The notes beneath the pieces are model-generated. The model did not search any database, was not told the origin of the DNA, and saw only the letters and a list, made by a program, of their open reading frames with translations. A stretch of DNA of 60,375 bases from Nannochloropsis salina CCMP1776 (Eukaryota > Sar > Eustigmatophyceae > Eustigmatales > Monodopsidaceae): positions 837,443 to 897,817 of the forward strand of contig SDOX01000007.1 in the NCBI GenBank assembly GCA_004565275.1. The letters are read 5' to 3'. Within the stretch, counting starts at the first letter, position 1. The number at the start of each line of letters is the position of its first letter. Shown in pieces: positions 1 to 60,375 of the stretch. Position numbers and translations under genes: made by a program.

Positions 1-42
1 AGGGAGGGAGGGAGGGAGGGAGGGAGGGAGGGAGGGAGGGAG
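1..42. repeat. (GGGA)n microsatellite at window edge
   Basis: Pure GGGA/AGGG tandem repeat. It lies in what appears to be an intron of the partial gene that follows, because the next acceptor is at 139-140. The same motif recurs in most introns of the left 46 kb. Confidence 0.9.
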
Positions 43-140
43 GAGCACGGTATCATTCAGGCGGCAGGCCCGGACCCCCACTGTCTTACCTCTTCCCGCT
101 CCCTTTCCTCCTGCGCCCTCCTTCCCCTTCCTCCTCCCAG

Positions 141-1881
141 GTCGACGTGATCGACGCCTCCTTCTCCACGCTCCTTCAGAACCTCCGCGACGGTCGCGTC
201 CTCGATTTTGAGGGCATCGTGAGAAGTCATCGGTAGGATAAATCGTCCTTTCCCTTATTCTTTCCCTTTCCTCTCTTCCTCCCTCTTGCCTCCTTTCCCC
301 CTGTCCGTCCCAGTCTCCCGTCCTCCCTCCTTCTTTCTTGGGATCCCCCACCCATGCCTCGTCCTTCCTTCCCTCCCTCACACACTGTCTTCCTCCCCTC
401 AGCACCTTTTATCACCGTCTAGGCGCCCGCTGTTTTCTTCTATCGCCCTTCCGCCCTGTGAAGGTGAGCCCTCCCTTCCTTGCCCCTCTCCCTCCCTCCC
501 TCCCTCCCTCCCTCCTTCCCTCCTTCCCTCCTGCTCTCCCTTCTTGCTACATTCTCCCCTTCTCCTGTCTCCCTCCCGCCCAGGATTCGTTGCTCGCCCT
601 CTTAGGGTCCGTAATGCGCTTCCTCCGCTTGGCGCGCGAGGTGGCTGGGAGGGAGAGGAAGATGCTGACCAAGGTAGGTGTATCTACAGATGTATAGACG
701 TACTTGTAGACATATAGGGAGGGAAAGCAGGCGGGGGAGGGAAGCAGGAGCAAGGTAGATCATTCGAGGGATGCGGGAGGTCGGTACCTGAGTCCATCCA
801 TCCCCATCCCTTCCCCGCCTTCAGCGCTACCTGGAGGTGGTGGTGCGAGAAACAGCCGAAATTCACCGGCTGTTCGTGAAGCAGGTGAGATGTAGTCAAC
901 GGAGGGACGAACGGATGACGAGGGAGGGAGGGAGGGAAGGGAAATAAATACGGGGAGCATATTGACGCCATATCCTGTGCGTGGGCGTGTAACTTGCACC
1001 TTACTGTTGCTCACCTTCTCCCTCCCTCCCTCCCTCCCTCCCTCCCTTTCTTTCTCGCCCAGGTTCACGCCTTCCGCGTCCTCGTCGACGGGGTCCCTGA
1101 AGGGGAAGAGCTCTCCGTCCGCCTCGCCGCCACCCACCATCTCCCAGACCCTCCTCCAGCCCGCCCTTCAACCCCTCCCTCGTCCACGCCCTCCCTCCCG
1201 CCCTCCGTAAAGAAGGGGGGCGAAGCGGTTGGAGGAAAAGTTGACAGGGAGATACCCGGACTTCATGTCCCGCCGCGCCTTGGACAGGCACCGCATCCTT
1301 GTGACGCGCCACCGCGGGCGCAAGAACCAGAAAAACGACGGCCGAGAAGCCCGCAGCAAGGACCAGGCGCCTCCCAGGCAAGGGAAGGGCAGCATGCGCC
1401 CGTCAACCACAGGCTTCGCCGGCCCGAAGAACCCTATTATCCCATGGTAGAAAGCACGCATCCTCCTGCGCCAGTCACCAGGCCGCTTGCACCCACGCTG
1501 CCTTGCAAGCTGCCTTCCCCACGTCCTATCCAGGACGAACCGCGGGCGTGGCATGCCGCGAAAGGTGGCTCGGGGAGGCCGGACTCCTCCCTTCCTCTCC
1601 CTGACTCTCGCTCCCACCCACCTTCTTCCCCCGTGCCTCTACCCTCCGCGTCCTCCCTCCGCCCATCGCCAACACCGCAGCTGCCTTCCTCCCTGCCCCT
1701 CCACCCCGGCGCTAGTTCCTCTTTGCCGTCTCACATCCCTCCCCATCGGAATGTAGATGCCCATGGGCGGAAAGAGGGTGTAGGTGGGAGGGACACGGCT
1801 TCAGAGGGCAGCTTCGAGACTCTCGACGAGCACATGCAGCGACTTCGAGTGTCGTGGAGGAAAACCGCCCCCAGCAACTAG
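141..1881 (+). CDS. Gamma-tubulin complex component (GCP/Spc97-98 family), C-terminal part
   Basis: Partial gene; its 5' exons lie left of the window. I read five exons: 141-232, 403-463, 584-673, 825-884 and 1063-1881, with GT/AG borders and matching phases. The first four exons plus the start of the fifth give a segment with the pattern of the GCP C-terminal domain: a short helix after VDVIDASF, then DFEGIVRSH, then FLLSP, then a region ending HAFRVLVDG. This corresponds to the family's 'DFE..+.AH..FL..L....FLL' stretch. GCP proteins form the gamma-tubulin ring complex that nucleates microtubules. After about residue 125 the last exon becomes a roughly 250-residue Pro/Ser/Arg-rich tail with no recognisable domain, ending in a short charged helix and a TAG stop. 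Such a long tail is unusual for GCP4-like proteins; it may contain an unrecognised intron. The subfamily (GCP2 to GCP6) is not resolved. Confidence 0.6.
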
Positions 1882-2572
1882 ATGCGAGCCGGGGTAGCAC
1901 AGGGAGGCGAAGGGGGCGAAAAGAGGATAGGATGCGTGGCGTCGAGGGGGCAGGGGGACGAGAAAGATGAAGGGCGCGAATGATGATGCAAAGACAAGAA
2001 GGGTTTCCCAAGGCAGAACATCCCTCTCTGCGCCAGAAAAGTTCGCATTTATAGGATTCCTTGCCTGCACAGAAAGAAAATCGTTCCAAGGGTCTTCGTT
2101 TTTATTTACTTACTTTCGTGACCTTTGTTTCCTCCCCATGCCTGAGAATTTGCTAACTTTCAGTACTTTGATTTATTTGAGAGACGCAACGCCTGGGTAG
2201 CTATCATGGAGAGCTCCTATTTGCTTCCGATTGTGCCTTTGCCTGACGACTGCTCTCTTGACACTTCCACTCGGGAGCAACAGCAGTTCCATTCTTTGCT
2301 ACCCAATTTATTGCTCTGTGGCACCACCACAGATGAGACAGGTCCGCCGCCTCGATAACCGCTCCTTCACCGTCTCTGCTTTCTCCCTCTCTCCCTCTCG
2401 GCCAAGCTTGTTTTTCCCCTATGCTATCCTTAACAAGGCCTTTGTTAAAGACGAAAAGGGACTCCTTGCGGATTCTCGGCGTGCACCATCGCCCTCCTGG
2501 TGAGGCGCTCCGACAACCGGCTCCTTCCCCTCCCTCCTCCCGCCTCTGCCCCCCCCCCTTTTCTCCCTCCCT
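1882..2572. other. Convergent intergenic region
   Basis: This lies between the stop of the GCP gene on the plus strand and the stop of the transporter gene on the minus strand, so it should hold both 3' UTRs. Short pyrimidine-rich open frames occur but none looks like a protein. I see no RNA gene. Confidence 0.5.
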
Positions 2573-3669
2573 CTACTCGGGAAAGACCTCCCCCATCTTA
2601 TCCGTTGCCGACAAGACGATCCAGAGTATACCCACGACAAAAGAGAGGAGGGCGCTGAATATCTTCAGGCCAAACTCCAATTTTTCCGCCCGCTGTTTTC
2701 CGCTCTTTTTGTCCTGTTCCCCCATGCGCTTGCCCAGCCCGTGCGTGATCCCGCCGTAGATGGCCGCGAATACCCCCATTGTCACAGAAGAGATGATGCA
2801 AAAGGTAGCCAAGTACAGAGAGGATTTGCTCCAGTCCCGGAGTTGGACGGCAGGGAGGACACCGAGGATACCCCCCGGACCCGCCACCCCATGAACAATG
2901 CCGACGACGAAGGAAAGGATTTTCTCCTTGATCTGCGTCGGCCTCCACCATTTCCTTCCACTCTTTTCCTCCTGCTTTTCCTCTTCTGTGCCCGAGGCGG
3001 TGGAACCGGGGCTTTCCTCCGGAGTGGCCTTGTCCTCGAAGTTCACCACCACCGCCTCCCCTGCATCCTCGTCCTCTCCCTCCCGTCCCCCCCCCGAGGA
3101 ATTCGACTCGTTGATGCCTGACCCTCCAGGAGCCTCCCTGTGCAGACTTTTCGAAGTCTTTCTCGAGTCTTTTTCACCAGACAGCCGCTGGACGGGGGAA
3201 ACCGAGAAACTCGCCTTCTCCCGCGGCGTCAAGGCGGCCAGGGAGTCCTTGGGGGGATGGAAGGCTCTCCACATGGTCCATACTCCCAGAAGTATCATCA
3301 GAAAGCCAACAACCCACTCGAAATAACCTGCTACTCTGTCCATCACCTCGTGTTCGACACTGACGAAGATGCCAGTTACAATGATAAGGCCTGTGCTGTG
3401 GCCCATACCCCACTGAACACCAGCCATGAAAGCTTTGTAAGGCGGGACAGTTGCCGTCAATGCGGCCAACGCTGAGATGTGGTCCGGACCTGAATAACGG
3501 GTAGGACAAGGGTGTCCGGTGAGTGCCATGCGTCGCTCGGAGGATTTGTTCGTGGTGGTCTTGGTGATAGGTGCTGATGCGTGTACTCAAGCCACCTACC
3601 AGAGAGGACATGAATAACACCCAAGGCGGCGCCTTGACCAATCAATTGTCCAGCAACACCGGGATCCAT
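2573..3669 (-). CDS. UreH/NiCoT-like (high-affinity nickel-transport family) membrane protein
   Basis: Two exons, 3669-3600 and 3489-2573, joined in phase inside the signature GVIHVLSG/PDHISALAAL, giving 328 residues from the ATG at 3669. The HxxxGPDH-like motif in the first membrane helix followed by WGMGHSTGL is the hallmark of the UreH/NiCoT-related family. Members include bacterial urease-accessory-type transporters and plastid proteins of plants annotated as high-affinity nickel-transport family. At least six hydrophobic segments are visible: three before residue about 105 and three after residue about 220. They are separated by a roughly 110-residue hydrophilic Ser/Glu/Gly-rich loop containing a poly-acidic stretch. 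The C-terminal half carries VVGIVHGVAGPGGILGVLP, a second copy of the small-residue helix. The metal (Ni, Co or Mn) cannot be told from sequence. No obvious transit peptide precedes the first helix, so an unseen upstream exon is possible. Confidence 0.7.
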
Positions 3670-4518
3670 CTTGACGCTCGGACGACTTCTGTGTGTGGAA
3701 TGCCGTGGGAAGAGTCGTGGAGGTGGAAAGAGTCGTGGAGGTCATGATGGGCCGGTCGTGGTTCCTGCTCCAGGCGAGCATGGTATGGCGCGTGACACTC
3801 GTTCACTCAACTCGGCCATGCTCTCTCTTTCCAAACCGAGCGCAACGAGTACGGCGGATTTTCTGGGAGACAAGTCCTTTTTCGATCAGAACCTAGTGAT
3901 TTCTAGCAGGCAATGTCTACAATAGCAGTAGTATCAGCCACGGCAATATGAAATGTGGGACGAACAGTGGGACGGGGCACGTGCCACTCGACGGTTTCTT
4001 ACTAATTGCTGCCGAAAAAAATCAAAATTTTGCGTCCTTCAGTCAGGAGTGCTCTGAAGTTCGGTGCCAGACTAGAGTGAAGTCGGATAACTAATGTCCA
4101 GCGCCTTGATTGAGTGTTAATGGAAATGTTGCGCATGTGGGGAGGGAGCAGGGAACATAATTTTGGCTGTGGGAGTGCGGCACCATCATGCTGGCGTGTA
4201 CTACGGCGGGAAAACATCAGATTTGATAACTTGTTTTTTGCGATAAGTCAGGTGTGTGCTTTGAGGCATGCGGCACCTCAAGCTTCCATCCAACTAGCTC
4301 TTCTTTTCCCTCACGCTCCTCTCGACTTAATTAATGCATTGTTTGACACTTTCAAGAGACGTATACTGAATGCCCACCCGACTCCGTCTTGTCTTGCTGT
4401 GATATGTGTATACTCATGCTCTACTGATTCTCTAATTCTACTTGCACCGCCTTAAGAGGGAGCAAGTTGGTATTGGGTAGCAAAATCCAAGCATAAATCT
4501 TCTTGACTGATGACGTCT
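3670..4518. other. Intergenic region
   Basis: This stretch holds the promoter side of the transporter gene and the 3' side of MOG1, both on the minus strand. Only short open frames without protein character are present. No repeat or RNA gene is recognised. Confidence 0.4.
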
Positions 4519-5855
4519 TTAACCGAATAAGCCCCAGTTCCTAATGGTAAGGCTTGCTAGCGCTTCCTGTAAAGCTGCCATCCCTGAATCGGGGCACACG
4601 TTTCCCTGATGTGTTGATAGTGGAATAGTGTATCGAGATGTCATAAGTGTGATGAAAGTAATAACAACTGCATGATATGACACCTAATATTCTTGACAGC
4701 AATCCCGAATTCTAGCTTGTTTGCACGCGAAAGTGTTTCATGCTCCTTTCCAATTAATCGTTACATGACAAATATTGACGCGCTTTTTGTTCGACATGGC
4801 GTGGCTGAACTTACCTTGACAAACATCGCCGCATTGAAAGAAGCCGCAGCAGGTGCTTGCGCCAGGGCGGGCAGGTTTAGCGTCAGAAGTACGTCTGTGC
4901 CCGTCTGTTGGAGACGAACATTGACTAGGTATATCCGAACGGGCAACAACGCTGCATCCGCTGCGTGGAATTTGGTGACATTTTGCGTGCCTATCAGGGC
5001 GTAAGTGGGGTAGGCTGCCAAATTAGGCACCAGGCTCGTTCCGCTCAAGTCTTCTTTGTATTGGATAGTGGCGTTTTGGGCGTCATTGTGCTCGGCCAAG
5101 TCGTTGAAGAAATAGGTAGCGGCCTGGTGGCAAGGGAGGGGGAGGGAGGGGGGTGTAAGGTAGTGTAAGACGCTAGGACTCGATCCGCGAAATTCTGATA
5201 CCCCAATATGTACGGCAACCCTTCGGCCCTCGATCCTATAGGAATAACGTCAAAGCGGGATCGACCCGCGGGTAGACAGGGAGGTATGCCTGTGATGTAT
5301 TACCCCTCTGCCCCCCCCCCCCTTCCCCTCTTGAAGGCCCTCGCAGCCAGACACGCACGTCGGATCAATATGCAAAACCCCCCCACGCAAAACGTAATTT
5401 TATTATGCCAGCATGGCTCGCGATATAAGAAAATAAGAGTGCGATTGGAAAAGTGATTGCCTACCTCCAGTCCCTCCTTGTCACGCTCCAAATCCAAGAG
5501 CTCGAGGATGAGGGAGGCGTCTGAGGCATCGTCGATGAACACTTCTTGGTTGTCGGGAACTTGTCGTATGTCACTGGTAGCAGATTCATGCGTCGGAAAC
5601 AGCGTCAGGGGGGGTAATTGATCCATGCTTCTTAATCCCACCACCCTGCAGGCACATGAGATTCGACACGGAAAACCCCACGGACCTGGCACTGGAGAAG
5701 GAAGCTGGAAGGGAAAACGTGATGGCGCCACCGAAAAGCGCATGCGAACGGACTAAATAACCATCATGAAAAGATGGTTAGTTTGCGAGCAAAATCTGGC
5801 GTTTTGCATCTGTCAATTGGGAACCATATGTAAAACAACTAGACGCACCGTCCAT
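4519..5855 (-). CDS. MOG1: Ran guanine-nucleotide release factor MOG1
   Basis: Exons 5752-5686, 5573-5465, 5123-4815 and 4605-4519 join with matching phases. A tiny first exon at 5855-5849 (ATG GAC G, donor gtgcgt) is proposed to supply the start; it is the weakest part. The product is about 192 residues, the usual MOG1 length. It reads LFGGAITFSLP, then DIRQVPDNQEVF, then SLILELLDLE, then YFFNDLAEHNDA, and ends ALASLTIRNWGLFG. These match the conserved MOG1 blocks: N-terminal LFGGAI, the RQVPDNQEVF signature, and the terminal DWxLFG-like sequence, here with N for D. MOG1 binds Ran and promotes nucleotide release in nuclear transport; it is a small nuclear alpha/beta protein. One intron begins with the weak donor gtccgt. 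The gene is divergent from the SAP-domain gene starting at 6730. Confidence 0.8.
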
Positions 5856-6729
5856 TCGCAGGCCCCCACGGTCAATAGACTGAAATTCTTTTTTCCTTTC
5901 TGGGCATCAAAGTATGCAAGACCTCAAATATTCATCCTGGGTGTGATTTCGTCACTGAGAAGGACCAAAAAAGGAGGAATTAATCGTGGGGAGTCAAGCC
6001 TTTCTCTGTTAGGGTTAGGGTTAGGGTTAACCCTAACCCTAACCACTCTCTATCATATTTCCAACAACAAATATGTATATAAATTAAATTTTTCTGCGAA
6101 TATATTAGACATTCATAATCGACGCTACATTTCACGTCACATCGTATTCAACCGTATTGTTCTTGATGCAGATGCGCGAAAGGAAGAGGATGATATTGCG
6201 TATTGACTGCTAGCTAGCCGTAGCTGGTGGCTACTACTGGCTAAAAGTACCACTTTCCTTGAGAATTGCTTTTTTTTTAAATCAACGGCATCACTTGACG
6301 CGTTAAATTATGAGAGTAAGTGATGATGTCCCAGCCAAGGATTGCTTGTTTCTCTCCCTGGATTGAAGTGACGATATAGTCTGCGTTTTACGCAGGGCGG
6401 CAAGAAGGAAAAATGACACACACAGATGCCTTGCGTTGACTACACTTAAGAAGAGCGTGAGTAACGCCGATTGCGTCTTACTATGAGGCACAGACCATGC
6501 CGGCTCGACAAGTCACGATCTTTGTCATTAGTGAGGAAGGTGCGGGTTTTGAGACAGGCGTCGAGGTTTTATTGTTGGGGTCTTGGGATTTTCTCGCTGA
6601 CTCGCCCACGTCTCCTCAAGTCGAGCACCTGGTCGTTATCTTCCCCTCTCACCCCCCTGTCCATCATCTCTGGACGTTAATTCAGCCTGTAACACGCTTC
6701 TGGTAACACGCAGCGCTTATTTAAGAGAT
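5856..6729. other. Divergent intergenic region between MOG1 and the SAP-like gene
   Basis: This is a shared upstream region for two divergent genes. Its only clear structure is the telomere-repeat palindrome at 6008-6044. A 69-codon plus-strand open frame at 6497-6706 has no recognisable feature. Confidence 0.5.
6008..6044. repeat. Interstitial head-to-head telomeric palindrome
   Basis: About 3.5 units of TTAGGG run directly into about 2.5 units of CCCTAA, making a perfect 32-nt palindrome at 6013-6044 centred on GGTTAACC. This (TTAGGG)(CCCTAA) order is the arrangement produced by end-to-end joining of telomeres, or by fill-in of telomere-seeded ends. Confidence 0.95.
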
Positions 6730-9667
6730 ATGCCCGCCGTGAAGAGCTCAACCGCCGGCAAAAAAATGAAAGGAGTCGGTAAAGCCGCCGCAAACGGGGC
6801 TGGTACTGCTGCCAAAGTAACCCCCAAGGTGGAGGATATGGACAGGAAAGCTTTACAGGTATTCAGATTGTAATTTATTAGAGAAATTAAACAAATAAAT
6901 TGACAAGTGAAGAAGGACAGGACAAGCAAAAAGGACACAGTAAACGTCGTGTGGGGAATACCGAAATGTGTGTGCACGGACGTACACCGACGCGTTTGAA
7001 TGCTCGATTGCCGGCAAATTAGGATCGTTGGTCCCCCGACAAGACTCTCCGTTTTTTATCATCACCTGCTCTCTAGACACTTGCCAAATCCCTGGGCTTG
7101 AAAGCGAATGTTAAGACGGTGGAATTGATCGCGGCTATCCAGGAGCATTACCAGCATGGTGCCTTCACCGCCCCGCCCGCCTCGGTTGCCTTGTCTTCTC
7201 CCTCTGCCGACGCTCTTCCCACAACTGCGGAGAGCAAGACATCGGGCCGTGCGAGGAGCAGTCAGAAAAAGAGCTTGAAGGTGAAACAATCCGGGGGTGA
7301 AGGGAAGGATGGCATGGTTCTGGAGGCATTATCGCGGTAAGAGGACAGGAGGGACCGGCGAAAGAGGGAGATGGACGAGCAATGAGAGTAAATTATTGGG
7401 TAGAATATGCAAAAAACAGGTAGATTGAGGGGAGGAGTGGATATGTGCGTCGGTCAAGATAAGATACGTCTCCCCGCCGTGTTGACCTTCCTCCATCCCT
7501 CCCTCCTCCCCTCCCTTGCTCCCTCCCGTCCTCCCTCCTTCCCTCCCCTTCTTTCCTCCTCATCTCTGACCAGCCCTGAGCTCCAGGCTCTGGCTAAGAA
7601 AATGGGCGTGAAAGCTAATCTGAAGACGGCGCAGCTTATCGCTCAGATCAGGTTCGTAAAGAGGGAGGGTAAGGGCGGGGCGTGGGGGGAGGGGGGGAGA
7701 GAGGGAAGGAATGGAAAGGGAGAGTGGCAAAACCCGCCAGCAGAAAAGGGAAGGAAGAGAGAAGCTGAGACTCCGCCAGCAGAAAGGGGAAGGAAAAGAG
7801 AAGCTGAGACTCCGACAGAAGGCCCAAGGACCTGACCGTCCGCTCTCTGACTCACCCTCTCTCCCTCGGTCACTCGCTCCCTCCCTCCCTCCCCTTCCCT
7901 CCCCGACGACCTACAACAGGGCTAAAGACATTTCGGACTCCCTCACCGCTTCGTCAGTGGCCCCCGATGCCAAGTCATCCGCGCAGGAAGAGGCTGGGGA
8001 CATCTCTCCTCCGCGAGAGGGCCGGCGATCGTCCACTGGTGCCCCTCCTCCCTCCCTCCCTCCCTCCCTTCCTTCCTCCCTCTCTTCCCCCCTCGATCGC
8101 TTCGCTGAAGTGGTGGCGGCGCGAAAGGCGGCCAGGGAAAGGCAGAGACAGACCTTCAATGCTCAGCGGGTAGGGGGGGAGGGAAAGAGGAGGGGGGGAA
8201 GACATCATTTGTTGACGAGAGATACGAAGCGGAAACAGCCTCTCTGCCCTTCCCTCCCGTTCTCGTCTCTCTCCCTCGTTGCTCTTTGTCCCTTTTTGCC
8301 GTGATTTCCCACTGCTCCCGGAATCCCCCCACGCAATCCTCTCCCTCCCTCCTTCCCTCCTTCCCTCCTTCCCTCCTTCCCTCCTTCCCTCCTCCCCCTC
8401 TGCCCTCCTTCCCTACTCCCCTCCTGGTCTTTCAGACCTCGCGGGTGGTGGCTCTCATCAGCAAGACGCCCTTCCAGCCCAAAGCCCAGCCGACAAATCA
8501 AACGCAAAACTGGTATGGGATGTATGCAGGGGAGGGGGGAGAAGGAGGGAAAAGTGTTGGAGGGGCGAGTGTACTCCTTGCAGTCTGCGCTATGAGTATG
8601 GGGCAAAAGGAAGGGGGAGAGGAAAGAGAGGTGGCAACAGCAGCGGATGGCATGACTTGCTGCTGGAATGTGACCTGACTCTCGGTGTTCTATGCCCTCT
8701 TTACACATTCCGAAGTGCTTTAGACTCACTATTATCTCTTTTTATTCGGTGCTCTTCCCCTTTCCCTTCAGCTCCCCCGCCCGCCCAGAGGCGCCACGGA
8801 GAAGGCTCATGGCGAATAAACGGCCCTTGGAAACGGCCGTTGCAGCCAAAGACGGCGCCAAGAAGGAAAAGAAGATCATGCCTCGACGCGAGAAGGAGAA
8901 TCTCCAGGTCGGGATTCGCCTCTAGGAAGGGATGATGTCTCTCTCTCCCGGTATATGCCATACCTATACCTCCCTCCCTACGTTGTTTTCCATTTCCAGC
9001 ATTTCTGCGCCTGTGTGTGTGTCATGAAGCACGCAGACTTTCTTGATTTATTGTAGTTTTCCTTCGTACCTGCCCTCTCTTCGAGTTTCCTTTCTCCCTT
9101 GTTATATGCGTACATAGATATATATATATATACATATATATATGTAAAGAATCATGTCCTCCCCCAATGCTTCCCTCCATCCCTCCGCTCCATCTCCCAC
9201 TTTATGCCCTTTTATCCCAGGCAAAAAGGCAAGAGGCCCGCCTGGCGACGGCCATCCTCTCTCTCCAGCAGCAGGGATCCAGTGCTCGGAAAGGCCGTTC
9301 CCCTGTAAAACAAGGTGAGAACCGGAGGGACCGAGGGAGGGGGGGAGGGAAGAAAGCAGCAGGAAGAAATTCGATTGTAAACGAAGGAGCTCGACGTACC
9401 ACCTTATCGCCTTACGTCGGGTGGTTTGCCGCTCAACTAACATGGTTCATGTCGGGATAAACAAAGCCAAAAGCTGAGTGAGCATCGTCCTCCTTCCTCC
9501 CCTTGTGAAACACCCTCCCCCTACCAGGCGTGAAACGGGCGGGCGAGAACCGCCGTTCCAAGTTCGTGAAGAGCGTCTCTCTGAAACGGCAAGCCCTGTA
9601 CGGGAAGAATCGTGTGCAAGAAGCGAGAGAGAGTGGAGAAAGGAAGGTGGAAGGGACCGACGAATGA
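6730..9667 (+). CDS. SAP-like, NuSAP-related basic nuclear protein
   Basis: Eight exons with consistent phases: 6730-6858, 7077-7336, 7574-7651, 7920-8169, 8436-8512, 8772-8907, 9221-9314 and 9528-9667, giving 387 residues. The start ATG is at 6730. Two short SAP-like helical motifs are present. The first spans the exon 1/2 junction (LQTLAKSLGLKANVKTVELI, residues about 42-61). The second occupies exon 3 (LQALAKKMGVKANLKTAQLI). Both resemble the N-terminal motif of nucleolar and spindle-associated protein NuSAP1 (LAKSLGLRANLRATKLL). The rest is low-complexity and strongly basic, with KTPF in exon 5 and Arg/Lys-rich exons 6-8 that could bind DNA or microtubules. SAP motifs bind AT-rich DNA; NuSAP also bundles spindle microtubules. 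The duplicated motif is seen; the NuSAP relationship is inferred from similarity in a short motif. Confidence 0.6.
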
Positions 9668-10391
9668 GGGGTATGCGGGAGACGGAGGGGGCGCCTCCAA
9701 GAAATGGAAGCCCATTGGAATAAAAGCATTGCTTGAATGGGGACAGTTGGTAGAAAAGGGATAGGGGAGGAGGATGTGGACCGAGGCTGGCGTGGGAGCA
9801 GGAGAGTGGAAAGGGATGAGAGGGTGAAATGAGGGGAGAGGAAGCATCGCCAAAGAGCAAGAGCGAACCCCCCGGGCAGAGTCGGAAATCATGAAAGCGT
9901 GTACCGCGATGCTTGGAATCAGGCAATCGTCAATCGAAATGGTCTGTCTGCCACGTTTGGAGGGTTGGAAAAAAAACGGATATACACGCCTCTTGTTTTC
10001 TGTTCCTGAGGGATATGATGCGGTGCACCTATCTTGAGATCAATGGATGCGACATCGACCCTGGGGGCTGACACTCTCTACCGTAGCTTTTGTCTATACT
10101 GTCCGAGGCATTTTTCACTTGGCGGTCAGTCTGGCCTGCGGAGTCGGTCCCACGCATGCAACACGTTCTCTAAACCATCCACAACCCCCACGGCAGGCAA
10201 TCGAGTGCAACGCTCGTCACATGTTGCTGAAAGCCCAGGGGTATTCGCCACCCCAGACACACCAACTCGAAGCCTGTTTTTCCTTGATATGTCTGGGTGT
10301 TCCTCAACCATCCTTTCTTCCTTGCTTTCCCGCGTTCTCCCATGCTTGCTCCTGACTTTTTCTGCTTCTTGAAGGAGACCGACCGCTCACA
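9668..10391. other. Convergent intergenic region
   Basis: This is the 3' side of the SAP-like gene (+) and of the next minus-strand gene. The open frames here lack protein character. Nothing else is recognised. Confidence 0.4.
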
Positions 10392-11004
10392 TTAGGAGAT
10401 AAAGTGCCCGTCACGCCCTCCCTCCCCTCCTCCCGGTTCACCTCGCTCGTCTCGCTTCTTTCGCCACGCACGACGAGACAGGAAGGCCTTGTCCACCTTC
10501 CTTCCCTTTCGCCCTTTCAACCCCTCGGTCCCAGCGTCCCACTTGCGTTTGCGAAGAGATGCCCTGGTCTTGGAGCTTGTTGTCCAGGCCGCTCCCTCTG
10601 TCTCCTCCTCTTCTTCCTCCTCCTCTGGAAGCGTGTCAAGGTGGGGGTTCCGCATGGCCTTCATCATGGTGAGGGAGGAGAAAAACGTTTACTGCAAGAC
10701 TACTTTGACAAATATTGCGCTCATTATTGCCAATTGTTCTATTCGCTCTTCATTGAACATACGCAGGCTACTTGTTGCTGCCCTCATCTACCTCCTCCCT
10801 GGACCTTTCTTACCTTATCTTTGACCTCTTTCATGAGCAATGCCTGCCTGGAATCGAGACAGCGGGCCCCGGTTTCTCGGAAGACGAAGAAGGCGATTCT
10901 CTGTGGTAGTAACGAGGGAAAAGAGAGGATAGGGGACACATGACACGACCGTCGACGGGAGGGATCACCGATGAAGAGCCGGAAAGGGAGGAATCCCAGA
11001 CCAT
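10392..11004 (-). CDS. Hypothetical small Lys/Arg-rich protein
   Basis: Proposed exons are 11004-10969, 10900-10814 and 10658-10392, all in phase 0, giving 129 residues from ATG at 11004. The last exon has a run of eight Glu followed by a strongly basic tail rich in KR pairs (SLRKRKW, KGRKGRK, RRAWRKK), which suggests a nuclear or nucleolar protein. I do not recognise a family. The weak point is the third exon's acceptor (gatgaag). If the better-looking acceptor at 10691 were used, the frame would stop at once and give a 41-residue product. The order of the exons and the stop at 10392-10394 are seen; the splice choice is inference. Confidence 0.35.
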
Positions 11005-11198
11005 CTACAGCTGAAAATGGCACTCGTCGGATCTGAACTACGCATGGGACACTACACTAGGAAACGAACATGAAAGGGCGAAAATGGCGAGTGTATGCAA
11101 CGCCACACAACAGAAATACGTTAGCTTCCTCGTTAAACACCATTCCATTCCAATACTTTTGCTACAGTGCGCGTAGAAGATCAATATTTATACTACTC

Positions 11199-12026
11199 CT
11201 ATACTTTTCCTGTCTCGGACCCTCCTAGACTTACACTTCCAGAAGGAAAAGTGTTCATTCCCCGGTGTGGTCGTAAAAGCCCGGAAGAAAGAAGAAGGAT
11301 AGGGATAGGTTTGCCATAAGTATAGCATATATCATAATAAGGCAGCGGGACGTGTAAGATGTCAGCAAAGGTCAGCTTTTTCTTCTCTTTCTCTTTCTCC
11401 TCCTCCTTCGCTTTGCTCTTCTTGTAATCAACATTCTTCTTTCCTAATGATTTTTGGTCACCAACACCCTGTGTGGCGACCTCTGCATTCTGCACTTTGA
11501 CCGTTAGTCTGCGCTGCCTTAATGGTTGGACTCGCCGTGGTAGAACTCCAGACATAGTGTAGTAAGGTGAAGTTGATGGGAAAGTGTGCACGGTAATGGT
11601 GGCCGACGTAGAGACGATAGGAACCACATCAGATGTGGAAGAGGAAACAGGAGAATGTAAAGAGGTATCAGAAAACTTCCAAATTGATGAGGAAGGCAGA
11701 GGTGAACGATGAAGGCCGTAGATTGGAAATTCGGAAGGGGGAGGAAAGGCGGCGGCGGAGGAGGAGGAGGAGGAGGGAAGAGGAGCTGTGAAATCAGTAG
11801 CAGTTCGATTATTGAAAGGTGTGGACGGTAAAGAAAGAGGAGATGAAGTTGATGGAGAAGACTTGCTTCTGGAAGTAGAGGCTGCCATTTGGGTTATCAC
11901 TGAAGGCTTCCTATTTTGTGCGTGACATGGGTGATGGGAGCGTACGATAAGCACTGCGTCCAGGGCATTATGGCGCAGGTAGAGTAAGGACGTACACGAA
12001 AAAAGCTTTATATGACGCAAGCTCAT
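11199..12026 (-). CDS. Hypothetical Ser/Thr-rich protein, single exon
   Basis: An uninterrupted 275-codon frame from ATG 12026. The N-terminal half is dominated by Ser, Thr and Pro (residues about 48-150). A Lys/Glu-rich charged run (EEEKEKEKKK) follows at about residues 210-220. A short hydrophobic-aromatic segment FADILHVPLPYYDICYTYG then looks more constrained than the rest. No signal peptide, membrane helix or known motif is evident. There is no GGGA/CCCT intron tract inside, unlike the neighbours. It may be a lineage-specific protein. The low-complexity composition lowers confidence that it is translated. Confidence 0.4.
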   Translation of the reverse strand: MSLRHIKLFSCTSLLYLRHNALDAVLIVRSHHPCHAQNRKPSVITQMAASTSRSKSSPSTSSPLSLPSTPFNNRTATDFTAPLPSSSSSSAAAFPPPSEFPIYGLHRSPLPSSSIWKFSDTSLHSPVSSSTSDVVPIVSTSATITVHTFPSTSPYYTMSGVLPRRVQPLRQRRLTVKVQNAEVATQGVGDQKSLGKKNVDYKKSKAKEEEKEKEKKKLTFADILHVPLPYYDICYTYGKPIPILLLSSGLLRPHRGMNTFPSGSVSLGGSETGKV

Positions 12027-13198
12027 CAAATTTCATATTTCTACAATAAACTTCTTTCGAAAAGATTTATTTGAATTTAGGACGACGAAATCGAAGGAAG
12101 CTGGGGTCAACCGGGGGGTACGGAAGCAACAGCGTCTCAACAGCTGGTTGATCGCTTTGGACTGGTGAGAGATCATGGGATTCATAGAATGCGATCAAGG
12201 ACGGATTCCATGTGGATCGGACACATGAAAATCACGAATCAACCATTTTGAGGGGTTGCGTGATCGATTACCGCGCCGGTCAACAAAGAAAGATCACCCA
12301 CAGAAGAGGTAGGGATCATGTGATCGATTCAGTTCCAATCCAGATCCAAATTTTTCTATCTGATAAAGCCGACAACATTACTTCTTGTGGGTGCAAGCTT
12401 TCTTACGACATGTTCCCGGGGGATGATGGTGATTCAAATTGTGCGCGTATGTAAAGCAAGCAGCGCTATGTCCCCTTTGTATTTATCTCTCGTTTCTTTT
12501 CAAGATTACGTGGAACCATAGTTGGTGGGGACCGCCGGATACGTTCCCATGGAGTGGTGAAGGTCCTTGGCAAGCCAATAGATGCGTGGCCGAGACGCGT
12601 CGTCGTTCGCCACGAACCGCAAAATAAAAGCTGTATCTACCTTCCCCGCTTCCCAAATACGCCCCTCCTCCGCGATCAAGATGTGCCAAGTCAGGACATC
12701 GCGTGGCACCTGCCAACCTCGGCCCTCCCGCTCCTGGGGAACTTTAAGATGGCTGTAGCGACGCATCAACACTTTCATGCGCGGCTCAAGTTGCCCAGGC
12801 TCCTGCGTGATGTCGTTATACTCCGCCGGAGCCTTAAAGTTGGCCCAAATTGCCCTAAATGAATCGGACGGATCTCCTCTTCACGACCACCTTTGACAAG
12901 CGCTAAAAGCAAACGAAATAGTTCAATTTGATGGGACACATTTTTGTTGTATGGTGTGCAGATTTTTCAAAAACTGAAATGGTAAGCGAAAAGAAAATTT
13001 TCCTCCCTTCGCGACACTATCGTGGAAATTGCACGTGGCACGCTTAGAAACCAGCACACTTCATTCAGACTTAAATAATTTTTGTGTAGAACGACCGAAT
13101 TTCTTCAGCGCTAACTAAGGAAAACTGACTAAATCTGAATCGCTACTTGTACAACCTTTCTACAAAATTTCTTTCCGTCGCCGCTCGCTCGCCACCCT
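12027..13198. other. Intergenic region with one possible coding fragment
   Basis: AT-richer DNA between two minus-strand genes. An open minus-strand frame at about 12865-12506 (some 120 codons) reads like globular protein, with segments such as WHILIAEEGRIW and YWLAKDLHHSMG. It is bounded upstream by a stop and has no acceptor I trust. It could be an exon or a decayed gene copy. Nothing else is seen. Confidence 0.3.
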
Positions 13199-13900
13199 TT
13201 ACACCACCATCTCCCCTTCCCAGCCCGCGTACCCATTCTTGATGCGGTCAAGGAATTCAGGCAGAGTCTTCTTCAAGATTCGTTGCAGGACCATTGAGCC
13301 CACACGGTTCATCTGATGCGAGAGAGGGCGTGAGGAGGAAAGGAGGAAGAAAAGCATAGGAGAAGAACCTGTGTCAGGTGGTCGCGACAACTTGATGGAA
13401 GAAACACTAAGCCGTGCATTAAAACACGTCTCCTGATTTTTAAAGCACTTTGTCTTCACCCCTTGCATCGCTCCCTCCCTCCCAGCCTACCATCGAGGAG
13501 GGCACGAGCATCCAGCCCGGCTTCTCCATGCTGATCTCCATCTCAATGCGGGACGTGAGGGCAACGGTGCGATCATCCACCTGTAGGGCGGTAGGAAAAG
13601 GAAAGGTGAGAGGGAGGGAGGGAGAGGCGTGGAGTGGCGGGAGGGGGAAGGAAAAGGTGGCGCACCTTTTGCCAAGAGACGACGTTGGTGGTGTCCATCT
13701 GAAAAGAGAGTTCGTCGAAGCGCCCCGGGCCTGGGACGAGGGCGGGGGGAGGGAGGGAGGGAGGGTGGAGGAGGAGGGACGGGTCGTCGTCGAGTGGTGA
13801 GAAGGAACAAAAGGGGCGGGAGGGAAGTGGAGGTACCTGTGTGAACGTATCCTGCCTCCTGCGCTTCCTTAAGATCGAGTGGCTTCGTGCTGTGCTTGAC
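13199..13900 (-). CDS. C-terminal half of a possible DUF1997-like protein (may be spliced to the proteasome-like exons upstream)
   Basis: Four exons, 13900-13837, 13730-13666, 13580-13491 and 13312-13199, run in consistent phase for 110 residues to a TAA stop. They read through a beta-rich part (VALTSRIEMEI) to a terminal helical part: VGSMVLQRILKKTLPEFL, then KNGYAGW. This resembles the end of plastid or cyanobacterial DUF1997 proteins, where a 'vGs..+...L.+..P.FL..l..dY..W' pattern closes the domain. That resemblance is my recollection of the family and is weak. No matching N-terminal half of a DUF1997 protein is visible between 13900 and 14123. The first of these exons starts in phase 0 exactly as the proteasome-like exon at 14233-14123 ends in phase 0, so one transcript could join them. 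Confidence 0.4.
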
Positions 13901-14122
13901 CTGAGGGGACAGGAGGGGGAGGAGGGAGGGAGGGAGGGCGGGAGGGAGGGAGGGAGGGAGGGAGGGAGGGAGGGAGGGAGGGAGGGAGGGAGGATGGGAG
14001 CCGATAGTCCGATATTAACAGATCCGTGGCGTTTCCAGAAAGCCATCCCAAAAAACATGCAGCGCGGCATGCGGAAGAGGTTGCATACAAGGGGAGACAG
14101 AGAGGGAGGGGGGTGGGGATAC

Positions 14123-16014
14123 CATCGTGCAGGAATGTTTGACGTCACAGATGTGCTCGGTCAGATGCCGCACGGGGATGGGCTCGCCGTAGGTTCGTTG
14201 GTACTCGGACGCGTAGCTGCGGGCGAGGCGGACCTGAGGGAGGGGGGGAGGGAGGGAGGGAGGAGGGGAGGGAGGGAGGGAGGGAGGGCGAGGCATGTGT
14301 GAGGGATCCTATGTGCCCGGTGATGCCTGGCAACTAGGAGCCCGTCCTCCTCTATAGAGTACCCTTGAACCCTCTCATCATCACTCCGCGTCCATCCATA
14401 GGCCTACTCCCACCGCCTCTCGGGCAAAGCACTGGGGCGTGCCTCTCTCCTTCCTCCTCCCGGAGACTCGTCGTCGAGGGCGGTCAGTAGGATCAATTGG
14501 ATGGTTGTGACGTCTCACGACGGGGACGCAGGGGCTCTGGCCCCTCCTCCCCACTCAACCACGGCCGTCAAGGCTCTTGTCCTCATCATCCCACTCTCAC
14601 ACGACCCTCTCCCCCTATCTCCTCCCCATGATGCCTCCCCTCCCTCCCTCCCTCCCTCCCTCCCTACCAGCGCCATGGCGTCAGCCGTCATGCCTGTGAC
14701 CCCGACGAGCACGTGCCGGTCCACACGATACAGTTTCTGGCGCAGCCTCGCATCCTGGCGGGGTCGAGGGAGGGAGGGAGGGAGGGAGGGAAGGAGGGAG
14801 AGAGGGAGGGAGGAATGTACATTCACAGGGATGAGGGACAGATGTAGGGATGCACGTACTTTTAATGAGAAGTCTGTTTACGCGTAAAGCAGAAGGGGGA
14901 AAGCGATGGAGAAATCTATGACTATTGCAGAGGGAAGAATTGACGATGCATACCAGTCCATGTGACGCAAAGACCCAGAAACAAAAAAAGACACAAGTAT
15001 GACTCATAAAGGAATACGAAGGACCACGCACGTGTGGTGCAAAGAAAGAGGCCCATGTGCCTGAGAGCTGATAAGGGGGGGGGAGAGACGCCGACCTGAA
15101 GTTTCTTGGACTCTATGAACTTCCTCCCCACGAGCACAACCCCCTCTCTGGTCTTGATCCCCACCAGGGGCCGTCCATGATTGACAGCCTTTGAGAAACG
15201 GAGGGAGGGAGGAAGGAAGGGAGGGAGGGAGGGAGGGAGGGAGGGAGGGAGAGAGGAAAAGGGAACTGAAACTATGGATATTTCAGAAATTTTCCTGTCG
15301 TCCCTTTCTCAGACTTTTCCTCCCTGCTTATTCGACCAGAACAAGCCCTCGCTTCGGCCCTCTCCACCTCTTTCCCCCATTCCTCACTCCCTCCCTCCTT
15401 CTCTCCCTCCATACCTCACGCGCGTACTCCACTTGAGGGATGCGTCCCGAGGGCGCGAACATGGAGGGGTGGGCGTCGTAGCCACGCATATCCTCCAGTG
15501 ATCCCTCTATTGGGCCTGCAGCCACTCCTTCCCCTCCTTCACCCTCGCTGGGATTGGCACGAACGTGTACGGGGGGAGGGGAGGCTGAGGAGGAGGAAGG
15601 AGGGGCGGAGGAGGAGGAGGAGGGAAGGGAGGAGGAAGGAGATGTGCATGCTAAAGATTCGCTCTGCGGGCTGAATCCACCGCGCTTCTGGACGAAGGAG
15701 ATAGAGCTCGAAGTAGTCATGGAGCCGGATGCGAGGGCACGGGGCTGTGTGGCAGGTCAGGGGTAGATAATGAGAGGAGGGATGTGAGCGAAGCGTTTGG
15801 GATGGCAGATCCGGTTCCTGTGCGACCTTCGTCCACTTACAAGCACCAGAGAGATTATCGCACAGGAGAGAAAGACTTTCACTCCGTCCCTTCTCCTCTT
15901 CCGTGATCTATCTTCATATCGCGTGCATTTCCCGCAAACGTAGCCACGCTGTACGCTGATCAGTCTGTCATCCCCGCTCCCGGTGCTGCAGCTCCACCTC
16001 GCACTGTTGCTCAT
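14123..16014 (-). CDS. 20S proteasome alpha-type subunit, N-terminal half with long leader
   Basis: Exons 16014-15841, 15744-15415, 15188-15096, 14754-14668 and 14233-14123, all phase 0, give 265 residues. After a leader of about 155 residues comes YDAHPSMFAPSGRIPQVEYA, a form of the alpha-subunit signature 'YD...FSPEGRLxQVEYA'. AVNHGRPLVGIKTREGVVLV, then VGVTGMTADAMAL, then EYQRTYGEPIPVRHLTEHIC follow. The last block is most like the alpha subunit PSMA4. The second half of the fold (RPFG...DPSG...) is absent. The next exons downstream are unrelated, so the protein looks truncated or chimeric. The leader has a hydrophobic run (FLSCAIISLVL) at the exon 1/2 junction, then Ser/Pro-rich sequence. 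The real start could instead be ATG 15720. Such a molecule is unlikely to assemble as a normal alpha subunit. Confidence 0.6.
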
Positions 16015-17768
16015 GGTGCTCGTGCTTTTATTCCTGTTAAATGTAAGGGTCGGTATAGATTGAATTCACTCTGTCTGTCAGCTGAAATGCGACGTGAGAT
16101 TTAAAGCTTGCGAGCTCCTCCTTTCCCTCCTGGTGACGATGATGGTGGCAGCGTGCCACGCCTCCCTTCCTCCATCCTAGTGACTAGAATCATTCAACAC
16201 TAAAACTTTGCAGCTACAGGTATTCGACTCTAGTTTCATGCCGCCATAACAGGCAAAGTAGTAATCCAACATTGTGACCATCAGCTTTATCCTGAAGCCG
16301 GGTGGAGTGACTGCTCAGGCTAGGCGAAAGGACACGAATATGTTTCTACGATCTTGGACTTCACTCAAGCCATCGACAAGAGAGCAGTGGTAAAAAGCAG
16401 GAAATTGGGTTGAAATCATCCCGTAAAATGCAGGAAGTATTCTGAAGTCATCTACGGACTCGGGATCGAGGACTTCGGACCGATTTTCCGCCTCGCCTCG
16501 GCGTCTCGTACGGCCCAACGTGCTACAAACACGGGCACAAATTTATCCTTTCGTTCCAATGCCCTTGATGGTGTCGAAAATTTGTTAAACCTCATTTGGA
16601 GAGACATGGGCGAAATATGTCCACGTAAAGCTTTGGATAGCATGCATTCATTGCTGTAGTGTTCGCGGCTGGTTGGAAGAACCGCTGTACCTCATACGTT
16701 CCCGGGTCTGAACCCAACCGAGCGAATCGACGCTCTGTAAAACGCGCGGAGGAAACCATACACCTGTCCTCGAGGATCTGTGGCATAAGAATCGTGTCCG
16801 ACGCCCGGGCTCAGGCAATTGTCACCGAGATAGCCTGACTGATCACGCTCTGTAATCATAGATGCCTGACAGGAAGTCGTGTAGCTCTTTTTCCCGAAAA
16901 GTCCTGAGTACAGAGCTATAAAATATTGCTCGTGTTGTGTGTGATCACGTCGTCATAGGTCGACCAACGGACCACATTTTGAGAAAAGCACGTGTGTGAA
17001 TGCTGCATGAAATGGGATGAAAAATGTAAGGTAGCTAGTGCGATTGTGATGCGGAAAATTCAAATGCGAGACCCGAATACCATCCAAAATGGCATGGGCA
17101 TTCTCTTACACGTACCTTCACTTCTTAAACTTTTGGTGCGATAGTTTCCATTCTTTCCCTCTCTTTTTTTCTCTCCTTATCAGCTTGCTCACTCACTGAA
17201 TCCCGTCCTCGATCACTTCACGAAATGCTAAGTGTTTTTGCGTAATTTCTACATTTACCCAATCAATGAGGTTGCTATGTCCTTTCTTTTCTTAAAGCTA
17301 CGTGCCTCACCCCATCACAGTGGAGAATGTGTTTTCCTTTCCTTGTTGTCCTGCAAAGCTGGTTTTGTGGAGGGCCTAATATCGCAAGCACGCCCGACTT
17401 TTGGAGCCTTTTCTTCCGTATAAGTACATGTATCTTGCACCGTCGAAGCAGTGATGCTGCCGCTTATATCTGCTCTTGATTACTGCTTTTATGCTATGAT
17501 TTTTTAGTGCGCTCTGCGCATGCTTTCTAGATACACACATGTAGCACTACCCTCCTGTCTTTTCGGCATATGAATCTAAGCTAAAGGCATTTTTGCAATT
17601 CTACCTTCCATGCTGGTATGCTATGCCTACCTTGCATTCCATTTGCTTCTCCGACCACTCGGTCTGGGCTTCACACTTCGCTTACTCGCCTCTCCGTCCC
17701 TTGCATGTTAGGGCCCTGCCTCGATGCGACGCTTTCTACCCTGCCCCCCTCGTCTACATTTTCCTCTC
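16015..17768. other. Gene-poor intergenic region
   Basis: About 1.75 kb without a convincing gene. It holds the upstream region of the proteasome-like gene and the 3' side of the CCCH gene, both on the minus strand. Short open frames near 16315-16786 have no recognisable content, and no repeats were noticed. Confidence 0.4.
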
Positions 17769-20700
17769 TCAGCACGCCTTGGCTACCCTCAAGCTGCAAC
17801 TGATTTTTTCGCAGGAAGTGCTTTTGGGCAGGGGGGAGGGTTTGAAAGAAGGCTCATGCTGTCGGTCGCGGGGGTGAGAGGAGCCCTTTCGGGACGCGTG
17901 GCGATGCACCCGTGGCCGAGAGGGGATGGGGAGCAACGGAGACTGCCGGAGGGATTATAGGATTGTTTTGCCATAAGTCATTCAGGGGAGATATCAAGGC
18001 CTTCCTTGTCCGTTCCACATGGTATCTCCTCAATTTTCTACAGCGCTTTGTGTCCCTTACCTGGGTCTCGGGAGAAGGCACGCCTGCATTAGACATCGCG
18101 CCGCAGTCGTGGACGGTGTGAAGGTATGACTACAGTGGAAGGGAAGGGGAAAATGGAATGGGTAGAGGGAGGGGATACATGGGGCTATGTGGAATGACAG
18201 AGAGCAACCAAAAGACGTGCCGGTGGGAAAGTCGTGCAAATGAAGATGCACAAAGTGCGTCAGGAGAACCGCGAGGTGACAGAAAGGAAGAGAAAAGCGG
18301 AAGCGCGGGGCCTTCCCCTCTTTCACGGCCCTCTTGAAAGTGCTCGTCTCTCTCTCGCTCCTGACAAACATATTACAGCAGGGGCTACCCACGCGTGCCT
18401 ATAATGAAGGTCTCTGTTCGCCTACGGCATTACCTCCGAGATGTGTGAGCCACCCTGTGTGGCTGGTGCTTGCTCGTTGAGGTGCGGGGGCTGTGGAGAA
18501 GGACAAAAGCGAAGGGGGGAGAAAGGGAGCGTACATTAGCGAGGTGTAGGGGTAAGAGGCGAAAATGATCTAGAGAGAGGGGATAAGAGGAGGAGGGCAT
18601 GAATAGGAGGAAGGTAGTGGGAAGTGGGGGGTAGTCTGTCTTCGTGTCGAAAAAGAGGCGCAAGTGTTAGAAAGCGACCGGAGGAGAAGCGGGGCAAGGG
18701 AGGGAAGGTCGCGATGAGTAGTCGGACGGAGGGAAACTGATAATCAGAGCAGAGCTCAGGGGAGGACTGAGCAGACGTGTGGACGTTCCCGTCCGCTGCT
18801 TCCCCTACCGTCCATGCATGCCCTTTTCCCTCCCTCCTTCCTTCCCTCCCTCCCTCGTCCCTGCGTCCGACTTACGAGCTGCTCTCCCGACTCGTACAGG
18901 TATGGCGAGTAGTCGTGGGGCGAGTGAGTCCGAAACGAGGGAGGCAGGGAGGGAGGGTAGGAAGGACCAGAATTGTAGGCTTCGTACGTCCAAGGAGGAT
19001 AATAGTGGAAAGGAGGATGCTGTCCATTTGAAAGAGGAGGGAGGGGCTGACATGGATCGAGGAGGGGGGTCTCCCCGGTGTTGAGGCAGGGCTTCCTCCT
19101 ACTTTCTCTTACCTCGACGTGATGGAGGTTGCTGGAATGAACCATGTAGACGTAGGCAGCTTCCTCCTCCGAGACATAGGATGGCAGGAAAGAAGAAGGG
19201 AAAAAGGTGTCGTACGGGTAGGTGTACCCGCCTTCTCTGTAAGCGATGCCATTCGGGTCTGGGCCAAGGGGGTTGGGAGGGAGGGAGAGAGGGAAGGGGA
19301 TAAGAGGGACACAAGAAGTAGGAAATGTGAAGAGTGTTTTGTCATTGACTGAAGAAATGTGCCAGTTGAATCGATATTCGTCCTGCTGCGATGTCGGGCG
19401 TGCGCAGCCACCGCTCCCAGGGCACTCGTTTCCCCTTCCCTTCTTCTCTCTCTGCTTTCCCTCTTCCTTTCGTATCTCCTTCTTTCCTCAACACCTGCAT
19501 GCTCCACCGACCTGAGCACGTGCCGTCTGGATAGGTGTATTGGTCATGCACAGGGTGGGCGGGATCGAAGGAGGTGTGGGTGGGGGAAGGGAGGGAGGGA
19601 GGGAGGGAGGGGGGAGCAGGGTCTTCCGCCGGGGCCCAACACGAACGACGTTGAGCACGGTAAGCGTAGGTGAGTGACGAAATATCCATCTGGTACAGGG
19701 TGGGAGATTATAAATGGAGAGAAACGACAAAGTGAGTCCAAAGGGAGAGCGCATCCGCCGCTGGGAGACGGACGCCATAATGAGGAGAAGTATAAAGAAT
19801 GAAACAGAGACTAGAAAGCTGACATGAGGAATCTTCTCGCATTTGCGTTCGATTGCGTTCGACCTCGGAGACCTGAGCCTGAATGGTGCGCCTTAGGATT
19901 AAGGTGACACATGGTCATTGGGCCACGCGAAGACATGAAGCACCGAGGCAGGGGCGAAAGGAGGAGGGTGCAGGGAAAGGGGATTACCTGGTTGTGGGAA
20001 TAGGTGCAAGCATCCCCAGAGGTGCAGCCGCCGAAGTGCATGTAGTAGCAAAAGCGACGTCCTGTGTGAGGAAGGCGAGAAGGGAGGAAGAATGAAAGGA
20101 AAGAATGAAGAGCGACAACACACGCATAATCAAAGAAAGATGCTATGGGAACGCGAAATATATGATACATCGAATATCTCAAAAGAAATACAGAAAGGGT
20201 CAATAAAAGGAGAAAATGTGGGGGGGGGGGGGGAAGGTGAGGAAGACCAGGAGAATAGACTTAGAGGTTGGGAGGGAGGGAGAAAGGAGGAGAGGTAGGG
20301 AGGTAGGGAGAGAGGAGGAGAGGTAGTGAGGGAGGGAGAGAGGGGAAGAGGTAGGGAGGAAGGGAGGGAGGGGAAGGAGGGCGGAACACTTACCATTGCT
20401 AGGATCCCACGGCATTCGAATGTAGCCGCCTGATTCAGCGCGTTTCAAGCCGAGTATTGAGGGATATCATAGTGAGGAAAGAGGGAAGGACGAGGTTACA
20501 ATTGGTGGAAACGCTCAAGAAATTCGTCATACCTCCTTGGGCTCCTCTTTCCCGCCCTTGCGCACATTCTTTCTCCCTTCCCAGGTACCGTTGCCACGCC
20601 CGCAGAAGCCGGCGGCGTCGATCGAATCGGCGGAAAACCGATCAGGGGCAGCCATGGCGACTGCATTTAGAGGAGGGAGAGGAGAAAGTCAGGAATAATG

Positions 20701-21511
20701 ATAACAATAACAATAATAATAATAAGAAGAAGAAGAATATAATAATAAGAATCGTGGAGAGAGGAGACGGGGTGTTATAGAGATGTAGAGACGGAGGGGT
20801 ATTAAGCTCCAGTCAGCGCAAGATGCCCCCTTCCTGAGGCTTACCCTGCTGCTTTTCCTGTCGATCTTGATGCTGCTCAACACCTCTCTCCGTGGCCGCC
20901 GCTTGCCTTTCCTCCGGCTTCTTCCCTGCATCCTCCTCGTCGATACGCTGCTCGTGGCGCTGCCTCGGTCAAGCGCCAAGAAAGGAAGCAAACGAACCAA
21001 ATAGAGGAGGAGGGATGTAAGCAACGTCTGTTTCCGCTGGGATTTTAGGGGGAAAAGCATGTTCGCGGAAGCATTATCGCTATGTTGAGGATTTATCGTA
21101 CCTCGTTATGTGAAGAGGATGCAGAAAGAGGATGCTTTCGGTCCTCTACGCGCGACGGTTTCCTGCGCATAAGTTTTATACTAACATGGCTGAAAATAGG
21201 AGGACAGAAGATTTGTCATTTTTTAAAGGGAGGTCGAGAAGCCCACAATGAAAGTGTAAAAGCGTAGAGCAGAGAAGGCGTGTCTTCGGGAGGCATTCAA
21301 AACTCGTTTTTTGCACCCTCAAAAGGCCCAGTCTGTTGGCCTTGCTTGGCAATAAGCGCTCTTACTATGTAGCACTCGGAATGTCGATGACGTTGTCCTC
21401 CTTGGCACGCACTTACCCTGTAGTCTCTGCATATTCCTCATTTGCTTCCTTTCCCCCCTTCAGCGCCTTCTCGGTGGCATAAACCAAGTGTTGTTTCACT
21501 TCAGAGGACAT
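17769..21511 (-). CDS. CCCH zinc-finger protein (putative RNA-binding)
   Basis: Twelve exons join with fully consistent phases: 21511-21417, 20963-20845, 20660-20589, 20429-20394, 20061-19988, 19689-19512, 19258-19113, 19019-18876, 18490-18434, 18398-18327, 18129-18061 and 17942-17769. They give 411 residues from ATG 21511. Exons 4-5 encode MPWDPSNGRRFCYYMHFGG followed by CTSGDACTYSH, a single C-x7-C-x5-C-x3-H finger (residues about 121-139). It is preceded by an acidic Gln-rich N-terminus. The long remainder is rich in Tyr, Pro, Ser and His, with YPYDTFF, HYYPPWTYEAYNSG and HDYSPYLYESG, a low-complexity style common in RNA-binding and granule proteins. CCCH fingers usually bind AU-rich or single-stranded RNA. 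One finger alone suggests weak or assisted binding. The partner and target are unknown. Exon 3 ends at an unusual donor, gtacct. Confidence 0.65.
20221..20380. repeat. Purine-rich microsatellite in CCCH gene intron 4
   Basis: A G-run followed by GGGAGA/GGTAGG repeats between exons 4 and 5. In the coding sense it is an extended polypyrimidine tract. Confidence 0.7.
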
Positions 21512-22745
21512 CCCTGCGAATAAGAATGTAATACTGAGTATGTGAGCCTACTTATCCTATTATTTCTATCCTGCACCCATTCAAGTGAAATTACCGTTTC
21601 GTTGAAGGAACTTACTTTCTTTTTGCCTTTATATCCTGTAGTGCACTTTTGCGACGGTATGGAGGTACTGTTCAACTGAATTGTAGAGGATCGATTGTGA
21701 TGGGTGTGAATATATACTTCGTATCTACAAGGCATGCTGACTAGGTAAGCTATCCCATCTCAGGTCTTTTCGCCGCTCAACGCGTGCGTTACTTTAATCT
21801 CGTGAGTCTCTCCTGAATAGCACTTCCTTAACTAGCCTCTTGCTCTTACATGCCTGACTACATGTGACTAAAGTGTCATTTCTTGCGTGGCAAGCTGACA
21901 ATTAGGGTTGGTAAACTAATAAAGCTGTCTAGTTCTTCCTAGAAATATGGCTTGCGTGCTGCCGCTTGCGTAACGAAGAATAAAATCGACTGCAAGTGCC
22001 TAGGCTAGCGCACTTTCCACACTTCATCAATTATTTTCGTGCTCTTTAATGCCAGATTACCTGATTCTTACTTGTCAAGTCAACATTGGGGGACTGTAAA
22101 CCCAATTTGGTTGTCTAGTTCCTCGTGGCCAGTACCTATTTTTACGTTCCAAGTTACCGGGGCGGCAAAACCGTCGTCACAACTACTCTCAGTGAAAGTT
22201 CCGAGAGAGTCTTGGAGGACGGCAGGGTGGTAAAAAACTCGGGAGGCAACTCGCTTTATACACACGAAAGCTATCAGACAGGTCGCTCGCCGATGTTAAA
22301 GACCTGCTATATTTCAATGGATATAGAAAATATGCAAAGTTACCGTCATCTCTTTTATGTCAATGTTCAGAGGGAGCTTGACATCAGGGACGAGCGCGAC
22401 CAACTCCCAGCGCTCGAATTTTTTGTGGGCTATATAGGGTCTTTTTAGGAACATAAATATATTTGAAACAGCTATAATGCTTCTAATTCATCCTTAAATC
22501 CTGGATAGCAGTATAAGGTTGTGTGCGTGGTGAAGATGACTCTTGAGACCGGTAGGAATTGGCAATGTGAACTCTCTTTGACGGCGACATCTTAACCATC
22601 CTTCGCATACGAGCCGAAGCGGAGGCTCGAGTACATATTTTGGGAATGCACGTTGCTTGTCATACAAGCATAATCAACCAAAAGAGTAATAACGCCACTG
22701 CGTTGCCAAAGTAAATTTTTGTCCCGCTTTTTAAGTTCCCATTTA
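21512..22745. other. Intergenic region
   Basis: About 1.2 kb of AT-richer DNA between two minus-strand genes. It contains the CCCH gene's upstream region. A plus-strand open frame around 22125-22448 lacks an ATG start and is not called. No RNA or repeat is recognised. Confidence 0.4.
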
Positions 22746-24829
22746 TTACCATCCCAGCAAAGAATTATGTACGTCATCTTCATCGTACCAGTCCAACTCT
22801 CCCTCTCCTTTTCTCTCCATCTCAGTCGACAGCACCTCCTCATCCGCTTGAACCGTTCCTTCAACATTTTCCTCTTTGTCCATCCTCCCCCTTAGTCCTG
22901 TCTTTCCTGCTACGTCTTCATTTTCCTCCCCTTCTTGCTCTATTATTACATTTTCTTCCAGCACGGCCTCGTAGGCGTCGTCTTCGTTGACTATCATGAT
23001 ATCCTCCTGCGGCACGACTACGGGGTCTGAATGCAGCAAATGATTTTGCAGATAATGTAGTGAGAGGGGGGAAAGGGGATTTCTCGGTATAGGTGGGCAC
23101 CAGTCCTGACGGTCAGCGGTGGCAGCTGTTGATCTTCAAGTGTGGCTCTCTGGCAATTAGCAGGATCAGCCTTATTCACTCATCTATCTCCCACTCCTTC
23201 CCCCCCTGTCTTCTCTCTTTTCCACCCTGCCGCGCTTACCGTCCTCCTCGTCCTCGAAATACTCGTCGTCAAACGCATGTACGTCTTCCCAGTCCCACAG
23301 ACCCGATGTCTCCTCTTTTGGGAGGGACCGAGGAGGTGAGGGAGGGAACGTCGGGAAGGCAGGGGACGGATCCTGTTCTGAAGAGGCGAAGGGGAGGGAG
23401 GGATGAAACGATTTCAGTCAAATCCGAAATAATCAGCAAATGGTGGCAAAACCTCACTTTGCCATTATTTTCATGAGAGATCAGAGAGAGAGAGGCAGAG
23501 AAGAAAGAGAGAAAGGAAGGAGAAGGAGACAAAAAGGAGGGCAGAAGCAGGACTGGAGTGAGGGAGACAGCTGCTTCAACACGAGGCGAGAAGGGGGGTC
23601 AAAGAGCTACCTGCAAAAGCAGATATTCCCATTTTGTGGTCAGTCGGCGAGGAGGAGGAGGATAGGGAAGAGGAAGGGCTGGGAGCTCCGTCTTCCTCAC
23701 CTCTGTTCACGAGATTGCCGACCTCGAGGTGGATCTAGGTGGGGGGGAAAGCGAAGGGATTGAAACTTGGATAAGAGGCCCATGCATTACATGAAATAGG
23801 GACAGGAAAATCTTCCAGCGTCGGGGCGCTCTGCCCCTTGGCGTTTGTCTCTCTACCTCCTCTCGCCTGAGCTATTTTCTCTTGGCCACTCTTCCTTCCT
23901 TCTCGGCTTCACCACGTTCCTCTCGACGCCGTTTTCCCCCCTCAAGGCAATACCGCTGTGCACGCAATCCCGTCTATCCCCTTTATCTCCCTTCCTCTCC
24001 TTACCAGTCGAGCCGCCCCGGACCTTGCCATCACCATCAGCCCATACTCCTGTCGCGGACCCCCCCGGCCAGTCGACCTGCCAAGAAAATGGGATGACCG
24101 AGGAACACATCAGTTGGCTGGAATAATGTGACTCATAGTATGCCTTCCCATGTCATATCTTTCCTATGCATCATCCTGCTTTCTACTGCCCTCTTCCTCC
24201 CTCCTCCCTCCTCACCTTTTCCCGTCGTCGGCGGCTACCCAAGTTTCCACGCTGGACGGCCACAACGACACCGTTCGGGCCAGGCCAAAGTCGACCAGAT
24301 GAGCTGCAACGAAACGCGCATTTTCGATGGAAGAAAACGTGAAGAAAAGGGGTCGGTCTTCCGTGGTGTCTTGTAAGTGTGGGTCGTCGGGATGCTCGGT
24401 AGGAGGGAGGAAGGAGAACAACGAGGAGAGGAGGGATTTATTCCGAAGCTTGGGAGCGAGAAGCAATGTGAAAGGTCTTCTTCTTTCCTTGATGTAAGCG
24501 ACAGCACGGGGAAGTCGGGCTGACGGGGGCCGAAACGTAGTGGAGGTGCTGGAGGTCAACGACTCAGAGGAGACACTGGGAGCACGGAGCGGGCAGAAAC
24601 AGGGCCCCAGTCCACCCTAAGCGCCGATTAGAATGAAAAATGGAAGTTAAGAGATTAGATGGAATGATCACCACCAGCCATTCAGTACCTGAATTGCGGT
24701 GGCGCTTCTTGCCGCGACTAGAAGGCAGAGGAGCAGGCGACGTACTCGCAGATTTGGCAGAAATATTACGTCCGGCTTTTTAAAGTCTTGGACAGCAATG
24801 CCATTTTTTTTTTGGCATAGGGTCGTCAT
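22746..24829 (-). CDS. Unrecognised 371-residue protein with hydrophobic N-terminal segment and acidic tail
   Basis: Six exons with consistent phases: 24829-24689, 24616-24239, 24077-24024, 23734-23611, 23377-23240 and 23026-22746. The ATG is at 24829. Exon 1 ends in a hydrophobic run, RRLLLCLLVAARSATAIQ (residues 30-47), which fits a signal sequence or membrane anchor placed behind a 29-residue leader. The middle (about residues 150-205) looks folded, with repeated Trp-Gly-Asp patterns: VDFGLARTVSLWPSS, then VDWPGGSATGVWADGDGK, then IHLEVGNLV. The DFGLAR string resembles the kinase activation motif, but nothing else of a kinase is present. The C-terminal 140 residues are strongly acidic (DDEYFEDED, EEENVIIEQEGEENED) with LWDWEDVHAFDDE. 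The family is not recognised. A short exon uses donor gtccgg; its choice is supported only by phase and by the continuous DGDGKIHLEVGNL reading. Confidence 0.5.
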
Positions 24830-25107
24830 AAGTCTTTATGGCGAATATGGAGGAAGAAGAAACAATACATAAAGTAAATCGGGTACCATAGCCAAGTTAT
24901 CCAAGGCATTCATGTCACGCCAGATCCCAGCATCTTTGTCTGATAACGCCTCTATTTTTTCTGCCCCATACTCTGCGTAGTTATTTTTTACAACAATGAG
25001 CCAAAAATGAAAAAAACACCATGTACCACAAATACAGCAAGCCTCAAGAGTGAAGACGAAAGACTAATGCCAGGCCACAAGTGTCGCAGTATAAAGAAAA
25101 AAAAATG

Positions 25108-25226
25108 GGGGCGAACGGCGAATTGAACGCCGGACCTCTCCTACCCTAAAGGAGAATCATACACTAGTTGCACCCACAGCACACGCTCATCGTGCGCCTA
25201 AGAACAAGCCACTAGACCATACGCCC
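25108..25226 (-). tRNA. tRNA-Pro(AGG) with a 47-nt insertion in the D-loop
   Basis: On the minus strand the gene starts GGGCGTA and ends TTCGCCC (one U-U mismatch in the acceptor stem). It has an anticodon stem CTCCT/AGGAG around loop TTAGGGT (anticodon AGG at 25147-25145), a 5-nt variable loop, and a T arm CGGCG-TTCAATT-CGCCG. The D arm reads GTC-TAGTGG, then 47 extra bases at 25208-25162, then TAT-GAT. Removing the insertion leaves a normal 72-nt tRNA core. The A box (TGGTCTAGTGG) and B box are intact. The insertion contains a possible 7-bp hairpin (GCGCACG/CGTGTGC), and a CTAGT/ACTAG pairing links its two borders. It could be an ectopic intron, a partial 5' duplication, or a decayed copy. 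Confidence 0.8.
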
Positions 25227-27778
25227 GCTGATCAACGCTCCGTCTGCCAACCTTTGCGTCTATAAATTGAATATGCAAGGCGACATGTTCTTGGCTTCCT
25301 TTGCAATAAAATGCGCACGGGACGAGCCAATTTTCCGCAGGGCTGAAAAAATGTGCCTCATATAAAGAATCATAGCGGAAACTTGGTCAGATCGACTTCT
25401 ATTTGAAAATGCACTTTTCAATCTTTTCTTTCTCTTTTTCTGGTTTAGAAGTGCTTTCTTTTACATTATCCTACCAGGACATGTCCGGCTTATCCTAAAA
25501 GTTTTGCATGCGATGGCCTGAGCTGCATTCAGACTTCCAGTCATATTTCACAATTTTGTTTTGATGTACAGCCCGCGTTATATGAGGAATGCTCATAGGG
25601 TGTAAAATGCTTGGTTCCTGCATTTAGTTATGAGAAGAGGAGAATTAATCGATGTGCCAAAAAAATACACTCGGACGCGAAGACACGTCCTCAGTCACAC
25701 ATCCATATTATAACCCAATCGGATGAATTTCCCTTGCTATCAATGTCTTGTCGGCCATAAGAGATAGAGTGACGTTTCTCAATCGATGGGTATAATGGCG
25801 CATCTCAAGTCGAAACGACGAGAAACCCTGCGGAACTACAAAGGTGGCTTTATCCTTAGGGAAAAAAGAGTTCCTTGCTGTCATCCCTTCAAGGGAGTAT
25901 GTATGTAGAGTATAAATGTCCCTGCATTTTGAAATTAAGACTCATTACTTGAAAATACAAACCACCTAGCGGCACGAGATGAACAAGACGACGGATCTTG
26001 GATCGCAGTACGCTTGGAAATTTGTGATTTTTCGGAGGAAGAAAAGGAGGATTCTACACCAATGATACGCAGCAAGCTTCGTGCGTTTGCCGAGATCCCG
26101 GATTCCCCGGGAAGACGAGCCTTATAAAACTGAAGGTCGACACGAAGCAAGAACATCCTATCGTCCAACCTTCGAGGTGAGTTTCATATTCGTAGAAAGA
26201 ATTCTCGCAGATCAAGCTGGTATCGTGGCAACAAGACACGATCATTCAACCGTCTTCATCTTCCGGGGCGGCACCCATTGTCATCATCCTAGAAATTAAT
26301 TGCTATGGAAAAGTAGATTGCCCATTGATTGTAGAACAATTATATTACTCTGAGTGGCCCCATGAAGCAACGACACTCGACGATCTGGAAGAGACAGTCG
26401 GACATGGATAATATTGACACGAGCGAAGGGGAGGAGCAACGGAAAGAGTGGCAGAGAGGAGACGAGGGATGGGAGAGATGATGAAGTGCGAGACAGAACG
26501 CTCAAGAGGAGACTTTGTAAGCATATCAAAAGGTGGGCCATGTCCACGTCTCGCTTTGAGGTGAACAAATGCGTCGTCGAAGGGGGGTGGGAGGCGACAG
26601 GCAATGAATGTAAATACTTCTAGTCCCCCAAAAATCAAGAGCGTAAACGCGTACAGAACAGCATTCTGAGCGTGACGATAACACAGCATATGGTTGCTAC
26701 ATATTCTTTCCCGTAGCGTTGTATCTCTTTGAAGAAGTTTGGTATGTAGGGAACGTGTGAGCTTCAGCGGGCGATACGCTACTCTGATATCCGATACGCG
26801 TCATTTCTTCGTCATTATCTTCCATACGTCGACAACTTCATTGATTCTGTAATCCTCTTCCTCATAGGCTTCTTTCAAAATTTGAAGTGCTCGTTCAAAG
26901 TGCACGGAGTTTGATTTCAAGGATTGGTTCATATCTCGCGAATTTCCAGCTTGTTTGTTTCCCCTTTCCCGCGGAAGAGAGGGGTAAATAAATGAGCTAG
27001 AGGCCTAGAAAGAAGACATTTACTACCACGAAGTCGCGCCATGAACAACATTTGTCTGGAGCAACGGAAATGGATGGCATGCTCAAACAGGACGTCGCCT
27101 GAGCGCCCGGTTCCATTGCACTCGTTTCCCTCTCATCGCTCGCACGTTTGTGTGCTGAGAGCCGCTTCTGCGAGCCTCGTGTCCACTCCCCCCCTTCACT
27201 TTTTCCAGCCCCGCGTCGCAGGATCATGACACACGCGCCGCGTGCCTGTACGGCATGCCATTCGTGTGCTTGATGTTTTACTGGCGTGGGTGCGTCGTGG
27301 TGCCCCTCTTGAGGCGTGTGGGTTGTTTGGGTGTTGTCGTGCCCGCCCGCGCGAGGGCCCGGCGAAAGAGAGAATCGATGGTCAGGGGGGGGCCAGCCTG
27401 CCATCATTTTTTTCTTGGTGAGCACTTCGGGCATTCATCTCTCTCAGGCATACCTTCCGCGCCGCAGCCTTATGCGTGTCTCGACTTAATTGTGGCTATG
27501 CCTCTGGGGGAGGGTCAAAGTTTCCATGGAGGGAGACAGTTTTTCCTTGTCTGTGGGCGCAACTTACCCACGCGAGAAGTGAGGCCCTGCACAAACCCTC
27601 CGTGCCATGAGGCAACATAGCAGTTACCGATTCCTTCATGGGACACTGATTACGTTTGTCTACGACGTTTATCCGCGTCCCTAATCGCTCGAGTGTTCAG
27701 ATAGACACGGTCTGACACGAGACACGGTATCCCCACGTTTTCTCTGACACTCCTGAACTCCCCTACAACAGCGGCAAC
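25227..27778. other. Gene-poor region upstream of RPL10
   Basis: About 2.5 kb, AT-rich to about 26 kb. A minus-strand 114-codon frame with ATG at 26689 (stop at 26345) has a hydrophobic N-terminus (LYAFTLLIFGGLEVF) but no other support. The last few hundred bases should contain the RPL10 promoter. No repeats are recognised. Confidence 0.35.
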
Positions 27779-29262
27779 ATGGGGCGACGACCTGCGCGTT
27801 GCTACCGCTTCCACAAGAAGAAGCCCTACATCAAGTCTCGCTACCTGCGTGGTGTGCCGGGTAAGAACCAGTACAGTGAAGGGCCGGGAAGATAGAATGC
27901 CCGGACGGGGGGGAAGCCAATCAAAGACGCTCATCTCCTCATTCCTCCTTCTCCTCGTTTGGTCTACGAAATTAGACTCTAAAATCCGTATATTTGACGG
28001 CGGAAATAAGAAGGCAGATGTTGGAATGTACCCCTGTGTCGTGCACATGATTTCGGACGAAAAGGTACGTCAGTAGGGAGACGAAGAACGTGGTCTGATG
28101 GATGAAGGGGGGGGCGCCATCAATGCTCGTTGGGACGACAGAGCGACGGTCTTGGATTGTCTAGCTGGTTTAAAATGTCCGCGAAGGTCTACTTTTGTTG
28201 ATTCATGTGGACTCATGCACCCATATTCTTTATCCACGCCTCCTCGTGTGTTCAAACTCCTATTAGGAGCAAATTTCTTCGGAGGCCATGGAGGCTGCCC
28301 GCGTCGCGTGCAACAAATACATGCTGAAAAACGCTGGAAAGGTGGGTGTTGGTGTGGGGATGGAAAACGGGAAAACTCGTTTCACGGATGTGTGAGGGAA
28401 GGCCTAAATTTGTCCCGGGGATTTGAGCTGCCGAAGAGGCTAATCTACCCGGTCCCCGTCACGCAGGACTCCTACCACATCCGTGTGCGTATGCACCCTT
28501 TCCACGTCCTACGCATGTCCAAGATGCTTTCCTGCGCCGGCGCCGATCGACTCTCTCAGGTTTGTCAGGGGGACAGGGCGTGACAGGGAGGCACGAGGGA
28601 GAAGATGTAGCGGGCAGCATGCGGGGGATCGGTACTCCGGAAATTTTTAACACATCGGGAATTTCACGCTGGGCAAGTCTTGTTCCCCATCTCATGGACA
28701 CGTCATCTCGCTGGACTGGTACCTCCCATTTTCCACAGGGTATGCGTCACTCGTTCGGAAAGCCCGCGGGGAAAGTCGCGCGTATCGAGATCGGCCAGGC
28801 GATGATCAGCGTCCGCTGCAAGGATGTCCACCAGGTGCACGCCATCGAGGCCCTCCGCCGTGCCAAGTTCAAGTTTCCGGGTCGACAGAAGGTAGGGCAG
28901 ACGGAGGGAGAGTGTGATGCAGGAGCGACAGAAAGGGAGGGAGGCCGTGGAGGACCTTGCAGAGGAATTGTGTCCAAGAGGGGCTGCATGGTTGCATTGC
29001 CAACATTCTCAGTGCAGGAGAAGGATTACCGGCCATGAAGCGCCGTGACGTCATGCATGCCACCATTCGTCGTGCTCACCGTCCGGTCTCCCTCCCCTTC
29101 CCCTCCTTTCTCCAGATCTTGAAGTCGAACAAGTGGGGCTTCACGAACTGGGACCGGGAGGACTACGTGCGCGGGCGCTTGGACGGGACCCTGATCGGCG
29201 ACGGGGTGGGGGTCAAGTACGTCCCGCAGCATGGGCCGTTGGGGAAGAAGGCGGGCACCTAG
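27779..29262 (+). CDS. RPL10: 60S ribosomal protein L10 (uL16)
   Basis: Six exons, 27779-27860, 27976-28064, 28267-28341, 28467-28559, 28739-28891 and 29116-29262, with consistent phases, give 212 residues. The family's usual length is about 213-215. It begins [20 protein letters not shown] and carries [20 protein letters not shown], the conserved loop at the peptidyl-transferase centre, then [15 protein letters not shown], then KWGFTNW near the end. uL16 is the last large-subunit protein to be loaded in the cytoplasm and positions the P-site loop. The Asn-Gly of the human loop (TGMRGAFGKPQG) is replaced by [10 protein letters not shown] here. The introns are short and lack the long GGGA/CCCT tracts of neighbouring genes, as might be expected for a highly expressed gene. 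Family identity is certain. Confidence 0.97.
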
Positions 29263-29684
29263 AGGAGGAGGGTCAGGGGCGAGAGCGAGCACGGGCGTAG
29301 GCGGAGGTCTTTAAGTAGGCAAAAAGGACGTGGAAATAGGGGCGAGAGTCCGGTGAGAGAGGTGCTGGCGGCCCTGGCCCTGTGGTATGCCACGGTTTCG
29401 ACTCGAAGCTTGCGGACGGAGATGTAAGTCCATAGGGTAGATGTAGAGGAGCAGCCTCCCCACCAAAAGAAGCACCCGGCCTTCCCCCACGGCCATTGTC
29501 CCGTGCGTCATTGCCTTCCCTTTGTCAGGGCGGGCCGAGCGGCTCGGTCGTGAGCAAATCGGGTATGCTTTTATTTTGGTGCCTTTTTCTTTTCAGTCGG
29601 AGCCATTGTACAAGCCTTTCCACTCGCCCTCCCCCTTTCCTCCCCTCTCTCCCCCCTCACATCCCTTCTTCCTCCGTCGCTTTG
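29263..29684. other. Convergent intergenic region
   Basis: This lies between the stop of RPL10 (+) and the stop of the mitochondrial carrier (-). It should contain both 3' ends. I see nothing else in it. Confidence 0.5.
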
Positions 29685-31798
29685 TCACCGGAGTCCTAAT
29701 TGCGTGACCCACTTCTGGGCCTCGATCATCACCACCATGCTGAAGCCGTTGGAGACGACCGAGCGCAGTGTTCCTGGGGGCAAGGGGGGAGGGAGGGAGG
29801 GAAGGAGACAAGGAGGGAGGACGGGACCGGAAGGAGAAGACGTGAGTGGATCTACCAGGGCGGCATAAAACGCGAGTGGTCTTCTCTTCTTTTCGCTCTG
29901 CGCATCTTCATCTGTGACCCCGCCGTCCCCCTTTCTTGATCCGTCTCCCTCATACCGGGCAAGATTCCCCTGTACAGCCCCGCGAGGCCCCCCCTCCCAA
30001 GGGCCAGTACCCTGTCGACCAGGGTGGCCTCCCTGCCCCGCGGACCCACGGGGGTGCCGGCTTGAACCTAGAAAGAGGAGAAGGGGGAGGAGGCGGGGAA
30101 ATGGGGGAGAGGTAAATTGGAAACATCGGAGTACGTCGGTGGTGAGTTTGGACCCTCGGGTTCTTCTCGCTCTGTTGGAAGAGCTTGGACTAGGAATAGG
30201 CAAAGAATAGGACGGAGTTACGAGTACAATGGAGGCAAATACGGTAGAAATGGACTGGGGAAAAGGAGGAGAGTAAAACAGGGAAAAGCGACTGCCACGA
30301 GGACAATGGGGAGGAAAGGAGCCTAAGAGGATCAGTGACCTGGTTTTTCAGCACTTCAAGCGGCCAGACTACCCAAAAGCCGAACGTTGCCGCACCGGCT
30401 GACGCAAGAAATTGCCCAATTTTGGTCTGGAACACCGAAGGATGATGCCGTCTGAAAGAGAAGATCAAGCGGATAAAAAGGGCAGGAGTGAGGAGGGGTG
30501 TTCCAAAAGGGGGAAACGAAAGGTGGTGTGAATGGGGCCAGACATGTGGACTCAGTATTCATTCCAGACGTTGGCTTCCTAGAGCGTCAATTTGTCATCA
30601 CATGGAGAGGAAGCAAGGACAGGAGGGGTGGGAACAGCGCTCTACCGGATCGCGTCGACGGTGACGAAATACGTGGTCATTACGCCTCCTGTGCGGCCCA
30701 GCTGCAAGCCGAAGCCTCTGGCGAAGAGGGACGTGTGATGGGCGTGGAGAGAGGGAGTGGTGATGACGAAGAGATGATGTGGGAGGCATAAGAGCTTTGT
30801 AAACCCTCCAGCCTCCCCGATCCTCCTTCCTCGCCTTTCCCTGGTTCCCTCCGCACAAACCTGTACACCTGCCCCAGCTTCCAGTCCTGCCCCGTCTGTC
30901 TCGCCACCTTCGCAAACTCTATAGGGCATTCCAACAACGACCGCGCCGTGGCCGCTGCCACGGCTGCACCCACCACCCGCACCTGGACCCCCTGCGTGTG
31001 TGGGATTTCCTCCCGGCCCACCTGAAGGTACGTAGATGAAACTAATTCAGTCGGTTGCAATTACCAGGGCAGGAAGTATTGTAGGATAATCGCATCACGT
31101 CATGTTTCGCATGCCATATTGCTCCTTCCTCTGATTCTCCATCCATCGTTGCTCACCTCATTGTCCCATTTGGTATAGAGAGCCTCGAAGACGGCGAATT
31201 GGGTGGAGCGATAGACTCCACTGCCGAGGAGAGGAGGAAGCGCACCCTATAGGGAACAAGCAGGCATATATATCGTACCATAAACATACACATTGCGGAT
31301 GAAAGCTGCTTTTCTTTTAAGCCCTCTCGTCTACATACTCAGCGTACTGAGAAATTTAGGGCCTCTCAAACGTCTCACCTTGTATAACCCCGGTAGACCC
31401 TGCGTCTTCAATACGGTGCTGAAGGATCTTACCATCCCAGGGCCTTTTATGAATCCTTCTTGAGCTTGCATTTTGGTCTTGATCGTGTCGAAGGGATGGC
31501 CTACGGCGACCGACTACGCGCATTTTTGGGGCCGCAAAAGGATGGTGATTCAGCAAAATCCAGGAACAAAACAAGATTTAGCATATAAATGTTTAGCTTC
31601 GAATCCCTCTGTGTGCTTTCTCACGTTTTTTTAATGTTTGCCATCCATAAATGAACTTGCAGACCCTGGAATGGGCCGAGGGCGCGGGACAAGCTTGACG
31701 ATCTCAATAAAACTCACCGTGACACCATATAGGACCCCTGTGCCGAGACCAATCGCGCCTTCCTTAAGCCAATGTTGTCTTTTCTCGTTGTGCGTCAT
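29685..31798 (-). CDS. Mitochondrial carrier family (SLC25) protein
   Basis: Eight exons in consistent phase: 31798-31718, 31513-31379, 31246-31157, 31021-30861, 30717-30646, 30451-30340, 30067-29956 and 29773-29685. They give 283 residues from ATG 31798. The three-fold carrier repeat is visible through its signature Px[DE]xx[KR]: PFDTIK (residue about 34), PIEFAK (about 140) and PLEVLK (about 207). Each follows a small-residue membrane helix. Glycine-rich ends GLPGLYKG and GLAGLYRGILPGTLRS mark the matrix helices. Six membrane helices are expected in the inner mitochondrial membrane. The substrate cannot be assigned; PFDTIKTKMQ resembles the carnitine/amino-acid/SAM-type group, but that is a weak guide. 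The 3' end converges with RPL10. Confidence 0.85.
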
Positions 31799-32309
31799 TC
31801 CTAGCCTAAGAAAATGTTGAAATCATGCTCAGATGAGAGGGCGAATAGCTCCGAGTGTAGTGTCTACGGTTGACCGTTGCATGTCTTCCGCCTTCTTGTT
31901 CTTTGCCTCAGAAGGCCTGTTTCTAGTTCGAGAGCCAAGAATACGCCATGTTGGAGAACACTCTCTCAATAGAGACTTTTGAAATGGGAAAGTCAAGAAA
32001 GGCCAGAATTCTTTACAGACGCCTATTTACAGGACAAATTGCAACACGTAGTTGGCGCAGGGCTGTGGCAAAAGCAATGAGACAGCTTGGGAGGCTGAGA
32101 TACGACGAGAGCTCGGAAACGAAATCAGGAGATGACGATAATTTTACTTTTCCATGTATACATGCAAAGATTCTTTTCTCTCGAACCGAGTCATTTTTAA
32201 GATAAGACAAGTATGAACCAGACATACATTTTTCCTGTACCCTTCCTCTGCACACTGCCGCTTGGCGGCTGCCGAGCGCCCGCTTTCAAAAAGGGACACC
32301 ATCATAATA
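31799..32309. other. Intergenic region
   Basis: This stretch is upstream of the carrier gene and downstream of the secreted-protein gene, both on the minus strand. It is AT-rich near 32100-32220. No RNA, repeat or convincing open frame is present. Confidence 0.4.
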
Positions 32310-33182
32310 TCAGCCCCTGTCGCCGATCCCTTCGCCACTCTTCGTCCTCGTCCCCCTGAAAGGCACGCTTTTCGTGGTGGCTTGGGTGGTGGTAGACGAG
32401 AGCGTGCCGTTGGCCGCGCGCTCCGTCGTCACGGTCACGCACACGCCGTCCTTGCAGGTGATCTCCACGCGTGTGCCAGGCCCAGTCATGCTCAAGGCGG
32501 TGCTGTTCCCTTGCACGTCGGGTTCGGCGACTTTGCACAGTCCCTCGCTGCAAAGCACGCACCGGCTATTGGTGCAGATGAGGGAGGAAGAGATGGTGGT
32601 GCCGTTGGCGGCGGTGGTGGTAGTGATGATGCTGCTGGTGCTGTTGGCATTCGTATCGTTGCGCTCCTCCATTACGACCCCGTTGCTAGGCGCCAGGGGC
32701 TGAGCCACAGGCTGGGCGACCATGGGTGGCATGGCGGGCATCAGACACTTCACGCCCTTACACGTGGGGCCGTCGGCGGCTCCGAGGGCTTTCCCTCCTC
32801 GCCCAGACGTCTCCAGAGCGGCAATCCCGGGTACTGGGCTCAGGCTGGTAGACGCACTTTCTACGTCTCCAGCCTTCGTCGTGCGTGGGATTCGCTCGGC
32901 ATCGCCACGATGACGCACCTCGAGCGCCTCCTGCTTCTGTTCAGGACCGGCCTGAGACAACCTCACCGTCGCGAGGGTCGTGCATATGCTCCCGACGCAT
33001 GAAAACTCCTCCGGCACCCGACGGGGTTCTACTTCTGATCCATTCGTCACATTCAAGATGCTGTTGCTGCCCCGTAGGCTCCCACTAGGGCTCGATGTGG
33101 TATCTCTCGTCGGGACAAGCTCATCCGCAGCCGAGAGCCCCAAGGAGGCCAGGCTGAGGATTAGAACTGCCACCTTCAGCAT
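32310..33182 (-). CDS. Secreted Cys-containing, N-glycosylation-rich protein, single exon
   Basis: A single uninterrupted frame of 290 residues from ATG 33182. The N-terminus MLKVAVLILSLASLGLSAAD is a clear signal peptide with an Ala-X-Ala-like cleavage region. The mature part holds several N-glycosylation sequons (NVT, NGS, NDT, NST, NGT, NST, NGT). It also has four short cysteine pairs of similar style: CVGSIC, CKGVKC, CTNSRCVLCSEGLC and CKDGVC, spaced by Thr/Ser-rich linkers. The repeated 'C-K/T-x-x-C' turns look like a degenerate repeat (CxGVxC). No enzymatic motif is present. It is probably a cell-surface or extracellular matrix protein. The absence of introns contrasts with its neighbours. 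No family is recognised. Confidence 0.65.
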   Translation of the reverse strand: MLKVAVLILSLASLGLSAADELVPTRDTTSSPSGSLRGSNSILNVTNGSEVEPRRVPEEFSCVGSICTTLATVRLSQAGPEQKQEALEVRHRGDAERIPRTTKAGDVESASTSLSPVPGIAALETSGRGGKALGAADGPTCKGVKCLMPAMPPMVAQPVAQPLAPSNGVVMEERNDTNANSTSSIITTTTAANGTTISSSLICTNSRCVLCSEGLCKVAEPDVQGNSTALSMTGPGTRVEITCKDGVCVTVTTERAANGTLSSTTTQATTKSVPFRGTRTKSGEGIGDRG

Positions 33183-33578
33183 TTTTGTGACGCACAGATT
33201 ATAGGAAGAAGACAGCTTTTGATCTGGAGGATAAGAGAGGTGGAAAGTGATGAGCGCAAGTTTCCTCAGCAATGGATGGAAAAGCAAGGATTATGTCTCG
33301 GCGTCAAAGGAGGTAAGCCACGCTCCCGCTAGCTACATAAATCGGTAATAAACGCCAACCACAGAAATGTCCAGCCTCACTCTGGAGGTTCAGCTTCCAA
33401 GCGTACAATTTCCTCATCAGTACTAGTGGACACACGGCAAATAGTAAAAGCGGGAAATACATATACATATATATACGCCCAGGGACCAAATTTCCTGCAC
33501 CGGTGGCGTCGGCCTCGTCGCTGTGCCACAGAAACGTTCCACGCGTGACTCCCCATTAGTTCCTGAAAGACTCGAAAA
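33183..33578. other. Divergent intergenic region
   Basis: This is the shared upstream region of the secreted-protein gene (-) and the membrane-protein gene (+). A short (TA)-rich stretch lies near 33460. Nothing more is recognised. Confidence 0.4.
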
Positions 33579-34637
33579 ATGTCCTACCAAGACATGGAGG
33601 CGAGGCAGACATTCGTTTGTCCGTCGGCAGTGACTTTTCTTCGAAAAAACATGTGCATATGGTTCAAAGGACATTCCGCGGTCGAATTTGAGGACTTCCT
33701 CAAGGTGGGAGGCGGGTCATCCCTCACATTGCTTTCTTTTCATCGACATCGAGGGTCTGCGTCCGCGTATAATATTCTCACCTGCCCTCTCATTGAATCG
33801 CGAAAACGCTGTAAAATTTGCCATGAATATGCGGAGTGGAATCACATGAAAGGCGGGAGCAGGGACCATCTTGTCGGCAAGGGTGTGTCGTGCAATTTTG
33901 TGTATTAGCACAGGGTTCCGGGTCACGTACCACGATATGATATATCTTAAAGAACAATAAAGAGAAAAGACGAACAATCGAGCTGGTTGACTGCCGAGAT
34001 ACCATTTTCTTGGTTTTCACAAAGCTGTAAACATAGCTGTCGAGCATACCTTTCCCCTATATTTTTCCTGCCGAAAATGTGGGTACGCTAGCTACTATCA
34101 AACATACTCAGGCTTTCAGTGTTTGACGTGAATCAGGACATATCAGGACGCCACGTGACAGGGAGGAATGAGAGAAGAATCGACCTACTTGGAGCACACG
34201 CCTACGTGTGCTCTTCCCTTCCCCAGGTACCCCTCCACTACGCACAGATGACCCGCGTGGGCACGAGCTACACGGTCCTCGCCTCCAGTCATGCATGCAC
34301 GGAGTCGAAGGCAGCGTCAAGACCCCCGTCTCCCTCCCTTTCTGTTCTTCCAGTGATCTACATGCGATCTCCCCTACCCCAAGCCGTCGTCGTCTACGCC
34401 GGCGTCAGGTTGGGCGGCAAACTCGCGTCCTCCTTGGTCTCATCCTCCTTCTTGGCATCCTTACTTGGCGGGTCGGCGCTGTGGCAGTGGAAAACGCGGA
34501 TATGGGGTCAAGAGTGGAGGAGGTGGGGATGCAAGCCAATGACAAGCTCGGCGGAGATGACATCGACTTCCACAGGTGCCGCCAAGGAACTCTCATATAC
34601 GTGCCGACCTCCTATGTCCTTGGCATTGACAACATCG

Positions 34638-40593
<5,956 letters not shown>

Positions 40594-42259
40594 GGAGAGT
40601 GTGGCCCCGGTACGAGACGACCGGAGACAGGAAGCTCCCCCCTGTAATGGTTTGTTCCAAGACGGGTGCAGACCCAGATAAGGGGTCGACGTGCTGACGA
40701 ACGGCACAATGGCAGGTTGCTCATGTCCCCGGCTGGTACTATCCCATACAATCCTGGTGCAGACAGTTTTCCCTAAGTCTCACCTGACGTGCTGCGCGCA
40801 AGGATGCACGGTACATCGGAGTTTAGCTTCAGGTATTCTGGTGCCTGTCAAGCGGCTAAGTAGAATTGAAGCAAACCGTCCCTGTAAGCTTGAAAAGTGT
40901 TGTCAACCCCTCGGCACGCGTGAGCACGACTGTCAAACTGGCGACGTGTCTTTCGATGTGCCTGTTTCTAGTGCTTCCGGTTCAATGTGTATTAAAAAAA
41001 TTAGCTCCCTCTCCGATCTAGAATACAGCAGCCTGCAGGAGCTTCCTCCTTGCTTCTGCCCTGTGTGATGTCCTGCTCGTCTGAAAAAGAAAGGCGCACA
41101 CTAATTACCCTGCATGGCCCCCCGCATCACGCAAGCTGCATGAATCACTATAAACTATTGCACCCTATTCAGTGTTCAAACGTAGGAGTCGCCAGTGGCG
41201 CACTCCAAGGCCAAGAAAGTGGATCGAAGCTGAGACTTCTGCTCCTGATGTCAGAATGCGGGCATGCCAGACCAAATCCCTACGAACGCCGCCGGTCCAC
41301 GTCCAAAATACAAAACGTCCCTCCATACATCACAGCCCGGCCTCTGGCAGCATGCCTGGCCAGATTCCCGGAAAAGTGTGCTCTGTAGTGCCCCAAGTCG
41401 CCCGGAGCTGGCATCGGGGTGAGTCATCGTCTCTCCTCCGGGGAGGATTGCGGGGAAAGCGGAGCCACGCGCCTGCAACCAGATCAATTGAGGCGCCGCA
41501 CGCTCTTGACACACCATCATCACGCACCTCCGTTCTTCCTTGAAACTTATTTCTGCTATATTCGTTATGTAGGAATGATATTGATCTTACATTCTTCAAA
41601 GTACTCAATACAGACTTTTTATGGAAATGTGCTACATGGAGTATCCCATGTCGCCGCCGACGGGCATGTGTGTGCATGGTCTGGCGAGGCGTGAAGAAGA
41701 CTTCTTGGTGTTTTATGACGTAAAAATCATAAAGAGATGACATTGATGAAATATTTACCACCAATTCGTGAGAAATGGGCACTCGAGGCAGATGAATGGT
41801 ACTGCAGGCAGGGTTCTATAGAAAAATAACCCACCGAGAAAGCGCCCGCGTATATGGAACTCACAGGAAACTATAACCCAAAAAAAAGTGCCTGCATGTT
41901 TGAGAGTAGCAGAGCCAGTGGAAAACAAGGAGAATTACTATTCTGGAATAATTGCCTCTGAAGTGAATTCCATGCAAGGAGAAGCCTTTCCTCCTTTTCA
42001 TAAGCGTCTATGCGCGCCCGCCTGCCCTTTGAGTCTTTCTCCGCCGCGCAGGGCCCCATCCTCGCTTCTTTTATCTATATCAGTCTCTCTAGGCGGCTAG
42101 CTGCCATACCACAAGGGATCAAACTCCACAGCCTATTCTCTGAGCGTCCATGCATCCGCGTCCCTCTCTCACCCCCTTCCCTCTCCAACAGTCCGCTCTT
42201 CCCTGAATGTATACACCAAGGCCTTCGCCCTCGCCTTTTTCCACATAACCTCCCCCTCA
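40594..42259. other. Gene-poor intergenic region
   Basis: About 1.7 kb between AFG3 and MIC10, both on the minus strand. It contains the AFG3 promoter side. Several open frames of 90-150 codons overlap each other on both strands without protein character. No RNA or repeat is recognised. Confidence 0.4.
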
Positions 42260-43131
42260 CTACGCCCCTTCCTTTTCTTCGAAGTCCTGTGCGCATCTGA
42301 CCCACGACGCTCCCACTCCACAGCCCACCCCCATGGCGGCGACGAGACTCCGGCCGTGACCCGTGCCTGCGCAAAGACCACAGGTAAGGTTGAAAAATTG
42401 ACATAAGTGGGCTCAAGCGAAAGCGACAACAGGGAGGGGCAATCTGTTGCGACAGATATCTCACTTACGTGCTAGAACGAAGCCGGACAGAAGTCCGAGC
42501 ACTGCGCCACTTGCCACATTAACGACGGTTCTGAGTGGGAAAGACAGGAGGGACGCGAGTAGACAGGTAAGCTTGAGGGGAAATGGACGCCGAGAGGAAC
42601 GGTAGAAGGGCACTTCTCAATCAGCCAGGGAATGATTACGGGGGTACAACGCCCTGTACGCTCTCTAAGGCCACCTTCGATACGTCTTCCACCTCTGCAT
42701 TTGGTGGGCTCTATGCCATCCTCAAAAACACATCCTATCAAGACGCCGTCCTATCCCCACCGCTCTCCATGTCGAGTCGCGAATGACACTGGCATGGTGC
42801 CTCAACTTCCGCGTATGGTTACGAATGTAAGAGATCACATAGGGTGACCGGTTTATGTCTTGTCCCAATCTGCATTTTCCGTGATGTATTACCACAACTC
42901 TGGAGAGCGTCTTCCGGCAACGACGTAAAATTCTCCGACATATCTCCTCTACTTCCCTCATCTATTAAATCGAAGCCTATCCTGTCTACACGGGGAAGCT
43001 CATAATGCTCGAACATGACCTCCTCAAGACGATTCTTACCTCTCCAGGCACTTGTCCCACTTCTCAGAGATGTACAGCTCGCTGGGTACTTTGCCTGCCA
43101 TGACAGACGCCGGTACGGAGCTATCTTTCAT
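42260..43131 (-). CDS. MIC10: MICOS complex subunit MIC10
   Basis: Three short exons, 43131-43040, 42530-42469 and 42366-42260, join in phase to an 86-residue protein, the usual size for MIC10. After a 22-residue N-terminus comes SEKWDKCLERTVVNVASG, equivalent to the family's 'KWDRCL.D.VVK.G.G' block. A first membrane hairpin helix (AVLGLLSGFVLA) follows, then a basic turn (RTGHGR), then a second helix with the glycine ladder GVGCGVGASW, ending CAQDF. MIC10 forms oligomers that bend the inner mitochondrial membrane at crista junctions; the glycine-rich motifs in both helices drive this. Each exon is too short to stand out as an open frame, so the gene is easily missed. Confidence 0.85.
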
Positions 43132-44853
43132 TAATACCTAGGAAAGTGAGGAATTTGTGCAGAAGTTTGGACACGAGCAATGTGATGGTATCAGGCTGGG
43201 TCGAAGGAGTTGAGTACGGAGCAGGTAAGGAGCCGAAAAATCCTTCCAGAATTTTGAGCTAGGCACTCACTCAGCGGTTCTAAAAGTTGACTATCGATTC
43301 GGCATGAAAGTTGACTTGTAGCACATGCTTTCGTGTGACTAATGCAGTTGATAAGTCATGGCAGTTGTACCGTGCTTCGGAGAGTCATGAGTGCGGTCTT
43401 CTCAGCTCTGTGAGGGGCAGCAGACGCGTTGACTCGCTTCGCTTTGCTGATTTCTTTTCAGCGAGCAACACACAGCTGCCTTTTATAACGACAGTCATGA
43501 ATTATGCGGGTAGTGATCGATGAATTAGACTTGTTTACATCTACATGTAGGATATTTCATCATCATCAACCTCTTTAACTCTCGATATGTGCCATAGAAT
43601 CCAAATGCTTCATTATCCCCGCACTTCAGAAAGCAAAAAATATATACAATCAAATAAACACATTTCCTTCCTATCATGTTGTTTTGACACCGAAATGCAC
43701 AGCAAAAGTCACCTTTTTCCCATTGACCCGTGGATTGTGAGCGAACAACGGTTGGGACTAGAAAGTGAAGTAAGAAAGGGAGGCTGGTAGGCGAGGACGA
43801 AATGAGCGTAATGCGAGGAGGAGAAGCAGAGCAAGGACGAGGTGGCAAGGCTCCCTTATTATCCTTCTTCGCTTGTGCAACGTCCTCATTGTCCTTCTTA
43901 TTTTGCGCCTGACTCGTTCTGGACCGTCTCGCACTATTTCGCTCAGCCTGAAGGATTAATGGATGAGAAATGGAGCCACCGAAATCCCCCCCTATCTTAT
44001 AAGGGAGAAAGGGAGGGATCATCGATCAAGATGGATGATTCTCGAGCTTAACTGAGAACGGAGACGCACGCAAAGAGAGAAGTGAGGGGAGGAATGAAAA
44101 TAAAAATTAGGAAGAAAAGGAAGTGTAAGATCCTTACTCGCCGTCTCGCGCCAGATGACGTGCTCCTTTAGTCGTGTGCGACTTTCTTGGGGTTCTCGCA
44201 GGACGCTTTCATGCCGCCCACTTGCGTGCCAGGCGCACTCTGCAGGTCAACGGACTGGCTTCCCCGCCTTCCGTTATCGTTCCGGCCCCCTTTCCCCGCA
44301 GAGTATTGCACACTCCTCCACTTCGTAGTTTCCCCCCACCGCTCACTCGAAATATCCGGCAATGCAAGTACCGCTCCCAGTCAGAGGTTTTAAGCTGATT
44401 TTTCAATTAAATTGCTAACCCATTCATCTCTCAACTCACCCCTTCAGGAACGTTTGTGCAATGGCAAGGTCATCCTCTCCCTTCGCCTCCCTTTATTTTT
44501 CTAACTTTCCCTGTCGAGCAAGAAGACAATCCCAGTCGCCAGATATTCCGCTTATACCCTCCCTCCCCCCGTTTTTCCTCCTTTTGTTAAGGGAGAAGGA
44601 AAGAATGAGAAGCAATGCGAGGCATTTTGAAAGGCGTGAACAGTCCCTCGAACTGTATACCCCGAATGCTTCAAGCTAGGGCACCGTGGTTTGGGAGCAT
44701 CTCTTTGGCCCAATTTTCCCGAAAGAAAAATAATGCTGAGGAAAGAGTAGAGGGAATAAGGAGCTGAAACCCGCCCCCTTGTTCTTCTTGGCGTCACCGG
44801 AATACTTGTTAGAATAAAAGCCAGCGCTTCTCTCTGACCAGGAGGACGTGAAG
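43132..44853. other. Region with unresolved minus-strand exons
   Basis: A minus-strand frame of 165 codons with ATG at 44022 (stop 43525) contains a charged stretch QAQNKKDNEDVAQAKKDNK. Just upstream, at about 44460-44110, are fragments with good splice borders and protein-like reading, including DLAIAQTFLKG and RTRLKEHVIWRET. I could not join them into one model with consistent phases. One small multi-exon gene is likely here, but its structure is unknown. Confidence 0.3.
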
Positions 44854-45263
44854 ATGACAGAAGAGAAGCTGGCAGCAACGAAGGCCGTTGGTAGGATGTC
44901 CTTCGACCAATGCCAGCCTATTTTTGTACCTCACACCTTTCCTTTGCGTCTGCTGCTCAAGCAGGAAGAAAAAAGATCGAGGAATGCGCTGAAAGATTCA
45001 AGTCCTCTTTCAAGCTCTTTTTCTCTTTCCCTCCCTCCCTCATTTTTAAGCAGCTCATCGTGTACAAGGGCATGCCCGTGCTCAATCGGGGGGTGCGTCC
45101 CGCCTTGTATACCTTTCTCTCCTTCATGCCCCGTGGTTGTGTTGTATTCCCCCTTATATTCCGACTTCATTCTTCACCTTTGCTCTTCCTCACTCCTTCA
45201 CTCCCTCCCTTCCTCCCTCTTTCCCTCCCTAAGGTCACCGACCCCCAGAATTCTGCTTCTTGA
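44854..45263 (+). CDS. Hypothetical small protein, three exons
   Basis: Exons 44854-44890, 44965-45092 and 45234-45263 join in phase to a 64-residue product starting MTEEKLAATKAVGRKK and ending NRGVTDPQNSAS. The borders are GT/AG and phases agree. The middle has a Phe-rich hydrophobic stretch (KLFFSFPPSLIF) that may instead be an unspliced intron, because it is pyrimidine-rich and ends in AG. No family is recognised. The sequence around the ATG could also be an internal exon, because a CAG acceptor lies 12 bases upstream. Confidence 0.3.
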
Positions 45264-47049
45264 TGAAGGACGGACTCCGTCTTTAAGTTATCAGCGGCTG
45301 TGTGGGGGGATAGAGGGAGCGAGGAAGGAAGGGAGGGATGGGAAAAGATAAGGAAGGAGGAAAGGAAGGAGGAAAGGGAGGAGGGAGAAAAGGAGGAAGG
45401 GAGAGGGGGGTTGCTGGAGGTCAAGACGAAAGACTAACAGTCTGAAAACGAGAAAAGAAGGCAAGGATTGAACGAGGAAGGGGAGGAGGTGAGGGGGGAG
45501 GGCGAAAAGGAAGGAGGGAGGAAATATCATCACCGACAAAAAAGCTTTGGAGTATCTGAACCAAGACAAAAACACTACTGACCACCTTGAAAGATGGAGC
45601 ATTTAACACCAAGAGTATGACTACACAATTCCTTTTCGGGAAGATAAATCGCGCCTTAAGGCAGATGTCATATCGCGGACACCCTGAAAACGCGACGGAG
45701 ATAATGGTGCAGGGATACGCCGCAGGCGCGAATATCTCATTTTATCCTCTTATTCCCCCTCCCTCTCTCTCCCCCTCCTCCCCTCCTTCCCTCTCTTCCT
45801 CCCGCTAGCAAGATCTCCCTCTCTTCTTTCCTCCCTCCTTCCCTTCCTCCCTTCCTCCCTTCGTCATTCCTGGGCGCAGCCCTGTTCGGATCACCCATTC
45901 CCTGAGAGACAAGGAGGTGCCCCTCCAAACAGCCCTGCGGCTGGCCGATTGTATGCATCGCAAAAACTAAAATGGCGGGAGAGGGAGGAAGGGAGGGGAG
46001 GAGGGGGGGAGGGAGGAAGGGGGCGGCTAGGAAAGAAGGTGGGAGGGAGGGAGGGGAAAAGGGTGAGAGGAATGGGCCCCTTAGAGTGAAAGGACCCGAG
46101 GCTCCATAAGGCTTGCCCTCTTGCCAACTTTCACTCCCTGATTACCTTCCTCCTGCCCCCATCATCGTCTAACACCAGCTCTGCCTCCTCTTCCATAATC
46201 CTAACCTGTCAAGGTGATCCTGAGCAACGCCGGCTCGTATTGTCTTGACGAGGAGGAATACTATTACACCATGCGAGAGGCCCTGATGCACATTGTCGAT
46301 CATTAATTTAAGTATTACCTGACAAGCACAGACAGCGGGTGAAGAGAGGGAAGGTGGGAGAAGAGGAGGTAGGAAGCGAGGAGAGAAGGGAGGAGGGCAG
46401 GGCGAACGACTGTATATACGCACTAAGAAGAGAAGGGCGACGGCTGAGACGCAACACCTCCCTCCCCTCACTCGATTCTTTCGCACGTCAAGATCCGAGG
46501 ACAGGAGGCGTCTCAAGGGAAGAGGGGGAGGGATAGTGTCGATATCGATGGAAGAGAGGACATGGTCCATGCTCTGGATTGGAGAAGGAGTGAATGCGTC
46601 GAGGGCGCGTGGTATCAGCTTGACAGGTGAATTGAGGGAGGATCGTAGGTCGGTGAGATGTTGGGATGGGGCAAGAAACAAGGGAGCGCAATCGACGGGG
46701 TGTCGGGCTTCGAGCTTTCTTTGATAATTACATATCTGCCTGTCGTCTCTCTGAATGAGGAGGATGCCTCCCCTGGCTTTCCTCTTTTCCCTTTGGTCAA
46801 GATAGTATCGCGTTCGAGCAAGTGCCGCCAGAATCTAGCCAACACTCGGAAAGAAAATAGTTCTATCGTAAAGTATGGTCATTCTCGGGAACCTACGCTC
46901 AAGATGGAATACAGCACCATTAGAAAGAACTCGCAGCTGCTTAACGGTAGATTGACGCGTAAATACCTGGATATTTCTTCTGGAAGTGTGATTTGTCGGG
47001 AGGCCTCCACGACTAAATAAGTATTCTAGTATGTTGATAAGTTCAGAGG
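45264..47049. other. Region with scattered exon-like pieces
   Basis: Purine- and pyrimidine-rich tracts near 45300-45500 and 45960-46060 mark probable introns. Exon-like plus-strand pieces include one at 46214-46306 after a good acceptor, ending LMHIVDH then a stop, and one near 45880-45960. A 120-codon plus-strand frame starts with ATG 46658. I could not build a gene from them. Confidence 0.3.
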
Positions 47050-48240
47050 GTCGAGAGTACTCGAAGAATGCACGAGCGCGTACGCCGTGTTCTTGAAGGT
47101 CTGGTCGGAGCCTTATCTGAAAAACGATCGCTCAGGACAGGAGCGTCATCAGGTCCATGCGGAAATCAATATTTCAGCGGATATATATCTTCAGGGGGTC
47201 GCACCAATAGGATAAACCGACGTTTACGCGGTGTTTTTGAAGACCTGGTCACACGATTTCTCAGAACCACGATTTTTTAGAACATATCCTTCAAGTGCTT
47301 TCGCACCTCTGAGTATGTCCCTCCGTTGGAATACTGATTTGCGCCAATAAACATGTGGCTTTCCTGTGTGTAAGTACTGTGTCCCTTATTGATATTGAAA
47401 CTTATCTGTGTGCAAGTACTGCGTTCCCTATTGTTATTCAAACTTGACTTTCCGTTCGTGTCCCGATCTATCGCCCTTCCGAGAAGCTGACCGGTTGTCA
47501 GGAACACCGCGTACGCGTTCAAAATTATCCGCGTACGGGCCAAGGCATCCTTCATATGCTCACAAGCCTTTGGTTATGTCCACCCGCTGCAATACTGGTT
47601 TGCGAGCAAACTTGTAGCTTTCCTTTATGCAAATACTATCTGTCCTTATTGTTATTCAAACTTGACTTTCCGTTTGTGTCCTGATCTATCGCCCTTCCGA
47701 GAAGCTGACCGGATGTCAGGAACAACGCGTATGCGTTCAAAATTCACCGCGTACGGGCCGAGGCAAATACTCACGAGCCTTTGGTTATGTCCATCCGCTG
47801 CAATACTGGTTTGCGAGCAAACTTGTAGCTTTCATTTTTGCAAATACTATCTGTCCTTATTGTTATTCAAACTTGACTTTCCGTTTGTGTCCTGATCGAT
47901 CGTTCTTCAAAGAAGCCTCTGACCATGTGTTCAGGAACACAGCATACGCGCCAGAGGAATTCTTCGACTGCTTTCGTCAAGTCTCTTGAACCCCTGAATA
48001 TATCAACGTTCCGGAATACTGATTTGCTCGGATACAGAAGCTTTCTATAATATGCAACAATAGTTTTTCTTCATGAATACTCAAACTTGACTGTTCGTTG
48101 TTGTCGATTCTTGTCCCGAGCTGCAGGCCTCTGCCCAGATCTTTAGGAACACCGCGTACGCTTCAGTGATCTGCTCGATTGTATTACATCCCCTGAATAA
48201 GCCAACCCAGTAAATACTAGTTTCTCCCTTTTAAAGTACT
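47050..48240. repeat. Degenerate tandem repeat, unit about 215 bp, upstream of the first surface-protein gene
   Basis: A block containing TTGTTATTCAAACTTGAC recurs at 47431, 47649 and 47860, giving units of 218 and 211 bp. More diverged copies lie on either side, near 47050-47430 and 47860-48240. Each unit also carries GCGTACGGGCC-like and CAATACTGGTTTGCGAGC segments. The central copies are the most alike. The array stops about 80 bp before the start codon at 48320. Confidence 0.85.
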
Positions 48241-48319
48241 TCGTCCTTATTCACCGACCCGCAACCTATCTCAACTCTCGAGTCCCACTTTTCTAGAGGA
48301 AACTCACAGGTATCTACTC

Positions 48320-51300
48320 ATGTATCTACCGTTAAGCTACTGCTCCCTCTTCCTTATGGGAGTATCTTCCATCTTGAGCGCAGTTTCCCCACAATGCCCA
48401 CATTTAACGGTTAAAGCCAAAAATAGTCCATATCCCAAGCGCGGGATCTTGGCCGGGAAGGGAAATTTTAAGGTCTCCGTTACACTTCGCGCCAAGGATC
48501 CTATCGATGCTTTGAACATTCAGCTCCTGCTGCCGAAGGGGATGACCATGAAACGTGCAGTCACTCGTCCACGCTTGAGCCACCACATACAGCCCGAGAT
48601 TATTGAGAATTTAGATGGAACAACAGTTCTTTACTGGTTACAAATTAGTCTGGATAGGCCAAGAAAGCGTCGCTTTATGGCCAAGGTCCTGATAAGTCAG
48701 TGCGCTCCCGAGACTTTAGTCGTAAATGCGGTCGCTCATCTTGTGAATGCAACAAGTATCTCGTGTTTGACACCCCTATTCAGCCCAGCACTCGTGCGGG
48801 TGCGTTATCCAAATTTCAAGCGACCAGCAACTTGCGCTCCGACACCAGCCCCCTCAGTCAACCCTGCAGAGCCATTTACTGTATTCGCACCAGGACAGAG
48901 ATTCTCGCAAAATGACCAGCTAGCACCGTATGGGGATCGTCGACTTTCACCGCACTCACATCTCAATAACGATCAGGAACGCACCGCTAACTTCAATATT
49001 GGGCGTCGCCAGCTTGAAACCATCAGCACGCTAGAGGATTGTTCAGGATATTGCTCATTAAATTGGGCGCAAGGCGTGCCTTTCTTATTCAACTGGAATA
49101 ATCACACTCGTGAGTGCTATTGTTGTATGAGTTTGTGCACTCCTTTTGTGTTCGCTCCTGGTTTCGACATATACGAAGGAATACGTCCTGCAACGCAACC
49201 ACCTACACGAGCACCGTCAAGCCTTGCTGTGTTGCCCACTTCTAGTTCGACCGCTTCTCCTACTATTTCCACCATTCCAACCGTGTCTCCTACGACCCAT
49301 CCAACCCCTTATGCGTCTACGACACGTCCTAGTACACAACCCACTGGGGCTCCGACACTGAATCCTACAAATCTGGCGCCTACGACCCCGACCATGGCGC
49401 CCACGGTCGAACCAACGATGATTCCAACCATGGGACCTATAGTACAGCCGACAGAATCTCCGACAGTGGCGGTTACGCTGCAGCCGACGACATCTCCGAC
49501 CATAGCGCCTACGATGCAGCCGACTACATCTCCGACCACAGCGCCTACGATGCAGCCGACGGCGTCTCCAACGATGGCGCCTACGATGCAGCCCACAGTG
49601 TTTCCGACGGTGATGCCTACGATGCAGCCGACGGCGTCTCCAACGATGGCGCCTACGATGCAGCCCACAGTGTTTCCGACGGTGATGCCTACGATGCAGC
49701 CGACGGCGTCTCCAACGATGGCGCCTACGATGCAGCCCACAGTGTTTCCAACGATGGCGCCTACAATGCAGCCGACGGCGTCTCCAACGATGGCGCCTAC
49801 GATGCAGCCCACAGTGTTTCCAACGATGGCGCCTACAATGCAGCCGACGGCATCTCCAACGATGGCGCCTACGATGCAGCCGACGGCAGCTCCGACCATG
49901 GCTCCTACAGTGCAGCCGACAGCATCTCCGACCATAGCGCCTACGATGCAGCAGACGCCAGCTCCAGTCGAAAGTCTATCGCTGAGTCCGAGTGCAAAGC
50001 CAGTCACATCGGTTGTGAGTGGGGACTACGCGTATTTTGGGTAAGTATAAGCTAGGAAATATGTCAGGTAGTGCGCACTCGATTCTCTTTAAGCTGCTGA
50101 TAAGGTTATGTACACATTTCCTATTTGTAGGACTTTCACAGTACCAGGGCGTGTGGTAAAGGTGAACTTGTTCGACTTCAGTCGGGTGGGCGAAATACCT
50201 TTCAATTCGGATGAAAACACACTAACTTCATCGGTTGTCCTCGGGAACTACGCATATTTCGGGTAAGAGGAGTCTCAGAAAGCACTTACAAAGCCGGTGG
50301 CATTGCATGCTATTTGCGTTGCTAATAATCTTGGGAATACTTGATACACAGGACTTCCACTCGTCCAGGCAGAGTGATAAAAGTAAATTTGACCGACTTT
50401 ACTCGAGTGGGCAACCTGACTCTAAATGACGGTGAAGATAAATTAATAACCGCCGTTCTAAGCGGAGACTGTGCATACTTTGGGTAAGCAAAGCCTCAGA
50501 AATTTTGTCAACTGTAACAAAATTCTTATGCTAAGGTGATGATGAGCTTTGCTATGCCCTCTACATAGGACTCAAACTCAGCCAGGCATTGTCGTGAAGA
50601 TAAATCTTACCGACTTCACCAGAATGGGAAATCTCACTCTCGAGTCGGATGAAAATGAGCTACGCACGTCGGTTGTCAGTGGAAACTTTTTGTATTTCGG
50701 GTGAGTAAAGACTCTGAGGGAAAAGACGATGAAATAGACCAGCACTCTCTTTTTAGTTCCTGATAAGCTTGGCTATAACCCTCCTCCGCAGGACCGAGAA
50801 TTCAGGAATCATTGTAAAGGTCAACCTGACCGACTTTACTCGAGTGGGCAACCTGACTCTGAATGAGAACGAGAGACAGCTATGGACGTCTGTTGTAAGC
50901 GAGGACTATGCCTATTTCGGGTGAGCAGGGCCTGAAGAAAACGCACAGCGTCGTTGGACTTCATCGTCTTTGAGATGCTGATAAGCTTCTGTATATTTCC
51001 TCTGAGCACAGGATTTACCGTAATCCAGGCAAGGTGGTGAAGGTGAATCTCACGGACTTCACTCGCGTAAGTAGCCTGCCTCTTAATTCTGGTGAAAACT
51101 TCCTGCGCACGTCGGTTGTGAGTGGGGACCATGCATATTTTGGGTAAGCAAGGGCTCGGGAGCAATGCAGAGTGCTTCAGCACTTGATCAACTTGGGTTG
51201 CTGAGGAGCTTGGCCTCACTCAAAACACAGGACTAGCACTAGTCCAGGCATAGTCGTGAAGGTAGATCTTACCGACTTCACTCGCGTGGACAACTTGACT

Positions 51301-51474
51301 CTCATTTCGGGGCAAAACCTCTTGCAGACATCGTTTGTAAGCGATAATAATGCATATTTCGGGTAAGAAAACGCACAAAAGCAATCGAGAGTGTTATTGC
51401 TGACATGCTTTTATATACCTTCACCCAACAGGGCCAGTGTGAGTCCAGGGATAGTCATCAAAGTGCCCCTATAA
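48320..51474 (+). CDS. Secreted stalked beta-propeller protein, one exon per blade
   Basis: Eight exons, 48320-50040, 50131-50262, 50352-50483, 50569-50700, 50792-50920, 51012-51143, 51231-51362 and 51432-51474, all joined in phase 2, give 850 residues. A signal peptide (first about 23 residues) is followed by an N-terminal beta-type domain with CAPETL, then a Cys-rich domain (CSGYCSLNW, then CYCCMSLC), then a Pro-Thr stalk of MQPTASPTMAPT repeats (residues about 300-560). The C-terminus is built of about 44-residue units with consensus SVVSGDYAYFGTxTxPGxVVKVNLTDFTRVGNLTL. The first unit starts at the end of exon 1, six exons carry the rest, and a short last exon completes the seventh unit, fitting a seven-bladed propeller closed by its ends. 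It is probably a cell-surface adhesin or sensor. Paralogue: the gene at 54314. Confidence 0.85.
49500..49960 (+). repeat. Pro-Thr stalk minisatellite, 36/72-bp units
   Basis: Tandem 36-bp units encode MQPTASPTMAPT-type 12-residue repeats within exon 1. Alternating variants (SPTMAPT and FPTVMPT) make a higher-order 72-bp period. Near-identity of neighbouring units implies recent expansion or conversion. Confidence 0.9.
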
Positions 51475-52850
51475 TCCTGCAGTTCATAGCTCACTTTATC
51501 ATGGTAGTGAAAATTACTCTGTACGCGAGTATCGAGGGACAATATCCGAGAAATCCCATCAAGACAAAGTTATGGGCTTTTCACATACATAATTGTGACC
51601 TTCAAGTTTCTACGTCAAATTAAATGACTGTCTCGACAAAATAGTAACAAAAATTGACAGGCCTCTGATGCGCCTTATGAAGTGGGGGGAAAAAAAAGCC
51701 ATTTACCTAAGGATTGTGATTATGTGCCAGGAAACAGTGATTGACTCCTCAATAATTCATTGAAAATAATTGAAATCAAGGAAGGATTCAGCTTGCTTCC
51801 AAGCAGAATTTATGCCTGGAAGTCAGGTACTAGAAAAACGGTAAACAAAAAAAGCCGGAGTTTACCAAATAGATGAAACAACAATGTAAGCAGGTTGACA
51901 ATGAACATAAGCCGATCATCCCAGAACTTACATTTATTCCTTGCCCTAGCTATGAAAATTTCAAGCCATCACCAAAGAAAATTGTGAGGAGAAAAGCCAG
52001 GAAAATGTGTTAAGACGTTCTAAGATGTGCATGTCTTCCTTCCTCCCCAAAAAAATGCATATGCACCGATCTAATGTAGTGCTCCTCATCTAATGGGTCA
52101 CGTCTGAGTATTGTGTGAGTACGCGTGAGTGAATATGTGCTTGTATGGGAGCGTTCGAAGTTTTATGGGCGCTTGTGAGGGGTCCACCTCTCAGAAAATA
52201 CGCAAAAAGCAGCCCAAGTATATGTATCATGAGGCATATAGCAATCTTCAAGCCTCAACGAAACTTTCTTGGTCATGAGTAGGACTTTATCCTATACAAC
52301 AAAAATTTTTAAGTCAAAAATATAACTTCATCCTATGGTATGTATGCCGGTCGAGAAGCGAGAATATTCATTGGTGATGCGAATAAACAAACCAAAATGT
52401 TGCGGAGAACCCAATAGCCAATTAATTCTTCAGTACGACCACTATTCTCCCTGAGAATGTATACCAATGATTCATCCAAGAATCTCGTACTAAGATAACC
52501 AACAGACCAAAGATAATCGAAGACAACTAAAGACACTGGTCGACGCCAGTCCTGTTGTCGTAGAATGATATAACATACAAAATGATTAGGTGGACGCAAA
52601 CATGACATGATACAATGGCGATCAGCACGACGTGGTACGGACTGAGAGCCCATAAAGGATATAATCCTGTAACACTCTCTCAACCTCCTATCGCTGATAT
52701 CCTATTCACCCAACCTCCTATCGCTGATCTCCTGCTCCCTCAGGATTCTCATGTCATCCACATATTCGCGTCAATACGTCAAACATGATCATTCTGTTCA
52801 CCAAAAAGAGTTAAGAAGAGGAAATATTCATCGGGTCGCGTTCTCTCGCG
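51475..52850. other. AT-rich intergenic region
   Basis: This separates the two paralogous surface-protein genes. A minus-strand open frame at 52683-52333 lacks an ATG start and a recognisable domain. A short direct repeat, CAACCTCCTATCGCTGAT, occurs twice near 52681-52730. No RNA gene is seen. Confidence 0.5.
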
Positions 52851-53909
52851 TGTTCGCCCGAAAGAATATGCGGATTTGAAAATATTCATAATCTTTGACA
52901 ACGATCTAGTATTCTTAGCATATACTATCCATTAAAGCTAGAGTTTTCTCAAAGACAAGAAAAAAGTCCAAAATTTATTATATCTTCTTTGTGGTATATG
53001 AACCGTAAGCTAGGATTAAACGGGGGGAATATTCATTGGACGGCATTCTCTCACGAGTTAGCCCGAGAGAAGTGAGGATTCATGTACCAGGACAAGCTAG
53101 TACTATTTTTACTAAATAATGTCTGAGGAATCTTGAATTCCTTCAAAGAGAAGAGATGGATAGAGGACTTATTTATATCTTAATCTCATTGCGTTTACCG
53201 TGAGAAAGATCAAAAAAGGAGGAAAATTGATTGGACCACTTCTCTAGCGTGTTCGCCCGAAAGAATATGCGGATTTGAAAATATTCATAAATTTTGACAA
53301 CGATCTAGTATTCTGAGCATATACTATCCGTTAAATCTAAAATTTCCTCAAAGACAAGAAAAAAGTCCAAAACTTATTATATCTTTTTTTGGGTTTATTA
53401 ATCGTAAGCTAGGAATATTCATTGGACGGCATTCTCTCGCGACTTAGCGCGAGAGAAGTGAGGATTCATGTACCAGGACAAGGTAGTACTATTTTTACTA
53501 GATAATGTCCGAGGAATCTTGAATTCCTTCCAAGAGAAGAGATAAATAGAGGACTTATTTATATCTTAATCTCATTGCGTTCACCGTGAGAGAAAGATCA
53601 AAAAAGGAGGAATATTGATTGGACCACTTCTCTAGCGTGTTCGCCCGAGAAAGAATGCGCAATAGAGAGTATTCACATATCAAGACAAAAGGGTAGCACA
53701 ATTCCTCCATTCTGTCGACTCTTGATTCCTAGCATATACTATCCGTTAAATGTTGAGTTTTCTCACAGACAAGAAAAAAGTCCAAAATTTATTATATCTT
53801 CTTTTTGGTATATGAACCGTAAGCTAGGATTAAACGGGGGGAATATTCATTGGACGGCATTCTCTCGCGAGTTAGCCCGAGAGAAGTGAGGATTCATGTA
53901 CCAGGACAG
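52851..53909. repeat. Tandem repeat, unit about 390-400 bp, upstream of the second surface-protein gene
   Basis: The block TGTTCGCCCG recurs at 52851, 53250 and 53639, giving units of 399 and 389 bp and about 2.6 copies. Each unit includes GAATATTCATTGGACGGCAT and GTGAGGATTCATGTACCAGG segments plus an AT-rich part. The copies are highly similar. A shorter related piece starts near 52820. No coding content is visible. Confidence 0.9.
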
Positions 53910-54313
53910 TGTGTTCACTCGAGCCAGAGTGCGGAGTTTGGTAGCTCGTGCCTATACTTTGACGGGTTACCGCTTTCGTTACCCGCAAACATCTATGCAC
54001 TGCTCATGCTTTATTTTTCTCGCTTGCCTTCTACATTGTCTGCTGAGGTCAACCCACGAGGTCGTAGAAGTAGCACATTGGTTCGGAATGAGATCCTGGC
54101 CTGAATCCCGTGGACATAAACGGAATCAAGGGATACAGACATTCTTGACATGGTGTAGTCGTCTATGAGACCTACAAAGTCTTAATGAGACATTGCAGAT
54201 AGCTGTATCCCGTTTGATTCATGTATAATGGGGTAATGATCGCACATATTCTTACAGGTCGACCAGTCAATCCGCACGCGACCATACTCAAGCACAAATC
54301 CACGCATCCAAAA
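53910..54313. other. Upstream region of the second surface-protein gene
   Basis: About 400 bp between the tandem array and ATG 54314. The open frame of the gene continues upstream to 54221 without a better start. I see no clear promoter motif. Confidence 0.4.
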
Positions 54314-56914
54314 ATGAAAGATTTCTCTTGCGTTCTCTTCGTCGCTCTCCTGGGCTTTGCAAGTATTTTCACCACCGTGTCTCAAAGGTGTCCGGGGCTT
54401 TCTCTGACGGCTAATGTTAAGCCAAATCCTCGGCGTGGGATCGTAGCGGGCAAGGGAATGGCTAAGATCACCGTCACGCTGAGGAGCAAAGATCCCGTGG
54501 ACAACGTGGAGTTTCAGGTGAACCTGCCGGACAGGCTATCGGTTGAGCGAACAGCAATGCGTCCGTCCTCGAAGTCCTATACACCGCCGCAAATTGTTGA
54601 GGATGCGGATGGAGTGACAGCTATTTCCTGGCAGGGTGTCGCTTTCACCAAACGCAAGGGGGGCAAACGCCGCTTTCGTGTCAAGGTGAAGGCTGACCAG
54701 TGTGCCCCTGAGACGCTCGCGGTGTACGCTTTCGCTTACCTAATGAATGCTACAGACACCTCGTGCATGACGCCGCTGGCCAACCCCGCCATCGTAAAAG
54801 TGCGATACTTGAAAGGCAACAAAGACGCGACGTGCGCGCCCACACCAGCTCCTACTGTCAACCCCACGCAGCCTTTTGTGCTCTTTGGTGAGGGCCTGCG
54901 CTTCTCTCAAGGGGAGCGGCTAGCCCCCTTCGAGGACCGTCGTCTTTCGCTGCACACTGGAATCAATAGGCATGAAGGCATCATCGCCCTCTACCATCCT
55001 GAAGATCGACTGCTGCAATCGATCAACACCCCGGAGGCTTGCTATGAATACTGCTCATTGAACGGGGGCGAGGAAGTACCATTCCTCTTCAGCTGGAATA
55101 CCGTGACCAGCCAGTGCTTCTGCTGCGCCGGGGTGTGCACACCCCTCATCGTCGATCCTGATTACAACGTGTACGAAGCGCTCTTACCCAGAACGCTTCC
55201 TCCGACCTCCATCCCTACTGCAACAGCGCCTCCAACGGCTCCCCCAACACCGACACCTACAGCATCGCCTACTCCAGGACCCACTCGTACCCCTACCAAA
55301 GCACCTTCAACGACTCCAACGGCTCGCCCAACACCGACACCTACAGCATCGCCTACTCCAGGACCCACTCGTACCCCTACCCAAGCACCTTCAACGACTC
55401 CAACGGCTCGCCCAACACCGACACCTACAGCATCGCCTACTCCGGGACCCACTCGTACCCCTACCCAAGCACCTTCAACGACTCCAACGGCTCGCCCAAC
55501 ACCGACACCTACAGCATCGCCTACTCCAGGACCCACTCGTACCCCTACCCAAGCACCTTCAACGACTCCAACGGCTCGCCCAACACCGACACCTACAGCA
55601 TCGCCTACTCCAGGACCCACTCGTACCTCTACCCAAGCACCTTCTTGGGCTACGAGCTTCGGAGGAAGCAGGAATGACTCTGGATCTGCCATTGCTGTGG
55701 ATGCATCAGACAGCTCCTACACTACCGGTAATTTCCAAGAAAGCATGACAGTAGGCAACACCACCCTCACGTCTGCTGGTAACGCTGATATATTCATCAT
55801 CAAGCTCGGCTCCAGCGGCAGTCCTGTCTGGGCTACGAGCTTCGGAGGAACCAGTAATGGCTTTGGATTTGCCATTGCTGTGGATGCATCAGGCAGCTCC
55901 TACACTACCGGTTATTTCGAAGGGAGCATGACAGTAGGCAACACCACCCTCACTTCTGCTGGTACCCGCGACATATTCATCATCAAGCTGGACTCCAGCG
56001 GCAGTCCTGTCTGGGCTAGGCGCTTCGGAGGAACCAGTAATGATGACGGAAGAGGCATTGCTGTGGATGCATCAGGCAGCTCCTACACTACCGGTTATTT
56101 CCAAGGGAGCATGACAGTAGGCAGCACCACCCTCACGTCTGCTGGTGGCTCTGACATATTCATCATCAAGCTGGACTCCAGCGGCAGTCCTGTCTGGGCT
56201 AAGCGCTTCGGAGGAACCAGTAATGACTTTGGATTTGCCATTGCTGTGGATGCATCAGGCAGCCCCTACACCACCGGTTATTTCCAAGGGAGCATGACAG
56301 TAGGCAACACCACCCTCACGTCTGCTGGTCTCTTTGACATATTCATCATCAAGCTGGACTCCAGTGGCAGTCCTGTCTGGGCTAGGCGCTTCGGAGGAAC
56401 CAGTTCTGACATTGGATATGCCATTGCTGTGGATGCATCAGGCAGCTCCTACACTACCGGTTATTTCCAAGGGAGCATGACAGTAGGCAACACCACCCTC
56501 ACGTCTGCTGGTGCCGCTGACATTTTCATCATCAAGCTGGACTCCAGCGGCAGTCCTGTCTGGGCTAGGGACTTCGGAGGAATCAATGTTGACATTGGAT
56601 TTGCCATTGCTGTGGATGCATCAGGCAGCTCCTACACTACCGGTTATTTCCAAGGGAGCATGACAGTAGGCAACACCACCCTCACGTCTGCTGGTGCTGC
56701 TGAGATTTTCATTATCAAGCTGGACTCCAGCGGCAGTCATGTCTGGGCTACGAGCTTCGGAGGAACCAGTAATGACGACGGAAGAGGCATTGCTGTGGAT
56801 GCATCAGGCAGCCCCTACACTACCGGTTATTTCGAAGGGAGTATGACAGTAGGCAACACCACCCTCACGTCTGCTGGTGCCCGTGACATATTCATCATCA
56901 AGCTGGAATCCTAA
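54314..56914 (+). CDS. Secreted stalked protein with seven SBBP beta-propeller repeats, intronless
   Basis: A single frame of 866 residues. ATG 54314 is chosen because it directly starts a signal peptide (MKDFSCVLFVALLGFASIF). The N-terminal and Cys-rich domains are clearly paralogous to the gene at 48320: the shared landmarks are RRGIVAGKG, KDPVD, QCAPETLAVYA, CAPTPAPTVNPTQPF, DRRLSLH, YEYCSLNGG and PFLFSWN. The stalk is five copies of a 28-residue Pro-Thr unit. The C-terminus is seven copies of a 61-residue unit beginning WATSFGGTSND and carrying GFAIAVDASGSSYTTGYF and DIFIIKLDSSG. This is the SBBP (seven-bladed beta-propeller) repeat pattern. Exactly seven units fit one closed propeller. 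Unlike its paralogue it has no introns. It is probably anchored to or shed from the cell surface. No C-terminal membrane anchor is seen, and the ligand is unknown. Confidence 0.85.
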   Translation: MKDFSCVLFVALLGFASIFTTVSQRCPGLSLTANVKPNPRRGIVAGKGMAKITVTLRSKDPVDNVEFQVNLPDRLSVERTAMRPSSKSYTPPQIVEDADGVTAISWQGVAFTKRKGGKRRFRVKVKADQCAPETLAVYAFAYLMNATDTSCMTPLANPAIVKVRYLKGNKDATCAPTPAPTVNPTQPFVLFGEGLRFSQGERLAPFEDRRLSLHTGINRHEGIIALYHPEDRLLQSINTPEACYEYCSLNGGEEVPFLFSWNTVTSQCFCCAGVCTPLIVDPDYNVYEALLPRTLPPTSIPTATAPPTAPPTPTPTASPTPGPTRTPTKAPSTTPTARPTPTPTASPTPGPTRTPTQAPSTTPTARPTPTPTASPTPGPTRTPTQAPSTTPTARPTPTPTASPTPGPTRTPTQAPSTTPTARPTPTPTASPTPGPTRTSTQAPSWATSFGGSRNDSGSAIAVDASDSSYTTGNFQESMTVGNTTLTSAGNADIFIIKLGSSGSPVWATSFGGTSNGFGFAIAVDASGSSYTTGYFEGSMTVGNTTLTSAGTRDIFIIKLDSSGSPVWARRFGGTSNDDGRGIAVDASGSSYTTGYFQGSMTVGSTTLTSAGGSDIFIIKLDSSGSPVWAKRFGGTSNDFGFAIAVDASGSPYTTGYFQGSMTVGNTTLTSAGLFDIFIIKLDSSGSPVWARRFGGTSSDIGYAIAVDASGSSYTTGYFQGSMTVGNTTLTSAGAADIFIIKLDSSGSPVWARDFGGINVDIGFAIAVDASGSSYTTGYFQGSMTVGNTTLTSAGAAEIFIIKLDSSGSHVWATSFGGTSNDDGRGIAVDASGSPYTTGYFEGSMTVGNTTLTSAGARDIFIIKLES
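55238..55645 (+). repeat. Pro-Thr stalk minisatellite, 84-bp unit, about five copies
   Basis: An 84-bp unit encoding 28 residues (ASPTPGPTRTPTQAPSTT plus ten more) is repeated nearly perfectly. The first copy has one Lys in place of Gln. Such purity suggests recent expansion. Confidence 0.9.
55646..56911 (+). repeat. Seven in-frame 183-bp repeats (SBBP blades)
   Basis: Seven units of 61 codons, very similar at DNA level. Variation is concentrated at two short stretches per unit (after SFGGTSN and after TSAG), consistent with variable surface loops or with conversion among copies. Confidence 0.9.
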
Positions 56915-57371
56915 TTTAACAATAAGAATTTTCCCAATAAGCATCGAGTCGATTTCCCGAATAAAAACTCCCACGCGAGAGAACCAGCAAGTCATGTCCT
57001 TGAGTTCGCGAAGAAAGCGTACCTACTAGGAGGGTACACCGAGGATCAAGGAAAAGGACCCTTCCAGCACTTTCCACGGAAAGTTGATGCTACGCACGAA
57101 TTATTTGGGCACAGTGACTCTATAACAAGATAAAGGCAGTGGGCCCCTCTATCCTTTCGAGAGAAAGACTCATACCATTATCACACTATACGCTAAATCA
57201 AATAAAGCCCCACTATGATATAGGGAGAGAGACTCATACTATCCTAACCCTACCACCATCCGGGCAATCTGAATGACAAGAAAAAGCGAAGGGCTTCTTG
57301 TCTGCCTTATGGAGATAAAGTGATGTAAAAGAAGATGTAAAAAATTGAAAGAATAAAAGAATTGAAAGCTG
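56915..57371. other. 3' flank between the surface-protein gene and the TTATGG array
   Basis: About 450 bp of AT-rich DNA. Two similar pieces (GAGAGAAAGACTCATACCATTA and a near copy about 65 bp later) form a short direct repeat near 57158-57245. No gene is seen. Confidence 0.5.
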
Positions 57372-57734
57372 TTATGGTTATGGTTATGGTTATGGTTATG
57401 GTTATGGTTATGGTTATGGGTATGGTTATGGTTATGGTTATGGTTATGGTTATGGTTATGGTTATGGTTAGGGTTATGGTTATGGTTATGGTTATGGTTA
57501 TGGGTATGGTTATGGTTATGGTTATGGTTATGGTTATGGTTATGGTTATGGTTATGGTTATGGGTATGGTTATGGGTATGGTTATGGTTATGGTTATGGT
57601 TATGGTTATGGTTATGGTTATGGTTATGGTTATGGTTATGGTTATGGTTATGGTTATGGTTAGGGTTAGGGTTATGGTTATGGTTAGGGTTAGGGTTATG
57701 GTTATGGTTATGGTTATGGTTATGGTTAGGGTTA
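57372..57734 (+). repeat. (TTATGG)n telomere-variant array
   Basis: About 60 hexamers, almost all TTATGG, with occasional TTATGGG heptamers and a few canonical TTAGGG units (notably around 57467, 57658-57668 and 57683-57695, and at the right edge). It lies in the same orientation as the terminal telomere. The long Met-Val and Asn-His open frames here are artefacts of the hexamer. Confidence 0.97.
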
Positions 57735-57735
57735 A

Positions 57736-60183
57736 ACCTAACAGACACTACGGGATTGACTAATGTCAGACGACATTATGGTCACGTATATGTGGCAAAC
57801 GGGGAGAAACTAGAAGTATGTTACATCGGAGACTGGCTCATGCAAGTGAAGCACAGTGATGGCAAAATAAAGGGTGTCATGTTTAAGGACGTTATTGTGG
57901 TACCAAACCTAAGTCGAGATCTATTATCCATGGCTAGAATTGATAAAGCCGGTGGAGATATAATAATCCGTAAAGGAAAGGGCGTAATTAGGAAAGGTGA
58001 TACGCTTGCCGATAAGAAAGGTAGATAACATGTATATGCTAGACTACTACGGAAAATACATCAGATCTGGTCATGTAACGTTTGATGAAGAGACATTCCC
58101 GGCGAGTGTAAGGGAACCTAACGATAGAGTTGAAACTTATCATAATGAGGACGAAGATGATAAGGATTCTATGAAGACAGTGGGGGCTCATCAGAAGGAT
58201 GACCAACGACCTGCTGAAGATGATTTACATCAAGATGAAATACCCGATGATCGTGATGTCGATCATGTCAGGGAGGATCCGTCGCAAGTGGGGGCGACAG
58301 GATGGAAAGATACAGATAATATTGTTCGGAACATGAACAATATGGGACGCACACGGAGCAAGACAAAAGGCTCGTGAACATCATCGGATAGATGATGGGT
58401 TTGCAATTATGGGAGGTGATTTCGCTTTCACTGCAGCATCAGATATAATGAATGTGAGCTGTCGCCACGAGGAGGATCAAGCTCACGTGCGAGCTGAAAG
58501 GGGAAAAGCAAAGGATGCAGAGTACCAGGCCCATATGAGAAATGGTACCTGGGAATTAACCCCCTTACCGAAGGGAGAACGGTGCATCTCAAGTGGCTGG
58601 GTGGAAACTGATAAGCCAGATCAGAATGGTGTTATTGTGAGGAGAAAGGCAAGATTTATTGCCAAAGGTTATAGTCAAAAATTTGGCTATGACTACCTTC
58701 ATACTTATGCACCTGTTGCATCGATGACAACTATTCGTTTGATATTAGCTTTGACGTGTATTCTGGACTTGGACCTGGATAACATGGATGTTGAAACAGC
58801 TTACCTTCAATCAGACCTTGAGGAAAAGGTATATGTTAAGCAGCCACTTGGATATGAGCAATATGGACCGAGTGGAGAGGAGCAGTTTGTCGGTTACGTA
58901 AGTCGCTGTACGGACTTAAACAATCTGGACGTAATTGGCACAAGAAGATTGATGGATGGTTCCGAGGGTATGGTTTCCACCCTTCTTCTGCGGATCCATG
59001 CTTATATACGAAGTTTGGATCTAGTGGTGAAATATTAGTTATAGTCTTATATGTGGATGACTTAATTATTGCTAGTAATTCTAGAGCAATGGTAGATGAT
59101 TTCAAGCAAGCTATTTCAAGGGAATTTTAGCATGAAAGATTTGAACGAACTTGATTGGATACTTGGTATGGCAATCAAACGTGATCAAGAAAAGAGAGTT
59201 ATGGAAATCTCTCAAACGGCTTATATTGATATGGTACTCAATAAATTTGGAATGGCTGATTGCAAACCAGTATTAACACCGATGCAAGGAACACTGACGA
59301 AAACGAATGACAAGGAAATCAAGCCAGATAGTGAATACATGAAGCTAGTGGGTAGCTTATTGTATGCAGCACTAGTAACGCGTCCAGACATTGCATTTGC
59401 GGTGCAATCGTTGGGGAAACACTTGCAAGGACCCAATGAAGAACTGATTTCCTTGTCATTCGTTTTCGTCAGTGTTCCTTCCATCGGTGTTAATACTGGT
59501 TTGCAATCAGCCATTCCAAATTTATTGAGTACCATATCAATATAAGCCGTTTGAGAGATTTCCATAACTTCTTTTCTCGATCACGTTTGATTGCCATACC
59601 AAGTATCCAATCAAGTTCCCTCAAGTCTTTCATGCTAGATTCCTTTGAAATAGCTTGCTTGAATTTATCTACCGTTGCTCTAGAATTACTAGCAATAATT
59701 AAATCGTCCACATATAAGACGATAACTAATAATTCACCACCAGATCCAAACTTCGTATATAAGCATGGATCCGCAGAAGAAGGTTGGAAACCATATCCTC
59801 GGAACCATCCATCAATCTTCTTGTGCCAGTTTCGTCCAGATTGCTTCAGGCCATATAATGACTTATGCAATAGACGAACTAGCTCTTCCCCATTCGGCCC
59901 ATACTGCTCGTATCCAGGTGGTTGTTTGACATATATCTTTTCTTCAAGGTCTGATTGAAGATAAGCTGTGTCGACATCCATGTTATCCAGTTCAAGATCC
60001 AATATGCATGCTATTGCCAATATCAAACGAATCGTTGTTATTGATGCAACAGGTGCATAAGTATGAAGATAGTCATAGCCAAATTCTTGACTATAACCTT
60101 TGGCAATAAATCTTGCCTTTCTTCTCACAATAACACCATTTTGATCTCGTTTGTCCGAATCAACCCAGCCACTCGAGATACAT
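57736..60183 (+). mobile_element. Broken Ty1/copia LTR-retrotransposon relic with inverted reverse-transcriptase copies
   Basis: Pol-derived fragments of a Ty1/copia element. On the plus strand they are a protease-region piece (57756-58028, with VPNLSRDLLSMARIDKAG), a piece from before the reverse transcriptase (about 58030-58377), and reverse-transcriptase sequence (about 58409-59545, with the YVDD-type region near 59050). From about 59449 to 60182 the same reverse-transcriptase stretch is present again on the minus strand, so two arms of roughly 735 bp face each other across about 130 bp. No complete LTR and no full integrase were recognised. It is clearly broken, with several breaks and large missing parts. 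The two arms are a few percent different, which suggests separate copies and moderate age rather than a very recent palindrome. The relic lies between telomere-like repeats on both sides. Confidence 0.85.
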
Positions 60184-60375
60184 CGTTAGGGTTAGGGTTA
60201 GGGTTAGGGTTAGGGTTAGGGTTAGGGTTAGGGTTAGGGTTAGGGTTAGGGTTAGGGTTAGGGTTAGGGTTAGGGTTAGGGTTAGGGTTAGGGTTAGGGT
60301 TAGGGTTAGGGTTAGGGTTAGGGTTAGGGTTAGGGTTAGGGTTAGGGTTAGGGTTAGGGTTAGGGTTAGGGTTAG
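60184..60375 (+). repeat. Terminal telomere (TTAGGG)n
   Basis: About 32 perfect TTAGGG units run to the last base of the window with the G-rich strand toward the end, as expected for the right end of a chromosome. It begins directly after reverse-transcriptase sequence of the copia relic. Confidence 0.98.

Follow-up and report, generated by a model that had tools for sequence, protein, structure and literature searches.

The nucleus of Nannochloropsis (Microchloropsis) salina, a eustigmatophyte stramenopile, very probably contains a working tRNA-Pro(AGG) gene whose D-loop carries an ectopic intron at position 19/20, which would be removed by the tRNA-splicing endonuclease. The gene lies on the minus strand at positions 25108 to 25226 of the window, by which we mean the whole 60,375-nt stretch of DNA that was analysed. 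It appears to be one of a nuclear set of tRNA genes with introns in the D-, anticodon and T-loops, comparable with that of Cyanidioschyzon merolae. Judged from its sequence, the locus is most probably a real and working gene with an ectopic intron, of a kind already known but in a lineage for which we found no earlier report.

Layout of the tRNA-Pro(AGG) gene

The gene is 119 nt long and gives 72 nt when its two exons, both on the minus strand, are joined. Exon 1 (25209 to 25226) holds the 5' strand of the acceptor stem (GGGCGTA), the 5' strand of the D-stem and the A box, TGGTCTAGTGG (25209-25219). Exon 2 (25108 to 25161) supplies the 3' strand of the D-stem, the anticodon arm with its anticodon AGG (25145-25147), a variable loop AGGTC, a T arm that includes the B box (25116-25132) and the 3' strand of the acceptor stem (TTCGCCC), followed by C73. 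The D arm reads GTCT...TGAT, and the 47-nt insert (25162 to 25208) stands after G19; cuts at 19/20 and at 18/19 are equivalent in that they leave the same joined product. ARAGORN recognized the joined 72 nt as tRNA-Pro(agg) and did not call the unjoined 119 nt, and an Rfam search of the locus returned no tRNA match. An earlier, sequence-only reading had described a tRNA-Pro(AGG) interrupted by 47 nt in the D-loop, restored to a 72-nt tRNA by removal of 25162-25208 and otherwise intact, including both internal promoter boxes. The gene proved to be just so, with every stem and both boxes kept.

The flanking sequence carries signals of its own. A TATA element is located at -38 (25261 to 25264), and past the 3' end a two-base trailer precedes a run of nine T residues (25097 to 25105) that, as read from the sequence, is likely an RNA polymerase III terminator. 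Uninterrupted tRNA genes of the genome have both signals too. Among the 24 nuclear tRNA genes that we located, TATA occurs between -45 and -20 at 12, compared with 4.3% of 4,000 random nuclear sites, and TTTT occurs within 30 nt downstream at 21, compared with 12.2% of 4,000 random nuclear sites. These signals suggest that RNA polymerase III would use the TATA element and the two internal boxes, A and B, to transcribe the gene and would stop at the nine-T run.

Elsewhere in the window, two long open frames (48320-50044 and 54221-56914) resemble each other in their N-terminal part and carry repeats rich in threonine and proline (PT, SPT); the second continues with repeats of about 45 residues.

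A set of interrupted nuclear tRNA genes

The assembly that we searched comprises 26.5 Mb in 103 contigs. We ran a scanner over 294 kb of nuclear sequence with a score cut of 45; it demands the four stems and a number of fixed bases but accepts inserts in any of the D-, anticodon and T-loops. Every match above that cut proved to be a tRNA gene, the scores running from 50.8 to 66 (tRNA-Pro(AGG) scored 52.9), while two shuffled copies of the sequence gave none at 35 or above and the reversed sequence gave one match, at 35.1. B-box seeds were also used: all 54 nuclear matches of one seed set were scanned, in a second set all nuclear places but four were read, and for a further set 100 of 190 matches were taken, with some places read. 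The His and Gly(TCC) genes came from 30 B-box loci. Scanning another 68 small regions (8, 20, 20, and 20) at a later stage, without a separate control, yielded the Arg(CCT) and Gln genes, the latter scoring 55.9.

The insert-tolerant scan, ARAGORN, and the 68-region scan together located 24 nuclear tRNA genes, of which 14 are uninterrupted, two have an anticodon-loop intron only and eight have ectopic D- or T-loop inserts, in some cases with more than one intron per gene, as in a set of the C. merolae type; because the search was directed and incomplete, eight of 24 is not a frequency. Isoacceptors absent from the 24 include those for Phe, Trp, Cys, Asn, other Pro and more.

Four of the eight genes have, like Pro(AGG) (47 nt), a D-loop insert but none in the T-loop: Lys(CTT) has 49 nt, Lys(TTT) about 10 nt, Arg(CCT) 51-53 nt, and His(GTG), with two introns, 48-49 nt in the D-loop and 16 nt at 37/38. 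Gly(TCC) (L057:1319-1522, G000:C19) has three introns, of about 49 nt in the D-loop, 33 nt in the anticodon loop and 50 nt in the T-loop. The T-loop is interrupted in Gly(CCC) (48 nt at 55/56; L015:1462-1580, G000:C52) and in Gln(TTG) (47 nt). The two genes with an anticodon-loop intron only are Tyr (15 nt) and a Val gene (33 nt; L019:1604-1710, G000:C36) whose anticodon we read as GAC, which is unusual in a eukaryote. When joined, Pro, Lys(CTT), Lys(TTT), His, Gly(TCC), Gly(CCC) and Gln were all called as tRNAs by ARAGORN; Arg(CCT) was left out of this test because no split of it fitted the set D-loop form. A search for other tRNAs with D-loop inserts had been proposed from the sequence, and the genome does hold further genes of this sort.

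Eight of the nine ectopic introns are 47-53 nt long, and the four anticodon-loop introns measure 15, 16, 33 and 33 nt. A single mobile intron common to all was considered and rejected: the ectopic introns are similar in length, but their sequences, compared by eye, are dissimilar. An assembly error is unlikely, because the same type of insert recurs on other contigs. In Lys(TTT) (L016:1932-2014, G000:C99, minus strand), an 18-nt D-loop has about 10 extra bases and is without a canonical border helix; it may be a very small intron or simply a long D-loop. Next to tRNA-His, a B-box-like T arm (TGCGG TTCGACT CCGCT; L014:1473-1500, G000:C42) ends exactly where that gene starts, and we found no convincing 5' half for it.

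Intron borders, splicing candidates and alternative readings

The canonical register places two bases in each bulge, those that end the exon and those that end the intron, and pairs the bases preceding them. The Pro precursor is predicted to fit this arrangement: CUAGU in exon 1 (25211 to 25215, minus strand) would pair with ACUAG near the 3' end of the intron (25164 to 25168, minus strand), forming a 5-bp helix in register 2/2 (p 0.047, 5,000 shuffles of the intron interior) with bulges GG^C and UG^U. The computed spliced D-loop, AGUGGUA, is the same as the D-loops of tRNA-Thr(TGT) and tRNA-Ala(TGC) in this genome. Judged against the same number of intron-interior shuffles, the other borders with helices were Lys(CTT) (GUUG with CAAC, product AGUUGGUA, p 0.084) and the T-loop borders of Gly(TCC) (CCGGG with CCUGG, p 0.013), Gly(CCC) (CGGG with CCUG, p 0.117) and Gln (UGGG with CCCG, p 0.117); for these last three, computed excision at 55/56 restores UUCGA T-loops. 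The D border of His forms a weak helix of 3 bp (p 0.38), and our set rule gave no canonical-register border helix for Lys(TTT), the D-loop of Gly(TCC) or Arg(CCT). Under a laxer rule, Arg(CCT) pairs AGG with CCU in the canonical register, with the product AGAGGAU. A border helix of at least 4 bp in the canonical register is thus predicted for five of the nine ectopic introns, and the Fisher combined p over all nine is 0.035, which we regard as moderate evidence that these would be introns of the endonuclease type.

Folding gave a mixed picture. Folded without constraints, the Pro precursor (z -2.14, with 4 of 200 shuffles as good) forms the CUAGU/ACUAG helix and the hairpin of the intron as well as the anticodon and T arms, together with a UAUG/UAUG helix in place of the D-stem and an acceptor stem of 5 bp. 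The pairing of CTAGT with ACTAG noticed in the sequence-only reading stands, and the fold that it recommended, as a check for a bulge-helix-bulge, returned the border helix, with the D-stem missing. That reading gave the insert a 7-bp hairpin; we instead predict 16 interrupted base pairs in three blocks (4+4+8; 25168-25207), with a stability only slightly above that of shuffled sequences (z -1.85; 11 of 200 were as good). Full-length His folds into a complete cloverleaf with both introns as hairpins, and full-length Lys(CTT), Arg(CCT), Gly(CCC) and Gln gave no clean cloverleaf. The D-arm piece of Lys(CTT), folded alone, forms the D-stem and the GUUG/CAAC helix with two 3-nt bulges.

Candidate genes for both an endonuclease and a ligase, as introns with bulge-helix-bulge borders would need, are present in the genome. 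The endonuclease domain PF01974 was matched at two loci, in two pieces on C78 (one above the cut-off) and below the cut-off on C55; by our own reading of their residues, the former protein looks Sen34-like and the latter Sen2-like. PF12928, the Sen54 N-terminal family, matched on C52 (E 8.4e-12). An RtcB match (E 5.2e-156) lies on C93, and its reported frame contains a single TAG. Sen15 was not found in a genome search whose controls included no eukaryote and which a short, divergent protein can escape. With these candidates, the tRNA-splicing endonuclease would cleave both bulges of the Pro precursor and RtcB would ligate the exons, so that the joined tRNA-Pro would carry the D-loop AGUGGUA.

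The alternative that fares best, although we consider it quite improbable, is that the locus is a pseudogene, a tRNA-Pro broken by a partial 5' duplication or a random insertion and left unspliced. The right end of the insert does resemble the 5' part of the gene, and the sequence-only reading had made partial duplication its main alternative. That likeness counts for less here: the look-alike, ACTAGTG, holds the very bases that pair with CTAGT in exon 1, and CTAG is its own reverse complement. According to the portion of PMC4090602 that we drew on, short D- or T-arm insertions in one of many synonymous eukaryotic tRNA genes have mostly been deemed pseudogenes. For Pro, no synonymous copy emerged: a genome DNA search with the joined gene, which reaches close copies only, found the two exons of its own locus and nothing else, and a Pro anticodon-arm pattern matched exactly at that locus alone. 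The same pattern had 13 one-mismatch places, compared with 14 in the control; none was a tRNA in the scans, and six were inspected by eye. Normal tRNA-Pro(AGG) genes elsewhere, which would have favored a pseudogene, were thus not encountered by DNA search at close-copy sensitivity or by anticodon-arm pattern, and the latter revealed no other tRNA-Pro gene (TGG, CGG).

A genome search of the same reach (close copies only) with the seven other joined tRNAs led back to known loci in all 12 of its matches. Lys(CTT), Arg(CCT), His, Gly(CCC) and Gln were each recovered as split exons, and Lys(TTT) as a single match with a gap. Gly(TCC) was missed at its own locus, so the search is uninformative for this gene; for Pro and the six remaining genes, no uninterrupted copy was detected at close-copy sensitivity. 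That the genome search for further copies was incomplete speaks for a pseudogene. Against it, all stems and boxes of the tRNA-Pro are preserved, like inserts occur in seven more tRNA genes, six of them with no intact copy found, and the border pairing of Pro would restore a standard D-loop.

That the mature tRNA keeps the insert as an enlarged D-loop seems very unlikely to us. Lys(TTT), with its few extra bases, might be a case of a long D-loop, but an insert of 47 nt would make the D arm of tRNA-Pro more than twice as large, the border pairing and the product loop fit excision, and some genes have inserts in the T-loop and anticodon loop as well. Group I and group II introns are far longer than the Pro insert. 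Removal by another route, whether spliceosomal or self-splicing (group I or II), is least credible of all: it could draw on the four of nine ectopic introns that lack a border helix of at least 4 bp in the canonical register, but GT...AG ends are missing from the Pro insert in both equivalent registers, no Rfam family matched at the insert and the genome has endonuclease and RtcB candidates. An ectopic intron cut out by the tRNA-splicing endonuclease remains our preferred reading.

Significance and comparison with known systems

The accepted position of introns in eukaryotic nuclear tRNAs is 37/38, where the endonuclease uses the body of the tRNA to measure its cut. Exceptions given in the parts of the literature that we drew on are a red alga and nucleomorphs (PMC4033280, PMC4090602). 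Our analysis supports the D-loop intron first proposed from the sequence, and the host is a stramenopile. If indispensable tRNAs of such an organism have introns in their D- and T-loops, eukaryotic endonucleases would be seen to make ectopic cuts more widely. Nannochloropsis is transformable (PMC6953503), and therefore how the enzyme finds ectopic sites becomes testable. In the portions of the open-licence literature consulted, we found no earlier report of tRNA genes of this kind from a stramenopile nucleus; the N. salina nuclear genome note makes no mention of tRNA genes (PMC6953503), and those of N. oceanica, as far as the sections consulted describe them, were predicted with tRNAscan-SE, and those sections say nothing about tRNA introns (PMC6610115).

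We speculated that Nannochloropsis might have kept the intron-rich tRNA genes of a red-algal endosymbiont nucleus and used them as its own cytosolic tRNAs, an origin that we consider unlikely. If it were true, tRNA introns such as that of Gly(CCC) at 55/56 would be direct genetic traces left by that nucleus and would bear on the proposal, as set out in the part of PMC6610115 used here, that the Nannochloropsis nucleus is mainly of red-algal symbiont descent. Intron sites held in common could separate such descent from independent gain.

Three known systems invite comparison, each through the portions of the sources available to us. The tRNA introns of archaea with bulge-helix-bulge borders likewise have a border helix with bulges and occupy noncanonical sites, including 20/21 (PMC4090602), but they belong to another domain with a different endonuclease make-up, and their usual helix is 4 bp, whereas that of Pro is 5 bp. 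The nucleomorph of Guillardia theta has tRNA introns in the D and T arms, with two or three in some genes, and their excision was demonstrated by RT-PCR (PMC4090602). N. salina shares this arrangement of introns at the level of sequence; it differs in that the genes sit in a main nucleus and have inserts of mostly 47-53 nt, whereas the nucleomorph is a relict endosymbiont nucleus with inserts of 3-24 nt.

The closest likeness is to C. merolae, a red alga rather than a stramenopile and, as of 2014, the only eukaryotic genome named for multiple-intron tRNAs in the part of PMC4033280 consulted. Its tRNA-Gly(CCC) intron lies at 55/56, as it does in N. salina, where 56/57 gives the same product, and this common site can be due to chance. 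In C. merolae that intron is 13 bp and the gene is permuted, whereas eight of the nine ectopic introns of N. salina are 47-53 nt, and no permuted tRNA gene was found in 296 kb of its nuclear sequence, searched for the 37/38 junction only. C. merolae tRNA genes have up to three introns, in the D, anticodon and T arms, with bulge-helix-bulge borders and TATA-like upstream elements, and no Sen15 is recognised (PMC3978253, PMC9602550). N. salina resembles it in each of these respects: ectopic introns in the same three arms and up to three per gene, predicted bulge-helix-bulge borders, a Sen15 that was not found in our genome search, and TATA-like elements upstream.
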